A stretch of DNA of 64,000 nucleotides from Desulfomarina profundi. Its GTDB lineage: Bacteria; Desulfobacterota; Desulfobulbia; Desulfobulbales; Desulfocapsaceae. The position numbers and the translations under genes were made by a program. Under the pieces are notes generated by a model, which did not search any database, was not told the origin of the DNA, and worked only from the letters and a program-made list of their open reading frames with translations. The stretch lies in assembly GCF_019703855.1 (NCBI RefSeq), contig NZ_AP024086.1:558001-622000 (forward strand), given 5' to 3'. Shown in pieces: positions 1 through 64,000 of the stretch; position 1 is the stretch's first letter, and each line of letters starts with the position of its first letter.

Positions 1-236
1 CACTGAAGCTGGCCTTTACCGCCCTTGAAATCGGTGGAGTTTCCCCGGCTGTCCTGAATGCGGCGAACGAGGTGGCAGTGGAAGCTTTTCTTCAGTCCAG
101 GATATCTTTTCCTGAAATTACAGAGACAGTTGCGCGAACAATGGATATTGTTCAGGAAGGCAGTGAAGACAGCCTGGAGGATATTCTTCGGGCAGATTTT
201 CTCGCCCGCAGGGAAGCAGCCCGGTTTATACAGTAA
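1..236 (+). CDS. dxr: 1-deoxy-D-xylulose 5-phosphate reductoisomerase, C-terminal end (partial)
   Basis: The first codon in frame starts at base 3 and the frame ends at TAA 234-236. The roughly 77 residues visible form the Dxr C-terminal domain and include the family-typical stretch VLNAANEVAVEAFL. Dxr converts DXP to MEP in the cytosolic non-mevalonate isoprenoid pathway; the N-terminal NADPH-binding and catalytic parts lie upstream of the window. It is followed by rseP, tsaB and ispG. IspG acts later in the same pathway, so this is a mixed MEP/envelope housekeeping cluster. Confidence 0.9.
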   Translation, partial: LKLAFTALEIGGVSPAVLNAANEVAVEAFLQSRISFPEITETVARTMDIVQEGSEDSLEDILRADFLARREAARFIQ

Positions 237-300
237 AAAACAACGCTGTTGTCCCACGTATTCCGTGTGTTCTTCAGAACCGTAGTAAAACTATAAGTGA

Positions 301-1390
301 GTGGTTATTTCAGTTATGAATACTTTTTTTTCCTTTATTCTTGTTCTTGGTCTGCTGATCTTTGTCCATGAACTGGGGCATTTTCTTTTTGCCAAGCTGT
401 TTCGGGTTCGCGTGTTGAAATTTTCCCTTGGATTTGGTCCCAGGCTCGTTGGGAAAACCATTGGTGAAACGGAATATGTTATATCCGCCTTTCCCTTGGG
501 GGATTTGTAAAAATGTTTGGTGAAAATCCCGACGAACAGGAGATTGATGAAGAAGAGAAAAGCCGCTCTTTTGCCCATAAAAAGGTATGGCAGCGATTCC
601 TGATTGTTTTGGCCGGGCCGCTTTTTAATTTTCTTTTTTCAATATTTCTTTTTTTCATGGTTTTTGCCCTTGTCGGGTTGCCGACTTCAGTGGATACTAC
701 ACGTATCGGCAAAGTTACAGCGGGGAGCCCTGCCGAAAAAGCCGGGGTGTTGGCAGGTGATATTATTCGTGAAATAAATGGTCACCGCGCGGGCAGCTGG
801 ATGGATGTGCTTACTGGTGTGAAATCCAGTGAAGGCAGGGAAGTCGAAGTCAAGCTGGAGAGGGGGGGAGAATGGTTGTTTTAACAATTGTTCCCAGGAT
901 CGACAGCGTGAAGGACATGTTCGGCGAGGAGGTTGAAAAACGGTTTATGATCGGAATCGTCAAGGCCGATGAACTGACCTATGAAAAGGTGGGGGTGTGG
1001 GAGGCAGTTAAAAGCAGTTTTGCCCAAACATGGATGTATATTTCTCTGACTGTTATGGGTTTTGTAAAAATATTTCAGCGGGTCATACCTGCATCTGAGC
1101 TGGGGGGACCAATCCTTATTGCTCAGATCGCCGGGGAGCAGATGAAGGCAGGCTGGTTGAACCTTGTGTACTTTATGGGACTTCTCAGTGTCAATCTCGG
1201 CTTTCTGAACCTTCTACCGATCCCCGTGCTTGATGGTGGTCATCTGGTGTTTCTCTCCTACGAGGGAATTATGAAGAAACCGCTCAATGAAAAAGCACAG
1301 ATATTCGCCCAGCAGGTGGGAATTGGTATCCTGGGGACATTGATGATTTTCGTGTTTTATAATGATATTGCCAGATTGTTCAGCAGGTAG
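301..1390 (+). CDS. rseP: RseP-family site-2 zinc metalloprotease (two frameshifts in this sequence)
   Basis: This is an integral-membrane intramembrane protease (M50) that cleaves anti-sigma factors in regulated proteolysis. The N-terminal segment carries the zinc motif HELGH within a membrane helix. A PDZ domain follows in the middle, and the C-terminal part has the second motif [10 protein letters not shown]. Three frames carry one protein. The first break is at the G run 498-502, where six G would give [10 protein letters not shown]. The second is at the G run 862-868, where eight G would give ERGGRMVVL. Adding one G at each site restores a normal-length protein. The start may be GTG 301 or ATG 316, and neither has a strong ribosome site. 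It lies between dxr and tsaB, as in many Proteobacteria-like genomes. Confidence 0.88.
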
Positions 1391-1413
1391 TTCCCTGGCC
1401 ATGGAGTGATCTC

Positions 1414-2151
1414 TTGATCCTATCTATTGATACATCTACGGTCTGTACCGCTGTTGCACTTACCGAAGGAACGAGGAGTGCGGGCAGGGTTGTGGGTTCC
1501 CTGCGTTTTACTGGGAGAACGACTCATTCCAGACGGCTGCTTCCTCTGATTGATCGTCTTATGAAGGAAACAGACATAACCTGGGCCGATATCAGGGCGC
1601 TCTGTGTGAGTCTCGGACCTGGCAGTTTTACAGGACTGCGAATTGGCATGGCTACGGCCAAAGGGTTGGCATTGGCGGCTGACAAGCCGATGATAGGCGT
1701 TTCCACCCTGGAAGGGTTGGCCTCTGGATGTGCTCCGGCCCCTTTTATCTGTGCCGTCATGGATGCCAGGAAAAAAGAGGTCTATGCAGCGCTGTATCGT
1801 ACCGACAGCAGCGGTTTGACAGTTGCAGAAGGTGCTCCTGTGGTAGTTACTCCCGGGGTGCTATGTGATTATTTTCAGGAACCCGTTGTTTTGGTTGGAG
1901 ATGCACTGGGAATTTATGGTGAAATCTGGAAATCGAACTGCGGCGACATGGTCACATTCGCATCGGCCAGTCTTAATATTCCCATGGCTGAATCCCTTGG
2001 GTTTCTGGCTGGAGAAAAACTGAACGCAGGTGAAATCCTGAACAGCGGGGAGGCAACTCCCATGTATGTGCGTGCGTCTGATGCCGAACTGAACTTGATA
2101 AAAAAGAAACAGATGCTGCCACCATCACCTTCTTATAAAAAAAGTAAGTGA
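1414..2151 (+). CDS. tsaB: tRNA threonylcarbamoyladenosine biosynthesis protein TsaB
   Basis: A 245-residue ASKHA-fold protein that partners TsaD in making t6A at position 37 of ANN-decoding tRNAs. The N-terminus MILSIDTSTVCTAVAL and the segment VSLGPGSFTGLRIGMATAKG are the hallmark TsaB motifs. The TTG start at 1414 is supported by a GGAG about eight bases upstream and by the motif beginning at residue 2. The gene begins 23 bases after rseP and is probably co-transcribed. Its TGA stop (2149-2151) lies inside the left arm of a long hairpin repeat (2144-2251), so the last few codons may derive from that element. Confidence 0.9.
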   Translation: MILSIDTSTVCTAVALTEGTRSAGRVVGSLRFTGRTTHSRRLLPLIDRLMKETDITWADIRALCVSLGPGSFTGLRIGMATAKGLALAADKPMIGVSTLEGLASGCAPAPFICAVMDARKKEVYAALYRTDSSGLTVAEGAPVVVTPGVLCDYFQEPVVLVGDALGIYGEIWKSNCGDMVTFASASLNIPMAESLGFLAGEKLNAGEILNSGEATPMYVRASDAELNLIKKKQMLPPSPSYKKSK

Positions 2152-2251
2152 TCAGGGGCACCGCATATTCGCACGGTCGCGACTGCTCGCATAGAGGGGC
2201 TATAGCGGGCAGTCACGCCTGCACGAATCTACGGCACCCCTGATCACTTAC
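2144..2251. repeat. Long imperfect palindrome overlapping the tsaB stop codon
   Basis: The ends are GTAAGTGATCAGGGG (2144-2158) and its reverse complement at the right end (2237-2251). The pairing continues imperfectly inward (CACCG against CGGCA, then GACTGC against GCAGTC), so about 108 bases can fold into one hairpin around a central loop near 2195-2200. It has the shape of a REP- or MITE-like element, or a strong transcript 3-prime end. There is no T-run after it. Confidence 0.6.
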
Positions 2252-2277
2252 AAGATTAATGTAGATGAAAACACAAA

Positions 2278-2302
2278 GTTACAAAACCTGTGACCAGTTA
2301 TA
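2278..2302. repeat. Short dispersed repeat, copy A (CCTGTGACCAGTTA type)
   Basis: The sequence around ACCTGTGACCAGTTA matches 61268-61290 at 21 of 23 positions and is related to 63937-63960. All three lie between genes. The function is unknown. Confidence 0.5.
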
Positions 2303-2336
2303 AAAAAAGGGCAGACGGGAAAGGAAACAGTAAATT

Positions 2337-3413
2337 ATGATCCTGCGGAGAAGAACCAGGAAAATCCGGCTCGGTAATGTGGAGATCGGTGGGGACAGTC
2401 CCATTTCCGTTCAGTCGATGACCAATACCGATACAGGCGATGTTGCAGCAACTGTGGCCCAGATACACAGGTTGGAAGCGGCCGGTTGCGAGATTATCAG
2501 GGTGGCTGTTCCAGATCTGGAAGCAGCGGCAGCAATTCGTACAATACGTGACAGTATCTCTATCCCATTGATTGCGGATATTCACTTTGACTGGAGACTG
2601 GCGGTTGCTTCCATGGAAAATGGTGCGCATGGTATTCGGATTAATCCGGGAAATCTTGGTGGTGAAGAAAAGGTTGAGTTGGTGGTCACCGCCGCCCGCA
2701 GACATCAGATCCCCGTCCGGGTTGGTGTCAACAGTGGGTCAATCTCCAGGGAATTGTTGAAACAATATGGTTATCCGACTCCTGAAAACAGTGATGCGCT
2801 GATTGAAAGTGCCCTGCAGAATGTCAGGTTACTGGAAAAATATGGATTGTACGATATCAAGATTTCAATAAAATCGGCGGACGTCCTCACTACCATAAAC
2901 GGATATACAAACCTTTCGGCTGTAACGGACTACCCTCTCCATCTGGGGGTGACGGAGGCAGGCGGACTCATAGCTGGTACTGTCAAATCATCTGTTGCCC
3001 TGGGAAATCTCCTCAGTAAAGGGATAGGAGATACCTTTCGTATTTCTCTCACAAGAGATCCCGTTGAAGAGGTTCGGGTTGGTTTTGAGCTGCTGCGCTC
3101 CCTGAAAATTCGTGAGCGGGGACCGGAGCTGATTTCCTGTCCCACCTGTGGCCGCACCCGGATTGATCTGTTTAGTCTTGCAGAAAAAGTGGAGCGATAT
3201 GTCCAGACCATGGAAAAACCGCTCAAAGTTGCTGTAATGGGATGTGTGGTCAATGGTCCCGGAGAGGCCCGTGAAGCGGATATAGGGGTTGCCGGTGGAA
3301 ATGGTGTTGGTATTATTTTTAAAAAAGGTAAAATCTGGAAGAAAGTAGCTGAAGAGGATTTGCTCGATGTCTTTATGAAAGAACTGGCTGAGATGGAGAT
3401 TGAGCACAGGTAG
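2337..3413 (+). CDS. ispG: 4-hydroxy-3-methylbut-2-en-1-yl diphosphate synthase (flavodoxin/ferredoxin)
   Basis: A 358-residue [4Fe-4S] enzyme of the MEP pathway that converts MEcPP to HMBPP. The TIM-barrel N-terminus carries RRRTRKIRLGNVEIGG and SVQSMTNTDT. The C-terminal cluster domain shows CPTCGRT and GCVVNGPGEA, which provide the three cluster cysteines. The ATG at 2337 is preceded by AAGGAAA. The length is that of the short bacterial form without the plant/chlamydial insert. It sits two genes after dxr, so two MEP steps cluster here. Confidence 0.95.
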   Translation: MILRRRTRKIRLGNVEIGGDSPISVQSMTNTDTGDVAATVAQIHRLEAAGCEIIRVAVPDLEAAAAIRTIRDSISIPLIADIHFDWRLAVASMENGAHGIRINPGNLGGEEKVELVVTAARRHQIPVRVGVNSGSISRELLKQYGYPTPENSDALIESALQNVRLLEKYGLYDIKISIKSADVLTTINGYTNLSAVTDYPLHLGVTEAGGLIAGTVKSSVALGNLLSKGIGDTFRISLTRDPVEEVRVGFELLRSLKIRERGPELISCPTCGRTRIDLFSLAEKVERYVQTMEKPLKVAVMGCVVNGPGEAREADIGVAGGNGVGIIFKKGKIWKKVAEEDLLDVFMKELAEMEIEHR

Positions 3414-3543
3414 AAACGTGATGAAAAGGCAATTTTTCAAGGTAGCCCGGAGTCTAAGCTTACCTGAACTGGAATAAAGATCTCATTTCCGGTCAGGCAC
3501 TGGTCAGTAAGGTCGGGCAGTAGGTTCAGCTTAAAAAAAAAAT

Positions 3544-3582
3544 GAAAATCCTACTGCGGTAAAACATTGTCGCAGGATTTTC
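3544..3582 (+). other. Hairpin in the proS leader
   Basis: GAAAATC (3544-3550) pairs with GATTTTC (3576-3582), and CTGCG pairs with CGCAG inside it, leaving a loop of about 12 bases. It lies 30 bases before the proS start, in the 198-base gap after ispG. There is no T-run, so it is not an obvious terminator. Its role is unknown; a leader structure is possible. Confidence 0.4.
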
Positions 3583-3611
3583 AGATAAACCGTATGGGAC
3601 AGGATTAAGAT

Positions 3612-5333
3612 ATGCGTTATTCTCAGGCATTACTGCCAACTCTCAAGGAGACTCCCGCAGAAGCGGAAGTTGTAAGTCACAGGTTGATGCTTCGTGCAGG
3701 ATTTATGCGGAAATTGACATCAGGGGTCTATTCTTATCTCCCTTATGGTCTGGCTGCAATCCGCAAGGTTGAAAATATTGTCCGGGAAGAGATGAACAGG
3801 GCTGGAGCGCAGGAGTTGCTGATGCCGATGGTACAACCCGCTGACCTCTGGAGAGAAACGGGAAGATATGAAAAATATGGGCCGGAGCTGCTGCGTTTTC
3901 ATGACCGCCATGACCGGGAATCGTGCCTCGGGCCAACCCATGAGGAAGTTATCACTGATATTATCAGAAAAGAACTGCATTCCTATCGGGATCTGCCCAT
4001 TAACCTTTATCAGATTCAGACAAAGTTCAGAGATGAGATTCGACCCCGGTTTGGTCTGATGCGGGGACGCGAGTTTGTCATGAAGGATGCCTATTCTTTC
4101 GATGTCAGTGACAGGGATGCGGAAATCAGCTACCTGAAAATGTTTGAAGCGTACAAACGGATTTTTACCCGCTGCGGCCTCGAATTCCGTGCGGTACAGG
4201 CGGATTCAGGTGCCATTGGTGGGAATTTCTCGCATGAATTCATGGTGTTGGCCAGTACCGGTGAGGACACCATTGTTATCTGTCAGGACTGTGAGTATGC
4301 CGCCAATATGGAAAAAGCTGCCGTTATTCTGGAGGATGAAAAGATCACGGAAGTCCCTGCCGAGCTGGAAAAAATTGAAACAGTCGGCAAGCGAAAAGTT
4401 GCTGCGGTCTGTGACTTTTTGCAGATAGAACCCAACCAGTTGGTTAAAACTCTTGTATTTCTCGCCGATGGAGAACCGATTGCAGTCCTGGTCAGGGGTG
4501 ACAGGGAAGTGGAAGAGGTGAAGTTGAAGAATCTCCTCGGGGTTGCTGAAGTGAAAATGGCTGATGACAGACAGGTTTTTGAAGCCACGGGTGTCCCGAC
4601 CGGTTATCTCGGTCCCGTGGGTTTGTCTCTGAGAATTGTCGCAGACCAGGAAGTGGCGGCCATGGTCAATTTTTATGTGGGCGGGAATGAAAAAAACTAC
4701 CACATGAGAAATGTGAATCCAGGCAGGGATTTTCAGGTAGAAAATGTGGCGGATCTCAGGCAGATTACCACCAGTGATCCCTGTCCTGAATGCGGGGGCA
4801 GGCTTGAACTGACAGAGGGTATTGAGGTGGGGCATATCTTTAAACTTGGAACAGGTTATTCCGAGTCAATGCAGGCCACCTTCCAGGATAGTGATGGTGT
4901 GGAAAAACCATTTGTAATGGGTTGTTACGGGGTTGGAGTCAGCAGGGTCGTAGCCGCGGCTATTGAACAAAACCATGATGAGAACGGTATTATATTTCCT
5001 GTTCCTCTTGCTCCGTATCAGGTCATTGTTCTGAATCTCGGTCTGAAGGACGAAGCGATAAGCGGGATGGCGGAAAAACTCTACAGGGAACTGCAGGAAA
5101 AGGGAGTGGAAGTCATTCTGGATGACAGGGACGAACGCCCCGGTGCCAAATTCAAGGATGCTGATCTGCTCGGGATTCCTTTCCGTGTCACAGTGGGAAA
5201 GAGTTTTGTTGGCAAGGGACTGGTGGAGGTTCGGGAGCGTCGTACCGGTGAGGTGGAGGAACTTCGGCCGGAAGATGTCGTTGAAAAGCTCTGTACAAGG
5301 ATCAGTGCGGAGTTGAAAACGGATTATTCATAA
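3612..5333 (+). CDS. proS: Prolyl-tRNA synthetase, bacterial type
   Basis: A 573-residue class II synthetase that charges tRNA-Pro. Motif 1 lies around [21 protein letters not shown]. Motif 2 lies around [25 protein letters not shown]. The INS editing domain for mis-charged Ala-tRNA spans about residues 230-390. Motif 3 is around [13 protein letters not shown], and the C-terminal anticodon-binding domain follows ([21 protein letters not shown]). The length and order match ProS type 1 of bacteria. The start ATG at 3612 follows AGGATTAAG. Confidence 0.97.
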
Positions 5334-5339
5334 TCAGGA

Positions 5340-5375
5340 TATTCCATGAACAGCATGGAATAAATTTCCTCTTTT
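5340..5375 (+). terminator. Possible terminator between proS and rel
   Basis: A perfect 9-bp stem, TATTCCATG / CATGGAATA, with loop AACAG (5340-5362) is followed after nine bases by TTTTTT. The offset of the T-run makes it a weak intrinsic terminator. Confidence 0.4.
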
Positions 5376-5407
5376 TTAAAAGCCGCTGAGATACAGATTA
5401 TCTGACA

Positions 5408-7594
5408 ATGTCACAACAATCACCAACAGTTCATCCCCAGGGATTAAAGGTTCTGGCTGCCAGTTACCTGCACGGTGTCGATCTGACTCCCATTGACGAT
5501 GCATGGGAAATTATCAATAAAATTCACCGGGGAAAACACCATTTTTCGGGGGAAACATACCTCTTTCATGTCCTTGAAGTGGCTTCGACCCTGGCCTCCA
5601 TGCACCTTGATCTGCATACGATTCTTGCCGGTATGCTCCATGGTGTCCTGAAGGAAGGGGTAACTGTTGCCGAGCTTGAAAAGAAATTCGGTCACGATGT
5701 TGCATCCATAGTTGAAGGATCAACCCGGATAACCAAGGTTCGTTATAACAGCAGGATTGCTAACCAGGCTGAGAATATCAGGAAAATGCTGTTGGCAATT
5801 GCCAAGGATATCCGCGTTCTCCTGGTGAAACTGGTTGACCGTCTGGTTGATATGTTTCTCCTGGATATGGTTGACAGGGAGCAGCAGCTTGAAATTGCCC
5901 GGGAAACCATGGATCTATATGCCCCTCTGGCCAGTAGATTGGGAATTGACTGGCTCAAACGGGAACTGGAGGATCACGCTTTTAAATTTCTTTATCCCGA
6001 AGAATATTATGAGCTGTCCACCAAGTTGGAAAGCTCTCTGGATGAACGGCAGCGATATGTTGATGAGGTTATACGAATCCTCAAGGAAAAACTGCGGGAA
6101 AGTAATATCAGACCAGCACGAATTATCGGGCGACCAAAGCATCTGTATTCAATTTATAAAAAACTGGTTGTCCAGAATATTACGCTTGATCGGGTGTATG
6201 ATAAAGTTGCCTTCAGGATTATCACCCATACCGTGAAGGAATGCTATGAAGCACTGGGTGTTGTGCATGCCAACTGGGCACCGGTTCCCGGGCGGATAAA
6301 GGATTTTATATCTGTTCCCAAGGCCAATAACTACCAGTCAATGCACACTACCGTCAAAGGACCCCGTGATCATTTTATTGAGATCCAGATCCGAACGGAA
6401 GAAATGGACAGGGTGGCCCAGGAAGGTGTTGCCGCTCACTGGGCATATAAAGAGGGTCAGAAAATTTCACCGAGGGATGCAAAGCTGTTTCGTGAACTGA
6501 AAAAACTGGTTTCTTCGTTGCAGGATGTTGAAGATCCCCGTGAGTTTCTTGACAGTGTCAAAGGTGAATTATACGACCCTGATGTCTATGCCCTGACGCC
6601 GACTGGCGAAGTGAAGGAATTTCCCCTGGGGAGTTGTCCCATTGATTTTGCCTATTCAATTCATACGGAGGTTGGAGACCATTGTGCGGGTGCCAAGGTG
6701 AATGGCCGCCAGGTTCCCCTGAAGTACAATCTGCAGAGTGGAGATATTGTAGAAATAATAACTTCGCCAAGCCAGGTTCCCCGGCGTGGATGGCTCGATC
6801 TCGTAAAAACGAGCAGGGCCAGGTCCAGAATACGTTCGTGGCTCAGAAAAGAGGAAAAGGAAAAGGCCCTGAAACTGGGGAGAGAGATTTGTGAGAGGGA
6901 GGTTAAAAAGCACGATACCACCCTGAAAAAGATGATAAAAAGCGGGCATATCAAGTTGCTTTTAAAAGAACTGCGCTGTAACTCCCTGGATGATATGCTG
7001 GTCAAAGTGGGCAGTGGTTCCATTACGGTGCAGAATCTGGTCAAGGCACTTCTCCCTCCAGAGCTTCGCCGTGAACCGGAACCGACTGCAACAGAGCTGT
7101 CACCTGAGGAACTGGCGACCCTTCTTGTCAGTCAACCTGCGGGTCAGAGCAAAGATGAAAAATCGGGTGTCCGTATTGACGGTGTAGATGGCATGCTTGT
7201 AAAAATCAGCCAATGCTGTCAACCGGTTCCCGGTGATCTTATTGTAGGTTTTATTACAATGGGCCGGGGGGTTTCCGTTCACAGGGCAGACTGTGTGAAC
7301 CTGCTGAAGTCTGACCCGAAGCGTTGGCTGGATGTGTCCTGGACAGGTATTGCGGAAAAGCAGTTCAAGGTTGATATACATGTTACGGCGGAGAATAAGC
7401 GTGGAATCTTTGCGGAAATCAGTGCTGCCATAAGCCACGACGATGTGAATATCGTGAATATGTCTGCCCATACTACACCGGCGGATCTGGCAGAGGCAAA
7501 AATTTCCCTGGAGGTGAAAAACCTGGAACACCTCAATGTTCTTCTGCAGCATCTCAGGCAACTGTCCTCCGTTATTTCAGTCCGACGGCTGTAG
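5408..7594 (+). CDS. relA: RelA/SpoT-family ppGpp synthetase with degenerate hydrolase site
   Basis: A 728-residue long RSH protein that makes (p)ppGpp for the stringent response. The domain order is a HD-type hydrolase fold (about 25-190), synthetase (about 230-350), TGS (about 395-455), a helical/zinc-finger region with QCCQPVPGD (about 610) and a C-terminal ACT domain. The synthetase is intact by eye: GRPKHLYSIYKK, PKANNYQSMHTTV and EIQIRT are present. The hydrolase HD is HG at residues 78-79, the downstream ED is KE at 82-83, and the later HN-type motif reads DRLVDM. Ppgpp hydrolysis is therefore unlikely. The name relA describes that activity pattern rather than orthology to the E. coli gene. 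Confidence 0.9.
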   Translation: MSQQSPTVHPQGLKVLAASYLHGVDLTPIDDAWEIINKIHRGKHHFSGETYLFHVLEVASTLASMHLDLHTILAGMLHGVLKEGVTVAELEKKFGHDVASIVEGSTRITKVRYNSRIANQAENIRKMLLAIAKDIRVLLVKLVDRLVDMFLLDMVDREQQLEIARETMDLYAPLASRLGIDWLKRELEDHAFKFLYPEEYYELSTKLESSLDERQRYVDEVIRILKEKLRESNIRPARIIGRPKHLYSIYKKLVVQNITLDRVYDKVAFRIITHTVKECYEALGVVHANWAPVPGRIKDFISVPKANNYQSMHTTVKGPRDHFIEIQIRTEEMDRVAQEGVAAHWAYKEGQKISPRDAKLFRELKKLVSSLQDVEDPREFLDSVKGELYDPDVYALTPTGEVKEFPLGSCPIDFAYSIHTEVGDHCAGAKVNGRQVPLKYNLQSGDIVEIITSPSQVPRRGWLDLVKTSRARSRIRSWLRKEEKEKALKLGREICEREVKKHDTTLKKMIKSGHIKLLLKELRCNSLDDMLVKVGSGSITVQNLVKALLPPELRREPEPTATELSPEELATLLVSQPAGQSKDEKSGVRIDGVDGMLVKISQCCQPVPGDLIVGFITMGRGVSVHRADCVNLLKSDPKRWLDVSWTGIAEKQFKVDIHVTAENKRGIFAEISAAISHDDVNIVNMSAHTTPADLAEAKISLEVKNLEHLNVLLQHLRQLSSVISVRRL

Positions 7595-7633
7595 TACGTC
7601 AGCTGTCTGGTCATTTCTGTTTCGGATAAGAAT

Positions 7634-8083
7634 ATGGTTGTCTGTCAGGTTTGTGGTAATGATATCCCCGGTTCCTCGATAACCTGCAGATTTTGTGGTG
7701 CCAGGCAGACCGGTGATGGTTCTGGCATGGGCAGGGAGTTTGTTCATAAAACGGTAAATCTCGAAAAGGGTCGTCCTCTTCTGGAAGTGGCTTTGCGCAG
7801 GATGGAAGGTGCCATTGAGGAGGCCGTTAAGAATAATGTTAACATCGTCACTTTCATCCATGGCTATGGTTCCAGTGGGCGGGGTGGAGTGATTCGTTCT
7901 GAATGTCGAAAGAGTCTTGCTTTTTATAAGGAAAAAGGGCTGATACGGGATGTCATTGCGGGGGAGGATTTTACCAGGAAATCCGGGCCTGTCAAATTTC
8001 TTCTGCACCGGTATCCCCAGATGGCAGGTAACAGAAATCTGAATCGGAAAAATCGCGGGATTACACTTGTAGTGATATCCTGA
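7634..8083 (+). CDS. Smr-domain-like protein with N-terminal zinc ribbon
   Basis: 149 residues. The N-terminus has two CxxC pairs (CQVCG and CRFCG), a zinc ribbon. The remainder resembles the Smr (small MutS-related) domain: an amphipathic helix (LLEVALRRMEGAIEEA), then VTFIHGYGSSGRGGVIR in the position of the family IHGkGtG motif, and a closing beta strand GITLVVIS. Smr domains are nucleic-acid endonucleases or binders; the actual role here is not known. It follows relA by 39 bases on the same strand. Confidence 0.6.
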   Translation: MVVCQVCGNDIPGSSITCRFCGARQTGDGSGMGREFVHKTVNLEKGRPLLEVALRRMEGAIEEAVKNNVNIVTFIHGYGSSGRGGVIRSECRKSLAFYKEKGLIRDVIAGEDFTRKSGPVKFLLHRYPQMAGNRNLNRKNRGITLVVIS

Positions 8084-8124
8084 AAACTGATCGTTTCATA
8101 CGATCTTTACATGAGGAAAAATTG

Positions 8125-8835
8125 ATGAAAAAGAAAGTGGTTTCAATGCTGTTGGGGGTATGTCTGGTGGTTCCGGTGGTTTCATTTGGTGCAGGACAGG
8201 CCGAGAAAAAGATGAAATCCCTGAGTTTTAAGGAACAGCTCAGTTACAGCATGGGATTTGAGGTTGGTAATTATTTCAAAGGAGCTGGAGACGACATCCG
8301 GAAGGATCTTCTGCTCAAAGGCATAACTGATGCCTATGATGGAACAAAACCGCTTCTTACCCGGGAGGAGATGGTGGCAGTGCAGAAGAAATTTGCCAAG
8401 GAAATGGAAGGGCGGCAAAAAGAGAAACTCGCCGCTATGTTGGAAAAAAATAAGAAAGAAGGTGCTGCCTACCTGGAGAAAAACAGCAGCAAAGAAGGTG
8501 TGACCGTCACAAAAAGCGGTTTGCAGTATGAGGTACTGACCCAGGGGAAAGGAAAAAAACCGAAGGCGGGAGACAGGGTCAAGGTTGACTATGTTGGCAA
8601 ACTTATCAACGGTCGGGAATTTGACAATTCAAAAAAGCGTGGGGAGCCGGTGGTTTTCGAGGTCGGTCAGGTAATTAAAGGCTGGAGTGAAGCCTTGCAG
8701 CTTATGAATGTTGGTTCAAAATACCGTCTGGTTATTCCATCGGAATTGGCCTATGGGGAGAGAGGCGTTGCTCCTTTGATTCAGCCTAATTCCGTTCTTG
8801 TTTTTGAAGTTGAGCTTCTGGGAATCGAAAAATAA
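8125..8835 (+). CDS. FKBP-type peptidyl-prolyl isomerase, exported
   Basis: 236 residues. A signal peptide covers about residues 1-25 (KKKVVSMLLGVCLVVPVVSFGA). An N-terminal helical dimerisation domain of the FkpA/Mip type follows (LSYSMGFEVGNYFK to about 125). The C-terminal FKBP domain has GDRVKVDYVGKLINGREFDNS, VIKGWSEALQLM and IPSELAYGERG. It should act as a periplasmic or outer-membrane folding catalyst. The ATG at 8125 is chosen over TTG 8122 because GAGGAAAA lies at the right distance. The gene converges with lptG. Confidence 0.93.
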   Translation: MKKKVVSMLLGVCLVVPVVSFGAGQAEKKMKSLSFKEQLSYSMGFEVGNYFKGAGDDIRKDLLLKGITDAYDGTKPLLTREEMVAVQKKFAKEMEGRQKEKLAAMLEKNKKEGAAYLEKNSSKEGVTVTKSGLQYEVLTQGKGKKPKAGDRVKVDYVGKLINGREFDNSKKRGEPVVFEVGQVIKGWSEALQLMNVGSKYRLVIPSELAYGERGVAPLIQPNSVLVFEVELLGIEK

Positions 8836-8855
8836 CAGATAAGTAAAAGATCATT

Positions 8856-8886
8856 CCCCCGGTTCACTTTAAGTGAGGGCCGGGGG
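8856..8886. terminator. GC-rich hairpin between convergent FKBP gene and lptG
   Basis: CCCCCGG (8856-8862) pairs with CCGGGGG (8880-8886), and TCACTT/AAGTGA continue the stem. It lies between converging genes and may end transcripts from one or both sides. No clean T-run follows on either strand. Confidence 0.5.
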
Positions 8887-8926
8887 CATTTGGCTGGATT
8901 TACTCAATGTTTATGAGAAATGCGGG

Positions 8927-10012
8927 CTACCTGTCATTTTTTACCAGCAGGATAAAACCGGCTAAGGAAAAAAGTATATGGATACTGGTAGCGGCCACCA
9001 GGGGTGAAACATATCCGGCGATGGCAAGGGATTGCAGGGCTCCCCATGCTCCCCAGGCAACAAAGGCAAGGCCGCAGCTTGCAGGGATGGCAACTGAGAG
9101 ATCTCTTCCCCACTTTCTATATGATATCAGTAGGATGGGTAGGCCAAGGAGGAGCAGCGGGATGCCCAGGAGCATGTATGATATGCGACCATAAAAGGTC
9201 GCAGTTGCTGCTCTTTTCTGGTATTCCACCTCTGCCCGGTCAATTTCCATATAAAGTTCCGTGAGTGAGAGCTCTGCAGATTTATTTTCAGGTACAAGAA
9301 AATCCTCAGGCTGTTCCCGGAGTATGATCTGTTTTATTTCAAAATTGGTTATTTTGTAATTTTCCCCCTCCCGCTCCTGGATCTGCCCATGCTTTAATAT
9401 CCACAGGTTTTTTTTGAGAGACCAGTCAGCAAATTCAGCAGTTACCAGCTCTTTGATGTTATAATTCTCATCCCATTCCGAATAGGAAAAATTCGTGAAA
9501 ACCAAATTTTTTGTATTTGGCCATCCAAAGGAATAAAAACCGTGTTCTCCTTTGTAGTAGTAGCGGTTTTTTCGAAGAATACCCAAGGGGACTTTGCCTT
9601 TTAACTGTTCGTACCAGATATTATTGGTAGTAGCATTGGTGTAGGGAAGCAACCATTCTGCCGCGGCAACAAAGAGCAGGGTAAAGAGCACGGCTCCGAC
9701 AAGAAACGGACGAATGATGAGACGCAGGGGAATTCCGCCGGCCTTTAAGGCAGTCAGTTCATTGCTGTGATTCAGGATTCCAAGGCTGATAACTCCGGAA
9801 AGCAGGATAAGAACCGGTCCAAGTTGGTCGACAATAAATGGAATTGTCATGATAAAATATTTGAGAGCCAGCGAAAGGGGCTTGCCGGCATTGCTGAAAT
9901 CATCAAATTTTTCAAAAAAATCAACCAGAAGATATATGGATACAAAGCCGGCGTTGACGGTAAAAAAGTATCTTATGAACTGGCTTAATAAATAACGATT
10001 GAGAAGATTCAC
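8927..10012 (-). CDS. lptG: LptF/LptG-family lipopolysaccharide export permease
   Basis: 361 residues. Three membrane helices lie in the first third and three near the C-terminus, flanking a periplasmic beta-jellyroll domain (about 130-260), which is the YjgP/YjgQ layout. LptG with LptF and the LptB ATPase extracts LPS from the inner membrane. The N-terminus MNLLNRYLLSQFIRYFF is typical, and LptG is favoured over LptF by overall resemblance only. It starts 8 bases after crcB on the same strand. LptB, LptF and LptC are not in the window. Confidence 0.85.
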   Translation of the reverse strand: MNLLNRYLLSQFIRYFFTVNAGFVSIYLLVDFFEKFDDFSNAGKPLSLALKYFIMTIPFIVDQLGPVLILLSGVISLGILNHSNELTALKAGGIPLRLIIRPFLVGAVLFTLLFVAAAEWLLPYTNATTNNIWYEQLKGKVPLGILRKNRYYYKGEHGFYSFGWPNTKNLVFTNFSYSEWDENYNIKELVTAEFADWSLKKNLWILKHGQIQEREGENYKITNFEIKQIILREQPEDFLVPENKSAELSLTELYMEIDRAEVEYQKRAATATFYGRISYMLLGIPLLLLGLPILLISYRKWGRDLSVAIPASCGLAFVAWGAWGALQSLAIAGYVSPLVAATSIHILFSLAGFILLVKNDR

Positions 10013-10020
10013 AAAAACCT

Positions 10021-10398
10021 CTAGAAACGAAAAAATCTGTGGCAGAGAAAGAAACCGAGGGCAACCATACCGAGACCGGCAATGTTGCTTAAGAAGAGAT
10101 AGCTGAGCGCCTGAATTGGTTCTCCTGCTTTAAAAAATTGAACACATTCTCTTGAAAAGGTGGAAAAGGTCGTAAAGCCGCCAAGAAAACCGGTAAACAG
10201 AAACAGTCTGAACTCATGACTTATATGAACTTCATCAAAATAACACCAGAAAATCCCAATAAAAAGTGATCCGAAGAGGTTGGCGAGGAAGGTTCCCAGG
10301 GGAAAGGTCGGGGCGAGCCTTGCTGCGCCGATGGCTATGCTGTATCTGCATATGGAGCCTATTCCCCCTCCCACTGCTATGGCTATAATATTTCCCAT
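10021..10398 (-). CDS. crcB: Fluoride channel Fluc/CrcB
   Basis: 125 residues with four hydrophobic helices. Family signatures are GGGIGSICRYSI near the N-terminus, PLGTFLANLFGSLFIG in helix 2 and GFLGGFTTFSTFSRE with the conserved Phe/Thr/Ser track. Dual-topology dimers export fluoride. It is upstream of lptG in what looks like a two-gene transcript. I saw no fluoride riboswitch consensus upstream. Confidence 0.93.
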   Translation of the reverse strand: MGNIIAIAVGGGIGSICRYSIAIGAARLAPTFPLGTFLANLFGSLFIGIFWCYFDEVHISHEFRLFLFTGFLGGFTTFSTFSRECVQFFKAGEPIQALSYLFLSNIAGLGMVALGFFLCHRFFRF

Positions 10399-11260
10399 GG
10401 ATTTTTGCCTGTTGAGTCAGATATTGACAAGTTCCGCTATATGTTTTTTAAAATTTCCGAGTTGTGGGCGTCCGATGGTGATCCATTTCGGTTTTTTACC
10501 TGATGTCCATCCTGAACAGTTTTTCGCCCGATTCCTGTATCTCTACAAAAAAATGTCCACATATACCTCAAGAAACTGTCCTTTTTTCTGTACTCCCGAA
10601 ACTCGGATAAAAATTTACTTTTCCGGGCAGGCAGGAGTACTGTTGTCAGGTTAATACAATGTTCTTCAGAGGTCAGTGCCTGAACTGATGAGAAATGCGG
10701 GCGAACTCAGTAACACTAGGTAACACTATAGCAGCATTGCGTCAAGTGGGGGATGATATTGAAGATGATCAGGTTCTATAGAGAGAGCCCCTTGTTTTTT
10801 ACTCAGGCATATTCGTTTTCCTGGTTTTATGGTTTCGGTTCAGTTCCCTGAATATTGTTGTGCTTTGAATATGTTCGAGCAGGTTACCTTTTCCCAGAAC
10901 CTTTCAAAACCTTGCAATTAAAATATACGATATGGTATAATAAGAACTTGTTGTGGTGTTGGCGTGCATTGCCTGTACAGAGTTATTGCGGGTAAAATGC
11001 TTTTTTCAGCGGTATAACTTTTTGGTGCCTTCTTCGAAAAAAGTCGTCCGGCAATGCTGAACTGTTCCGTGCACTTGTTTGGAGATCTGAGCGGAACTGA
11101 ATTCTATAGGAGGTGGCTGGCGTTTCAAAGCATTTCAGAAAAGGGCTGAAGGAAAGACACAGTTTTCAGACGCCTGCTGAATGCAATTAAAAGAACTCTC
11201 TTTGTTCGATGAAAGGACAGGAGGGAAAAACCTTTTATTGAAATACCACTGTTACCATTT
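10399..11260. other. Intergenic region of 862 bases
   Basis: It lies between the divergent crcB and DHH genes. No convincing gene is present on either strand. It contains one dispersed repeat (10679-10701) and is otherwise AT-rich. AGGAGGG at 11219-11225 lies too far from the downstream ATG to serve it. It probably holds promoters for both sides. Confidence 0.5.
10679..10701. repeat. Dispersed 23-bp repeat (CTGATGAGAAATGCGGG)
   Basis: Identical over 23 bases to 56368-56390. A shorter relative (TTATGAGAAATGCGGGC) ends near 8927. All are intergenic. Confidence 0.6.
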
Positions 11261-12282
11261 ATGGCTCGGAAACGAAAACGACTGAATTCTCAACAACTTT
11301 GTAAGCAGAAATACAAAAATACAGCTCGGGATCGATTACAGGCTTTCTGGGATGTTTTCGAAAAAGAGGATCAGGTTCTGGTTATAATCAATGCGGATCC
11401 CGATGCTCTGGCTTTTGCCCTGGCAATCAAACGACTTCTCCGTTACCGGGTAAAATGTGTTACCATTGCCCATCCTAACGAGATCAGGCGTCTCAATAAT
11501 GTTGCAATGGTTGAGCGGCTGAAAATTCCTCTGGTACGATTAAAGGATATAAAACCGAACGAGTTCAGTAAAAAGGTGATGGTTGATTCCCAGCCAAACC
11601 ACCTGCCCTGTTTTGAAAAACTCGAGATTGATGCCATTATTGATCATCATCCGATAGGTGGAGACTGGGATTCGGCCTTTATCGATATTCGTCCGGAATA
11701 TGGGGCAGCATCCTCCATGGCTGTTGAATACCTTCGGGCGGCGGGGATGAAACCTTCAGTGGCTCTTGCCACAGCACTATTCTACGGAATCAAGGTTGAT
11801 ACCCAGGATTTTGAGCGAAAATCGGTTCTTGCCGATGGTATATCCTTTCGTTACCTTTTCAATATTGCCAATCGCGATCTGGTGAGGAAATTTGAACTCA
11901 CTGATCTCAGGCGTTCTGAACTGAAATATTTTAATATTGCTCTGTCTGAGCTGAAATATTCCAAACGCAGATATTATAGTCACGTCGGTCGGGTCAGAAG
12001 CCCTGATGTTTTGGTCATTGTTGCTGATTTTCTTAATCATGTCGGTGAGATAGATTGGGTGTTCGTTTCCGGGATCCATGGGGAGAAACTTGTTGTCATT
12101 TTTCGCTGTGACGGGTACCGGAAAAGTGCCGGGAAGCTGGCCGACAAGATATTTGGTAAAGTGGGATCAGCCGGGGGCATAAGGGTGCCGCCAGAGCGGA
12201 AGTCCCTTTGAAAAATCTAAATCTCGGAGATAAAGAGTTTTCATCCGATATTTTGAAACGACTTATTATGAGGCATATTTAA
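11261..12282 (+). CDS. DHH-family phosphoesterase (NrnA-like), frameshifted near the C-terminus
   Basis: The N-terminal DHH domain shows NADPDALAFA, VDSQPNH and IIDHHPIGG, the metal-binding motifs of oligoribonuclease/pAp phosphatase-type enzymes. The C-terminal DHHA1 domain should end with a GGH motif. As read, the frame goes off at the G run 12173-12177 and stops early at about 12211. With one extra G it reads SAGGHKGAARAEVPLK and continues to TAA 12280-12282, giving about 340 residues and restoring GGH. The likely role is nanoRNA degradation or pAp hydrolysis. The ATG at 11261 lacks an obvious ribosome site. Confidence 0.8.
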
Positions 12283-12339
12283 TCTGTATTATTCCTGTCA
12301 GCTACTGAAGTTGTCGCCGCCGGGGAATTTTGAAACCTA

Positions 12340-12471
12340 AATCCCGCAGGGCAAGGGAATAAAGAAAAAACAATCTCACTCGGATAGTGAGCAATACAGC
12401 CCGTATTACGACATGATAATTATCTGTTTATACAGTATAAATATTTTTCTTTATTCCCGAAGTGCAGGATT
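12340..12471. other. Structured multi-hairpin element upstream of the glgC pair
   Basis: GGGAATAAAGAAAAA (12355-12369) and its exact reverse complement (12444-12458) form a perfect 15-bp closing stem. Inside lie three further small hairpins: CTCACT/AGTGAG (12375-12391), AATAC/GTATT (about 12393-12407) and TTTATA/TATAAA (about 12427-12441). Outside, AATCC/GGATT and GCA/TGC can pair. The element is in the 292-base gap before glgC and could be a leader RNA or a small mobile palindrome. No known riboswitch class was recognised. Confidence 0.5.
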
Positions 12472-12574
12472 CAGGTGAAAATTTCCCAGTGGCACTAAGA
12501 TGTTGGGTTGGGTATATTCAGAGGGAAAGCAATAGTTATAATTTCCTTCAGCACTTTTACCGGAAGGCAAAACA

Positions 12575-13824
12575 ATGCTCAAACCCACTACGTTGGCAAT
12601 GATTCTGGCGGGTGGTCGGGTTGATGAACTTGGAGTCCTGACCTATTTTCGCCCCAAATCGGCTGTCCCTTTCGGGGGATTTGGTCGTGTAATCGATTTC
12701 TCATTGAGCAACCTGATGAACTCGGGAATTGAGCAGGTTGCCATCCTCAGTCAATATCGCAGCTTTTCTCTCATAAATCACATAGGTACTGGAGCTGCCT
12801 GGGACATGATCGGCCGGTATCGCCATATTTCCATACTCCCCCCCTTTCAGGGAATGGAGGCAACTGACTGGTATCGAGGATCTGCGGATGCGGTCTATAA
12901 AAATATGGATTTCATACAACATCATGATCCTGAAGAGGTTTTGATTCTGTCGGGAGATCACATATATAAAATGGATTATCAGGAGTTGATTGACTACCAC
13001 TATGAAAAGGGTGCGGACCTGACCGTGGCCTTTACCCCGGTTCCGCTGGAAACGGCCCACCGTTTCGGCATTGCTTCCCTTGACGATGAGGATGGAGATC
13101 GGGGAGGCAGGGTTACGGCCTATGACGAAAAGCCGTCAACCCCCAATCAAGGTGGGCATCCATGACAATTCTCTGTTTTAATACCGACGTTCTCTGTCGT
13201 GCCCTGGAGGAAAACCAGACCGGGGAATCATACCATTTCGGTCGCGATATTATCCCCATGCTGCTTGATGGAAATTACAAGGTATATGGTTATAAGTTCA
13301 ATGGATATTGGGGGTATACCCGGACAATCAATGAATTCTGGCAGTCAAACATGGATCTTCTCGGGCCTGATCCCCGTATTGATCTTGAAAAGTGGGTGTT
13401 CAGGACGAATATGGATCACAGGGGTATCAGGGATCAGGAACCTGCTCTGCTCGAAGAAAATGCTGTTGTGCAGAACAGTTTACTCTATAACGGCTGCAAG
13501 GTAGCAGGAAGTGTACGAAATTCTATTCTCTTTCCTGGAGTTCATGTTCGGCAGGGTGCAGTCGTGGAAAATTCAGTTCTTTTTTTCGATAATTCAATTG
13601 GGGAAAACTGCCGCTTGAATACAGTTGTCAGTGATGTGAACACCAGTTTCGGTGCCGGTGCGAATATTGGTGCAAAGACAGGCTCTGTTGCAGAGGAGAT
13701 CACTGTTATTGGCTGGAATAATGAAGTGCCTGACAATATCCGGATTGGCGCAGGTGCAGTTGTGCATCCGCGCAGGAAAGGAAAGTGGCCGGAATATGTG
13801 AGGCCCGGGGAGGTGCTGAAATGA
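12575..13824 (+). CDS. glgC: ADP-glucose pyrophosphorylase-like protein 1 (frameshifted), variant active-site loop
   Basis: The nucleotidyltransferase domain has KSAVPFGG, WYRGSADAV and LSGDHIYKMDY, followed by a left-handed beta-helix. Two frames are joined by adding one C in the run 13140-13144, which restores DEKPSTPQSRWASM, the family DEKP..P segment. GlgC makes ADP-glucose from glucose-1-phosphate and ATP for glycogen. Here the usual GGxGxRLxxLT loop is GGRVDELGVLT and lacks the canonical Arg, so the subunit may be weakly active or regulatory. GGAAGG precedes the ATG. Its TGA overlaps the ATG of the second copy. Confidence 0.85.
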
Positions 13825-15089
13825 GAAAGGCAAAGGAAGCTCTGGTCCTCCTGCTTGCCGGTGGTGTAGGCAGTCGCTTGAATATACTTGTGCAGAAACG
13901 TGCAAAACCAGCTGTTCCCTTTGCCGGAATCTATAGAATTATAGATTTCAGCCTGAGCAATGTCATGAACTCGGGCTTGCAGAAAGTGGGAGTTCTGACC
14001 CAGTATAAGCCACTCTCCCTGATGGATCATTTGAGTCATGGAGAACCATGGGATTTTACAGGCAGAGGACGGGGAGTTAAAATTCTTCCTCCTCGTACGG
14101 GGGAACTCGAATCAGACTGGTACAGGGGAACGGCTGATGCTGTACGCAGGAATCTTGATTTTATTCGTGCCAATCCCGCGAAAGAAGTCGTTATTCTGTC
14201 CGGTGATCATATCTATCATATGGATTTTGATGCCATGATAGAATTTCATCGGGCCAAAAATGCGGATGTAACCATTGCCATGATGGTGGTTTCAAAGAGT
14301 GAAATACATCAGTTCGGGGCCGGTATTACAGACAGGGATGACAGAATTATAGACTGGGAGGAAAAACCGAAGGAACCGAAGACGAACCTGGCATCCATGG
14401 GAATATATGTTTTTGACTATGATTATCTGCTGGATACTCTTTCCCGCAACTCGCTGGAATTGGATTTTGGTATGGATATCCTGCCCAGAGCTATCAGGGA
14501 GGATAATGTTTTTGCCTATCCGTTTTATGGATACTGGAGGGATGTGGGCACTGTACAGGCCTACTGGGAAGCGAATATGGATGTTATTCGAAAAAACAGT
14601 GGTATTTCTCCACACGATTGGAATATCAGAACAAATATAGAAGCTGGAAACCGGTTTGCTGATCGTCCTCCCGCCAGGTTTGGTTCCAGGGCCAAGGTCC
14701 ATTCTTCTCTTATTTCAGCCGGAAGTACTATCAGGGGTGATGTCCAACAGTCAGTTCTTGCCCCGGGAGTAGTGGTGGAAGAGGGTGCCGTGGTGAGAAA
14801 TTCCGTAATTTTTTCGGATTGTGTAGTAAAAAAAGGTGCAAAAATTGATTATGCAATTCTTGATAAAAGGGTTTGTGTAGAGAAAGACGCAGAAATCGGT
14901 TGTGGCAGAAATCACGCGGTAGCCAACAAACTTAATCCGGATCATCTCTATTCCGGAATTACTCTTGTTGGGAAGGGAACGCATATTCCCGCGGAGCTGC
15001 GTATCGGCAGAAACTGTGCAATCCATTCCACCGTAAATCTTGCGGATTTTTCCGGAAAAATAATTGAAGATGGTGAGTCGTTGATCTAA
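13821..15089 (+). CDS. glgC: ADP-glucose pyrophosphorylase 2
   Basis: 422 residues. The ATG at 13821 overlaps the previous stop as ATGA, indicating translational coupling. The catalytic loop LLAGGVGSRLNIL, KPAVPFAG, WYRGTADAVRRN, LSGDHIYHMDFDAM and WEEKPKEPK are all intact. A C-terminal left-handed beta-helix carries hexapeptide-like repeats (VVEEGAVVRNSVIFSDC). It should be the catalytic member of a GlgC pair, giving ADP-glucose for glycogen synthesis. No glycogen synthase or branching enzyme is nearby. Confidence 0.92.
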   Translation: MRKAKEALVLLLAGGVGSRLNILVQKRAKPAVPFAGIYRIIDFSLSNVMNSGLQKVGVLTQYKPLSLMDHLSHGEPWDFTGRGRGVKILPPRTGELESDWYRGTADAVRRNLDFIRANPAKEVVILSGDHIYHMDFDAMIEFHRAKNADVTIAMMVVSKSEIHQFGAGITDRDDRIIDWEEKPKEPKTNLASMGIYVFDYDYLLDTLSRNSLELDFGMDILPRAIREDNVFAYPFYGYWRDVGTVQAYWEANMDVIRKNSGISPHDWNIRTNIEAGNRFADRPPARFGSRAKVHSSLISAGSTIRGDVQQSVLAPGVVVEEGAVVRNSVIFSDCVVKKGAKIDYAILDKRVCVEKDAEIGCGRNHAVANKLNPDHLYSGITLVGKGTHIPAELRIGRNCAIHSTVNLADFSGKIIEDGESLI

Positions 15090-15151
15090 CTGTTTTTACT
15101 TGAAAAAATAATATTGTACGAATATGAGAGTGGGGAAACACAGAAAAACCA

Positions 15152-15179
15152 TTGCGGTTTAAAATAACTTGGGTATTAT
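15152..15179 (+). promoter_or_regulatory. Candidate sigma-70 promoter for tRNA-Arg
   Basis: TTGCGG (15152-15157) and TATTAT (15174-15179) are separated by 16 bases and end 23 bases before the tRNA. Confidence 0.4.
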
Positions 15180-15202
15180 TTCGCTTTCAAAAACTGCATG
15201 AT

Positions 15203-15278
15203 GCCCCCGTAGCTCAGGGGATAGAGCACAGGATTCCTAATCCTGGTGCCGCACGTTCGAATCGTGCCGGGGGCACCA
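15203..15278 (+). tRNA. tRNA-Arg (anticodon CCT)
   Basis: A 76-base cloverleaf with CCA encoded. The acceptor stem GCCCCCG pairs with CGGGGGC and the discriminator is A. The anticodon arm is CAGGA-TTCCTAA-TCCTG, giving anticodon CCT for AGG codons, and the T-arm has GTTCGAATC. It is followed directly by a strong terminator. Confidence 0.95.
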
Positions 15279-15287
15279 GAAAAATCA

Positions 15288-15323
15288 AAGGTCGAAGAGT
15301 TTCAGCTCTTCGACCTTTTTTTT
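15288..15323 (+). terminator. Rho-independent terminator after tRNA-Arg
   Basis: AAAGGTCGAAGAG and its near-complement CTCTTCGACCTTT form a 12-bp-class stem around a 5-base loop, followed by eight T. The A-run on the left makes it usable in both directions, so it can also end the convergent minus-strand gene at 15350. Confidence 0.9.
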
Positions 15324-15349
15324 GACTACATTTATGATAAGGGGTTCTA

Positions 15350-16057
15350 TCAGTCCCTGCTGCCTCCAAAAAAGCGGAGCAGCATGAGGAAGAGATTGAT
15401 GAAATCAAGGTACAATGTGAGTGCACCCATGATGGCCCCTTTCTTTATCATTTCCATCCCCTGACTCATAATTCCTTCTTCTCCGATTCTCTTTATTTTC
15501 TGCACATCATAGGCGGTCAGCCCAGTGAAAATAAAGACTCCAAGGATGGAAATCATCCAGGCCATTCCGGAGCTTTTCAGGAAGATATTGACGATCGAAG
15601 CAATGATTATACCAATAAGCCCCATGAAAAGAAAAGACCCCCAGCCTGACAGGTCCCGCTTAGTGACCAGTCCGTAAACAGCCATGGCTCCGAACATTCC
15701 GGCTGTTATAAAAAATGTTCCGGCAATGGAAGAGCTGGTATAGGCCAGGAAGATGACAGACAATGTAAGACCGTTGAGAACGGAGTAGCCGATAAACAGG
15801 CTCGATGCTGTTGAGGCCTGTATCTTCCCGATGCGGGCTGAAAGGTAGAAGACCATCCCCAGTTCCGCGAGAACCAGGATGAAAAAAAGCGGGCTGCCGA
15901 TGATTGTCATGGCCAGGCCGGTGGATGCGGTAAAATACGCTACCAGTCCGGTAATTCCAAGACCGGCTGCCATCCAGTTGAATACCTTTGCGAGAAAAAG
16001 CGTAGACGCCTGTTGCCTTGCCTGGGCAATTGTCATTTGTCCTGTTGTTTCGTACAT
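15350..16057 (-). CDS. Bax inhibitor-1 / YccA-family membrane protein
   Basis: About 235 residues with seven hydrophobic helices and the BI-1 ending GLTAYDVQKIKRI, then YLDFINLFLMLLRFFGG. YbhL/YccA relatives are inner-membrane proteins. Some act as pH-gated calcium leak channels, and YccA modulates FtsH. The start is placed at the ATG of MYETTGQMTIAQARQQ because AAGGAG lies 8 bases upstream; a longer upstream reading has no such site. No neighbour hints at a specific role. Confidence 0.88.
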   Translation of the reverse strand: MYETTGQMTIAQARQQASTLFLAKVFNWMAAGLGITGLVAYFTASTGLAMTIIGSPLFFILVLAELGMVFYLSARIGKIQASTASSLFIGYSVLNGLTLSVIFLAYTSSSIAGTFFITAGMFGAMAVYGLVTKRDLSGWGSFLFMGLIGIIIASIVNIFLKSSGMAWMISILGVFIFTGLTAYDVQKIKRIGEEGIMSQGMEMIKKGAIMGALTLYLDFINLFLMLLRFFGGSRD

Positions 16058-16435
16058 AATATACTCCTTATCTTTGAATTTGTGCAATGGTACCATCTCA
16101 CCTGAAATCAAGCAGGTAAAAAAACCACTTGTAACCCGTCAAATACTCACGAATTCAAGTTCCAGGAGAAAACAGGGAGATTGACCAGATGTTTTCCTAT
16201 ATATTCTGACATATAATAACCACTTCCAAGGGAGCTGCAACCGATTTCCCGTATCGAAAAGTCAATAAAATGGAGGTTTGAACCACTTGACTTTCAGGAG
16301 AGTTGGATGTTCCGACTATCGCTGATTGGATGATATGGGAATTAGAACGAGTCATAATGAAATCGTTGATCCAAGCAGTGACGGCACTGCTCGGGATCAT
16401 CACTTTATTTTGTTCTCCTGCGGAAAAATCCTGTT
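16058..16435. other. Intergenic region of 378 bases
   Basis: Apart from the AAGGAG site just upstream of the BI-1 start, I see no gene, repeat or terminator that can be supported here. Confidence 0.4.
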
Positions 16436-17251
16436 TTAATTGCACCACTGTTTTTCACAGGGGATTCCGTCGTAATCTCCATCTATTTTCACACCAGGAC
16501 AGTTACGCAAGTAAAATTTTGCTTCTGCACAGGACGTCATTTCCGAACAGTATATTTTCCCTCTACATTGAAAACTTTTTTGTCCTCCACTTTTGATGAG
16601 AAAAAGAGCAGCTGTGGCGGTAAGCAGACCAAATATGGAAATAACAAATGGTTTTCTGGCGGCCTTCCAGTGGGCAAAAAGAAAGATCACTGAAACAAGT
16701 GGAATGAAGATGCAGCCCAGCCCCCAGAGCATGCTTGTGCGAAAGGCTGCCACTGCATACATCAGTGAGCCTGTTGCAAAAACAGCCATGCCCAGCAGGA
16801 GAAGAGCTGTTGTTGTTTTGCCGATGCTTGTTTCCAGGGAAAGCGTTTTCTTGAAAACAGCAGCCCACTCGGTAAATGATGGCACGTGCAGGGTTGTGAT
16901 CAAATTCGTAGTGTTATTTTTGCTGGAAGGGTCTGGAGCAGTGGAGACAAGAGCCTTGATCCGATCCATTGTGTTTTTGTCAAAGTGCGAAATTTTAAGA
17001 GATCGACCGTTATGGATCACCTCAACCATGTTGATGTCCTTTTGGTCAAATTCCATGAGGATACCGTTGGTACTGCAGTGGATCCGGCTGTTTTTTATTT
17101 GTAATTCACTGCAGTAAATGCTCTCTGCATTGGTTCGGGGAAAAATAAAATAATCAGTTGCCGCATTCGCATCAGCCGGGTGTAGTTGAAAAAAAGCAAG
17201 GAACTGCAGGAGAACAGAAGAAATCACTGATCGGTATATCGTCATATTCAT
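16436..17251 (-). CDS. Membrane protein with C-terminal Excalibur-type domain
   Basis: 271 residues. A signal peptide is followed by a soluble N-terminal region of about 130 residues, three hydrophobic helices (about 150-230) and a C-terminal cysteine-rich segment. That segment runs SCAEAKFYLRNCPGVKIDGDYDGIPCE, split as C-x(n)-NCPG..DxDxDGIPCE, and matches the Excalibur calcium-binding motif. In other proteins this domain sits outside the membrane on surface nucleases and unknown factors. The start follows CAGGAGATAATT and lies 2 bases after the epimerase stop, so the two genes are translationally linked. The function is unknown. Confidence 0.75.
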   Translation of the reverse strand: MNMTIYRSVISSVLLQFLAFFQLHPADANAATDYFIFPRTNAESIYCSELQIKNSRIHCSTNGILMEFDQKDINMVEVIHNGRSLKISHFDKNTMDRIKALVSTAPDPSSKNNTTNLITTLHVPSFTEWAAVFKKTLSLETSIGKTTTALLLLGMAVFATGSLMYAVAAFRTSMLWGLGCIFIPLVSVIFLFAHWKAARKPFVISIFGLLTATAALFLIKSGGQKSFQCRGKIYCSEMTSCAEAKFYLRNCPGVKIDGDYDGIPCEKQWCN

Positions 17252-17253
17252 AA

Positions 17254-18345
17254 TTATCTCCTGTAAACGATACCAGTGATATCATGAATACCGAACCCTG
17301 GTTCGTCACCCAGTACTATTTTAGATTCGTTAAAGACCGCACCACCGATGACCGGGTCCTCACTGCAGAGAACAGGACCATCCAGGTCAATTCTGGTTAT
17401 GATGCTTTTTGCCGCACCGAGGTGGGCAGCGGCCGTAACACTGACCTTAGCTTCAAGCATACAGCCTATCATGCATTCAACACCATAAACTTCAGCAATT
17501 GATGTGATTTTCAGGGCATTGTGGATACCTCCTGATTTCATAAGCTTGATATTTATGAGATCGGCAGCCCTTCGTTCCAGTATCCTGATGGCATCCATGG
17601 GACTGAAAAGGCTCTCGTCGGCCAGGGTCGGAATGGAGACATTGTCGGTTACATGTTTTAATCCGTCGATATCATGGGCCTGTACAGGCTGTTCCACAAA
17701 TTCGATTTCGATACCTGCATCCTCCATTTTTCTCAAAGTCAGTACAGCCTCCTTGGGAGTCCACCCCTGGTTGGCATCAATTCGCAGACGAACATGGGGA
17801 CCCACCGCTTTGCGGATGGTTTTCATTCTTGCCAAGTCCTTCTTTACATCCTTGCCGACTTTGATTTTCAGTGTTGTATATCCGGAATTTACAGCATTTC
17901 GACTGTCTTCAGCCATCTCCTCGGGCCCGTTTACACTGATTGTGATATCAGTTGTGATTTCTTTTCCATGGCCGCCAAGGAGTTTATATACAGGAGCCCC
18001 GTGAAGCTGACCGAACAGGTCGTAGACGGCAATATCAACTGCAGCTTTGGCACTGGAGTTTTTGACGATTGATCCATGCAGGTTCAACATGATTTTTTCG
18101 AGATTTTCAATGTCAAGACCAGTGATGGCAGGTCTGATATGATCTTCAATGGCACCGATAATCGCTCCCGCAGTGTCACCTGTGATAACACCTGTCGGGG
18201 CTGCTTCACCGTAACCGATATGGCCGGTGTCCGTTATGATTTTCACAATGATATCATTGACACTGTTCACAGTGCGCAATGCGGTTTTAAAAGGAGTTTT
18301 CAGGGGGACGGAAATGGATCCGATTTTTATATCCGTAATTTTCAT
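17254..18345 (-). CDS. Dipeptide epimerase (L-Ala-D/L-Glu type), enolase superfamily
   Basis: 363 residues of the muconate-lactonising-enzyme subgroup. The catalytic lysine pair lies in TLKIKVG (KxK) and NIKLMKSGG, and the metal ligands in RIDANQGW, FVEQPV and LADES. Ala-Glu epimerases recycle murein peptides by interconverting L-Ala-D-Glu and L-Ala-L-Glu. Substrate assignment from sequence alone is uncertain, since related epimerases act on other dipeptides. A D-amino-acid-transaminase-like gene lies close by at 19594. Confidence 0.82.
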   Translation of the reverse strand: MKITDIKIGSISVPLKTPFKTALRTVNSVNDIIVKIITDTGHIGYGEAAPTGVITGDTAGAIIGAIEDHIRPAITGLDIENLEKIMLNLHGSIVKNSSAKAAVDIAVYDLFGQLHGAPVYKLLGGHGKEITTDITISVNGPEEMAEDSRNAVNSGYTTLKIKVGKDVKKDLARMKTIRKAVGPHVRLRIDANQGWTPKEAVLTLRKMEDAGIEIEFVEQPVQAHDIDGLKHVTDNVSIPTLADESLFSPMDAIRILERRAADLINIKLMKSGGIHNALKITSIAEVYGVECMIGCMLEAKVSVTAAAHLGAAKSIITRIDLDGPVLCSEDPVIGGAVFNESKIVLGDEPGFGIHDITGIVYRR

Positions 18346-18386
18346 TGGCCTTGTCCTTTTTGATAAAGGTGATAAATAGTAGACAT

Positions 18387-19576
18387 ATGATACAGGTTAT
18401 TCGGACAGAACAGAAGCCCATAAAACTCTGGCTTCAGAATATTGAACCTGGTGCTCTTTCGCAGGCAAGGAATCTAGCAAATCTGCCGTTTGTTTTTCGT
18501 CATATTGCGATAATGCCTGACGCACACCAGGGATATGGTATGCCCATTGGTGCTGTGATGGCAACCCGTGGGGTTGTAGTTCCAAATGCGGTAGGTGTGG
18601 ATATCGGCTGTGGTATGTGTGCGGTAAGGACATCCCTGACCGGGCTGGATAAAAAGAGTCTCCAAATGATTCTCGGTGGATCCAAAACGATGAAAGGTGG
18701 TATCCGGGGTAAGATACCGCTCGGGTTCAGCCACAGGTCGTCACGGCAGAAGGACTGGCTTACAGGAGAACGGAAAAATGAACTGTCGGGTTGGTCGGTT
18801 ATTGAAAGGGAATATAATTCATCTTTGAAGCAGATAGGTACTCTGGGGGTGGAAATCATTTTATCGAAATACAGCAGGGTGACGATGGTTTTATCTGGCT
18901 GATGATTCATTCGGGGAGCAGGAATATTGGTTTCAAGGTGGCTAAACGGTATAACGAACTTGCTGTCTCCCTGCGCGGGAAAATGCCTTTTTCAGTGCCG
19001 AAACAATGGCAGCTTGCCGCTTTACCTCTGGAGAGCGATGCAGGGCGGAACTACATGCTGGAAATGCAGTGTTGTGTTGATTTTGCTCTTGCCAATCGAA
19101 GGTTGATGATGGATCATGTGAAAGCCTCTATTTCTGAGGTGGCAGGTCCTGTAGAATATTCCGAGATGATCAATGTGTCCCATAATTTTGCTGCAATGGA
19201 AACCCATTTCGGCCAAAAAGTCATGGTGCACAGAAAAGGAGCCACCCGGGCTTTTGCTGGACAGACAGGTATTATTCCCGGCAGCCAGGGGAGCGCAAGT
19301 TATGTGGTGAGGGGCAAGGGAGAATCGGAAAGTTTCATGTCCTGTTCCCACGGTGCCGGACGGAAAATGGGAAGGAAGGAAGCCCGGCGGAAACTGGATC
19401 TGGCCAGTGAAAAAAGGAAGTTGGACAAGCTGGGTATTATCCATGCAATCCGTTCCCGAAAAGATCTGGATGAAGCTCCCGGTTCCTACAAGGATATTTC
19501 AAAAGTTATGGCGAATCAGAAGGATCTGGTTGAAATTGTCGTCAAGTTGCGACCTCTGGCTGTGATCAAAGGGTAA
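18387..19576 (+). CDS. rtcB: RNA-splicing ligase RtcB (frameshifted in this sequence)
   Basis: RtcB joins RNA 2',3'-cyclic phosphate and 5'-OH ends via GTP and Mn2+. The N-terminal half has MPDAHQGYGMPIGAV and VGVDIGCGMCAVRT. The C-terminal half has MIHSGSRNIG, NVSHNFAAMETHFG, HRKGATRAFAGQ and the guanylylation-site region SCSHGAGRKMGRKEA. Between them the frame breaks at the G run 18845-18849. One added G gives TLGGGNHFIEIQQGDDGFIWLMIHSG, here quoted in parts as TLGGGNHFIE and DGFIWLMIHSG, exactly the family sequence. The start is ATG 18387 (MIQVIRTEQ). No archease or RtcA gene is adjacent. Confidence 0.92.
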
Positions 19577-19593
19577 ATAAACTGGAGAATCCC

Positions 19594-20460
19594 ATGGAAG
19601 GTGTAGTTTTTTTAAATAATGAGTTCATGCAGGCAGATCAGGCGAAGGTGTCCATTTTCGACCGAGGATATCTGTTCGGAGATGGGGTGTATGAAGTTGT
19701 TCCTGTGATTCATTCCTGCCTGATTGACAGGGATAATTTTCTGGAGCGGCTGGATTACAGCCTCAGTGTGGTCGGTATTGACTGGCCCTGTTCCAGGGAG
19801 CGGTATCTTGCCATGCTGGAGGAGCTTATCCGCCGTAATAACCTGGTGGAGGGAGGGGTGTATACCCAGGTGACTCGGGGTGTTGCACCACGGGACTTCG
19901 GCTTTCCCGGGGACTGTTCTCCTTCCTGTATGGCCTTCGCCCTGAAAAAGAAACTGGTGGACAATCCTCTGGCGAAAAGTGGAGTCTCCGTGGTGACGGT
20001 TCCGGATATTCGCTGGAAGAGAAGAGATGTGAAATCGATAGCCCTGCTCGGTCAGTGCCTGGCAAAGGAGGAAGCGGTCAGAAAAGGTGCTTTTGAGGGA
20101 TGGATGGTCGAGGATGGTTTTGTAACGGAAGGGACTTCATCCACCGCCTATATTGTGAAGGGACAGACTATTGTGACCAGGCCGCTTTCCCGTTCTATTC
20201 TCCCGGGGATCAGACGGAAAAGTCTCCTTCGTCTTGCCCGTAAAGAAAAAATTGCAATTGAGGAGCGATTGTTTACAGTTAAAGAAGCACTTGAGGCGGA
20301 TGAAGCCTTTTTGAGCAGTGCGACTACACTTGTTTTACCGATTACCCAAATTGACGGCCGGACAATTGGAGACGGAAAACCGGGGAGAATGGCGGAACAT
20401 CTTCGGGAGCTTTATATCCGTATGGCATTTGAAGAGGCCGGACAAAAAACATCAAGTTGA
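19594..20460 (+). CDS. dat: PLP-dependent class IV aminotransferase, D-amino acid transaminase-like
   Basis: 288 residues, fold type IV. FDRGYLFGDGVYE is the N-terminal signature. DIRWKRRDVKSIALL contains the PLP lysine (DVKS) and the RWKR pattern typical of D-alanine transaminase, and VTEGTSSTAYIV is the cofactor phosphate-binding turn. It would interconvert D-alanine and D-glutamate for peptidoglycan, in keeping with the nearby dipeptide epimerase. A branched-chain aminotransferase is the main alternative. It follows rtcB by 17 bases. Confidence 0.78.
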   Translation: MEGVVFLNNEFMQADQAKVSIFDRGYLFGDGVYEVVPVIHSCLIDRDNFLERLDYSLSVVGIDWPCSRERYLAMLEELIRRNNLVEGGVYTQVTRGVAPRDFGFPGDCSPSCMAFALKKKLVDNPLAKSGVSVVTVPDIRWKRRDVKSIALLGQCLAKEEAVRKGAFEGWMVEDGFVTEGTSSTAYIVKGQTIVTRPLSRSILPGIRRKSLLRLARKEKIAIEERLFTVKEALEADEAFLSSATTLVLPITQIDGRTIGDGKPGRMAEHLRELYIRMAFEEAGQKTSS

Positions 20461-20467
20461 GGAAACT

Positions 20468-20974
20468 ATGAAAAAAACAGCGTATGTCGTTGTGGGGCTG
20501 ATCCTGTTGTCTCTGCCTGTTTCCGGTTTTGCCGCAAATACTGTGGTGCGTGTGCCCGGTGTTGAAATCAGGGATGATGGAAGTGTCTCCGCGCCTGGTG
20601 TGGAGATCGGTGCTGACGGTTCTGTCAGTGCGCCCGGTGTGGAAATTGACCGACATGGGAATGTTGAGGCGCCGGGAGTGTCAATTCGTGGTGTGGGCAG
20701 TAACAACGACAATAGGATTGTCCTGGATAGTGACGGTGGGGCCATTAATATTGCTGCCGACCATCAGGACGTTGAAATAAGTGGCGATAATAACCGGATT
20801 TCAGCCTCCGGCAGGATATTGAAAATGCATGTCAACGGTGACGCCAACACCATAAGACTTGAGGGAAGTGTGAAAAAAATAGAGGTGAGTGGGGATGACA
20901 ACCGCTTCTATTATTACAACCACGATACCGAAATTGTGGATGATGGTGATAACAATCGGTTTTTCAGAAGGTAA
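20468..20974 (+). CDS. Exported DUF3060-like beta-repeat protein
   Basis: 168 residues with a cleavable signal peptide (KKTAYVVVGLILLSLPVSGFA). It then has three to four tandem copies of a 14-residue unit of the form APGVEIxxDGSVS. The C-terminal half is a beta-helix-like stretch with recurring DDNRF/GDNNRI/GDANTI turns, as in DUF3060 proteins. The likely location is the periplasm or cell surface; the function is unknown. GAGGAAACT precedes the ATG at 20468, 7 bases after the aminotransferase stop. Confidence 0.7.
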   Translation: MKKTAYVVVGLILLSLPVSGFAANTVVRVPGVEIRDDGSVSAPGVEIGADGSVSAPGVEIDRHGNVEAPGVSIRGVGSNNDNRIVLDSDGGAINIAADHQDVEISGDNNRISASGRILKMHVNGDANTIRLEGSVKKIEVSGDDNRFYYYNHDTEIVDDGDNNRFFRR

Positions 20975-21004
20975 CGGTAGCCTGAATTCATCAGGGTTGT
21001 AAGA

Positions 21005-21925
21005 ATGGTTTATTTACGGAGGCTGCTGTTTATTTTTCCTCTGCTTCTTTCCAGTTGCGGACTGTTCACAGGTCCGACATATGACAATTACCGGCCGGAC
21101 AGGGAGAGGGGACGGACTCTGACTGTCTGGATGCTTTCTGATATCCAACCCGTAACAATTCCGGGCAGGCATGTCTTTGAACGGGCAATTAACGATACAG
21201 ACAGGGGTGTGACGGAGGTCAACCTTGCAGTGATTGCAGGGGATCTGCTCCAGGCGAGAAGTCAGGCGGAATCGTTCGAGTGGTTTCTTTCCACAAGGAA
21301 ACGTTCCTCAATACACAACTGGTATGAAATTGCCGGAAACCATGATGTTCGAAGTGGCCCTGTATTTCATCAATATATTAAAAAACCCGGTCATTATGGT
21401 GTCCGGGTAGGTAATATCCTTTTTCTTCTGCTCTCTGATGAATCCACAGCCTCAAGAACAGATATTTCCGATTCGGCTTTTCAATGGTGGCGGAAGGCAG
21501 TGCGGAACAATCAGCAGGATATAATCATCACTGTAACCCATGCCCAGCTCCTCCACAGCGGTTTATTCGCTTCCTTTGTGCCGAGCAGGCGCATCGCGGA
21601 TTCACGGCGATTTGAAAAAGTTCTGCGGGAGGAAAAGGTGGCCATATGGGCCTCCGGTCATTCACATCTGCCCCAGGGGATGTGGGGAACAATCAGTATT
21701 GAGCGGGAGCTGGGAGGCACCTGTTTTGTCAATGTCAGTGCCATCCGGGAAGATGCCTTCATGGACAGTCAGTCCCGGTTTTTTATCTTCGAAGACGGGT
21801 CTGATGTGGTGTGGATCCGTTCGAGAAATCATACAAAGGGGAGGTTTGATGCCGGACTGGATGTTCCCCTGAAGTTGGACAGGCCCTTTGCCTGGAACGG
21901 GAAAGCGCCCGAATTGGTACTCTGA
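21005..21925 (+). CDS. Calcineurin-like metallophosphoesterase lipoprotein
   Basis: 306 residues. The N-terminus ends in a lipobox LLLSSCG, so it is probably lipid-anchored. The metallophosphoesterase motifs follow in order: MLSDIQPV (D-x-[HQ] variant), IAGDLLQ, IAGNHDV, VTHAQ and ASGHSHLP. The first motif has Gln where His is common. It is probably a periplasmic phosphatase or phosphodiesterase; the substrate is unknown. It ends 50 bases from the convergent panE gene. Confidence 0.75.
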   Translation: MVYLRRLLFIFPLLLSSCGLFTGPTYDNYRPDRERGRTLTVWMLSDIQPVTIPGRHVFERAINDTDRGVTEVNLAVIAGDLLQARSQAESFEWFLSTRKRSSIHNWYEIAGNHDVRSGPVFHQYIKKPGHYGVRVGNILFLLLSDESTASRTDISDSAFQWWRKAVRNNQQDIIITVTHAQLLHSGLFASFVPSRRIADSRRFEKVLREEKVAIWASGHSHLPQGMWGTISIERELGGTCFVNVSAIREDAFMDSQSRFFIFEDGSDVVWIRSRNHTKGRFDAGLDVPLKLDRPFAWNGKAPELVL

Positions 21926-21974
21926 CCATAAGTTTTTACGCTTTTGCCGCCATTTCTCATTCGCTCAGTCGGTG

Positions 21975-22934
21975 TCATATTTGAAGTTCCCGGAGCTTCT
22001 GTTGTTCTCTGAACCTGACCAGTGATGTCAGCATGTCACAGGTGGGCGTCGGTATAGTCATCTTTTTTCCCTGGTCACTGACAAATCCGGTCAGGGCGTC
22101 AATTTCCGTCTGCTTACCGTTTTCCAGATCCTGGAGCATTGAAGGGCGGTGGTTGAAGGTGGCCGGGAGCAGCCTGCCATACAGTTCAACTTTATATTCA
22201 GTCGCATTTTCCCAGGGAGTGGTACCGCCCAGACCGGAGATTACAGCAAAGGTTTCTTCGATTATTCTGTTAATTATATCTTTTGTGCCCTCGTCCTCGG
22301 CCAGGGCACCATAATGAACTCCGAGAACGGCACCCAGGGGATTCAGTGCGCAGTTGTAAAGGAGTTTTGCAAAAAGAGATTGGTGGATGTCCTCGACAGC
22401 ACTGCAAGGATGGCCTGCCTGATCAATGGCTTTAGCAAGCTGTACGGCCATTGGGGAAGGCTCTCCTTTGCTGCTGTTGCCAATATGGATTGCATCTGCG
22501 GAGACTGTGATATTAATCAGGCCCGGCTCTACAATTTCAAAACCGGTAATGACTCTAGATCCCAAACTGCGTCCGGAGCCGAAAACCTCTTCCACCTTTT
22601 CCACATTTCCACAGCCGTTCTGCATGGAGACAATATCTCCCGCCCGTCGCGTCAGCAGGTGCAGTTCCTGAATGGCGAATTCTGTATCATAGCTTTTGGT
22701 GGTAATAAATGTGGCGTCATAGGTCTCTGTGGAGTCCGAAGCGTGGGAAAAAAGACCGATATTTTCCGCCGGCGCAACCCGACTGCCGAAGATGCCGGTT
22801 ACTCGCAGTCCATGTTGTTGAATCGATTCAATAAATCGCTCTCTCAGGATCAGATCAACCCGATGACCGTCAGCCGCCAGCATGCAGCCCAGGGCCTGGC
22901 CCAGTGCCCCTGCACCATATATCAATATCTTCAT
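21975..22934 (-). CDS. panE: Ketopantoate reductase-family protein
   Basis: 319 residues. The Rossmann motif ILIYGAGALGQALGCMLA binds NADPH. The catalytic Lys/Asn/Glu region follows (FAKLLYNCALNPLGAVLG) with the C-terminal helical domain. Family members reduce 2-dehydropantoate to pantoate for CoA synthesis. The family contains paralogues with other substrates, so panE is the most likely but not proven identity. Confidence 0.8.
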   Translation of the reverse strand: MKILIYGAGALGQALGCMLAADGHRVDLILRERFIESIQQHGLRVTGIFGSRVAPAENIGLFSHASDSTETYDATFITTKSYDTEFAIQELHLLTRRAGDIVSMQNGCGNVEKVEEVFGSGRSLGSRVITGFEIVEPGLINITVSADAIHIGNSSKGEPSPMAVQLAKAIDQAGHPCSAVEDIHQSLFAKLLYNCALNPLGAVLGVHYGALAEDEGTKDIINRIIEETFAVISGLGGTTPWENATEYKVELYGRLLPATFNHRPSMLQDLENGKQTEIDALTGFVSDQGKKMTIPTPTCDMLTSLVRFREQQKLRELQI

Positions 22935-22940
22935 TATGAA

Positions 22941-23171
22941 TCAGTTCCGCTTTGTCCCTGAATAGGTAAAAGCTTTTGCAATCATTTTATAAAAACTGCC
23001 CTTGTCTATACCTATATCCTTTCCACAGGTACAGATTATCTTGTTACCGCGGGTATCAAAAGCAAAAACTTTTGTTATTCGGTCCTTATGGCAGCGCAGC
23101 ACTTCCCCCTGACCGATCTTGTCGTATCGCCACAGTTTTTTTCTGCATGCCGCACATTTTAGTATAAGCAT
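22941..23171 (-). CDS. Small zinc-ribbon protein of unknown function
   Basis: 76 residues, starting MLILKCAACRKKLWRY. Two cysteine pairs (CAAC and CTC, with a further Cys at LRCH) suggest a single zinc site. The basic, nucleic-acid-binding-like composition is visible but no family was recognised. It lies 6 bases upstream of panE on the same strand. Confidence 0.55.
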   Translation of the reverse strand: MLILKCAACRKKLWRYDKIGQGEVLRCHKDRITKVFAFDTRGNKIICTCGKDIGIDKGSFYKMIAKAFTYSGTKRN

Positions 23172-23396
23172 GTTCTTTTTTCACTTTGTCCTGTATCTCT
23201 GACCCGGGTTTTTCCGGCTTTAAATATTTTTCTCCATATAAATTTTCGTACAAGCAATGTCGTATCGTTACTGTAATGTATGAATTGAATTTTTGGAAGA
23301 CGGAGTTCAGGGTAAATGGTATACTACTTTGTGAGGGTATTTTTGCAGGAATGAAATTGAATATGAACAGGCAGTTCTTAAATGCGGGAGAAAAAG

Positions 23397-24449
23397 ATGC
23401 GGTTTTTCAGAAAAAAAACGCTGACCGGCCTTGCCAGAACCTGTGGCTGAGCGGCTAAAATTGGTCCGACGGACTTGTCGGGCGCATTAAAAGGGCTGCA
23501 GGGGCCGACTGACAAGGATCTGCTGGTGGGGTTTGAGACATCGGATGATGCTGCAGTCTATAAAATATCCTCTGAAATTGCCATGATCAACACTGTTGAT
23601 TTCATCACACCACCTGTGGATGATCCATACTGGTTCGGGCAGATTTCAGCTGCCAATTCCATTTCGGATGTCTATTCCATGGGTGGCAGGCCACTGACGG
23701 CGCTGAATGTGGTGATGTTTCCTTCCGGTCATCTCGATATGGGTATTTTAAGGGAGATTCTCATGGGAGGCGCTGACAAGGTTGTGGAGGCTGGAGCCTG
23801 CCTGGTCGGAGGACATACGGTAGATGATAACGAACCGAAATATGGTCTCTGTGTGAATGGAGTCGTGCATCCTGACAGGATAATAACCAATGCGGGGGCC
23901 ATGCCGGGGGATATCCTGATTCTCACCAAGCCCCTGGGTTCCGGTGTACTGTTCAATGCGGTGCGATCAGGAAAATTCCCCTATGGTGAGTTGGAAAAAG
24001 AGGTCTTGCCGGTTTTGGCTTCCCTGAATAAGACAGCCATGGAAACGGCATTGCGTTATGAACTTCATGCGTGCACTGATATTACTGGTTTTGGGATTCT
24101 TGGTCATGCCCTGGAAATGGCTGACGGCAGTTCTGTGGGGATTGCTGTTGAGCATAGGGCCCTGCCATTTTACGGTGGAGCTCTGGATATGTATAAAAAA
24201 GGAGAGACAACCGGAAGCAACAGGGCCAACAGGGCGCTGGTGGGGAAATTCCCTTTCACCCTGGAATGTTCTCTTGGCAAGGCGGAAGAAGAAATACTTT
24301 ATGATCCGCAGACCTCAGGGGGACTGCTCCTGTCCCTACCGGCTGAACAGGGAGAACGGCTGCTGCAGGACCTGGTTGCTGAAGACATTACCGCTGCCCG
24401 AATCGGCGAGGTGTTCTCCGGCGGAAAAACAGCTCTTGTGGTTCGATAG
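23397..24449 (+). CDS. selD: Selenide, water dikinase SelD with in-frame UGA (selenocysteine)
   Basis: SelD makes selenophosphate from selenide and ATP, the selenium donor for Sec. The gene opens at ATG 23397 (MRFFRKKTLTGLART), with GGGAG upstream, and reads CG-UGA-AAKIGPTDL with UGA at 23448-23450 (residue 18). Known SelD proteins have Cys or Sec at this exact place before AAK(L/I)GP. A hairpin suited to a bacterial SECIS follows. The ATP-binding domain carries DDAAVY, VDFITPPVDDPYWFGQISAANSISD (seen in parts) and GGHTVDD. The total is 350 residues, and the frame after UGA is open to 24449. A normal gene call would start after the UGA and miss the catalytic residue. Confidence 0.92.
23464..23483 (+). 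promoter_or_regulatory. Predicted bacterial SECIS hairpin in selD
   Basis: GTCCGAC (23464-23470) pairs fully, with one G-U, to GTCGGGC (23477-23483). The loop is GGACTT and begins 21 bases after the UGA. A bSECIS needs a stem-loop at this spacing with G early in the loop. Confidence 0.7.
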
Positions 24450-24464
24450 TTGTTTTCATGGACA

Positions 24465-24809
24465 TCAGGAGCTGGCTCGAAGTTGTTCCAGGGAATCGTC
24501 CAGGTTCTGATAGATGGTGATAAAGGAATCAAAACCCGAAATTTCAAATACCTCCTGCACATGATCCTGCATGCAGCAGGTCACAAAGCAGTAAGGTGAT
24601 GATTTATAGGCTTTGGCTGTGTTGAGAATGATACGCAGTCCGGCGCTTGAGATATAGTCAAGTTCATTAAAATTGAGCACTAGGTGACAGTCTGGAGAAT
24701 GAAGAAAATCCTGTACCTGTTTTTCAAACTGTGGAGCAGTTCGTGAGTCAAGCCTCCCTTTGAGGTCGAAAATAGTAGCGTTATCCATGCGGCTTATTTC
24801 TGTTTCCAT
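24465..24809 (-). CDS. STAS-domain anti-sigma factor antagonist
   Basis: 114 residues with the SpoIIAA/RsbV fold. LKGRLDSRTAPQFE is in the first half, and NELDYISSAGLRIILNTAK carries the phosphorylatable Ser (SSAG). Such proteins titrate RsbW-type kinases when dephosphorylated. The neighbour just upstream is the matching kinase. No sigma factor gene is adjacent, so the partner switch may act on another target, such as the associated ABC protein. Confidence 0.88.
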   Translation of the reverse strand: METEISRMDNATIFDLKGRLDSRTAPQFEKQVQDFLHSPDCHLVLNFNELDYISSAGLRIILNTAKAYKSSPYCFVTCCMQDHVQEVFEISGFDSFITIYQNLDDSLEQLRASS

Positions 24810-24829
24810 AGAATTGTACAGACAGTCAC

Positions 24830-25252
24830 CTATCTGTTCTCCTCCGGCAGAAGTTTTTTCAGGGTAAGAATATTTTTTTTGCCTGTTCGTTTGTAGCTGC
24901 AGCTATTGCTGAATTTGCGGACAAGGTGTATCCCGAGTCCCCCGCATGTTCGTTCTTCGAGGGGGAGGGATATATCCGGAATGGGGGTAATGGTCGGGTC
25001 AAACGGCGGACCTGTATCCGTCAGTATTATTGTTATACTATTATCTTTTTTAATAAGTCGTATTGTAATCTCAATCTCCCTGTCACAGTTGCCGTGCTCG
25101 ATGATATTGGACACCAGTTCATCCAGAATGAGATTCATTTCGGATATTATCCGGCGGGTAAGATTCCATCTTTTTTTGAGTTTTGCAAGAACCGCATGGA
25201 TCGTTGTGAGTTCCGAGCAGTCATTTCGTATTTGAAAGAAGATGTCCATCAC
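24830..25252 (-). CDS. RsbW/SpoIIAB-like serine kinase (anti-sigma factor type)
   Basis: 140 residues of GHKL ATPase fold. The N box is NLILDELVSNIIEHG, the G1 box is LTDTGPPFDP and the G2 box is GGLGIHLVRKF. These proteins bind ATP, phosphorylate STAS partners and sequester sigma factors or regulators. It is followed 20 bases later by the STAS gene on the same strand, so the two form a partner-switching pair. Confidence 0.87.
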   Translation of the reverse strand: MMDIFFQIRNDCSELTTIHAVLAKLKKRWNLTRRIISEMNLILDELVSNIIEHGNCDREIEITIRLIKKDNSITIILTDTGPPFDPTITPIPDISLPLEERTCGGLGIHLVRKFSNSCSYKRTGKKNILTLKKLLPEENR

Positions 25253-25273
25253 CGTGCCTTGATCATGATCTTT

Positions 25274-25789
25274 TCAGAGTGCTGTTACTCCCAGCCTGGA
25301 AAAACAACAGGGAGCCGCCTCAGATATATTGGTTCTTTCCCAGCGGTTGATTTCTTTTAAAACCGCCTTGAGAGAGAGTGGTTGTACTTCGGGAAACTGT
25401 TCCAGTATTTTCTGGAACTGTTCACGATCAATGGTGAGAACCCTGGTTTTCTTCTCGGCCTTCAGGTTAAAGAGGGCAATGTTCTGGCCGAAAAGAGAAA
25501 GTGAGCCGATGAAGTCTCCCGCTATGAATTTCCTGATGGTTTCTGTAGTACCGTTTTCCCCATTTGTGGTCAATACCAGACAACCTTCGAGAACCAGGTA
25601 GGCCCGATCTGTGTCGTCTCCCTTTTCATAGAGCAGGTCTTCCGGCAGAAAATCACCTCTTGTGGGCAGAAGAGCTAAAATTTTCAGAGCCTGAAGAGGA
25701 AATGCGGAAAAAAACGGCAGCTCTTTTAAAAGCTCGAGGTTCTGGTGCATTTCAGGAACTGTTTCGCTGTTTACCGTAGATGAGTTCAT
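25274..25789 (-). CDS. Cyclic nucleotide-binding domain protein
   Basis: 171 residues from MNSSTVNSETVPEMHQ, chosen because AAGGA lies 7 bases upstream. It overlaps the ABC gene end by 38 bases. The single cNMP-binding fold has the segments LPEDLLYEKGDDTDRAYLVLEG and FIAGDFIGSLSLFG (the PBC loop region). There is no HTH, so it is not a Crp-type transcription factor. It probably senses a nucleotide or acts as a structural module for the transporter or partner switch. Confidence 0.8.
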   Translation of the reverse strand: MNSSTVNSETVPEMHQNLELLKELPFFSAFPLQALKILALLPTRGDFLPEDLLYEKGDDTDRAYLVLEGCLVLTTNGENGTTETIRKFIAGDFIGSLSLFGQNIALFNLKAEKKTRVLTIDREQFQKILEQFPEVQPLSLKAVLKEINRWERTNISEAAPCCFSRLGVTAL

Positions 25790-28325
25790 GGAGTAATCCT
25801 TTTTTATCAATGAGTTCCTGGTAGGTTCCCAGTTCTGCCAGTTTCCCTGCCTTCATTACAGCGATTTTATCAAAGGTTTTTATAGTATCGAGGCGATGGA
25901 TTATGGCGATCAGGGTACGTTTTCCCTTCCACCTCGTTTCAATGAGTCGCTGGATTCTGGTCTGGGATTTGTTGTCCAGGGCTGAGGTGGCTTCATCCAT
26001 TATAATAATAGGAGCCTGTTTGATGAGAACCCTGGCAATGGCGAGTTTTTGTTTCTGTCCGCCCGACAGTCTGTCTCCCATTGTTCCTACCTGGAAATTC
26101 ATACCTATGGAGGCAATTTCCTCCAGGCATTCTTCAGCAATCAGGAGATGGATGATTGCCTGGTTTATCTTTTCCTGAGCATGGGTGAGATCTGACTTCA
26201 CTTTGCCGAACAGGATGTTGTTGAGAATGGATTGTCCTGTGATATAGTCATTTTGCTTGTAAAAGATAAAGAGACCGGGGACCTCTTTATCCGACCAGGT
26301 GGAAAAAGTTTTTCTTGCCTTGAGGATACAGCCCTTCAGTTCGTCCCGAAGCCGTGTCATTGTATGGATGGCAGGGGTGAAGTTCAATGCCAGGGAGAGC
26401 AGGAAATTCTGCTGTTTGGCGTTCAGGTCTGCTGGTTTTTCTGTTTTCAGATGGCCAAGAATAATTCGACACTCTTCCAGCCTGTTGGCAGGAACAGGAC
26501 TGTTTTCAAAAAAGATATCGTGTGTTTCCACACCTCCAAGAATATCGACAGCCTGTTCCGCCAGCTCTTCTCCCAGGTTGAGCAGGGGGGTAAGCAGTTC
26601 AGAGGCAAGCAGAAATTTACGAAAAAGAGGGTTTTTGGCAAGCAAGTCGAAAGCAAATCTGGAATCAGTTGCAGTTCCGAAAATGATATTTTCCTGAATA
26701 CTTGAGTTGAAATGATAGGAGTCTCTGTCGAAAAACTCTATGAAATCGTTCAGTCTCTCACCAAAGTCTTCTCTGAAAATTGTGCGGATATGAACGATTT
26801 TCTCCATCATCTTTCTGTCATTCTGATTAATATAGCTATCGAGGCCAAAGCGCATCACGTCTACAAAAAGACCTGCCTGCTGGAGAACGAGGATCATTCT
26901 GTCCAAGTCGGGTTCGTGATCGGAGGCGGGAGACGGATTTGCCAGGGAGAGAGTGGCCAGACGCGCATAGAGCAGGTTTTCCTTGATGGAACCTGTAAAA
27001 ATAAAGGGATTCTGAGAAATATAGCCGATTTTATCTATAATTACAGATTTTGAAAGGGAGCGCAGTTCGCAGTCGCCGATGAGGATGTTGCCCGATGAGT
27101 AATTGTACATTTTTCCTATGCATTGGGCGAGGACCGACTTGCCGCTTCCTGAAAAACCTACAATTGCCAGATGTTCACCACCTTTGAGGGAAAAACTGAC
27201 CCCCTTAAGCAGTTTAAGTCCTTCAGGTGTCTCAAAAACGAGATCCTGGATTTTTACACTGTTGTTTTTCGGTGTTTCTTCGGGGGAATCCGTTTTGTGT
27301 TCAATCAAAAATTCTGGAGGCGTATCGAAATATTCCATTGTCCGCTTATAGCGGACGGATGCATCCTGGTATGTCTGGTAAAATTCTATCAGTTCTTTCC
27401 AGGGATCATACAGCTTCTCTTGGGCAGAGAGGAAGGCTACCATGGCTCCCAGCTCAAGCTCTCCATGCATAACCAGGTATCCCCCGTAAATAAAGACGAT
27501 AAAAGGACCCAGGCTGACAAAATAGTTGTTTGTTGTTTTTATGCCGAAACGAAAAAGAGACCAGCGGATTCTTACTTTCTTCAGTGTTTCAACAAGGACA
27601 TCAAATTTCCTGTTTTCCTGTTCATAGGCTCCGTGAACCTGTACTTCACTGATTCCCGAGATGGACTCGGCGATCTGGTTGGCGGTGGCTCTTGATATGT
27701 CGACCCGCTCCTTATTGGCCTTGTTTGCCCGTTTCTGTAAAAGGGGAACAACAAAGACAGCGATAGGATAAATAAGCATGGTGGCACAGGCCAGTTTGAT
27801 GTGCAGGGAAAGAAGATAGCTCGCAAAGGCGATCAGGGTAAGGATATTGGTCACGGGTACGGCGAAAGCCTGGCCGGCAAAAGTTCCTGCAGAACTCAGT
27901 TCTGTCATGAGTGAAGAGACAACCATGCCGGGCTGGGTCTTGCGAAAAAAGGAGAGGGGCATGGTGAGAATATGATGATACAGTGCCTTGCGCATGGAAA
28001 GCATGGCCCGTTCACCGATAAGAGCCTGAAGGTAATTGATCGCAAGTTTAAGAAGACTGGTGACGGTTACTGCGATAAGATATATGGAACAAAAAAGAAT
28101 AAGGCTTGAAACATCCCGGAGAGCAATAGCCTCGTTGACGATCCTTTTCTGCATTTCAAGAGGCAGAACGCGGGCAAAGACAATGAGGACGATGACGAAG
28201 AAAAGAATCAGCTGCAGCTTGAAATTTCCCTTGAAGGCCCAGGAAAAGATTGATCTTTTCGTCACCTGAATAGAGTTTGAAGATCGATCGTTTATTTTTT
28301 TCTTGTGAGAAATTCTCTGTAACAA
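25752..28325 (-). CDS. ABC exporter (fused permease/ATPase) with large insertion in the nucleotide-binding domain
   Basis: 857 residues. An ABC transmembrane domain (about 35-330) is fused to one ATPase. Walker A GFSGSGKS is at 390-397 and the Q-loop Gln at about 438. The signature LSGGQ comes only at 753-757, with Walker B IIIMDEAT at 773-780 and the His switch in AIIHRL. In ordinary exporters about 70 residues separate Q-loop and signature; here about 315 do. The extra region holds repeated segments SIKENLLYARL, SIQENIIFGTA and SILNNILFGKV, as if the Q-loop-proximal part had been duplicated. The substrate is unknown. It heads a minus-strand cluster with cNMP, kinase and STAS genes. Confidence 0.85.
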   Translation of the reverse strand: MLQRISHKKKINDRSSNSIQVTKRSIFSWAFKGNFKLQLILFFVIVLIVFARVLPLEMQKRIVNEAIALRDVSSLILFCSIYLIAVTVTSLLKLAINYLQALIGERAMLSMRKALYHHILTMPLSFFRKTQPGMVVSSLMTELSSAGTFAGQAFAVPVTNILTLIAFASYLLSLHIKLACATMLIYPIAVFVVPLLQKRANKANKERVDISRATANQIAESISGISEVQVHGAYEQENRKFDVLVETLKKVRIRWSLFRFGIKTTNNYFVSLGPFIVFIYGGYLVMHGELELGAMVAFLSAQEKLYDPWKELIEFYQTYQDASVRYKRTMEYFDTPPEFLIEHKTDSPEETPKNNSVKIQDLVFETPEGLKLLKGVSFSLKGGEHLAIVGFSGSGKSVLAQCIGKMYNYSSGNILIGDCELRSLSKSVIIDKIGYISQNPFIFTGSIKENLLYARLATLSLANPSPASDHEPDLDRMILVLQQAGLFVDVMRFGLDSYINQNDRKMMEKIVHIRTIFREDFGERLNDFIEFFDRDSYHFNSSIQENIIFGTATDSRFAFDLLAKNPLFRKFLLASELLTPLLNLGEELAEQAVDILGGVETHDIFFENSPVPANRLEECRIILGHLKTEKPADLNAKQQNFLLSLALNFTPAIHTMTRLRDELKGCILKARKTFSTWSDKEVPGLFIFYKQNDYITGQSILNNILFGKVKSDLTHAQEKINQAIIHLLIAEECLEEIASIGMNFQVGTMGDRLSGGQKQKLAIARVLIKQAPIIIMDEATSALDNKSQTRIQRLIETRWKGKRTLIAIIHRLDTIKTFDKIAVMKAGKLAELGTYQELIDKKGLLHELIYGKQRNSS

Positions 28326-28615
28326 TGTAGTCGGTCTCGTTTTAGGTGACTATTTACAGGAGAATGATTCACACATACCCCGTTAGCAGATTGTCATCTA
28401 ATCAAGACTGTAAACAATTCCTGAGAAAAGTCTATCCTTTCATAGTGTATTTGAGTAATTGCCTTAAAAACTTCGAGAGGAACAGGAGTTTTTAGACAAA
28501 TCAAGTTTTTTATCCGGTAGTTCTTTTCAAGTCGAACCCTCAACAACTGAAACACGGTTTTCAGGTGGTCTGGACCGGGAATGTAAAAATAAAAAACATG
28601 TATAATATCTTTAAA

Positions 28616-29448
28616 TCACGATTTATTTGGGTCAAAATATTTAAATTTCTGACCCTGAAGTATATTGTCAACAGATCGCATGTTCCCTTTCATATAAAAA
28701 ACGTTTGGTTTTGTATCATCTGCAGGGCGGATAACCCAGACTTTTTCCTCAAGTTGATGAACGAGTTTGTAGACTATGTTGTCCGGATCTGTGAGGTTGC
28801 CAAAAGTTCGTGCACCTGTAGGGCATGCCGCTGAGCATCCTGTTTGGGTTTTTCCTTTGGACAGCCGTTCCTCCCAACAGAAATCACACTTGTCAATGGC
28901 ACGACGCTCGGCGCTGAAATATCTTGCATCGTATGGGCAGGCGAGCATGCATGTTTTGCAGCCTATACACTTCTTACTTTCCATACGTACGATACCGGTG
29001 ACCGGATCTTTATATGTAGCTCTGGTCGGGCATGCTCTTACACAAGGTGCTGCATTACAATGGTTGCAGAGTACCGGAATAAATTCCACCTGTTTGTCCA
29101 GGGTTCCCGTATATTTTTTTGTGAGTATCCTGGTTCTGTAACCGTAGTCAGGTACATGGTTGATCTTGTTGCAGGCATCAACACATTTCTCACAGTCAAT
29201 ACAGAGAGACTGGCGGATGACCATGCTGTAATGCGGGTTGTAAGGATATTTTTCAACAAACTCCGTGCCCCCTCTGAGCCTGAGGCATGGGCAGTTGCAA
29301 CAAGGGAGGTGAGAGAGAGTATTTTCCCGCCGGCATAGACACCGGCAACAGTAAAACCGAGTTTTAGGAAGTTTCTTCTTTCCTTGGCTGTAACTGTTTC
29401 TGTACCCTCATTTTTAAGTTTATGTAAATCTATCTTTGGAAAATTCAT
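28616..29448 (-). CDS. Tat-exported 4x[4Fe-4S] ferredoxin subunit (NrfC/DsrO/HybA-like), frameshifted
   Basis: The N-terminus has a twin-arginine-type signal (KERRNFLKLGFTVAGVYAGG). The body has four cysteine clusters: CIDCEKCVDAC, CNHCNAAPCVRACP, CIGCKTCMLACP and CDFC...GCSAACP, for four [4Fe-4S] centres. The frame is split at the C run 29268-29272 (G run on the coding strand). One added base gives SEGGTEFVEKYPYNPHYSM and joins the halves. It should carry electrons between the NrfD subunit and the 9-haem cytochrome on the periplasmic side. It is the third gene of the minus-strand operon. Confidence 0.85.
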
Positions 29449-29552
29449 AATCAGAATCCTTTTTACTTACTGATTGTTCTGCAAAACCTGTAATGTGTCT
29501 GTCGATCCATTTGATCGGTTTGATACTGCATTAGAGGGAGTTATTTTCTAAA

Positions 29553-30860
29553 TCAAAAAAAGCTGTGATGTCGTTTCATGGCTTCTTCTTCCGTTTCACC
29601 TTCCTCTTTAAAATGGATACCACCACAACCAGGACAGATATAACCTCCTTCCGGGACAATCTCATGTTTTTCAAGCTGGTGACCATTGAGCATTTTTTCA
29701 CCGGCAAAGTATACCAGACCGATAAAACCTATACCGAAAAGGGAGGCCATGATTTCATGAAATGAAGGGGTATAAGTGAGCAGATTTGCTTCTTCGACTA
29801 CGCCGAGTGAGTGATAAACTGATTCCATCTGGCCAGGAATAACAATGTCATATCTCATGAAGAAAATCCCAATCATCATGAGGCCCGTTGCCCACAGTAT
29901 TATGTTGAAATTCTTTCCTTTTGAACGAATGAGCAGGACCAGGGGCAGCAGCATACCCAGGAAAACTTCAAAAAACCAGAAGTTGATAGAATAATTTCCT
30001 TTCAAAAAGGACATGATAACAAGTTCTTTTCCTTCTGATACCATACCGGTGATAATTTTCCATATGGTAAAGAATATTATTACAGATATAAGGAAAATGG
30101 TTACCTGAGTTACAGCTCTGACGGCCCGTTCCATCCGGTGGTTCATGACCTCCGGATTGATCTTCCAGCCAATCACCGTAAAGAATAAAATAGCACAACC
30201 ACCTGACATTGCTGCAGAAAAAATAAAATATATCGGCAGATACGGTCCATACCAGAAAGGACGGCCATGCAGCATTCCAAAGACGGCGCCCAGGTTACTA
30301 TGGGCGGCCACACCGACTACGAGTCCCAGGAAACCGGTTAACCTTGACAGGGTGTGTTTTTGATCCAGGAGAAAATAATACTCTATCATCATAAATACCA
30401 GATAGAGACCATAAAGTGTGCCCATCCACCACATGTTAGAAACAATATTGGGTGAAAAAACATTCCAGATCGCCATCCTGAAGGGGTTTTCAATATCAAA
30501 AAAGATGATGCAGAATCCCCCGAACATAAAGGTGATTGAAAGAAAAACTGCCCTTTTGGCAATGGGCATAAATGCTTCACCACCAAAAACGTGACCGATG
30601 GAAGAGATGATACAAAGACCCGTTGATGTAACAACACAGAAAATATAGACAGAAATAAGCAAACCCCAGGCAATCTGACGACTGACCCCGTAGACATGAT
30701 GATATCCAACGAACAGTCCATGCAAACCAACGGCGAGACCCGCAAGGGCAAGGAGGGCGAAAAACCCCATTATCATTTTATAGCCAGGACTGGCTTTCTG
30801 CAGGGCTGCAAAGCCATCAAATCCCCATTTTTTGGAAATGTCAACCATCCTTCCTGTCAT
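29553..30860 (-). CDS. NrfD/PsrC-family quinone-interacting membrane subunit
   Basis: 435 residues with about 10 hydrophobic helices and the NrfD-type layout (GYHHVYGVSRQIAWGLLISVYIF; HSNLGAVFGMLHGRPFW). These subunits exchange electrons with menaquinone and may couple to proton movement. An unusual C-terminal tail has YICPGCGG, a CxxC that could hold a metal, and a charged end. The partners are the FeS protein downstream and the cytochrome upstream. No molybdopterin catalytic subunit is nearby, so this is an electron-transfer complex rather than a full reductase. Confidence 0.85.
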   Translation of the reverse strand: MTGRMVDISKKWGFDGFAALQKASPGYKMIMGFFALLALAGLAVGLHGLFVGYHHVYGVSRQIAWGLLISVYIFCVVTSTGLCIISSIGHVFGGEAFMPIAKRAVFLSITFMFGGFCIIFFDIENPFRMAIWNVFSPNIVSNMWWMGTLYGLYLVFMMIEYYFLLDQKHTLSRLTGFLGLVVGVAAHSNLGAVFGMLHGRPFWYGPYLPIYFIFSAAMSGGCAILFFTVIGWKINPEVMNHRMERAVRAVTQVTIFLISVIIFFTIWKIITGMVSEGKELVIMSFLKGNYSINFWFFEVFLGMLLPLVLLIRSKGKNFNIILWATGLMMIGIFFMRYDIVIPGQMESVYHSLGVVEEANLLTYTPSFHEIMASLFGIGFIGLVYFAGEKMLNGHQLEKHEIVPEGGYICPGCGGIHFKEEGETEEEAMKRHHSFF

Positions 30861-30944
30861 TGTTCAGCCTCTTCTGTAGAGTTATAATATGTGTCTGTTT
30901 TGAAAATTGTATTTATGCACGAAAAAAGAACAAATGCACTCGTG

Positions 30945-31892
30945 TTACTTTTCATGTTTCTTGTTTTCGTGGGAGCCGTTTTTGCCGGTTTCACCATTTA
31001 TTGCCGCAAGACCTTTGACGCCGATGTGGCAAACGGTACAGCGCGTAAGATATCCGAAAGCCTGGGAGGAGTCATGGCAGGTTCCACAGTATCTGGCGTG
31101 AATCGTTTCAAGATATTTTCTCTTTTCAGCCGGGTTTTCAGAGGAGATGGGCTTTTCATCTTCAACTGTTTTTTTACCCATGATAAAGACTTCTTTGTGA
31201 CAAGATTCACAGGACAGCTGTGCCTTGTCCACATGGATTTTATGTTCAAAGACTACGGATTTTACAGGTTGTGAAAAGACAATTTTTCTTTCTGGAGGCA
31301 CATGACATGATTCACACTGTGTTGAAGAATCAAAGGCATCGTCTCCATTATGGCAGGTTCCACAGTACTTTCCATTTTTAAATGCGGACATGGTAAAATC
31401 TGCCCGTGTCGCTGCGATATTTTTTTTCATTGGAAAAACTTTGTCATGGCAGCTGGTGCAGGACAGTTCAAATTCCTCAACATGGGCTTTGTGATTGAAA
31501 TTTACTTCGGTGGGTTTCTTCCAGGTAACAGACTCTGCCGACATAGTATGACAGGATCCACAACTTGTATCTGTTGCAAAGGCAGAATCACCATCATGGC
31601 AGGCACCGCAGAAAAGACCATCAGCCATGGCTTTCATGGTGAAGTCTTTCGGATCAGTAGTGTTTGCTTCCTGGGGAAATAGATCATCATGGCAATCTGC
31701 ACATTCCAGTCCTGCTTCCATGGTATGAACCTTGTGAGAAAATGATGCCTGTACCGGGGTATTCCAGGTGATGCTGTCTTCCGGACCATAGGCGTCTTCA
31801 TCGTATGCTTGTGCAGCAAATCCGCGCGAAGAAACAAGTAAGAAAAATGAAAAGGCCAATACACCTATTCTCGTCAAGGGAAAGATGGTCAT
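30945..31892 (-). CDS. Nine-haem periplasmic cytochrome c (c7/c3-type repeats)
   Basis: 315 residues with a signal peptide ending near GFAAQA. Nine CxxCH motifs were counted: CADCH, CGACH, CGSCH, CTSCH, CGTCH, CESCH twice, CGTCH and CTVCH. Each third repeat starts with a distal His motif (FSHKVH, FNHKAH, FEHKIH), the pattern of c7/c3 triheme modules, so it is three triheme units in tandem. It probably accepts or donates electrons for the NrfD/FeS complex encoded downstream. Confidence 0.9.
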   Translation of the reverse strand: MTIFPLTRIGVLAFSFFLLVSSRGFAAQAYDEDAYGPEDSITWNTPVQASFSHKVHTMEAGLECADCHDDLFPQEANTTDPKDFTMKAMADGLFCGACHDGDSAFATDTSCGSCHTMSAESVTWKKPTEVNFNHKAHVEEFELSCTSCHDKVFPMKKNIAATRADFTMSAFKNGKYCGTCHNGDDAFDSSTQCESCHVPPERKIVFSQPVKSVVFEHKIHVDKAQLSCESCHKEVFIMGKKTVEDEKPISSENPAEKRKYLETIHARYCGTCHDSSQAFGYLTRCTVCHIGVKGLAAINGETGKNGSHENKKHEK

Positions 31893-32578
31893 TTTTTGTA
31901 CTCCAATGGATTGTGTATATGAAAAACGCTTTAAAGTTGGTTCAGCTTGGTTTGGACCTCAATTTCTGTTCTTACCCGTCATTATAACCAACAGAAGAAC
32001 TATTCCGTTTTCCGGGAGTTCTTTTTCTCCTTTTGAGGGTTAATGTGGAGTGTTTATTGTTGGTAGTCTGTAATGAAACAGGAGTGTATTTAACAGTTTA
32101 ACGATATTCTTAATCAGAAAAACATCAAAACTGTGCAAATCCCTACATAGTGCCCTACTACGGAGTCATATTTTATCCGTCAGGTGGCATATTTTTTACA
32201 TGTTATAAGGAATGCTGTCAAGGTGATTTTGAGGTGAAATAAAAAACTGTAATTTAAAACTGGTACCATTCATCTGAAAATCCAGCTGCAGAAGACCAGG
32301 AGAAGTGAGTCGTTTAGTATTGCCTCAAGAGGTGGACATTTGTGGTATCATATTGTGGTTGCGATAAATATTTGTAGTACTATTGTGAAAAATTAGTTTT
32401 ATTTTATTTTTTTTTAGGGTAATTTAATGCTACTATTAAATAAGCTGTATCGGATAATCAATCTCACTTAGAGGTTGATTTTTTAGTATCAATGATCTTA
32501 TTTCGCATTTTTTTACCATCTACTTGTTTTTACACAGAGCATTCTACAATCTAATTACCGAAGGGACAGGATCGATTC
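31893..32578. other. Intergenic region of 686 bases between divergent cytochrome operons
   Basis: No gene is supported. The right half holds a terminator-like hairpin at 32457-32484. The region is AT-rich and should contain both operon promoters. I could not pick a convincing -35/-10 or sigma-54 site. Confidence 0.5.
32457..32484 (+). terminator. Orphan terminator/attenuator in the 19-haem cytochrome leader
   Basis: ATCAATCTC pairs with GAGGTTGAT (one G-U) around loop ACTTA and is followed by five to six T. No plus-strand gene precedes it, so it may attenuate the cytochrome operon or end a small RNA. Confidence 0.55.
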
Positions 32579-34582
32579 ATGGAAAAAAAAGGCAATGGAA
32601 GCAGAAAAGTATTGGCAGGATTTTTTTTCATTTTTCTGATTATCCTCGTTATGACGGGACAGCAGGCGATGTCCATGAGTAATGAAGATTGTCTGGAATG
32701 TCACGGAGAAGAAGATATCACCAGGGAAGCCGATGACAGTTCGGTCTTTGTGGATGCGGTGATTTTTGCCAAATCCGTGCATGGAGATGAAGAATGCGTT
32801 TCATGTCATCAGGATGCTGATACGGAGGATGATGAGCATCCCGAGGAGCTGGCCAGAGTAAACTGTGCGGAATGTCATGAGGATGTGTCGGAAGTATATG
32901 AGAAAAGTGTGCATGGAAAGGCCAGGACCAGGGGTGACGAGCTTGCTCCTTACTGTTCTTCCTGTCATGGGACCCATAACATTCTGCCGCAGAGTGATCC
33001 TGAGTCAAAGGTTTACGTCCTCAATATCCCTGTTACCTGTGGAAAGTGTCATAAGGAAGGAAGTCCGATGACAAAGATTCATACGGACATCGATCAGCAA
33101 AATGTTTTGCAGAATTATTCCATGTCCATACATGGCAAGGGGCTGATAAAAGCTGGACTGACAGTTGCAGCAGTGTGCACCAGTTGTCATACGTCCCATA
33201 ATGTATTGCCGCACACAAACCCGAATTCATCAATAAATCGGCATAATGTTGCGAAAACATGTATGAAATGTCATGCCAATATTGAAACTACCCATCAAAA
33301 AGTTATCAGGAAGGCACTTTGGGAGAAAGAACCTCATAAAATACCATCCTGCGTTGAATGTCATCAACCTCACACGCAGAGACAGGTGGTCTACTCGGAC
33401 AGTTTAACCGATGAGTACTGTATGAAGTGTCATGGTGACCCAAACCTTGTGACAGCCGACGAGGAAGGTGGAGTACGCAGCCTCTACGTTGATTTGGATG
33501 AGTATGATGAGTTTAAAGGTACACTGCACAAGAAAGAAAAACTGGCGTGTGTGAAATGTCATTCGAATATGGACAGTGCAAGGGAACCTGTTTGCAAAGA
33601 TTCAGGTCGTGTGGATTGTTCCTCCTGTCATGCGGACGAAAATAAAGACTACGAGAAGAGTATCCACGGTCAAATGCTCGCCAAACTTGATCCCAATGCC
33701 CCGTATTGTACCGACTGTCATGGAAAACATGCCAATATGTCTCGGGCAAATCCAGATTCTCTTATAAATCCTATTAATATCCCCTCTCTCTGTGGTTCCT
33801 GTCATCAGGACGGGAAAAAGGCTGCTGTGAGAATAAGTGGTGGGGAAAAAAATATCGTTTCCACTTATTCCATGAGTATTCATGGCAAGGGATTGGAGAA
33901 AAGTGGTCTTCTTGTTTCCGCGACCTGTGCCAGCTGTCATACCGGTCATCTTGTTTTGCCCGCATCCGACCCGGAGGCTACGGTAAATTGGAAACATGTG
34001 AGCGACACCTGTGAGAAATGTCACTATGGTGTGGCCATGAAAGTCAATCAATCCGTTCATAAACCGCCCGTTGGTGCCGATCCTACAAATTTTCCAATCT
34101 GCAGTGACTGTCATTCAGCGCACGGTGTCGAGAGGGGCGGTGAGGCGTCTTTCAGGAAAAAGCAGGCCAGTGAGTGTGAAAAATGTCATAAAGAGCAGGT
34201 TGAGACATATCGCGAAAGTTATCATGGAAAAGCTTCAATGCTGGCAGGGGGTGAAAGGGCCGCCCAGTGTTCCGATTGCCATGGCAGTCATGGTATCCTT
34301 GCCACGACAGATCCGGATGGTACGTTATCCCCGGAGAATGCAGTGAAGACATGTCGAAAATGTCATCCAACTGCAACGGCAAATTTTACGAGTTACCGTA
34401 CCCATGCTACTCATGGTGATAAAGAACGCAATCCTGACATGTACTATGCATTCTGGGGCATGACCATTCTGCTCCTGGGTACCTTTTCACTGTTCGGACT
34501 GCATACCTTACTCTGGTTCCCTCGTTCTTTTAAAGAACGCCTGGAGCTTATGAAAAAAGCTCGCAGGAAAGAAGAAGAGTAG
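32579..34582 (+). CDS. Nineteen-haem membrane-anchored cytochrome c
   Basis: 667 residues. The N-terminal signal is KVLAGFFFIFLIILVMTG. Nineteen CxxCH motifs run from CLECH to CRKCH, and a C-terminal membrane helix (FWGMTILLLGTFSLFGLHTLLW, seen in parts) is followed by a basic cytoplasmic tail. The sequence contains an internal duplication: KSVHG..YCSSCHG..NIPVTCGKCH..YSMSIHGKGL..CTSCHTSH recurs as KSIHG..YCTDCHG..NIPSLCGSCH..YSMSIHGKGL..CASCHTGH. It should pass electrons between the quinone pool, through the cytochrome b next door, and periplasmic partners. AAGGGACAGG lies upstream of the ATG. Confidence 0.9.
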   Translation: MEKKGNGSRKVLAGFFFIFLIILVMTGQQAMSMSNEDCLECHGEEDITREADDSSVFVDAVIFAKSVHGDEECVSCHQDADTEDDEHPEELARVNCAECHEDVSEVYEKSVHGKARTRGDELAPYCSSCHGTHNILPQSDPESKVYVLNIPVTCGKCHKEGSPMTKIHTDIDQQNVLQNYSMSIHGKGLIKAGLTVAAVCTSCHTSHNVLPHTNPNSSINRHNVAKTCMKCHANIETTHQKVIRKALWEKEPHKIPSCVECHQPHTQRQVVYSDSLTDEYCMKCHGDPNLVTADEEGGVRSLYVDLDEYDEFKGTLHKKEKLACVKCHSNMDSAREPVCKDSGRVDCSSCHADENKDYEKSIHGQMLAKLDPNAPYCTDCHGKHANMSRANPDSLINPINIPSLCGSCHQDGKKAAVRISGGEKNIVSTYSMSIHGKGLEKSGLLVSATCASCHTGHLVLPASDPEATVNWKHVSDTCEKCHYGVAMKVNQSVHKPPVGADPTNFPICSDCHSAHGVERGGEASFRKKQASECEKCHKEQVETYRESYHGKASMLAGGERAAQCSDCHGSHGILATTDPDGTLSPENAVKTCRKCHPTATANFTSYRTHATHGDKERNPDMYYAFWGMTILLLGTFSLFGLHTLLWFPRSFKERLELMKKARRKEEE

Positions 34583-34672
34583 AATGAATGACAGACTGTT
34601 TTAACAGGATAAAACCTCCAATAAAGGATCCTTGCATCTGTGTAGGATGTATAAAAGAAAAGGGAAGTTGAA

Positions 34673-35518
34673 ATGAGCAAAACTGAAACAGTATACGTTC
34701 AGAGATTTAATGTTTTTGCGCGATTGTTGCATTTAACGGTAATTATAAGTTTCCTGACTCTCGCCCTGACCGGTATGGCGTTGAAATTTGCTGATGAACC
34801 ATGGGCCGGCACTATTGCAGCAGTTTTTGGAAGTTTCAGAGTTCTGGGAGTCCTTCATAGGATCGGAGCTGTTTTAACATTTGGCTATTTTTTCCTGCAT
34901 TTTATTTTGATTTTTCAAAACTGGCGGAAAACCGACAGATCGCTGGTCAGTTTTATTCTCGATAAGACCATAGGTATGGTTCCAAACATTCAGGATGTAA
35001 AGGAAATCGGACAGACATTGAAATGGTTCGTCGGAGCTGGTGACAGACCCAGGTACGGGCGATGGACCTACTGGGAAAAATTTGATTATTTTGCTGTATT
35101 CTGGGGTGTGGCTGTCATTGGTCTTACCGGAATATGCCTCTGGTTTCCCGAGTGGGTTACGCAGTTTTTTCCAGGATCATGGTTGAATATTGCTACCATC
35201 ATTCATAGTGATGAGGCTCTTCTGGCAACCGGGTTTATTTTTACTATTCATTTTTTCAATACACACATCCGTCCCGAAAAGTGGCCGCTGGACAGGGTGA
35301 TCTTCACCGGGACAATCACACTGGATGAATTAAAACATGAGCGCCCCAGGGAATATGAAATGCTGGTCGAGGAAGGGAGGCTGGACGATGTTATTGTTGA
35401 CAGGCCACCGTTGTGGTTGATTATTTTTTCATATGTGTTTGGTTTTTCGGCGCTGACAATAGGGATGATTCTGGTTTTCACCATAATTTACACAATTTTT
35501 AAAATGACGTTCCTCTAA
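34673..35518 (+). CDS. Cytochrome b (b561/FdnI-like) membrane subunit
   Basis: 281 residues with four to five hydrophobic helices. Candidate haem-b histidines lie in RLLHLTVIIS, LHRIGAVLTFGYFFLH and TIHFFNTHIRPEKW. It resembles di-haem cytochrome b subunits that link menaquinol to periplasmic multihaem cytochromes. GGGAAGTTGAA precedes the ATG. Placed right after the 19-haem gene, it probably forms a quinol:cytochrome c module with it. Confidence 0.82.
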   Translation: MSKTETVYVQRFNVFARLLHLTVIISFLTLALTGMALKFADEPWAGTIAAVFGSFRVLGVLHRIGAVLTFGYFFLHFILIFQNWRKTDRSLVSFILDKTIGMVPNIQDVKEIGQTLKWFVGAGDRPRYGRWTYWEKFDYFAVFWGVAVIGLTGICLWFPEWVTQFFPGSWLNIATIIHSDEALLATGFIFTIHFFNTHIRPEKWPLDRVIFTGTITLDELKHERPREYEMLVEEGRLDDVIVDRPPLWLIIFSYVFGFSALTIGMILVFTIIYTIFKMTFL

Positions 35519-35563
35519 GGTCGCTGCCTGTTTGTGCTGATGTTTTAAGTTGAAAAACAACCT

Positions 35564-35884
35564 ATGATTTTTAATGAAAAACTTCCCCTGCATACTCGCT
35601 TGGGGACGTATGCTACAGCGGCAATACTGATAGTCGTGTGTCTTCTGATGCTGCGTAACTGTGTTATTGCAGTTCGTTCAGGGGCGAAGACCAGTGAGGG
35701 CGAGATTGCACAATCGTATCAAATCGGATTTGAAGAAGGTTTGAAAGACCGACGGGACAGGGCCGGTCATTCGACAGTAAGCATTTCTAATCCACTTCTT
35801 CTTAAAATGTACAGGAAGGGATTTCGTGACGGGAGTGATTTGAAAAGAACTACTATGAAAAAGGAAAAAAATGAAAAAAAGTAA
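35564..35884 (+). CDS. Small membrane-anchored protein of the cytochrome operon
   Basis: 106 residues with one N-terminal hydrophobic helix (YATAAILIVVCLLMLRNCVI) and a charged soluble part ending KKEKNEKK. No family was recognised. It starts 46 bases after cytochrome b and overlaps the selenoprotein start by 14 bases, so all four genes are likely one transcript. Confidence 0.6.
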   Translation: MIFNEKLPLHTRLGTYATAAILIVVCLLMLRNCVIAVRSGAKTSEGEIAQSYQIGFEEGLKDRRDRAGHSTVSISNPLLLKMYRKGFRDGSDLKRTTMKKEKNEKK

Positions 35885-36644
35885 CCTGATAATCGTATGG
35901 GTTGTTTCTCTTCTCTGCTGTTTGGGGAAATCCCCCGGCATGGTATTTGCTTTTGAAGAAATTCCAACAATAGGGGCAGAGGCATTGAAGTATGAGCTTT
36001 ACCATGGACCTCCAATGGTTCTGGCCAATGCTTTAAGCCCAATTGAATTCAAAGACCTTACAATTAGGAGGTCTGTTAATATACCTTCAAGCAGAGTCGA
36101 AGGTAATCCTTTCCTGCCCAAAAATAAAGACACATTGATTGTGTTTTTCTGTAAAGGACCTGGCTGACTTAAGAGTCCGGAAGCTGCCAGGAAGGCAGTA
36201 AAACTAGGATATACTAATGTCAAGGAATATAAAGCAGGAATTCCCGACTGGATAAGAAGACGGTTCCCGGTAATTCGGACTGTGAATTATCCGAGAATAG
36301 ATATTCCTGTCATGTATCCTGAAGAAGTGTATAAAAAATTGGATAGTCTGGTAATACTTGATATAGGTGGTCCTGAATTGCATAAAATCGGTTCAATAAG
36401 TCAGGGCAGTGTCATTCATATCGCTTTGGATGATCTTGAGGATAAATATGAAGAGCTTCCAAAGGATAAACTTCTGGTCATTACTGATGTGGCAGGTAAG
36501 CAGGAGAATATCGCCGGTAGGTTTTTGACTATGAAGGGGTTTACAAAGCTTGCGGCAATGGGTGGAGGAGGTCGAGCCTGGTTCAAAATGATCAGAGTCA
36601 AAGAGATGATGCATCAGAAGAAAGAGCCGAGGAAGAAGGAATAG
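35871..36644 (+). CDS. Two-domain rhodanese-like selenoprotein with in-frame UGA at the active site
   Basis: 257 residues when UGA 36165-36167 is read as selenocysteine (residue 99). The frame is the same on both sides of the UGA, and the next stop is at 36642-36644. A signal peptide covers about residues 1-28. Domain 1 ends with LIVFFCKGPG-U-LKSPEAARKAVKLGY and YKAGIPDW, which is the rhodanese active-site loop with Sec where the catalytic Cys normally stands. Domain 2 (about 140-250) keeps the fold (LVILDIGGPE, LLVITDVAGKQENIAGRFL) but has no Cys and is probably inactive. A SECIS-type hairpin follows the UGA. It is the last gene of a cytochrome c/b operon, suggesting periplasmic persulfide or sulfane-sulfur chemistry tied to electron transfer. 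Confidence 0.88.
36184..36198 (+). promoter_or_regulatory. Predicted bacterial SECIS hairpin in the rhodanese gene
   Basis: CTGCC (36184-36188) pairs perfectly with GGCAG (36194-36198) around loop AGGAA, which begins 22 bases after the UGA and has G in its second position. Confidence 0.65.
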
Positions 36645-37010
36645 CTGGTTGCAATCAAAAAGAGATAGGAACTGTTCAGGGTAAGTGCAAGAAACAAAAA
36701 AAGTGAGGTATGTATAAGTCTGTTGATTGAATGGTTATCTTGAAAATTGCCTTTTTGCCCGATCTCTGCGTCACAGGAAAATGGAAAATGTTCGCATGTG
36801 TCTGATATTCTGCTGTTTTTTGGCCCCTTGTTCTTCGGGGTCTGTGCTTACCTGATCTCGAACGAGAATTCTAATTTTTCATGGCACCCTAAAGCATTTC
36901 TCTTGAACATTGTGTCAATTTTCAGGAGAAATGTTGCCTCAATCCCAAAATGCAGGTAAATGGAGAAAAAATCGATTCACCTGGAAAGGGGATTATTGAT
37001 AAATTCCGAA
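36645..37010. other. Intergenic region with dispersed repeats
   Basis: 366 bases without a gene, between convergent genes. It contains ACGAGAATTCTAATTTTTC (about 36862-36880), related to 53350-53368. It also contains TTGAACATTGTGTCAATTTT (about 36903-36922), related to 56016-56035. Confidence 0.55.
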
Positions 37011-37730
37011 TCAACTGTCATTGTTAATCCAATTTCTGTCAAACATGATTTTCGCAATGTAGATAAATGGCGTATCTGCAATGGCAACAAGCCACTTAAC
37101 CAGATAGGTGGTGGTTAGTATTTCAAGAAAGACATTTGTTTCGACCATACCCCAAAAAGCAATTGTAGTGAAAATAAGAGTGTCCAGCAGCTGGCTCAGC
37201 ATGGTTGAAGCGTTGTTTCTCAACCAGATGAATTTGGCAGCAGGGAAACGCTTTTTCCAGAAGTCATATGCCCAGACATCATGGAACTGAGCCACACCGT
37301 AAGCGATCAGTGAGCCCAGGGCAATCCGGGGAAGCAAACCGAAAATTCGGGTAAAACTGTCCTGGATGAAGTCAGCATCATTTGGTTTGAAGGCCAGGGC
37401 AATATGCATGATGATGACAGTTGAAAAAAGAGAGAAAAAACCAATGAGAACAGCTTTCCCGGCATCTCTTTTTTGATAGTTTTCTGAGAGTATGTCAGTT
37501 GCAAGAAAGGAAGAAGCATAGGTAATGTTGCCAAGTGTCACTCCGATAGAGAAAAGATCTACCATTTTCAGAACTTGGATATTTGCAAGAATTGTTGAGA
37601 TTGGTATCCAGATATAAAGACCTGTTTTCCCGAAACTTTTATAGGCAATCAGTATTGCGAGAAAATTTGCTGTGAGGAGTAATAACCAGAGGAGTTCGTT
37701 GGGATATCTTGTAAGATCTAAAGTAGCCAT
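37011..37730 (-). CDS. yhhQ: Queuosine precursor transporter (VUT/YhhQ family)
   Basis: 239 residues from ATG 37730; a TTG five codons earlier is possible. Six to seven hydrophobic helices are present. Family features include TLGNITYASSFLATDILSENYQK near helix 3, VAQFHDVWAYDFWKK and RNNASTMLSQLLDTLIFT. YhhQ imports queuine-pathway precursors (preQ0/preQ1) for tRNA modification. I did not see a convincing preQ1 riboswitch in the 150 bases upstream. Confidence 0.87.
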   Translation of the reverse strand: MATLDLTRYPNELLWLLLLTANFLAILIAYKSFGKTGLYIWIPISTILANIQVLKMVDLFSIGVTLGNITYASSFLATDILSENYQKRDAGKAVLIGFFSLFSTVIIMHIALAFKPNDADFIQDSFTRIFGLLPRIALGSLIAYGVAQFHDVWAYDFWKKRFPAAKFIWLRNNASTMLSQLLDTLIFTTIAFWGMVETNVFLEILTTTYLVKWLVAIADTPFIYIAKIMFDRNWINNDS

Positions 37731-37879
37731 ATCTTTTATTTTCAACTGAGGAAATGGCCACTGAAATATATTGAAATAATACGCAACTGCAGAGTGTCGG
37801 TTTTGGTGAGGCGGGTGGCCGTGACCGCCATGAACTTTGCTATTATGGCGCCGGATGATAGCAGATGTTCAATTCGTTA

Positions 37880-39358
37880 TCAAGACTCAATTCCAGTTTT
37901 TTTTATTTTGATGACAACCAGGGTGATGTCATCTTCCTGGGGAAGGGTGTCCCGAAAATGTGAGACTTCTTCAATTACCTTATCCCGGATTGTTTCTGCA
38001 GATCTGTGATCGTTGTTCATTATGATTTCTTCCAAACGATCCTGACCAAACATTTCATCTGACGGGTTTCGTGATTCTTTGATTCCATCGGTTCCTATAA
38101 GGATAATGTCGTTTTCCTGCAAACCACCTTGAGAGCTGTTTTTGTATTGAATTTGATCGTCAATTCCGAGAACAAGTCCCCGGTCGTTCAGATAATAAAA
38201 TTTTTTATCCGCAGATTTGTAATAAAGGGCCGGTTCGTGTCCTGCCCGTACCCAGGTAATCGAAGCATTTTTTCTGTCTATTTCAAGAAAGAACATGGAA
38301 GTAAATCGACCGGACCTGGCACAGTCTCTGGAAATATATGTATTTATAGCTGTGAGCAGGTCAGCTGGAGAGCTGTAAGTTTTTACTGCCGTATGAAGAA
38401 AAGCACGAACAGATATCATTAAGAGTGCTGCCCCTACTCCATGCCCACAGGCATCTGCCACTACAATACCAAACTTGTTTTCAGAGAGTTTAAAATAGTC
38501 GAAATAGTCTCCTCCGGTAGCATCACAATAGATACTAATGCCTGACAGCTGAAGGCCCTGAAAGTCCGGACTCTTATCTGGGAGCAGGTTTTGTTGCACC
38601 TCTTCGGCAAGTTTCATTTCACTGACGAGTTCAAAACGATGGCGCAGTCCATCAATCATGGTATTGGTATGTCCAGCGATAATACCGAATTCATCGTAGG
38701 TTGCCACGGGAACCTTCTGCCTGAGGTTTCCACCACTGACCTGCTCCAGCACTCTGGTTTGATTATTAAACAAGAGCTTCAGGTTTCTTGAGTAGGAAAC
38801 GATAAGGTTAAGCATCAACACCATCAGTACAGCCATCGTGAAAAAAATTTCATAGGCGACAGAGAGTTGCGCTTGATGAATGGAGGCTTCATCCTGAGAA
38901 ACTTTTGTCAGCCATACCACGTCTCGGGCAAGAAGTAGAATTATAACCAGTGAGATAAAAAAGGTTGATGATACTGCTACAAAAGTAAACTTCTTGGTCA
39001 TTGAAAAAAAATATTGCGGTATGGGGGAAGAAATATCTTTGTTCATCGCTTCTCTGATTACCTTTCTTTCCTGGAAAAGTGATGCGTCCAGTCCTATAAA
39101 AAAACCGACAATTATGCAGCCGATAATCAAGGATGTAAAGCTGTAGATTGGAAAACCGTAGACGAATCTGTTGTAGGAAAAAATAAGAATTCCAGCGAGG
39201 ATACATGTGCAGAATTCGATGAAAAAGGCTCTTCTTGCGCGAAGCATCGAAGTTTTATCAGACACAAATCGTTTGTACAATAGTGGTCTGATGGCCAGAA
39301 GGCCAAGAAACGTGATGGTTATGGTGGTCCCCAATGTCACGGGGGACAGGGTTGCCAT
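37880..39358 (-). CDS. Membrane SpoIIE/RsbU-type serine phosphatase with HAMP domain
   Basis: 492 residues. The N-terminal half has about five to six hydrophobic helices. A HAMP linker follows (VLEQVSGGNLRQKVPVATYDEFGIIA, seen in parts), then a PP2C-type phosphatase: ATGGDYFDYFKL and VVADACGHGVGAALLM carry the metal-binding Asp residues, with IGTDGIKESRNP and EDDITLVVI. These enzymes dephosphorylate STAS antagonists. The RsbW/STAS pair at 24.5-25.3 kb is a plausible but unproven target. Confidence 0.88.
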   Translation of the reverse strand: MATLSPVTLGTTITITFLGLLAIRPLLYKRFVSDKTSMLRARRAFFIEFCTCILAGILIFSYNRFVYGFPIYSFTSLIIGCIIVGFFIGLDASLFQERKVIREAMNKDISSPIPQYFFSMTKKFTFVAVSSTFFISLVIILLLARDVVWLTKVSQDEASIHQAQLSVAYEIFFTMAVLMVLMLNLIVSYSRNLKLLFNNQTRVLEQVSGGNLRQKVPVATYDEFGIIAGHTNTMIDGLRHRFELVSEMKLAEEVQQNLLPDKSPDFQGLQLSGISIYCDATGGDYFDYFKLSENKFGIVVADACGHGVGAALLMISVRAFLHTAVKTYSSPADLLTAINTYISRDCARSGRFTSMFFLEIDRKNASITWVRAGHEPALYYKSADKKFYYLNDRGLVLGIDDQIQYKNSSQGGLQENDIILIGTDGIKESRNPSDEMFGQDRLEEIIMNNDHRSAETIRDKVIEEVSHFRDTLPQEDDITLVVIKIKKTGIES

Positions 39359-39762
39359 GAAAGGTCAGACTTGTCCTCCATAATAGATGAGTGCCAACAC
39401 AGCAAAAGTATACTGGAATAGAAATCTCATAAAATATGAATATGTATTGAGCTGATTATGTTGGATAAGTCTGGTACGAATTTATTGGAAGTTTTTTAAA
39501 TCCTTCCATTTCTTTTTTTACTATACGGATTAACACCCCGTTTAACAAGTATCAATAACGACTTAAGGCCGTATTAAAGAATTGCTGTTTCATCCAATCT
39601 CGCTCGATGTTATCTGGATAAGAAAAATGTCTATCTGTATTGGAATGTTTTACTGATGATTATTTCAGCCAGCGAAATATTCGGTGATTTTTGTATATAG
39701 TTGTGGCATCCTGTGTACTACACTGTCGTGTTTGTCCTGATTGTTGCGAAAAGGGAGAAGGT
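39359..39762. other. Intergenic region of 404 bases
   Basis: AT-rich space between divergent phosphatase and kinase genes. No gene, repeat or hairpin could be supported. It probably carries both promoters. Confidence 0.4.
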
Positions 39763-40857
39763 ATGGGAGAAAGGTCATCAGTTCCGGCAGAAGTTGGAAG
39801 AGAATTGTTTTATTCGATACAGGATCCCCTGCTTGTTGTAACGCCAGAGGGAAAAATTGTTGAAGTTAATCCTGCTTTGCTTAAAGCGGCTCGCAAAACA
39901 AGAGAAGAAATTGTTGGGGAAGGTGTCTGCAAGATTATTCACGGAGGTCGCTGGCCACATATCAAATGTCCCCTGGAAGAATTTTTGCTGACGTGTTCTC
40001 CGAGGATTGAGGATACTCGTTTACCTGGGCTCAATGGGGAGTATTCGCTTAACGTGGTTCCTATTGAAGGTACTGTCCAGGAAGGCTCCCTGATTCTTCT
40101 TATTGCCAGAAAACTGACCAAAGATGAGGTTAGAAAAGTTGATTCAATCAGAACTGCCCAGCTTGCGGCTATAGGAGAACTTGCAGCAGGTGTTGCCCAT
40201 GAAGTAAACAATCCCATTAACGGAATTATTAATTTTGCACAGATTCTGCTTGATGACAATCCACAGGATTCTGAACAGGCCGAGATTTTAAGACGTATTG
40301 TTAATGAAGGAGAGAGAATAGCAACAATTATTTACAACTTGCTCTCGTTTGCTCGCGAAGATGGCAGCGATTTCGTTTCTGTTGATTTAAATGAAATTTT
40401 AAAAGAGAGTCTGTCTCTTGTTCAGCATCAGTTGAAGAAAGATGGTATCAAAATAGTTACTGAATGCTTTCAGCCTTCATGTCTAGTGTCCGGTAATTTT
40501 TTGCAGTTACAACAGGTTATACTGAATCTTATCAATAATAGCAGGTATGCCTTGAATGAACGGTATGTTAACGGAGCCGAGGATAAATGTATATACATTA
40601 CTTGCCAGCCGGTTGTTGTAGATGAAGAGAAATATATACGTCTTGTGGTAAAAGATCTGGGAACCGGGATTCCCCAGGGAATTCTGGACAAACTCTTTGA
40701 ACCATTTTTCACCAGCAAACCCGCTGGGAAAGGATCTGGATTGGGTCTCAGTATCAGTTATGGTATTGTGAAAAACCATAACGGCGTATTAAAGGTGGAT
40801 TCTGTTTTAAATCAATATACTGAAATGACGATTGAAATTCCAGCGTTGGAGGTATGA
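39763..40857 (+). CDS. Soluble PAS histidine kinase (NtrB-like)
   Basis: 364 residues, starting at ATG 39763 because AAGGGAGAAGG precedes it. A PAS domain (about 10-115) contains the unusual cysteines of ICKIIHGGRWPHIKCPLEEF. HisKA has GVAHEVNNPINGIINFAQ with the phospho-accepting His. The HATPase boxes are NLINNSRYAL, DLGTGIPQG and GSGLGLSISYG. There are no membrane helices, so it senses a cytosolic signal. The stop overlaps the next start (ATGA), pairing it with the sigma-54 regulator. Confidence 0.92.
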   Translation: MGERSSVPAEVGRELFYSIQDPLLVVTPEGKIVEVNPALLKAARKTREEIVGEGVCKIIHGGRWPHIKCPLEEFLLTCSPRIEDTRLPGLNGEYSLNVVPIEGTVQEGSLILLIARKLTKDEVRKVDSIRTAQLAAIGELAAGVAHEVNNPINGIINFAQILLDDNPQDSEQAEILRRIVNEGERIATIIYNLLSFAREDGSDFVSVDLNEILKESLSLVQHQLKKDGIKIVTECFQPSCLVSGNFLQLQQVILNLINNSRYALNERYVNGAEDKCIYITCQPVVVDEEKYIRLVVKDLGTGIPQGILDKLFEPFFTSKPAGKGSGLGLSISYGIVKNHNGVLKVDSVLNQYTEMTIEIPALEV

Positions 40858-42629
40858 TGTCAGGTGATCTTCAAGATATCCATATTCTAATTGTTGATGA
40901 TGAGGAGTCGATTCGTGTCACCTTTGAGATGTTTTTAAAGCGTGCTGGATATGGAAGGATTTCAACAGCTGCCACTATGGAAGAAGCGCTTCTTGCTATT
41001 AATGAAGAACGTTTTGACCTGATTATCAGTGATATTGTTCTCGAGGGGGCTAAAGGGACAGATCTTCTACGGCATATCCAGAAGACAGGTCTGCGATGCC
41101 CGGTAGTTATGATAACCGGTTTCCCCAACCTGGAAACCGCTGCTGATGCTGTGCGGTATGGAGCATTTGACTATATATCCAAACCGGTTAACAAAGAAAC
41201 ACTCCTGCGTTTTGTCCGTCAGGCTTTGAGTCACTGGCAACTTCAGAAGGAAAAAAAACTATTGCAGCAGGAGAATGAAAAATACAGAAGGTATCTTGAG
41301 GTGATTTTCAGCTCGGTCAGTGACGCTATAATCACTGTGGATGAACATACAAATATTGTTCAATTGAATAACACTGCAAGAGAGTGGCTGGGTAGCATGG
41401 AACCGGAGGGCGTGATTAATCTTGCCGGGTTGTCCGATGAAATAGGTAAAGCATGTCTTCATGATGCAACCAGGGTGATCAACCATGGCGAAACAGTCAA
41501 GGAACATCTGGTTGAGTGTGAAATGAAAGACGGTACGGTCCGCATGATCAGCTTAAATGCTGCACCACTTAAGGATTCTGTTGATGAATTTAATGGGGCT
41601 GTAATTGTCATGAGAGATATAACAATGGCACCGCCGACGACTGTTGGCCCGAAGCGAACGTCATTCAGGAAATTTATAGGCTCCAGCCAGGTAATGCAGG
41701 ATGTATATCAATTGATAGAAAATGTTGGCAGAGTAGATACAGCAGTCCTGATTACTGGCGAATCCGGAACGGGCAAGGAACTGGCAGCAGAGGCCCTTCA
41801 TGCTGAGAGTCTGAGAAAGAGCAAGCCATTGATAAAGGTTGATTGCGCAGCTATCCCGGAGGACCTTTTAGAGAGTGAACTTTTTGGCCATAGGAAAGGT
41901 GCATTTACCGGAGCGGATCGAGATCGTAAAGGTCGATTGTTCCATGCTGATGGAGGAACTCTTTTTCTTGATGAAATTGGCGATATCTCACCCAGAATGC
42001 AACTTCGTCTGCTGCGTTTCCTCCAGGAGCAGACTTTTACCCCCGTGGGGCAGGATATTTCCATTCAGGTGAATGTGAGAATTATTGCAGCAACAAATGT
42101 TAACCTGAAGGAAAAGGTGAGGGACGGTGGTTTTCGGGAGGATCTTTATTACAGGCTGAAAGTTGTGGAAATACTCCTGCCACCTCTTCGCGCAAGAAAA
42201 GGATGTGTGCCACTGCTTGTACATCATTTTCTTAGTGTGTACAGGGATAAGTTGAATAAGAATATATTCAGTATATCTGACCAGGCAATGGAGTTGCTTT
42301 GTAATTACCGCTGGCCTGGAAATGTAAGGGAGTTGAGGCATGTGATAGAGCGAGCATGTGTGCTGTGCAACGGAACCAGTATTCTTGTGGAAAATTTTCC
42401 AAAGGAGATTAAAAATGATGTCGGCAGGCTGGAGAATCGAGTTGATAGCGAGATACCAGAACGCAGGCAGAGGGCAACAGACATGATAAATACTGATATG
42501 TTTATCAGCGAAGAAGAACAGATTCTCTCGGCCCTGCAAAGTACCGGTGGCAATAAAACAAAAGCAGCTCAGTTGCTCAAGATTGATCGGAGCACTCTCT
42601 ATAGAAAGATGAAACGGTATGATCTGTGA
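40854..42629 (+). CDS. NtrC-family sigma-54-dependent response regulator
   Basis: 591 residues. A receiver domain (about 5-125; ILIVDDEESIR and the phospho-Asp in LIISDIVLEG) is followed by a PAS domain (about 150-260) and the AAA+ domain. The AAA+ domain carries GESGTGKELAAEALH, GAFTGADRDRKG and the sigma-54 contact loop GAFTGA. A C-terminal Fis-type helix-turn-helix follows (TKAAQLLKIDRSTLYRKM). The PAS between receiver and AAA+ is a less common addition. It is translationally coupled to the kinase before it. The dyad at 42673-42717 may be its binding site. Confidence 0.93.
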   Translation: MMSGDLQDIHILIVDDEESIRVTFEMFLKRAGYGRISTAATMEEALLAINEERFDLIISDIVLEGAKGTDLLRHIQKTGLRCPVVMITGFPNLETAADAVRYGAFDYISKPVNKETLLRFVRQALSHWQLQKEKKLLQQENEKYRRYLEVIFSSVSDAIITVDEHTNIVQLNNTAREWLGSMEPEGVINLAGLSDEIGKACLHDATRVINHGETVKEHLVECEMKDGTVRMISLNAAPLKDSVDEFNGAVIVMRDITMAPPTTVGPKRTSFRKFIGSSQVMQDVYQLIENVGRVDTAVLITGESGTGKELAAEALHAESLRKSKPLIKVDCAAIPEDLLESELFGHRKGAFTGADRDRKGRLFHADGGTLFLDEIGDISPRMQLRLLRFLQEQTFTPVGQDISIQVNVRIIAATNVNLKEKVRDGGFREDLYYRLKVVEILLPPLRARKGCVPLLVHHFLSVYRDKLNKNIFSISDQAMELLCNYRWPGNVRELRHVIERACVLCNGTSILVENFPKEIKNDVGRLENRVDSEIPERRQRATDMINTDMFISEEEQILSALQSTGGNKTKAAQLLKIDRSTLYRKMKRYDL

Positions 42630-42656
42630 TGTGCACCAAACGGTGTGTTGCATTAC

Positions 42657-42717
42657 TGTCGCATAAGTGTGGCACCTGTCGCATTCAGAGGTGGCTGCAC
42701 CATAAATGCGACAGGTG
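42657..42717. promoter_or_regulatory. Candidate enhancer: TGTCGCAT direct and inverted sites
   Basis: CACCTGTCGCATT (42673-42685) and its perfect reverse complement AATGCGACAGGTG (42705-42717) form a 13-bp dyad with 19 bases between arms. A further direct copy TGTCGCAT lies at 42657-42664. The position just after the sigma-54 activator and before a small membrane protein gene fits an upstream activator site. It could also fold as a hairpin in RNA. Confidence 0.45.
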
Positions 42718-42925
42718 TGTTGCTGTTGCTTGAAGCAATGTTTCTATATTTTCCTCTGTTACTCGTTCAGAATATATTTTTTTATATTGTTATTTAAGTA
42801 TGTTATGTTTTTTGTTTTTGGGGGGTGAGTTATTTTGTCTTTTGGCATGAAACGTGAAAGATAAATGACAATTCATGTGGAGTCACACAGTGGACGGAAG
42901 ACAATTTAACGATGAGGACAGAAAA

Positions 42926-43144
42926 ATGAAAGAAACCACTCGAACCCGACAGAAAAGTGAATTCAGGACAATTGAGAAGACTGGTGTAACTACAGAGATA
43001 TCAAAAGTCAGTGTTGTAATGGTTGGGATATTTGGTGTTGCTGTTGGTCTTTGGAGCCTCGCCTGTCTGGTTGGTGGTCTTGTTGCTGCAGGAGGTCCTT
43101 TCCAGTTGGCGGCAGGGTGGTTTAAGGCTGTGTCTGGAATCTGA
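42926..43144 (+). CDS. Small single-pass membrane protein
   Basis: 72 residues from ATG 42926 with GAGGACAG upstream. A charged N-terminus (KETTRTRQKSEF) precedes a long hydrophobic segment rich in Gly and Val (VVMVGIFGVAVGLWSLACLV), then GGLVAAGGPFQLAAGWFKAV. No family was recognised with confidence. It is a monocistronic unit ended by a strong terminator, downstream of the TGTCGCAT dyad, so it may be a target of the preceding two-component system. Confidence 0.65.
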   Translation: MKETTRTRQKSEFRTIEKTGVTTEISKVSVVMVGIFGVAVGLWSLACLVGGLVAAGGPFQLAAGWFKAVSGI

Positions 43145-43243
43145 AGATTATAATCTGATTGCCTGTGAAACTGAGTCTGGCAGTGATGCCGCGCATGTTC
43201 TGGTTAATCTGAATTTCGCACGTTTTTAAAAATTATTTTGAAA

Positions 43244-43278
43244 AGACCAAGGTTTTAAGAACCTCTGGTCTTTTTTTT
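43244..43278 (+). terminator. Rho-independent terminator
   Basis: AGACCA/TGGTCT and AGGTT/AACCT form a stem around TTAAG, followed by eight T. It ends the small membrane protein transcript. Confidence 0.9.
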
Positions 43279-43437
43279 GTGTTACAATGTAGTGGTGTGG
43301 AAATGTTTCATGTGGAGTGTCGCAAAGTAGATATGGAACACATGTGATTTACGGGAGATTTTTAATGTGTTGCAGACCATTGCCTGCCTCAAAATCAACC
43401 GTAGATAAAATCAGGGAAAAACTGTTCAGGGAAAGTC

Positions 43438-45305
43438 ATGGCAATTTTTGTGAGAAATTTGTTCCTGTTTTTTATTGTTGTTTTTGTCTGTTTTGTCGGA
43501 GGTTTTATTTTTTATCATGAGCACAGTCTTCCCGTTATAGGATACAGCCAGTTCTATCGTGATCTGCAGGGTCATGATGTGAAGGAGCTGACTTTTACAG
43601 GAAACCGGGCTGAGGTTGTTTTGCAATCCGGTTTTTCATATACTGTGAATGTCCCTGATGTCAAAAAAGTTACTGCATCACTTGATCCGCTTAACGTTAC
43701 AATAACGTATCAGCCGGACTATACTTCATTTTATTTTCAGGGAGCACTTTTTATTGCTGGTGTTTCACTGGCCATTGTTATTCTTTTATCTTTTTTTGCA
43801 CATAGAAGAGAAACCTCTGAGAGCAGATTTGCCAGTGATAAACTCATTAGACCACATAGAGGTGAGGATAGAATTACCTTTGATGATGTGGCAGGTGTGC
43901 CCGAGGCCAAAGAAGAGTTGCAAGAGGTGGTCTCCTTTTTGAAGAATCCGGATCAGTTCAGCAATATCGGTGCATTAATTCCGAAGGGACTCCTGCTGCA
44001 GGGGCCTCCGGGAACGGGAAAAACACTGCTTGCTAGGGCTATCGCGGGGGAAGCTGGAGTACCTTTTTACAGTTTCAGTGGTTCTGATTTTGTGGAAATG
44101 TTTGTGGGTGTAGGGGCTTCAAGAGTGAGGGATCTTTTCAGTGAGGCCAAGAAAAATGCGCCCTGTATAGTATTTATCGATGAAATTGACGCGGTTGGCA
44201 GCAGTAGAACAACTGTTTCCTCAGATGGTCAGGATGAAAGAGGGCAGACCCTGAATGCTCTCCTGGTGGAGATGGATGGTTTCAGTTCCACGGATAATAT
44301 TATTGTCCTGGCTTCCACCAACAGACCGGATATACTGGATGCGGCTTTAAGCCGACCCGGTCGGTTTGATCGCAGGATAACCCTCCTTCCCCCGGATCTT
44401 AAAGGCAGACAGAAGATCCTCGACGTTCATTGCCGGAAAGTGACACTGCGTGAAGAAGTCGATCTTGAGGAAATTGCCCAGATGACTTCTGGATTTACCG
44501 GTGCGGAACTGGCCAACCTGGTTAATGAAGCTGCGCTTCTGGCGGGAAGGGATGGTTGTGAGGCTATCGAGATTGAACACTTTGATCTTGCCAGGGACAG
44601 GATAATGCTCGGCGTGGAGAGAAAGGGTGTTATTCTGACAGAAAAAGATAAACAGATCCTCGCCTTTCATGAGGCGGGTCATGCCATTGTGGCAAAACTC
44701 CTGCCTGATTCCGATCCCGTTCATAAGATCACAATAATTCCCCGGGGGCGGGCTCTGGGCCAGACCCAGCAGCTCCCAATGGGCGACAGAACCGCTTACA
44801 GCAGGGACTATCTGAAAAACCGTATTGCAATCCTACTTGGAGGGCGTGCCGCTGAGAAGATTATTTTTAACAGCAGGACCACCAGGGCGGAAAATGATCT
44901 TCTCCAGGCTACCGAAATAGCAACAAACATGGTTTGCCGCTGGGGATGAGTGAAATACTCGGGCCCCAGGCTTATGGTGTGGGGGATAGCGGTTTTCTGG
45001 GAGATGAGATGACAAAAAGGCTGGTGATGAGTTCGGAAACGGCCAATCTCATTGATGGTGAAATCAAAGCTCTACTGGCGGAGTGTTACAGTCAGGCAGC
45101 GGCAGTTTTGAAAGAGGAGCGACTGTTTTTGAAAGCTCTTGCGGAAATTCTCCTTCAGGTGGAAACCATTGACAGCGAAGAATTTGAAATAATATATCAA
45201 TGCTCTCTGACCAAGAAGGCAAAGGCCAGGAGCATGTCTGAAGAAATATCGGAGTGCAGTGTCTGTCCTGCCAAAGGACACTGTCTTGAGGCAAAGGTGG
45301 CTTAG
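43438..45305 (+). CDS. ftsH: FtsH-like AAA+ membrane zinc protease (frameshifted), cysteine-rich tail
   Basis: Two N-terminal helices flank a periplasmic FtsH-ext region. The AAA+ domain has Walker [14 protein letters not shown], Walker [13 protein letters not shown], and [24 protein letters not shown] (seen in parts). The protease site is HEAGH, with the third ligand in [10 protein letters not shown]. The frame breaks at the G run 44942-44945; one added G gives [17 protein letters not shown], the family sequence. The C-terminus ends [15 protein letters not shown] with three Cys, which is not usual in FtsH. About 622 residues. It is followed 3 bases later by a membrane protein and then a NapC-type cytochrome, so it may be a dedicated paralogue rather than the housekeeping FtsH. 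Confidence 0.87.
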
Positions 45306-45308
45306 GGG

Positions 45309-46202
45309 ATGAATTCACTGAAAAAACTTGTCTGGCTTGCCTTCCTGCTGGTGGGTGGACTTCTGATGTGTATTGCTCTGCTCGGTATTTACCAGTACCG
45401 ACTGACGGGAAGCTATAATGAGGTAATCGTCGGCAATGGACGAATACTTTTTCATTTCATGACCATTCGTGAAGGGATAATTGAAGCGTTTATTACAGGA
45501 AAAGAGAAGGAACTCATTCAGCTGATACCTGATCTTGAGCAACTCAATTCTGAGTTGTCTCTGCTGAAGGAAAACAATCTGGTAGCCCCCGAGCTGAAAC
45601 TGGCACTGGTTGATAAGGTGGATTTACCAAAAATGGTGATTCTTCTCCGTCAGGCAGCAACTGATAACAACCCGGAAACGAAAAAAAAATTGCAGGAGCA
45701 GATGCGATTTATTGCAGATTACCTGATCCAGTATGACAGGATTATTGCCGGCCAGGCCAGGTTGGCCATCATCAATTTCCAGAAGATGGTAATAGGAGTG
45801 TTGGGGCTGATCATCAGCCTCGCCGGTTTTGCTCTTATTCATTTCTATCGAAACAGTCTTTTGCCGCTTCTGCAGCTCATAAAAAATCTTGAAGCCGACC
45901 ACCTTGAACCGGAAAATATTCTCCCCTCTCCACCGGTTATCAAGGAAGTCGCCGATCTGGCGTTTTCGGTCCGGCAACTTGTCATCAAAATCAGAGAGCA
46001 GGAGTTGCCCGCCGATTCCGCTGCTGTTGAATTGCGTAATAATCTTGAAATGAACATCAATGAGACAATCAACAGGCTCAACGGCATAATGAACTACGCG
46101 CAGCTTCTCCATGATGGAGAAACGGAGAACCGGAAGGAGATGCTGCAGAAGATAATAGACAGCGGTGCTGCAATCGCTGAGGAATGGCAGAAATTAAAAT
46201 AG
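45309..46202 (+). CDS. Membrane sensor-like protein without a kinase domain
   Basis: 297 residues. Two helices (about 8-27 and 155-177) enclose a periplasmic helical domain of the four-helix-bundle chemosensor kind. After the second helix comes a HAMP-like segment and a C-terminal coiled/helical part with NINETINRLNGIMNYAQLLHDG, resembling a HisKA dimerisation helix but without the phospho-His and without an ATPase. It may be a truncated sensor kinase or a scaffold. It starts 3 bases after ftsH and ends 13 bases before the cytochrome gene. Confidence 0.6.
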   Translation: MNSLKKLVWLAFLLVGGLLMCIALLGIYQYRLTGSYNEVIVGNGRILFHFMTIREGIIEAFITGKEKELIQLIPDLEQLNSELSLLKENNLVAPELKLALVDKVDLPKMVILLRQAATDNNPETKKKLQEQMRFIADYLIQYDRIIAGQARLAIINFQKMVIGVLGLIISLAGFALIHFYRNSLLPLLQLIKNLEADHLEPENILPSPPVIKEVADLAFSVRQLVIKIREQELPADSAAVELRNNLEMNINETINRLNGIMNYAQLLHDGETENRKEMLQKIIDSGAAIAEEWQKLK

Positions 46203-46215
46203 AGGGGAGAAAAAG

Positions 46216-47649
46216 ATGTCCGAGAAGAATTCCAAACAGCAGGTCTCCACAGAAGAAGGGGGAAGCTCTATCGGTTGGCAGGAACAGATAGGGCTTTCCG
46301 TAAAAACACCCATCGGCCTTCTGGGATTTGGTATTACCACAATGTGTTTTACCTTGACAATCCTCGGTCTGTTGGGGCATGTAACCGGGTTGATTGAAAA
46401 TCATTATGCGGCTATTGTTACATTTCTGATTTTCCCATCGGGGATGGTTTTTGGCCTGATTCTCATACCAGTAGCCTGGTATTTGAGGAGAAAGAAATGG
46501 TTTAAAAACAGTCTGACGTCTAAAAATGTCATACTTGATTTTGGTAAATCCACTCACAGGAGGGGTGTAATTCTTTTTCTTGTCCTCTCCATTATTAATC
46601 TTGCAGTTTTTTCCTTTGTCATCTACGAAGCCTATCATTTCACTGAATCCGATTATTTCTGCGGAGCAGTCTGTCATACGGTCATGGATCCAGAATATAC
46701 TGCCTATCAGCGTTCACCTCACGCAAAGGTCGGTTGTGTTTCCTGTCATATAGGTTCCGGAGCGGAATGGTATGTCAAAGCCAAACTTTCAGGGCTGCGC
46801 CAGGTGAAGGCGGTTTTTGACGGGAAATTCAGCAGGCCGATTCCGGCCCCGGTGGAACATTTGCGGCCCGCCCAGGATACCTGTGAGCAGTGTCACTGGC
46901 CGGAAAAATTCCATGGGAAAAAAGTGAAAAAATTTGTCTCTTATTCCAATGAAGATCAGGAAAATCCGGAAATAAAGGAAATAGCCCTTCATATCGGCGG
47001 CAGGAATCCCCTGACTGACAGGTTCGAGGGTATCCACTGGCATGTCAGCAAGGATGTAAAGGTCGAGTACGAGTCACTGAATGAGACACGGACCAAAATC
47101 GGCAGGATCAAAGTGACCAAACCTTCCGGCGTAACCGAGGAATACGTTGTGGACGGCGAAGAGAAAAGTGAGCCTGGAACATGGCGTACCATGGACTGTA
47201 TTGACTGCCATAACAGACCGACCCATGTCTATGATGATCTTGAAGAAAAGATTGATTTTGGCCTCCATTCAAAAAAACTGGACGCAAAAATTCCGGGTCT
47301 CCGAGAGGACAGTATCGTGGTTCTTCGGAAAGAGTACGGTTCAAGAGAGGAGGCGGAGGAACAGCTCGTGGAGACTCTTCTGGCGCTTCAGGCTCAACGA
47401 AATGGCGATGATTTTGTGGCCGAAAATGAACAGGCACTTATATCTTCCGGCAAATATCTGCTGGATGCTTACCTGGCGAATGTCTGGCCGGCAATGAATG
47501 TGACCTGGGGGACATACAAGGGTCATAACGGCCATAAAAACGAAGAATCCGGTTATGGTTGTTTCCGTTGCCATGATGAGGAACATACAACGGCTTATGG
47601 CAAGACCATTTCCCAGAGCTGTGATCTCTGTCATGATGAGCCGGAATAG
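46216..47649 (+). CDS. NapC/NirT-family membrane multihaem cytochrome c
   Basis: 477 residues. Two hydrophobic helices in the first 135 residues precede the cytochrome part. Haem motifs are CGAVCH (a CxxxCH spacing in FCGAVCHTVM), CVSCH, CEQCH, CIDCH, CFRCH and CDLCH, giving five canonical and one longer motif. Members oxidise menaquinol and reduce periplasmic partners. AGGGGAG precedes the ATG. It is the third gene of the FtsH cluster and converges with pstB, only 9 bases apart. Confidence 0.85.
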   Translation: MSEKNSKQQVSTEEGGSSIGWQEQIGLSVKTPIGLLGFGITTMCFTLTILGLLGHVTGLIENHYAAIVTFLIFPSGMVFGLILIPVAWYLRRKKWFKNSLTSKNVILDFGKSTHRRGVILFLVLSIINLAVFSFVIYEAYHFTESDYFCGAVCHTVMDPEYTAYQRSPHAKVGCVSCHIGSGAEWYVKAKLSGLRQVKAVFDGKFSRPIPAPVEHLRPAQDTCEQCHWPEKFHGKKVKKFVSYSNEDQENPEIKEIALHIGGRNPLTDRFEGIHWHVSKDVKVEYESLNETRTKIGRIKVTKPSGVTEEYVVDGEEKSEPGTWRTMDCIDCHNRPTHVYDDLEEKIDFGLHSKKLDAKIPGLREDSIVVLRKEYGSREEAEEQLVETLLALQAQRNGDDFVAENEQALISSGKYLLDAYLANVWPAMNVTWGTYKGHNGHKNEESGYGCFRCHDEEHTTAYGKTISQSCDLCHDEPE

Positions 47650-47658
47650 AACGAAGTA

Positions 47659-48534
47659 TCAGCCAAAGCGACCTGTGATGTAATCTTCAGTGAGCCGGTG
47701 GCCGGGATTGGTGAAAATCTGTTCTGTTTGTCCTACTTCTACCAGGTCTCCAAGGTGGAAGTAGGCAGTCCGCTGGGAAACCCGGGCTGCCTGCTGCATG
47801 GAGTGGGTGACGATTACGATTGAGAACTGGGCGCGCAGTTCGGCGATCAGTTCCTCCACTTTGGCCGTGGCAATGGGGTCAAGGGCGGAGCAGGGTTCAT
47901 CCATCAGGATCACTTCGGGGCTGACAGCAATGGCTCTGGCGATGCAGAGCCGCTGTTGCTGGCCCCCTGACAACCCAGTCCCCGGCTCATGGAGCCTGTC
48001 TCTGACCTCCTCCCATAATCCTGCCTTTGTCAGGGAATCTTCCACTATCGTGTCAAGGTCTTGCCTGCTTGTGGTAAGGCCATGTATCTTCGGGCCGTAG
48101 GCCACATTATCATAGATCGATTTTGGAAAAGGGTTCGGCTTTTGAAAAACCATACCGACCCGGGCCCTCAGGGGAACAATATCCACGGAAGAGTGGTAGA
48201 TATCTGTTCCGTCAAGACAGATTTCTCCCCTGACCCGGCAAATCGGAATGGTATCGTTCATGCGGTTGAGGCAGCGGAGAAAAGTGGACTTACCGCAACC
48301 GGAAGGGCCTATCATGGCAAGGACCTCTTCTCTGCCCACATCAATGGAAATATTGTTGATGGCTCGTTTATCACCGTAAAAGACTTCAACATTCCTGCAG
48401 GTCATTCGAGGGTTCTCAATAACAGGTGTGCCGATTGTCTGCCGATCTGTCGATTTTTCTCTGTTCAATTCATCGGTGATTGCGGTTTCAGGTTGTATGA
48501 ATGCTGTTTGAGCGAGTTCTGCTGTCAATTCCAT
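47659..48534 (-). CDS. pstB: Phosphate ABC transporter ATPase
   Basis: 291 residues. Walker [13 protein letters not shown], signature [14 protein letters not shown], Walker [14 protein letters not shown] and the PstB-typical [14 protein letters not shown] are all present. The N-terminal extension of about 40 residues is longer than in E. coli. It powers phosphate uptake by the PstSCA complex. It is the last gene of phoU-pstC-pstA-pstS-pstB. Confidence 0.96.
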
Positions 48535-48653
48535 TTTTTGTTCCTGTGTAAATATATAATGGTGGTTTTTTCCGGAAAACTGATAACCATCCGGAAAATG
48601 GAGGGAAGGACGACTATGGATATGATCGGGACCGGATGGTTATCAGCGGGTGG

Positions 48654-49706
48654 TTACATCTCTATGGTTTTTAGATCGGCAGCAATCGTCCTGTACTTGT
48701 TTCTCTCCGGATCAGGCATGGGAATCATACCCTTGTCGGACAGATAGCCTTCCGGACCCCAGGCTTTTTCGCTGGTGAATTCGGTAAGGTATTCACGGAT
48801 ACCGGGGATAACGTCAACGTGGGCCTTTTTTACATAGAAGAACAGGGGACGGGAAATGGGATATTTCCCTTCGGCAATGGCTTCAAAAGTCGGGCCCTGC
48901 CCCTCAATTGTGGAGCCCTGGATTACATCATTGTTCTGATCCAGGAAAGAAAAGCCGAAGATACCAACGGCAGACGGGTTGCTCTGCAGTTTCTGGACAA
49001 TCAGGTTGTCGTTTTCTCCTGCTTCAATATAGGCGCCGTCTTCACGGATGGTATGGCAGAGCTTTTTATAACTTTTTTTATCATTTTTTTTCATGGCCTT
49101 GATAAATGGAAAGGTTTTACCGCCGCCTTCCATGGCCAACTCGACAAAAGCGTCGCGGGTGCCGGATGTGGGGGGAGGTCCGAGTACCTCAATAGGAGTA
49201 GCCGGGAGGCTCGGGTTGACGTCTTTCCAGGTTTTGTAGGGGTTGGGTATGAGTTTCCCGGAACCGGTCGGGTCGGGAACATCTTTTGCCAGGGCAAGAA
49301 AAATATCCCTGCGTGTCAGTTTGAGAGGTGTTGCTTTTCTGCTGTTGGCCAGGACAATGCCGTCGTAACCAATTTTGATTTCCACAATGTCCTTAACGCC
49401 GTTGGTGGCACATCTCCTGAGTTCAGATGACTTCACGGCCCTGGAGGCATTGGTGATATCGGGATAATTTGTTCCGACACCGCCACAGAACAGTTTGAAA
49501 CCGCCACCGGAACCGGTGGATTCGATTTTCGGAGTTTTAAAGTGGGTTGTCTTGCCGAATTTTTCGGCAACAACAGTTGCAAAAGGGTAGACTGTGGATG
49601 AGCCGATAATGGAGATGGTGTCACGGGCCTGTGCCGGACCATGAACCAACATGAATGACAGGGTCATGGCACCTGCCAGGAAGATGTTTCCGGTTACGAA
49701 TTTCAT
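48654..49706 (-). CDS. pstS: Phosphate-binding periplasmic protein
   Basis: 350 residues from MKFVTGNIFLAG, chosen because AAGGAGAAAG lies just upstream; a start six codons earlier is possible. The signal peptide ends HGPAQA. Phosphate-binding motifs are ISIIGSSTVYPFATVVAEKF, ESTGSGGGFKLFCGG and PTSGTRDAFVELA (quoted in parts). It is placed between pstA and pstB, unlike the usual first position. Confidence 0.95.
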   Translation of the reverse strand: MKFVTGNIFLAGAMTLSFMLVHGPAQARDTISIIGSSTVYPFATVVAEKFGKTTHFKTPKIESTGSGGGFKLFCGGVGTNYPDITNASRAVKSSELRRCATNGVKDIVEIKIGYDGIVLANSRKATPLKLTRRDIFLALAKDVPDPTGSGKLIPNPYKTWKDVNPSLPATPIEVLGPPPTSGTRDAFVELAMEGGGKTFPFIKAMKKNDKKSYKKLCHTIREDGAYIEAGENDNLIVQKLQSNPSAVGIFGFSFLDQNNDVIQGSTIEGQGPTFEAIAEGKYPISRPLFFYVKKAHVDVIPGIREYLTEFTSEKAWGPEGYLSDKGMIPMPDPERNKYRTIAADLKTIEM

Positions 49707-49744
49707 TGATACTTTCTCCTTCATAAGTTGTTGTTGACTATTGT

Positions 49745-51055
49745 TTACCAGGTGATCTCGAATTTTTTACGCAGGTAGACAGCCAGCGCGTTCATCGAAA
49801 TCAAAAATATTAAGAGAATCATAATGGCCGCCGAGGTTTTTTCGGTAAAAGCGCGCTCGGGGCTGTCTGCCCAGAGATAAATCTGTACAGGAAGCACGGT
49901 AGCTGCATCGGTGAACGAACTGGGAATGTCGACGATAAAGGCGACCATGCCGATCATCAGCAACGGCGCTGTTTCACCGAGGGCCTGTGCCATGCCGATT
50001 ATTGTCCCGGTCAGCATACCCGGGAGGGCCAGGGGGAGGACGTGATGGGTTATTGTCTGCAGTTTCGAGGCTCCTACCCCTAAGGCGGCTTCCCTGATGG
50101 ATGGTGGAACCGATTTCAGGGAGGCTCTTCCCGCTATAATGATTGTGGGTAGTGTCATAAGGGTAAGAACAAGGCCGCCCACCAGTGGGGTTGAACGGGG
50201 CAGACCCCAGAAGTTTATAAAGATGGCCAGGCCGAGCAGGCCGAAGATGATGGATGGAACGGCTGCAAGATTATTGATATTCACCTCGATGAAATCCGTC
50301 CATCTGTTCTGGGGAGCATATTCTTCCAGGTAAATGGCGGTTGCCGTACCGATGGGAAAGGAAAGGGCAAGGGTTATAAGCAATGTATAGAATGAACCCT
50401 TTATCGCTCCCAGTATCCCGGCCAGCTCCGGTTCCCTGGAATCACCGCCCGTTAAAAATGTGGTGTTGAATTCCATTTTTATCCGGTTGTCTTTCCGCAG
50501 CCTTAGCAGCCATTTCAGTTGACGCTCATTGATCCGTGGATTTTTTAATACTGTTTCCACGTCGCCCTGGTTTTCGGGTAGACCACTTTTTATCAGCATA
50601 TCCACATCATCATCCGCCAGAATCCATACGGTTTTCATGGTGCCGATTAATTTGGGATTATCATGGACCATTTGGTGAAGCAGGTAGGGGGCTGCTGGAC
50701 TGACAAGATGATAGAGGGTCCTTCTCTCCCTTCTCGTTTTGACCTGGGGGAACATTTTTCGTAAAGAATATTTGATCACTCCTGGATAATCGGCTCTGGC
50801 GAGGTTTTCATCCTTGAAGAAGCCGTGGTCAAAACGGACGTCAACGGCTATTCGTGTCTGTTTGAAAGCGGTATACCCTTTCGAAAATATGGAGATAAAA
50901 AGAAACAGGACAAAGACAATCGTTATGGTGACTGCCCAGAGTCCCAGCAGACGAAAATTTCTTTCGCGCCGGTACCGCCTGGAGAGTCCCTGCCGGATAA
51001 TGGAGAAATTGTCTTCAGCAATAATTCCGGTATCTTTTTTCTTTTTCTTATTCAT
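49745..51055 (-). CDS. pstA: Phosphate ABC transporter permease PstA
   Basis: 436 residues from MNKKKKKDTGII, which overlaps the pstC end by 8 bases. A longer upstream reading has no support. One N-terminal helix, a large periplasmic insertion (about 75-200) and then the permease core follow: LALSFPIGTATAIYLEEYAP and the EAA-type loop REAALGVGASKLQTITHHVLP. The big extra domain is common in PstA of this group of bacteria. Confidence 0.92.
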   Translation of the reverse strand: MNKKKKKDTGIIAEDNFSIIRQGLSRRYRRERNFRLLGLWAVTITIVFVLFLFISIFSKGYTAFKQTRIAVDVRFDHGFFKDENLARADYPGVIKYSLRKMFPQVKTRRERRTLYHLVSPAAPYLLHQMVHDNPKLIGTMKTVWILADDDVDMLIKSGLPENQGDVETVLKNPRINERQLKWLLRLRKDNRIKMEFNTTFLTGGDSREPELAGILGAIKGSFYTLLITLALSFPIGTATAIYLEEYAPQNRWTDFIEVNINNLAAVPSIIFGLLGLAIFINFWGLPRSTPLVGGLVLTLMTLPTIIIAGRASLKSVPPSIREAALGVGASKLQTITHHVLPLALPGMLTGTIIGMAQALGETAPLLMIGMVAFIVDIPSSFTDAATVLPVQIYLWADSPERAFTEKTSAAIMILLIFLISMNALAVYLRKKFEITW

Positions 51056-52433
51056 AATGTTCCCGGTATGTTCGAACCACCCGAAGGGCAATGACGTTGA
51101 GGCAGAGAGTAAAGAGAAAAAGGAGAAACCCGAGGGCGAAGGCAGCAAGGGTTTTTGGGCTGTCAAATTCCTGATCACCCACCAGCAGGGTGACAATCTG
51201 GACGGTAACTGTGGTTACGGCCTGTAACGGGTTACAGGTAAGGTTTGCAGAGAGACCGGCAGCCATGACAACTATCATTGTTTCCCCGATGGCCCTGGAA
51301 ACGGCAAGAAGAATAGAGCCGACAATACCCGGGAGTGCTGCCGGGATGATCACGTTTCTGATGGTTTCAAAATGGGTGGCACCCAGGGCGAAAGAGCCGT
51401 CGCGCAGGGATTGGGGTACAGCATGGATAACATCATCCGAGAGGGAGGAGACGAAGGGGATGATCATGATTCCCATAACCAGTCCTGCCGCCAGCGCACT
51501 TTCTGAAGAGACTGAAAGATGGAAAATTGTACCCGTTTCGCGAATCAGCGGGGCAATCGTAAGAGCCGCGAAAAAACCGTAGACCACTGTGGGAATGCCC
51601 GCAAGGATCTCAAGGATCGGTTTTGCCAGGGTACGCAGGCGTTTTCCTGCATATTCCGATAGATATATGGCAGACAGAAGACCCATGGGAATCGCCACTG
51701 CCATGGCAATGGAGGCGATAAGCAGGGTTCCCGTCAGCAGAGGGATTACACCGAAGGCGCCGGATGATCCGGCCTGATCGGCACGGATTGCCATCTGGGG
51801 GCTCCATTTCAGACCAAAAAGAAAATCGGTCAATGAAATAATTTTGAAAAAATGAATGGATTCAAAAAGAACCGAGAGAATGATTCCCAGGGTGGTCAGA
51901 ATTGCCACCCCGGAGCAGAAGATCAAAAAGATCCTGACGATAAATTCAATCCTGTTTCGTGCCCGGAGACCACCGTGGATAGATTGCAGGGTGAAGACAA
52001 ATGACAAAAGTGAGAGAAGAAAGAGAGATGGGAAGAAAATGGTTCTGACCGTATTTTTTATGGCCATATAGTGTTTGGCCGCGGCAGTAATGATCGGATT
52101 GGCGGTATTGGCGGTGAAAGCCCCTGAAGCTCTATTTTTGATATCGTTGATCACCAGGGAGAATTCACTGGTGGACAGTCGGTGAAATTCTATAGGCAAG
52201 GTTCTGTTTATCAGTGAAATGACAATATTATCTTCCAGGAAAATCCAGATGAAATAGAGGAGCAGGGCGGGTAGAACTGAACAGATAGCCACGTAAACAC
52301 CGTAATGAATCGGCAGTGAATGGAGGGTTTTGCCATTTGCCGCCAGTTTTCCGGCTTTGACAGCTCCGCAGAAGTACGCGCTTGCAGCCATAAACGCAAA
52401 AAACGGAAGTATGAAGTGATAGAGTGTTGACAT
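51048..52433 (-). CDS. pstC: Phosphate ABC transporter permease PstC
   Basis: 461 residues, with an extended N-terminal membrane region and periplasmic part (about 1-190) before the MetI-type core. The core has MAIRADQAGSSGAFGVIPLLTGTLL, AIYLSEYAGKRLR, KPILEILAGIPTVVYGFFA and the EAA loop DGSFALGATHFETIRNVIIP (seen in parts). The neighbours phoU and pstA make the identity firm. Confidence 0.93.
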   Translation of the reverse strand: MSTLYHFILPFFAFMAASAYFCGAVKAGKLAANGKTLHSLPIHYGVYVAICSVLPALLLYFIWIFLEDNIVISLINRTLPIEFHRLSTSEFSLVINDIKNRASGAFTANTANPIITAAAKHYMAIKNTVRTIFFPSLFLLSLLSFVFTLQSIHGGLRARNRIEFIVRIFLIFCSGVAILTTLGIILSVLFESIHFFKIISLTDFLFGLKWSPQMAIRADQAGSSGAFGVIPLLTGTLLIASIAMAVAIPMGLLSAIYLSEYAGKRLRTLAKPILEILAGIPTVVYGFFAALTIAPLIRETGTIFHLSVSSESALAAGLVMGIMIIPFVSSLSDDVIHAVPQSLRDGSFALGATHFETIRNVIIPAALPGIVGSILLAVSRAIGETMIVVMAAGLSANLTCNPLQAVTTVTVQIVTLLVGDQEFDSPKTLAAFALGFLLFLFTLCLNVIALRVVRTYREHYE

Positions 52434-52461
52434 TTTTATGGTTGGTTGTGCCGGGAAGATT

Positions 52462-53121
52462 TTATGGAAAACGGGTTATGGTACCTTCGACAAAATAGAT
52501 CACCTCTTCGGCGATATTGACGGCTCTGTCGCTGATCCGTTCCAGATGACGGGCCAGCAGGTAAGTGTTTATATGGTATCCGGGATGTTCAGGGTCCCTG
52601 CGGATCCGTTCCTTGATATCCTCATAACAGCGATTGCGGAGTTGATCCACAGCGTCATCGGCAAGGAAGATGTCCCTGGCTGTTTTGGAATCCCGCTTGA
52701 CCAGAGAGTCGATACTCTTTTTGAGCATATCCAGGACCCGGCCGCTCATTTCCGAGAAATCGTAGCTGACTGCCGCCAGATGATGAAACTTGGTGATATT
52801 CTGTACCCGCATGGCAATGCTTACGGCAATATCAGCAATACGTTCCATTTCGTTGTTGATCTTGATTACTGCAATCAGGAATCGCAAATCCCTGGCGACC
52901 GGTTGGTGGAGAGCAAGAATTTTCAGACAGTCTTCCTCAATTTCCACCTCCATTTCGTCCACCTCATAGTCCAGCAGAATAAGTGATTTGATTGCCTCTT
53001 CGTCCTTGGTTTGAATGACTTCTGCTGCCTTGCGGACACGCTCCTCAACCATGGTACTCAGTTGCAGGATCTTCTGGTTGAGCCTGGTTAGTTCGTGGTG
53101 AAAGGTATAATGTGTATTCAT
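52462..53121 (-). CDS. phoU: Phosphate signalling regulator PhoU
   Basis: 219 residues, all-helical, with two PhoU repeats: MEVEIEEDCLKILALHQPVARDLRF and DQLRNRCYEDIKERIRR, then LLARHLERISDRAVNIAEEVIYF. It links Pst transport to PhoR activity. Here it is the first gene of the pst operon, divergent from phoB. Confidence 0.94.
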   Translation of the reverse strand: MNTHYTFHHELTRLNQKILQLSTMVEERVRKAAEVIQTKDEEAIKSLILLDYEVDEMEVEIEEDCLKILALHQPVARDLRFLIAVIKINNEMERIADIAVSIAMRVQNITKFHHLAAVSYDFSEMSGRVLDMLKKSIDSLVKRDSKTARDIFLADDAVDQLRNRCYEDIKERIRRDPEHPGYHINTYLLARHLERISDRAVNIAEEVIYFVEGTITRFP

Positions 53122-53431
53122 GTGATTCTTTCATGTTGGAATTGTCAATTATGTTTCAGTATTTGTATTGATGGGAGAGAATAGAGGCTAAATATTTTTC
53201 TCCTGTTAGATGAATGTTAGGATACGGTTAGGAGGGGAAAAGGTGTTGCCATGGTTGGTGAAATAAAGCACGATAAGCTTGCGCCTGAAAGAGAAGTTGT
53301 TGTGCAGGCTTTTTAATTTTCCTGTTCCTTGACTTGGAGCGAAAATTCTAATTTTTCAAGGTACCCACAAACCAACGGACTTATAAATGGCTGAGTCATT
53401 TGGTTCAGTTTTACTGGCTGGAAAAAAAGAA
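53122..53431. other. phoU-phoB divergent intergenic region
   Basis: About 310 bases. No Pho box of the enterobacterial type was found by eye. It contains a copy of the AATTCTAATTTTTCA repeat (about 53350-53368). Confidence 0.45.
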
Positions 53432-54162
53432 ATGAAAAAGATAAATGTGCTTGTTGTGGAAGATGAGCCGGATATACAGCAATTGGTCAGCTACAATTTA
53501 TTGAAGGCAGGTTTTAATGTGAGTTGTGCAGATTCGGGCGAACAGGCCCTGCAGATTCTGGCCGTGGAGGAAATTGATTGTGTTCTGCTGGATCTGATGT
53601 TGCCGGGGATGAGTGGTCTTGAGATATGCTCGGCTATGAAAAATGAGATGAAAAACAGGTATGCGTCCATTCCCATTATCATGCTGACCGCCCGGGGGGA
53701 AGAGGAGGATGTGGTGACCGGATTGCAGTGTGGGGCTGATGATTATATCACCAAACCGTTCAGCCCCGGGTTCTTGTGGCCCGTCTCCAGGCCGTGGTTC
53801 GAAGGAGCGGGGCAGGTAGAGAGAACGATAGAGAAGAAAAGAAAAAAAGCAGGATTGAAGTGAATGGTCTTGTAATAGATAAGGGACGACACCGGGTCAC
53901 CCTGCATGGTCTTGAGTTACAGTTGACTATGACGGAATTTGGTATTCTGACCCTTCTTGCCGAAAAACAGGGCTGGGTTTTTTCCAGGCAGCAGATAATA
54001 GATGCTGTCCGCGGCTATGATTTTCTGGTAACACCCAGGGCAGTTGATGTGCAGATATTCGGATTAAGAAAAAAACTTGGTGATTTCGGTACAATGATAG
54101 AGACTGTGCGGGGAATGGGATATCGTTTCAAGAGTCAGGAAGAAGGAAATGACAGTCTATGA
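53432..54162 (+). CDS. phoB: OmpR/PhoB-family response regulator (frameshifted)
   Basis: The receiver domain (KINVLVVEDEPDIQQLVSYN; phospho-Asp in VLLDLMLPGMSG; ITKPFSP) is followed by a winged-helix output domain (LTMTEFGILTLLAEKQGWVFSRQQII and RAVDVQIFGLRKKLGD). The frame is broken at the C run 53764-53767. One added C gives FSPRVLVARLQAVVRRSG and joins the two halves into about 243 residues. ATG 53432 is preferred to 53387 because the receiver begins there. Context with phoR and the pst genes supports the PhoB role. Confidence 0.9.
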
Positions 54163-56003
54163 AGATGGGGCCGAGAAAGTTGCTGTGGCAGATGTTTCCA
54201 GTCAATGTGGTCATTATTCTCCTGGCTATTCTGGCGGTGAGCTGGTTTTCCACTTCCACATTTCAGGAATTCTATTTTGCAGATGTCACTGCAGATCTTG
54301 AAGCCAGAGCCAGCCTGTTGAAATCAAGAATAAAGGACCTGGTCCGCGGGAACAGATTGGAGGAATTGCGGCGATACTGTGTCTTTGCCGGACGGGAATC
54401 CGCTACCAGGATAACGGTGATTCTGGCAAACGGCAGAGTTCTTGCTGATTCCAAGGAAAACCCGGATATCATGGATAATCACCGTCACCGACCGGAAATT
54501 GAAAAGGCTCTGCTCGGGGAAAAAGGGGTTTCAAGGCGATTCAGCCACACCCTGGATGAAAACCTTATCTATGTGGCTGTCCCGCTTTATGGTATTTTGT
54601 CTCCCAAATCCCCGGAGAGCGCAGGTTTAACAGTGGAAGCTGTTTTGCGTACCTCGGTTTCCGTGTCATCTCTAGACAGAACACTGGAAAGAATGCGGTT
54701 GCGGATCGGTCTGGTCTCCTTTGGTGTAATTTTTTTTGCCGCACTGATTACCCTCCTTATATCCCGTAGTATCAGCAGACCTCTGGAGCAGATGACAAGG
54801 AAGGCCGAACAGTTTGCCCGGGGGGATTTCAGTACCAGGATGATGCCGGTAGCCGGGAAGACCGCATCCCTGGAGGTTATGAAACTCTCCACCTCCATGG
54901 ACAGGATGGCCCAACTGCTTGATGAGAAGATCCGTGAAATAGAGACTCATCGAAACCGGCTGGAGACTGTTTTTTCCAGCATGGTGGAGGCCGTGGTGGC
55001 CATTGATCGGCAAGAGCGGGTAATGTCGATCAATGATGAAGCGGCAAGATTGTTTGGTGTAAAAAAAGAGAGAGTGGTGGGCAGGCTGGTGCAGGAACTG
55101 GTACGAAATAACCACTTGCTGCAGCAGATTACCGGGGTTCTTGAAAATGGTGTGCCTGTTGAGGACGAAATAACCCTCCCCGGCTCCTTCAGGGACAGAT
55201 GCCTGCAAATCCATGTCGTCACCCTCCAGGACATGGATGGAGAAGGAGGTGGTGTTCTTCTGGTAATGAATGATGTCAGTAAATTAAAACGACTGGAAGG
55301 TATCAGGCGGGATTTTGTCGCCAATGTTTCCCATGAATTGCGGACTCCTACGACATCCATCCGGGGGTATGTTGAAACGGTACTGGACGGGGCCCTTGAT
55401 GACCAGAAAGAAGCCAGACGTTTTCTCGAAATTGTGCTCCATCAGGCGGTTCGGTTATCCACTATAATTGATGACCTGCTGCTCCTGTCCCGAATAGAGG
55501 AAGATTCAAACCGGGGTAATATACAGCTTGTTGAAGGACTGTTGAAGCCGGTGATTCTGTCTGCAGGAAAAAGCTGTCAGCATAAAGCGGAAGAGGCCAG
55601 TATTACCATTGTTACTGAATGTACAGGTGATCTTCGGGTTATGATGAACAATACATTGCTCGAACAGGCGCTGGTGAATCTGCTCGTCAATGGTATCAGT
55701 TACAGCCCTGAGGGCAGTACTGTTATGATCAAGGTGAGTGAGGAAAAAAACTGTGGAGGCTCACAGGTGAAAATTTGCGTAAAAGACGAGGGCTGTGGCA
55801 TAGCCGGTGAACATCTGCCCCGCCTTTTTGAGCGTTTTTACCGGAGTGACAAGGCGCGGAGCAGAGATCTCGGAGGGACCGGTCTCGGTCTGGCGATTGT
55901 AAAACATATTGTACAGGCACATGGTGGAAATGTGGAAGTCAGAAGCGAGGAGGGAGCAGGATCCGAATTCATAATTATACTGCAGGGACTTGAGGAGGTG
56001 TAG
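54159..56003 (+). CDS. phoR: Phosphate regulon sensor kinase PhoR
   Basis: 614 residues. Two membrane helices (about 12-32 and 183-203) enclose a periplasmic sensor region, followed by HAMP (RPLEQMTRKAEQFARGDFST), PAS (about 265-370), HisKA (NVSHELRTPTTSIRGYVET) and HATPase (VNGISYSPEGST, DEGCGIAGEHLPRLFERFYR, GGTGLGLAIVKH). It overlaps the phoB stop by 4 bases. The large periplasmic domain is unlike E. coli PhoR but common elsewhere. Confidence 0.92.
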   Translation: MKMGPRKLLWQMFPVNVVIILLAILAVSWFSTSTFQEFYFADVTADLEARASLLKSRIKDLVRGNRLEELRRYCVFAGRESATRITVILANGRVLADSKENPDIMDNHRHRPEIEKALLGEKGVSRRFSHTLDENLIYVAVPLYGILSPKSPESAGLTVEAVLRTSVSVSSLDRTLERMRLRIGLVSFGVIFFAALITLLISRSISRPLEQMTRKAEQFARGDFSTRMMPVAGKTASLEVMKLSTSMDRMAQLLDEKIREIETHRNRLETVFSSMVEAVVAIDRQERVMSINDEAARLFGVKKERVVGRLVQELVRNNHLLQQITGVLENGVPVEDEITLPGSFRDRCLQIHVVTLQDMDGEGGGVLLVMNDVSKLKRLEGIRRDFVANVSHELRTPTTSIRGYVETVLDGALDDQKEARRFLEIVLHQAVRLSTIIDDLLLLSRIEEDSNRGNIQLVEGLLKPVILSAGKSCQHKAEEASITIVTECTGDLRVMMNNTLLEQALVNLLVNGISYSPEGSTVMIKVSEEKNCGGSQVKICVKDEGCGIAGEHLPRLFERFYRSDKARSRDLGGTGLGLAIVKHIVQAHGGNVEVRSEEGAGSEFIIILQGLEEV

Positions 56004-56006
56004 CCC

Positions 56007-56036
56007 ACATTTCTCATGAACATTGTGTCAATTTTG
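56007..56036. repeat. Dispersed repeat (ATTTCTCATGAACATTGTGTC)
   Basis: It matches about 36897-36922 with few changes (CATGAACATTGTGTCAATTTT against CTTGAACATTGTGTCAATTTT) and lies just after the phoR stop. Confidence 0.5.
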
Positions 56037-56156
56037 AGAATAGTTGTAGAATACAAATAATTAGCCAACTATCAGTAATCGAACAAAATTCACACAATGT
56101 TCACACAAGGTCAGCCCAGGCGACGTTATCTTCTGCAATATTTCAACAGTAAATAT

Positions 56157-56318
56157 GATGGACTCGTAAAAACTCCGATCTACTGCGTTGTGGGGTGATC
56201 GTGTAATGCTCGACGTACTCTATGTACGCCTGCGCTTACACGACACCGCCACGCCTTGTATATCGAAGTTTTTCCAGAGTCCATCTGGGAACGTTGAACG
56301 ACTTTTTACGAGATCATC
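56157..56318 (+). mobile_element. 162-bp MITE, copy 1
   Basis: It starts GATGGACTCGTAAAAA and ends TTTTTACGAGATCATC, terminal inverted repeats matching at 14 of 16 positions. It is flanked on both sides by AAATAT (56151-56156 and 56319-56324), a 6-bp target duplication. It is nearly identical (3 differences) to the reverse complement of 58095-58256. The interior is itself palindromic around 56220. It has no coding capacity of its own. Confidence 0.88.
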
Positions 56319-56367
56319 AAATATAGGTCACTATTATTTACTGTTGAAAATTTTGAAGCTGACGCCG

Positions 56368-56390
56368 CCTGAACTGATGAGAAATGCGGG
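56368..56390. repeat. Dispersed 23-bp repeat, second copy
   Basis: Identical over 23 bases to 10679-10701 (CCTGAACTGATGAGAAATGC and three more bases). Confidence 0.6.
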
Positions 56391-56488
56391 GTAGACCGAA
56401 TTTTTCTGGTTGCGTACGGGACTCAGCCTGGCAGGACAGGTGCATTTTCGATCTGGTTGAGTAGTTTTGTATGCAATCAGAAAAGTTT

Positions 56489-56517
56489 TTGACAAAGCCG
56501 GTGCGCAGGTTTATATT
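56489..56517 (+). promoter_or_regulatory. Sigma-70 promoter for tRNA-Gly
   Basis: TTGACA (56489-56494), a 17-base spacer and TATATT (56512-56517) lie 13 bases before the tRNA. This is a near-consensus promoter. Confidence 0.75.
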
Positions 56518-56529
56518 GCCGGAAAATGG

Positions 56530-56604
56530 GCGGGATTAACTCAGTGGTAGAGTGTTAGCTTCCCAAGCTGAAGGTCGCCAGTTCGAATCTGGTATCCCGC
56601 TCCA
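56530..56604 (+). tRNA. tRNA-Gly (anticodon CCC)
   Basis: A 75-base cloverleaf with CCA encoded. Acceptor GCGGGAT pairs with ATCCCGC and the discriminator is T. The anticodon arm is TTAGC-TTCCCAA-GCTGA, giving CCC for GGG codons. The T-arm GTTCGAATC is present. It sits between the two MITE copies. Confidence 0.95.
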
Positions 56605-56695
56605 TTTTCACTGGCTGTCCATAAATGATCTTCCGGCCGGATTTCCGTGTTGCTACGAAAATAAAGATGCATACGTATGTTTTATATGTTGCGCT

Positions 56696-58072
56696 TTAAT
56701 GATGATCGGATTCGGTTCCTTTTTCCCCTACGGCTTCTGCTGCCATCGCCATGATTTCCCTGCTTTTTTGTCCCCCCGGAGTATCAGGAGTTTCTGTCCC
56801 GAAAATGGCTTTTATGATTTTGCGGGACCGTAATGGGTCCATGGGCGCGGCCGGCAGGAGTTGCTTTGTTGTGCTGGAGCAATGTATTATGCCGGTATCC
56901 TGCAGCCGTGTGAGAACTTCCTTGAGCACTGTTCGAGAATAGTGGGGAAGCTGCCGGTAGAGATCTGTTGACAGAATGGCTGTATCATTTAAAAATGATA
57001 TGTAAATACAGTCTGTTATGTCAAATGCAGCAGCCAGTTGCAGGGAGGGGGCCTCTTTTTTCCTGAGCAGTGTATAGGTTCCCAGATTCTGTATTCCGTA
57101 GGCAACCTGTGCTCCCGTTAGAATAAATATCCAGCCGAGATACATCCACACAAGAAAGAGCGGCAGTGTTGCAAAGGAGCCGTAAATGGCATTGTATTTT
57201 GCCACGCCAATCTGGAGAGTGATATAAATATTCTGTACAGTGAACCACAGGAGAGCTGCCAGAATCGCACCGAAAACGGCAGGAAGTGTTTTGACCCTGG
57301 TATTGGGAAAAAAGATATAGATGATATAGAGAGTGAAAGCGATAAAGAAAACGGGTAACAGCTTGAGGAGCAGGGTCTGCAGCCAGATAAAGGGAATGAA
57401 AAGATCCATTTTTGCAGCCAGGGCCGGATTTTTTAAAAAAGCACTGGCTGCAAAAGCTACATTAATGGACACTGGCATCAGGATAAGCAGGGCAAGGTAG
57501 TCCGCGATTTTTCTCAGCAGTGGTCTGCCGTTTTCCACTTTCCATATGCAGTTCATTGCCGATTCGATATGGTTCAGAACAAGAATGACACTGAGCAGAA
57601 TGCCTATCATTCCAATGGTGCCGATCGTGGTGAAGCTGGTTCGTTCAACGTAGTCGAACAGGGTGTCGGCAGCTGAACGGAGATGAGCTGTGAGGGTTTT
57701 CGTACCTTTTTCCTGTGTTCCGGTTTCTTCCGGAGAAGGACTGAATCCAGGGACCTTCAATGAGGAGCTGGATGTTTCAAGGGTGTCTATATAGGCATAG
57801 GCAGCCTTTTTCAGTTGATCTCCTCCGCCCAGGCCTTTGACGACCGCAGTGCTCATGGCCAGCACGGGAACAAGTGAAAGCAGAACCGTGTAGGTGAGAG
57901 CTGCGGATCTGAGGGAGAGGTTATTTGCACCAAATTCTTTGATTATTATCAGAATGAGCCGGACAGCATTACGTATCTTTTTCTGGAGAAACGAAGCGGA
58001 CGGAGAATTACCGGCAGCCCAGCTGGTGAGGGTGAGTCGTCTGGAAGGCTTTTCTGAAGTGGAGGAGTCCAT
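56696..58072 (-). CDS. YihY/RbnBN-family inner-membrane protein
   Basis: About 458 residues from MDSSTSEKPSRRL at 58072. Six hydrophobic helices carry the family motifs SLRSAALTYTVLLSLVPVLAM near the start and LPLFLVWMYLGWIFILTGAQVAYG, followed by a winged-helix-like C-terminal part (RQLPHYSRTVLKEVLTRLQDTGIIHC). The frame stays open upstream to 58225, but those 51 codons mostly come from the inserted MITE and should not be annotated. No strong ribosome site precedes 58072. Before the insertion it lay directly after the hybrid kinase gene. The family function is unsettled; it is not RNase BN. Confidence 0.85.
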   Translation of the reverse strand: MDSSTSEKPSRRLTLTSWAAGNSPSASFLQKKIRNAVRLILIIIKEFGANNLSLRSAALTYTVLLSLVPVLAMSTAVVKGLGGGDQLKKAAYAYIDTLETSSSSLKVPGFSPSPEETGTQEKGTKTLTAHLRSAADTLFDYVERTSFTTIGTIGMIGILLSVILVLNHIESAMNCIWKVENGRPLLRKIADYLALLILMPVSINVAFAASAFLKNPALAAKMDLFIPFIWLQTLLLKLLPVFFIAFTLYIIYIFFPNTRVKTLPAVFGAILAALLWFTVQNIYITLQIGVAKYNAIYGSFATLPLFLVWMYLGWIFILTGAQVAYGIQNLGTYTLLRKKEAPSLQLAAAFDITDCIYISFLNDTAILSTDLYRQLPHYSRTVLKEVLTRLQDTGIIHCSSTTKQLLPAAPMDPLRSRKIIKAIFGTETPDTPGGQKSREIMAMAAEAVGEKGTESDHH

Positions 58073-58094
58073 GGGACAATGCAGTATCAGTTTT

Positions 58095-58256
58095 GATGAT
58101 CTCGTAAAAAGTCGTTCAACGTTCTCAGATGGACTCTGGAAAAACTTCGATATACAAGGCGTGGCGGTGTCGTGTAAGCGCAGGCGTACATATAGTACGT
58201 CGAGCATTACACGATCACCCCACAACGCAGTAAATCGGAGTTTTTACGAGTCCATC
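58095..58256 (-). mobile_element. 162-bp MITE, copy 2 (inverted)
   Basis: It starts GATGATCTCGTAAAAA and ends TTTTTACGAGTCCATC. It is flanked by AGTTTT at 58089-58094 and 58257-58262, a 6-bp target duplication. It lies in opposite orientation to copy 1. It entered exactly at the stop codon of the hybrid kinase gene; the first bases of the element restore TGA, so the protein end is unchanged. Confidence 0.88.
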
Positions 58257-60339
58257 AGTTTTTACTGTAAAGCCATTTCTCAAGAATCTGAAAGACGGTT
58301 TCTCTTTTTATGGGTTTGGTGATGTAGTCGTCCATACCTGCTTCGAGACAGAGTTCCCTGTCACCTTTCATGGCGTTGGCGGTCATGGCAATAATTGGGA
58401 TATCTGCGTGTCCCTGCTTTCTGATCTGCCGTGTAGCCTCATGTCCATCCATCACCGGCATCTGAATATCCATCAGGATGGTGTCGAATTTATCCGGTGA
58501 AGACGCGTATGTTTCAACAGCCTGTTTTCCATTGCCGACAACCGTGACTGAATACCCCGCTTTGCTCAGCATCATCTGGGCCAGTTTCTGGTTGACCGGG
58601 TTATCCTCCGCAAGCAGGATGCGGACGGACTGTTTCAGTTCTTCACGGACTGAATACTGGGTGACAAGTTGATCTTTTTGGGATTCATTTTTCTTGCTGT
58701 CTTCCGGCTTCAGTATTTTGGAAAGTGTCCTGAGCAGGATTGTTGGTCTGGCAGGTTTGGTCAGAAAGGCATTGAAGCCGGAATCTCTGCACTTGCCCGC
58801 TATCTTTTCGGCGGAAGAAGTATAGGCCAGAAGGGGCAGGGAGGTGGAGTCGTAGCCCTTGGATCGTATTTTTTCTGCCAGGTTAAAGCCGGAAATGTGG
58901 GGCATAATCAGATCGAGAATGGCAATATTGAATGGTTTCTCTGCTTTTTCCGCCTCTGCCATGGTCTTGAGAGTTTTCCGGGGATCTATGATGCATGTAG
59001 CCTTCATTCCCCCCTTTTTAAGGATACCGGACAGGATTTCGTTATTCGTTTTATTGTCATCGACGACAAGAACTCGAATACCCTGCAGGTTCTCCTCTGT
59101 CGGTTTTCTTTCCTGGCGTATGGATGATTTTTTCATGATCGCAGTAAAATGAAAGGTGGTTCCGACCCCCACTTCACTGGTTACCCATACATGGCCGTTC
59201 ATCAGCGCCGCGATTTTTCTGCAGATGGAAAGACCGAGACCGGTGCCGCCATATTTCCTGGTGGTGGTACCATCAGCCTGTTTGAACACCTCAAATATGG
59301 ATTCATACTTGTTTTTCGCGATGCCGATTCCGGTGTCCCTGATTTTGCTGAGCAGGGTAATTGTTTCGTCCGTTTCCTGCTGAACTTCGATGGCCAGTTC
59401 GAGTTCACCCTGTTCGGTGAATTTAGCGGCATTGCCAAGAAGATTGACAAGTACCTGGCGGAATCTGCCCGGATCACCCTTGACGTTGGCCGGGACGTTG
59501 TCATCAATCCGGCAGAGGACTTCAACGGGTTTTCCGGCAACCCTGGGCCGGATCAGTTCGCAGACATCATGGGCAGTTATCTCCGGGTCAAAATCGATAT
59601 ATTCCAGAGTCATCTGGCCGGCTTCAACCTTGGAGAAATCAAGAATATCATTGATCAGGCCAAGGAGTGCTTCACCACTGCGTTTGATGGTCATGGCGAA
59701 GTCGCGCTGTTCTTCGTCCAGTTCTGTTGCCAGCAGCATATCGGTAAAACCGATAACCCCGTTCATCGGCGTGCGGATCTCATGGCTCATGGCGGCCAGG
59801 AACTGGCTTTTCGCTACATTGGCAGCTTCTGCGGCCATTTTGGATTTTCGGAGTTCCTTCGTCTGTTTTTCTATTTCAGATTGGAGGGTGTTGGAATACT
59901 TTTCCTGCTGTTCATGGATTATCTGGTAGCTTCGCTGGTTTTCTTCCAGCATTTCCTGATGCTTGGCATCCATCACCTGGAATTTTCGGTTAAACTGTTT
60001 CTTCTGAATATCCAGTTTCTTTTGAACTTTTGCAAGCTCCCTGCCGCTAAAAAAGGTTTTGATTGCCAGTCCGGCAAGGCGCTGAATAAATTTTTCCTCC
60101 GAGAAGTTGTCTTCAGCGTGGAAGCAGAGGGTGGTTTTCAGCGTGGGCAGGTATTTCGTTACACTTTTTATGGGACCATTTACCGGTAGAACAGGCTGTC
60201 TGTCGGTTGCTGTTTTCTGATCGTCGGGGATAGCAGTGACTGATATACCGGGAAGATTGTCCTTCAGGTGAGCAAGAAGTTCCTGTAACTCTTCTGCTTC
60301 CGAATTTTCCTTTTTAAAAAGGTTTGAAAAGTCAGTCAT
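58255..60339 (-). CDS. Hybrid histidine kinase with two receiver domains
   Basis: 694 residues with no membrane helix. An N-terminal coiled coil (about 105-180, [20 protein letters not shown]) leads to HisKA ([20 protein letters not shown]) and HATPase ([43 protein letters not shown]). Two receivers follow: [12 protein letters not shown] with [13 protein letters not shown], and [18 protein letters not shown] with [15 protein letters not shown]. It is a phosphorelay protein of BarA-like layout without an Hpt domain. It lies 12 bases after the HDOD gene. Confidence 0.92.
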
Positions 60340-60351
60340 TTTGTCCTCAGT

Positions 60352-61191
60352 TTAACCGTATATTGACTGGGCGTTTTCAATTTCTGCCGGAAGATCTTCC
60401 ATAAGTACCGAGTATTCATCCATATTTTCCTTGAGGTGTTCAAGGAGGGGAGGCGAGATCACTGTCTCGATATCGGGCAGGGTTGAAAACTGCAGTTTGT
60501 CGGCGATAAATTCGGAAATCTGTATTATTCCTGTGAGGCTTGCCGGATCCACGTCTTCCATGATTGTGTGATGGTCTCTGATCGCCGCCACCGTGTTTTC
60601 AGGCATATTCCAGTCAAGGCTCATGAAATAGCCGATTTCGCAGTGATCCGTTCCGAAGTGCTCTCTTTCAAGTATGATCAGATTACGTGTTGAAGTACAG
60701 GTGGAACAGATTTCATGGAAATTTTCCTTTTCAACCTGTTCTTCTACCAGAAGACCAAAATCATGTAAAATACCACAAAGATAGGCATCATCACCATTAA
60801 CACCGAAGATGCGTTCAGCCACCATCTTTGCACAGATGGAAACGACGGCGGAATGTATCCACAACCGTGTTTTTGAAAAAATAGCAGTATTTTCGGGAGG
60901 TTCGTCAAAGATGGTTTTCAGAGCATCGGTCACGGCAAGGTTGTGGAGGTTTTTCATGCCGATGAAAGCCACAGCTCGTCCTATGGAGTCAACTTTCTGG
61001 GCCAGGCCGTAATAGGGACTGTTTACCAGACGTAACAGTCTGGTTACCAGGATCGGATCCATCTTGATCACTTCCTCGAAATCCTTGATGGTCGATTCGC
61101 TGTCCGCAATAAGTGCTGACAGGGTGGTTACCACATGGGGAAGGGGTTGAATATCTGTAAATTTATCAATAAATAGGTTTGCTGTTGACAT
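60352..61191 (-). CDS. HDOD-domain signalling protein
   Basis: 279 residues of the HDOD (HD-related output) fold. LPHVVTTLSALIADSESTIKDFEEVI is at the start, with RLLRLVNSPYYGLAQKVDSIGRAVAFIG in the core and CGILHDFGLLVEEQV as the HD-like site. HDOD proteins act in signal transduction alongside kinases and c-di-GMP enzymes. It is co-transcribed with the hybrid kinase. Confidence 0.88.
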   Translation of the reverse strand: MSTANLFIDKFTDIQPLPHVVTTLSALIADSESTIKDFEEVIKMDPILVTRLLRLVNSPYYGLAQKVDSIGRAVAFIGMKNLHNLAVTDALKTIFDEPPENTAIFSKTRLWIHSAVVSICAKMVAERIFGVNGDDAYLCGILHDFGLLVEEQVEKENFHEICSTCTSTRNLIILEREHFGTDHCEIGYFMSLDWNMPENTVAAIRDHHTIMEDVDPASLTGIIQISEFIADKLQFSTLPDIETVISPPLLEHLKENMDEYSVLMEDLPAEIENAQSIYG

Positions 61192-61267
61192 GAAATCCCT
61201 TATCAGTCTGCAGGGCGTGCAGCCGTTTGCGCCATTACCCCGAATCCATGAGCGTTTAATAATGATG

Positions 61268-61290
61268 CTTACAAATCCTGTGACCAGTTA
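61268..61290. repeat. Short dispersed repeat, copy B (CCTGTGACCAGTTA type)
   Basis: TTACAAATCCTGTGACCAGT matches copy A near 2279 almost exactly. It lies between the MoaE-like gene and the HDOD gene. Confidence 0.5.
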
Positions 61291-61302
61291 CACATTAAGT
61301 CG

Positions 61303-61674
61303 TCACGGATTCAGGATTATTTCTTGTTTTGTTATAGCTTCCGCCTTCACCCGGTCGAGCAGTTCCGCCAGAACTGGTTTGATGTTTTCCCGGATATCAC
61401 CGGCGACGATTATATAGAGCAGATCGTCACCCGGTTGAAATGTTCCTGAATATGCTTTAATTATTATATCAAAAATACCTTCAGATTGAAGATATTCTTG
61501 GCGGAGGGTTTCAATTTTTTCTGAATCGGGGGTGACTTTCAGTGCGCTGACCTTTGCCCGGTTTTTGCGTGACCAGTTGCGTACTGTACCGTTGTGAATC
61601 AAGATCATTCCCACGTTATCTGTAAAATCCGGTCTGCTTTTCAGTTCTTTCAAGGTTTTGTTAAGGTCCATCAT
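61303..61674 (-). CDS. MoaE-like protein (molybdopterin synthase large-subunit fold)
   Basis: 123 residues. GMILIHNGTVRNWSR, YSGTFQPGDDLLYIIVAGDIRENIK and the ending AEAITKQEI follow the MoaE pattern, including two C-terminal lysines in about the catalytic positions (VKAE and TKQE). True MoaE joins sulfur from MoaD to precursor Z. This copy is not next to other moa genes and is somewhat divergent, so a different role is possible. It starts 5 bases after the transglycosylase gene. Confidence 0.65.
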   Translation of the reverse strand: MMDLNKTLKELKSRPDFTDNVGMILIHNGTVRNWSRKNRAKVSALKVTPDSEKIETLRQEYLQSEGIFDIIIKAYSGTFQPGDDLLYIIVAGDIRENIKPVLAELLDRVKAEAITKQEIILNP

Positions 61675-61679
61675 TCTCC

Positions 61680-63149
61680 TCAGCTGTTATTTGTTGGTGT
61701 GATAAAATTCCGCCTGGCTGACGGCCTGTTTTTTTTCTTCGCAGTCAAAAGAGGGACAGTGTCGGGTTGGCCCAGAATGAGAGCCTGTTTTCTTTTTTTC
61801 TTTTTTCTGCTTTTCTTCTCTGAAAGAGGTGGCTGTCCAGGTTGAGGTATTCTCAATTTCTGTTTGATATAAATTGTTGCATAACGGTCGAGGTTATTGG
61901 CTTTGACCAGTTTCTCCAGTGAAATTCCGTGGAGTCTGGCAATTGAACCGGCTGTATCTCCTCTGCGAACAAGATGAAAGGAAGAGCGTCGCTGGTTTTT
62001 CTTAAAATAAGTAGATGGCAGGGAGGCTATTGCCCTTCTGATGCTTTTTGTGTTTGGCAACCTGAGCGGGTAACCCTTGGGAATGAGTTTCTCTCCAGTG
62101 AAGACAGAGGGACGAAGAGCCGGGTTGAGTGCTTTTATCTTTGCGTGGCTGAGATGAAAATGGCTGCTTATCCGGTCGATATGAATAAATCCTTTGAGTT
62201 TGAGGTACCGCGTCGCAGGATACCGCTTTTTTCGAATACGGCTCGTTTTCTCGAGTTTTTCTGCAACTTCCAGGGCCGCAAGAAATTCGGAGTAGAAATT
62301 TTTTGAGGCGAATTTAAAATGGCCGCTGTCATATCCGGAAAAAATTTTCTGATAATTCTCCTTTGCGACCACAGCCCTTACCATGCCCGCCAGACCATAA
62401 TTATAGGACGTTATGGCCAGAGGCCAGTTATGCAGAGTCTGGTAACTATTTTTAAGGTAACGGGCGGCAGCCCGTGTTGAGATAATGGGATCCAGGCGTT
62501 CATCGATTGTATAGTTGATAGCAAGATACTGTCTGCCGGTTCCCCTGGTGAATTGCCACATACCTGCAGCCCCGAATTTTGAATAGGCCCTGGTGTTGAA
62601 CGATGATTCAACATGGGGAATATAGGCGAGTTCTTCCGGCAGTTTCATGGATCGAAATATTCTTTTCATTTCTTCCATGTAGGCTCCGGCCCTGATTACA
62701 CCCTGGAGAAAACGTTCACGCTGTCCAGTCTGAATACGAACATTTTCTGCGGCTTTGGCCATGATCCTGAATTTATTGGGTCCCTTGAAAAGGGCAAGAA
62801 TTTTTCTTTCCCGGGACGTGGTGGCCTTTTTCTTTTTGGCAATTTTCCTTAAAAGATGTGAGTAATGTTTCAGGGCCTGTTTGCGGGCGAGCCTGTTTAC
62901 GCGGTCAGCCCCTGGAAGTTCGGAGTCGAGCAGGGGAATTACTTCGTAAATAATGGACAAATTATCTGAGTCATGTATAACTGCATCGTTCAGGGAATAA
63001 GTGGAATAGATTTTTTTCCAGAAGGCGATATTTTTCTTTATTTCGGGATAATGGGGGAACAGTTGTCCGGAAAATCCAGTTACGGGACAAGAGATGCCCA
63101 GGGTCATTATGAAAAAAATGATTGTCCGAAATAAAACCAAAATGGTCAC
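61680..63149 (-). CDS. MltD-like lytic transglycosylase with LysM domain
   Basis: 489 residues. A signal peptide (FRTIIFFIMTLGISCPVTGFS) precedes an SLT domain (about 170-300) with HVESSFNTRAYSKFGAAGMWQ, where the catalytic Glu lies in VESSF. ITSYNYGLAGM is also present, and near 390-440 a LysM unit (HLVRRGDTAGSIARLHGISLEKLVK) binds peptidoglycan. The C-terminus is very basic (SEKKSRKKKKRKQ). It cleaves murein glycan strands, forming 1,6-anhydro ends. Confidence 0.9.
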   Translation of the reverse strand: MTILVLFRTIIFFIMTLGISCPVTGFSGQLFPHYPEIKKNIAFWKKIYSTYSLNDAVIHDSDNLSIIYEVIPLLDSELPGADRVNRLARKQALKHYSHLLRKIAKKKKATTSRERKILALFKGPNKFRIMAKAAENVRIQTGQRERFLQGVIRAGAYMEEMKRIFRSMKLPEELAYIPHVESSFNTRAYSKFGAAGMWQFTRGTGRQYLAINYTIDERLDPIISTRAAARYLKNSYQTLHNWPLAITSYNYGLAGMVRAVVAKENYQKIFSGYDSGHFKFASKNFYSEFLAALEVAEKLEKTSRIRKKRYPATRYLKLKGFIHIDRISSHFHLSHAKIKALNPALRPSVFTGEKLIPKGYPLRLPNTKSIRRAIASLPSTYFKKNQRRSSFHLVRRGDTAGSIARLHGISLEKLVKANNLDRYATIYIKQKLRIPQPGQPPLSEKKSRKKKKRKQALILGQPDTVPLLTAKKKNRPSARRNFITPTNNS

Positions 63150-63368
63150 TTGGAAAAATTATTGATCACCCATGAATTCGGTCTGAGCTCTTTGCTGTTC
63201 AGATGCTGCAGTCATGCCGGGTTTCAGGTGTAATCAGAAATGTTTACAATCTCTGCAGGAAAATCCTGTAATAATGATAGCATGTCACCTGAAATTTGCA
63301 ATTGCCATTTTCCCGCAGCCTTTTCAGGATCACCCACAACAAATCAGAAGGAAGGTGTTTGAAAAACC

Positions 63369-63854
63369 ATGTATACTCCTATAGTTGCGACTCTTGGTTA
63401 TATAATGTCTCCCGATGGCCGGCAGACGCTGCTGGTTCATCGCAATAAAAGAAAAGATGATCAGCATCTCGGCAAATATAATGGCCTGGGAGGCAAGATG
63501 ATGCCGGAAGAGGATATTCATACATGTCTGCTTCGGGAAATACGGGAAGAGGCCGGTATTATTTGTGAAAATGTTGTACTGCGGGGAACCGTCAACTGGA
63601 CGGGTTTTGGCCCGAAGGGGGAAAACTGGTTTGGTTTCATCTACAGAATAGACAGTTTCCTGGGAACTCCGAAGATGACCAATGAAGAGGGAGATCTCTG
63701 TTGGGTCAATGTTGCTGATATCCTGGATCTTCCAATGTGGGAGGGGGACCGATTTTTTCTTCCTCTGGTTTTTGACGATGATCCACGGGTGTTTCACGGG
63801 TATATGCCGTATGATAATGGACGGCCACTGGACTGGAAGTATTCCCGGATCTGA
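63369..63854 (+). CDS. Nudix hydrolase, MutT/8-oxo-dGTPase-like
   Basis: 161 residues. The Nudix box is complete: GGKMMPEEDIHTC followed by LLREIREEAGI. The N-terminus YTPIVATLGYIM and the FxGxxW-type middle are close to human MTH1-type and bacterial 8-oxo-dGTP hydrolases (FNGLGGK-like YNGLGGK). The likely role is clearing oxidised nucleotides. AAGGAAGG lies upstream of the ATG. Confidence 0.87.
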   Translation: MYTPIVATLGYIMSPDGRQTLLVHRNKRKDDQHLGKYNGLGGKMMPEEDIHTCLLREIREEAGIICENVVLRGTVNWTGFGPKGENWFGFIYRIDSFLGTPKMTNEEGDLCWVNVADILDLPMWEGDRFFLPLVFDDDPRVFHGYMPYDNGRPLDWKYSRI

Positions 63855-64000
63855 TCGGTCACTGCCTTTTTAGGGAAATGAATTTCTGAAGCCTGATGTT
63901 GACCATTTGTAAATTATAAATTCATGAAAACAGACAGTTAAAAACCTCGTGATCAGTTACGTACCATGGTATACTCCAACATGGTTTTTCTGCTCGTTAA
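63855..64000. other. Window end, no gene, dispersed repeat copy C
   Basis: TTAAAAACCTCGTGATCAGT (63938-63957) is a variant of the repeats at 2278 and 61268. Nothing else is supported before the window ends. Confidence 0.45.

Follow-up and report, generated by a model that had tools for sequence, protein, structure and literature searches.

What has been built into the NBD of an ABC exporter from Desulfomarina profundi, and what could so large an addition between Q-loop and signature do there? The gene lies at 25752..28325 of the 64,000-nucleotide stretch of DNA analysed here (the window), on the reverse strand, as do its own features and the three neighbors located below. Its open frame, Pfam matches, alignment and predicted structure describe a half-size exporter of 857 amino acids with an NBD split by tandem helical subdomains. 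The transmembrane domain at residues 45-301 (27423..28193; Pfam ABC_membrane PF00664, E 6.2e-30) is followed by ABC_tran (PF00005, 1.2e-24), which matches in two stretches. Motif reading places Walker A, SGSGKS, at residues 392-397 (27135..27152) and the signature motif LSGGQ at residues 753-757 (26055..26069); the Q-loop, SQNPF, starts at residue 437 with Q438 as its Gln. Aligned residues locate Walker B at 773-778, including D777 and E778 (25992..26009), and the H-loop at His810 (25896..25898). The motifs and aligned residues confirm the claim of the sequence-only reading that all five catalytic features (Walker A, Q-loop, LSGGQ, Walker B Glu and H-loop His) are present.

The spacing of these motifs is exceptional. 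From Q438 to the signature Ser754 we counted 316 residues, in agreement with an initial figure of about 315, compared to 54-62 (median, 57) in 41 ordinary exporters; similarly, the start of Walker A (GxSGSGKS) is 363 residues from LSGGQ, compared to 103-109 in the 41 ordinary exporters. A large excess therefore exists, but its size is nearer 260 residues than the 240 first proposed. The top match of the protein is MsbA_lipidA (NCBIfam equivalog TIGR02203), at 302.5 bits and under the cut-off of 602. No peptidase family, C39 included, was found in the 857-residue protein at E <= 0.1 in Pfam. We infer that the protein is one half of a homodimeric-type ABC exporter, which would pair with itself to move a substrate. 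Its transmembrane fold, catalytic motifs and NBD core are like those of MsbA/Sav1866/ABCB-type half transporters, from which its family differs by the extra residues, a replaced X-loop Glu and, in most members, a CNBD partner.

The extra residues resolve into three repeats of the helical subdomain. R1 (residues 430-527; 26745..27038) holds Q438, the segment SIKENLLY with N450 and a pseudo-signature helix with R514, and matches the helical subdomain of ordinary exporters at E 6e-15. R2 (residues 526-683; 26277..26750) has SSIQENIIFG with N546 and a pseudo-signature helix at 661-681 with R671; it carries neither the Q nor LSGGQ, matches ordinary exporters at 3.7e-6 and gives a weak match to CFTR NBD1 494-565. 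R3 (residues 684-773; 26007..26276) contains QSILNNILFG with N703, the X-loop VGTMGD, LSGGQ and a signature helix with R765, and matches an ordinary exporter at 3.2e-28. In the alignment of relatives, one Asn and one Arg are invariant, or nearly so, in every repeat.

Pairwise hhalign comparisons of the repeats with generous borders gave E-values of 1.2e-6, 3.5e-7 and, for R2 against R3, 8.2e-10; tighter borders brought the last to 2.4e-15. These values carry no correction for database size. In the shuffle control, the best of 60 column-shuffled versions per direction, over six directions, ranged from 2.8e-3 to 1.4e-2. A match of segment 345-440 to R1 (1.7e-7) was excluded as a control since the segment shares 11 residues with R1. 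When the ATPase-dead relatives described below were taken alone, R1 matched R2 (4.3e-4) and R3 (2.9e-4) only weakly. These profiles support the presence of three tandem helical subdomains in the NBD, with weaker support from the predicted fold; both the recognition of three SIxxN(I/L)-type segments as repeats and the suggestion of repeated duplication of the subdomain are supported. We also considered an unrelated inserted domain and rejected this reading, given that sequence and structure searches returned no outside family or fold: when the insertion profile was run against PDB sequences, the best E was 0.59, and NCBIfam had no match to the insertion of the window protein. Over 51 members, the commonest NCBIfam match was the ABC exporter CydC (6 members; best E, 0.015). 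We attribute a Pfam SMC_N match at 560-822 (34.3 bits; cut-off, 40) to the usual signature/Walker B region rather than to SMC kinship. Rad50, SMC and UvrA, which are soluble DNA proteins, also carry a large insertion that separates the Q-loop from the signature of their ABC ATPase lobes and is formed by coiled coils or other domains; the insertion here consists instead of helical-subdomain repeats whose longest helix in the predicted model, at 661-681, has 21 residues.

Structure prediction yielded a folded insertion (pLDDT, 88.0; pTM, 0.83; a further prediction, pLDDT 88.8). The core NBD of the model superposes on the TAP1 NBD with a Z of 31.7 (248 of 251 residues; 1.8 A), and the alignment of the model with Sav1866 spans 454 residues (Z, 32.0; 4.2 A). 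In a fold comparison of the insertion (18 rows with Z >= 2), the two top rows were ABC NBDs, but these matches were weak (Z, 5.2 and 4.1), and Foldseek with the insertion returned no match at E <= 0.001.

An insertion of this kind could have been a chance similarity, a pseudogene or an assembly artefact, and we found nothing in favor of that account. The insertion is present in 93 distinct relatives, 61 in the window's branch and 32 in Pseudomonadota, and the alignment shows it in 50 rows besides the window protein, to which they have 36-73% identity; its dN/dS is at most 0.27 among the pairs listed from the 40 closest of 58, which were those tried. It occurs in 28 of 395 genomes of its own phylum and in 26 of 349 of a second phylum. 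In further phyla it was found in 1/149 genomes (phylum of L140), 0/146 (L073), 0/148 (L136), 0/149 (L107) and 0/148 (L109), counts in which weak members could be missed because the profile was built from the window's family side only. With this spread and low dN/dS, uniqueness to one sequence is refuted and the chance of an artefact is negligible. A scan of the genome collection with a generic Walker B peptide recovered mostly ordinary exporters, with only L071, a Desulfopila homologue, and L072 of the family among 80 loci; part of the remaining loci served as ordinary-exporter controls. In a literature search, which covered little subscription content, no description of the insertion or of the exporter-CNBD gene pair was found.

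In most members, the exporter is accompanied by a CNBD. In the window, the frame of the CNBD protein (25274..25810; PF00027, 5.7e-16) overlaps the ABC gene at its 3' end. A CNBD gene is directly downstream (73) or fused (7) in 80 of 93 relatives, compared to none of 40 ordinary exporters; all seven fusions are C-terminal and fall within the 32 Pseudomonadota members. Of the 13 relatives without a CNBD by the criterion used, L018 is truncated by the edge of its contig, at L163 and L167 the overlap between CNBD and exporter frames is too long for the criterion, and in 10, including the second copy in the window genome (L051), no CNBD was detected. CNBDs that bind cNMP typically have a Glu and an Arg in the phosphate-binding cassette; in the window CNBD both are missing, with S and A in their places, and it may therefore bind another ligand or none.

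Next to it are an RsbW-like HATPase_c_2 protein (24830..25252; Pfam E 1.3e-22) and an RsbV-like STAS-domain protein (24465..24809; Pfam E 9.9e-17), whose genes adjoin each other. The expectation that the insertion always accompanies cNMP and STAS genes was borne out largely for the cNMP-type partner but not for STAS, which was seen at 18 of 61 loci of the window's branch and 0 of 32 of the other, many loci having short flanks. RsbW-like genes are likewise confined to part of the window's branch. A SpoIIE gene lies away from the pair in the window, at 37880-39358; it adjoins in L066 and L068.

The two branches differ in which site has been lost. The five catalytic residues are complete in 60 of 61 members of the window's branch, the 61st, L018, ending at the contig edge. 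None of the 32 Pseudomonadota relatives keeps all five; their ATPase motifs are degenerate, and 23 retain none of the Walker A, Q, signature, Walker B and His residues tested. In the tree, a branch with support of 100 separates these ATPase-dead rows from the others; their close pairs have dN/dS of 0.03-0.23 among the pairs listed, and the Asn and Arg residues of the repeats are retained in 31-32 of 32. In Rhizobium etli, whose member has a pseudo-NBD, glycosyltransferase genes sit immediately upstream of IE4803_PA00035/34, the second of which encodes the CNBD. Conversely, the cNMP Glu/Arg pair is found in 22 of 25 CNBDs of the ATPase-dead branch but in 1 of 54 of the intact branch, the window included. 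The X-loop Glu is present in 35 of 41 ordinary exporters but in 0 of 60 ATPase-intact members, the one hint toward the initial proposal that the insertion would lie against the membrane domain and alter coupling.

In an ABC engine, force passes between the ATP sites and the membrane through the helical subdomain. Starting from the repeats, the co-occurrence and fusion of the CNBD, and the pattern of lost residues, we give a slightly better than even chance to a model in which the helical array serves as a regulatory platform that lets the CNBD protein control the membrane domain. With the Q-loop coming from R1 and the signature from R3, a complete ATPase site can form, as judged from motifs and the model fold, while R2, together with the halves of R1 and R3 left over, would make up an extra helical lobe. 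This lobe would dock the CNBD protein encoded with or fused to the exporter, and a signal read by the CNBD would gate the membrane domain. An RsbW/STAS partner switch, with SpoIIE at some loci, may also act on the lobe in some members of the window's branch. On this model, two lineages diverged in opposite directions: Thermodesulfobacteriota retained the ATPase while the canonical cNMP pocket was mostly given up, and Pseudomonadota retained the pocket but not the ATPase. If true, ligand-gated control would join the ABC exporter repertoire, and a natural three-copy family, with one lineage lacking ATPase residues, would make the helical subdomain testable as a signal-driven switch.

Precedents exist for both partners. 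In HetC of Nostoc PCC 7120, a CNBD-C39-ABC exporter, the CNBD is needed for function and binds ppGpp, whereas cAMP gave no significant stabilization (PMC10986499). HetC resembles the present family in joining an ABC exporter to a CNBD, but it has C39 and an N-terminal CNBD, while here the CNBD is separate and downstream or C-terminal, no C39 domain was found and the helical subdomain is triplicated. Fused members L175 and L177 also gave no C39 peptidase at E <= 0.001. The putative STAS action on the lobe is modeled on MlaB, a STAS protein that contacts the helical subdomain of MlaF (PMC7367683). In part of the window's branch STAS is similarly encoded with the ABC gene, but MlaF is an ATPase without a fused TMD in a lipid-trafficking complex. 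The MlaF system is not known to have a CNBD or a comparable insertion.

The same genes could be read differently. If the substrate is demanding, extra helical copies might widen the surface over which NBD and membrane domain are coupled, and the CNBD might be an assembly or stability factor free of ligand control. Replacement of the X-loop Glu in 60/60 intact members suggests that coupling contacts may differ, the window's CNBD pocket is degenerate, and MlaF is reported to depend on MlaB for its stability (PMC7367683). However, the helical array persists where the ATPase is degenerate, and retention of the cNMP residues by most CNBDs beside dead ATPases is unexpected for a coupling aid with a chaperone; we regard this explanation as rather unlikely.

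We put still less weight on a heterodimer, in which ATPase-dead members would pair with unlinked intact half-exporters and ATP would still drive transport. TmrAB, TM287/288 and TAP are well-known heterodimeric exporters with a degenerate site, in which catalytic residues are lost in one subunit, as in the Pseudomonadota branch here, and the genes upstream of L177 do include those of an ordinary exporter and of HlyD. Yet no ordinary half-exporter is constantly adjacent: ABC-type ATPase frames occur at 6 of 23 loci in varying positions, the one at L153 being annotated beside importer genes. The joint loss of all five residues in 23/32 also sets these members apart from the known heterodimers.

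Returning to regulation through the array, the decayed ATPase of the Pseudomonadota members, with the triple helical part and sensor pocket kept, hints from sequence that a signal molecule may drive this family of pumps. Tentatively, an ATP pump may there have become a cyclic-nucleotide-operated membrane machine, the array transmitting a signal read by the CNBD and made by a neighboring cyclase at some loci, from an ancestor with both sites. L044 and L195, cited as members still holding both, keep the five catalytic residues ahead of a CNBD with Glu and Arg, so the trade-off between ATPase and cNMP pocket is not strict. L195, not among the 93, also has the X-loop Glu, and its CNBD starts three bases downstream. 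L044 branches first within the intact branch in one tree. In a tree that includes L195, the rooting is unsure, as the program flagged long branches; there L195 falls outside both branches, on a long branch beside ordinary exporters, and L044 is outside a fork (support, 83) holding the other intact rows, L195 and ordinary exporters; the intact rows then need two changes, not one. Class III cyclase genes were seen at just 3 of 23 wide loci (L183, L190 and L192), in each case two or three genes downstream.

The ABC exporter half at 25752-28325 (minus strand, 857 aa) pairs a single ABC_membrane domain with an ABC_tran domain that Pfam matches in two stretches; by fold and motifs, it is an ABCB/MsbA-type exporter half. 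The sequence-only reading held that its catalytic motifs are all present, and each could be located: the Walker A motif SGSGKS starts at residue 392, the Q-loop Gln is residue 438, LSGGQ starts at 753, the Walker B residues are D777 and E778, and the switch His is H810. It was also right that the Q-loop and signature lie about 315 residues apart. We measured 316 residues from the Gln to the signature Ser, close to the median of 317 for the protein's ATPase-intact branch (range, 307 to 340; n = 60 members). The proposed excess of 240 residues does exist, but it is nearer 260, given a median spacing of 57 residues (range, 54 to 62) in 41 ordinary exporters.

The extra residues had been attributed to duplication of the helical subdomain, and this explanation is supported. 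Sub-alignments of three tandem segments, R1 (residues 430-527), R2 (526-683), and R3 (684-773), were aligned to one another with hhalign. When the borders were set generously, the E-values, which are pairwise and not database-corrected, were 1.2e-6 for R1-R2, 3.5e-7 for R1-R3, and 8.2e-10 for R2-R3, while the best of 60 column-shuffled controls in each of six directions ranged from 2.8e-3 to 1.4e-2. Unrelated segments of the same protein scored 0.036 or worse, except for one that overlaps R1. Tighter borders brought R2-R3 to 2.4e-15. Each repeat also matched the helical subdomain of the 41 ordinary exporters (6e-15, 3.7e-6, and 3.2e-28 for R1, R2, and R3, respectively). In the ATPase-dead sister branch alone, R2-R3 reached 9.5e-19, but R1-R2 and R1-R3 reached only 4.3e-4 and 2.9e-4. 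Every repeat has one conserved Asn in its SIxxN segment (N450, N546, and N703) and one conserved Arg in its closing helix (R514, R671, and R765); all are invariant in a 51-row alignment of full-length homologues (36 to 73% identity to the window protein) except R765, which is kept in 59/61 members on the window's side and 32/32 on the other. The nucleotide-binding domain (NBD) of the window protein contains three helical subdomains.

An AlphaFold2 model of the whole protein was confident (mean pLDDT, 88.0; pTM, 0.83), with most of the insertion above 90. Its NBD superimposed on that of TAP1 at 1.8 Å, with 248 of 251 residues aligned, indicating that the ordinary core is complete and that the insertion is additional. 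Modelled alone, the insertion had a pLDDT of 88.8. Foldseek returned no match to the insertion model at an E-value of ≤0.001; among 306 chains re-aligned by VIA, 18 had a Z of 2 or more, and the two best were ABC NBDs, CFTR NBD1 494-565 (Z 5.2, 72 residues, 2.7 Å) and CydD 431-502 (Z 4.1, 70 residues, 2.9 Å), scores too low to suffice alone. Both ranges presumably run from the Q-loop to the signature helix. Judged from the range ends, R671 would align with CFTR R560 if the final aligned residues match gap-free.

The insertion is conserved, as the family search yielded 93 distinct frames (after dropping copies identical in the last 200 residues), 61 on the window's side and 32 on the other. A further member, L195, is additional to these totals. 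A search with the window insertion alone found it in 28/395 genomes of its own phylum, presumably Thermodesulfobacteriota judging by the relatives L071 and L072; an insertion profile found it in 26/349 genomes of the phylum of a Yersinia locus (L101) and in 1/149, 0/146, 0/148, 0/149, and 0/148 genomes of five further phyla. Among 12 matches listed, relatives with 26.7 to 30.2% identity over 91 to 92% of the protein are plasmid-borne in Rhizobium, Phyllobacterium, and a Hyphomicrobiales bacterium.

The next gene (25274-25810, minus strand) encodes a cyclic-nucleotide-binding domain (CNBD) protein, its frame overlapping the ABC gene, and is followed on the same strand by a gene for an RsbW-like protein of kinase fold and then by one for a STAS protein (Pfam). 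Whether the insertion always lies beside such genes had been raised as a check; proximity held for the CNBD in most members, but not for the STAS module. The CNBD profile placed an adjoining same-strand CNBD downstream in 73/93 members and a fused one in 7 (80/93 in all), and in 0/40 ordinary exporters scanned likewise. All 7 fusions are C-terminal (L175 and L177 were checked with Pfam). Thirteen members fell outside this count: L018 is truncated at a contig end; in L163 and L167, the CNBD frame overlaps the exporter frame beyond our criterion; and in the other 10, the profile detected no CNBD. HATPase and/or STAS genes were found downstream in 24/61 members of the window's branch and 0/32 of the other, although the flanks of many loci did not extend far enough to reveal such genes. 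Upstream of the exporter, L066 and L068 carry a gene for a SpoIIE phosphatase; in the window, one is at 37880-39358 (minus strand), ~10 kb from the exporter operon, and the genome has four SpoIIE matches.

Several genomes of the window's family carry a second subfamily (37 to 41% identity to the window protein) in a distinct cluster ordered FtsX/MacB-like, DUF6785/6784, a ~680-aa protein of unknown function, exporter, CNBD, two further unknown proteins, and PqqD (L056 by Pfam; L052, L054, L058, and L061 by profile). The cluster has the look of an export or modified-peptide system that is as yet undescribed. The second copy in the window genome itself (L051, G000:C1:2415070-2417607; 38% identical) and its kin L062 lack a CNBD and neighbor a DcaP-type outer-membrane porin.

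We scored five catalytic residues, the Walker A Lys, Q, signature Gly755, Walker B Glu, and His. All five are present in 60/61 members on the window's side, the 61st being cut off. On the other side, none of the 32 members keeps all five: 23 keep none, 3 keep one, 4 keep two, and 2 keep three. The same 32 proteins all retain N546, N703, R514, R671, and R765, and 31 retain N450. Such losses could mark pseudogenes, but this is unlikely, since whole-gene dN/dS in this branch is low (0.03 to 0.23 for the close pairs among those listed). In a 70-row tree, which excluded 24 family rows and any row shorter than 780 aa and had L195 and three ordinary exporters added, a branch with a support of 100 set the 24 degenerate members apart; because of L044, two changes are needed to account for the 42 intact rows, and the program warned of long branches. 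In an earlier 90-row tree, 58 intact rows formed one group (support, 100), with L044 branching first.

Glu and Arg mark the phosphate-binding cassette of a CNBD. Both are present in 22/25 CNBDs of the ATPase-dead branch, three more having Asp and Arg, and in only 1/54 (L044) of the ATPase-intact branch; the window's CNBD has Ser and Ala. L195, whose genome belongs to the same phylum as locus L140, combines an intact ATPase and X-loop Glu with a Glu- and Arg-containing CNBD three bases downstream. On these sequences, the simplest reading would be an ancestor with both sites followed by opposite losses, although the rooting is weak.

Neighbors of the dead branch (23 loci clustered, selected loci by Pfam) fit a cyclic-nucleotide signal but do not prove it. 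Glycosyltransferase genes lie upstream of the exporter in L152, L153, L187, and L193 (Pfam or annotation). Downstream, L182, L183, and L187 have MBL-fold genes at the first or second position, and L183, L190, and L192 have class III cyclase genes at the second or third; the MBL-fold gene directly upstream in L175 matches the Apyc1 family. A protein family of ~430 to 530 aa, whose four members in L183 to L186 have no Pfam match at an E-value of ≤1e-4, is encoded immediately upstream of the ATPase-dead exporter, except in L184, where its gene is the second one upstream.

The three helical subdomains, the CNBD association, and the pattern of residue loss are established by the analysis. We infer that the added lobe serves the CNBD protein as a surface for docking and control, and that it does so for the STAS partner switch in part of the window's branch. 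The STAS protein MlaB touches the helical subdomain of MlaF (PMC7367683). HetC requires its CNBD to function, and that domain binds ppGpp instead of cAMP (PMC10986499); by analogy, the window's CNBD, though degenerate, may still have a ligand. The X-loop Glu, present in 35/41 ordinary exporters, is absent from 60/60 intact members read, which suggests altered coupling in these proteins. Our literature search found no description of the window protein's NBD architecture or its CNBD pairing. If a cyclic nucleotide does run the dead branch, this would be more than a variant of a known exporter.

Two other genes in the window merit mention. Ahead of the selD (selenophosphate synthetase) frame at 23276-24449 (plus strand), the in-frame sequence reads ARTCG, a stop codon, and AAKIGPTDL; the gene product looks like a selenocysteine-containing SelD truncated by a standard ORF caller. 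At 28616-29448 (minus strand), adjoining larger genes of respiratory type, lies a gene whose product has 4Fe-4S ferredoxin motifs and a Tat-type signal; its reading frame is broken in two, an interruption that may be real or due to assembly.
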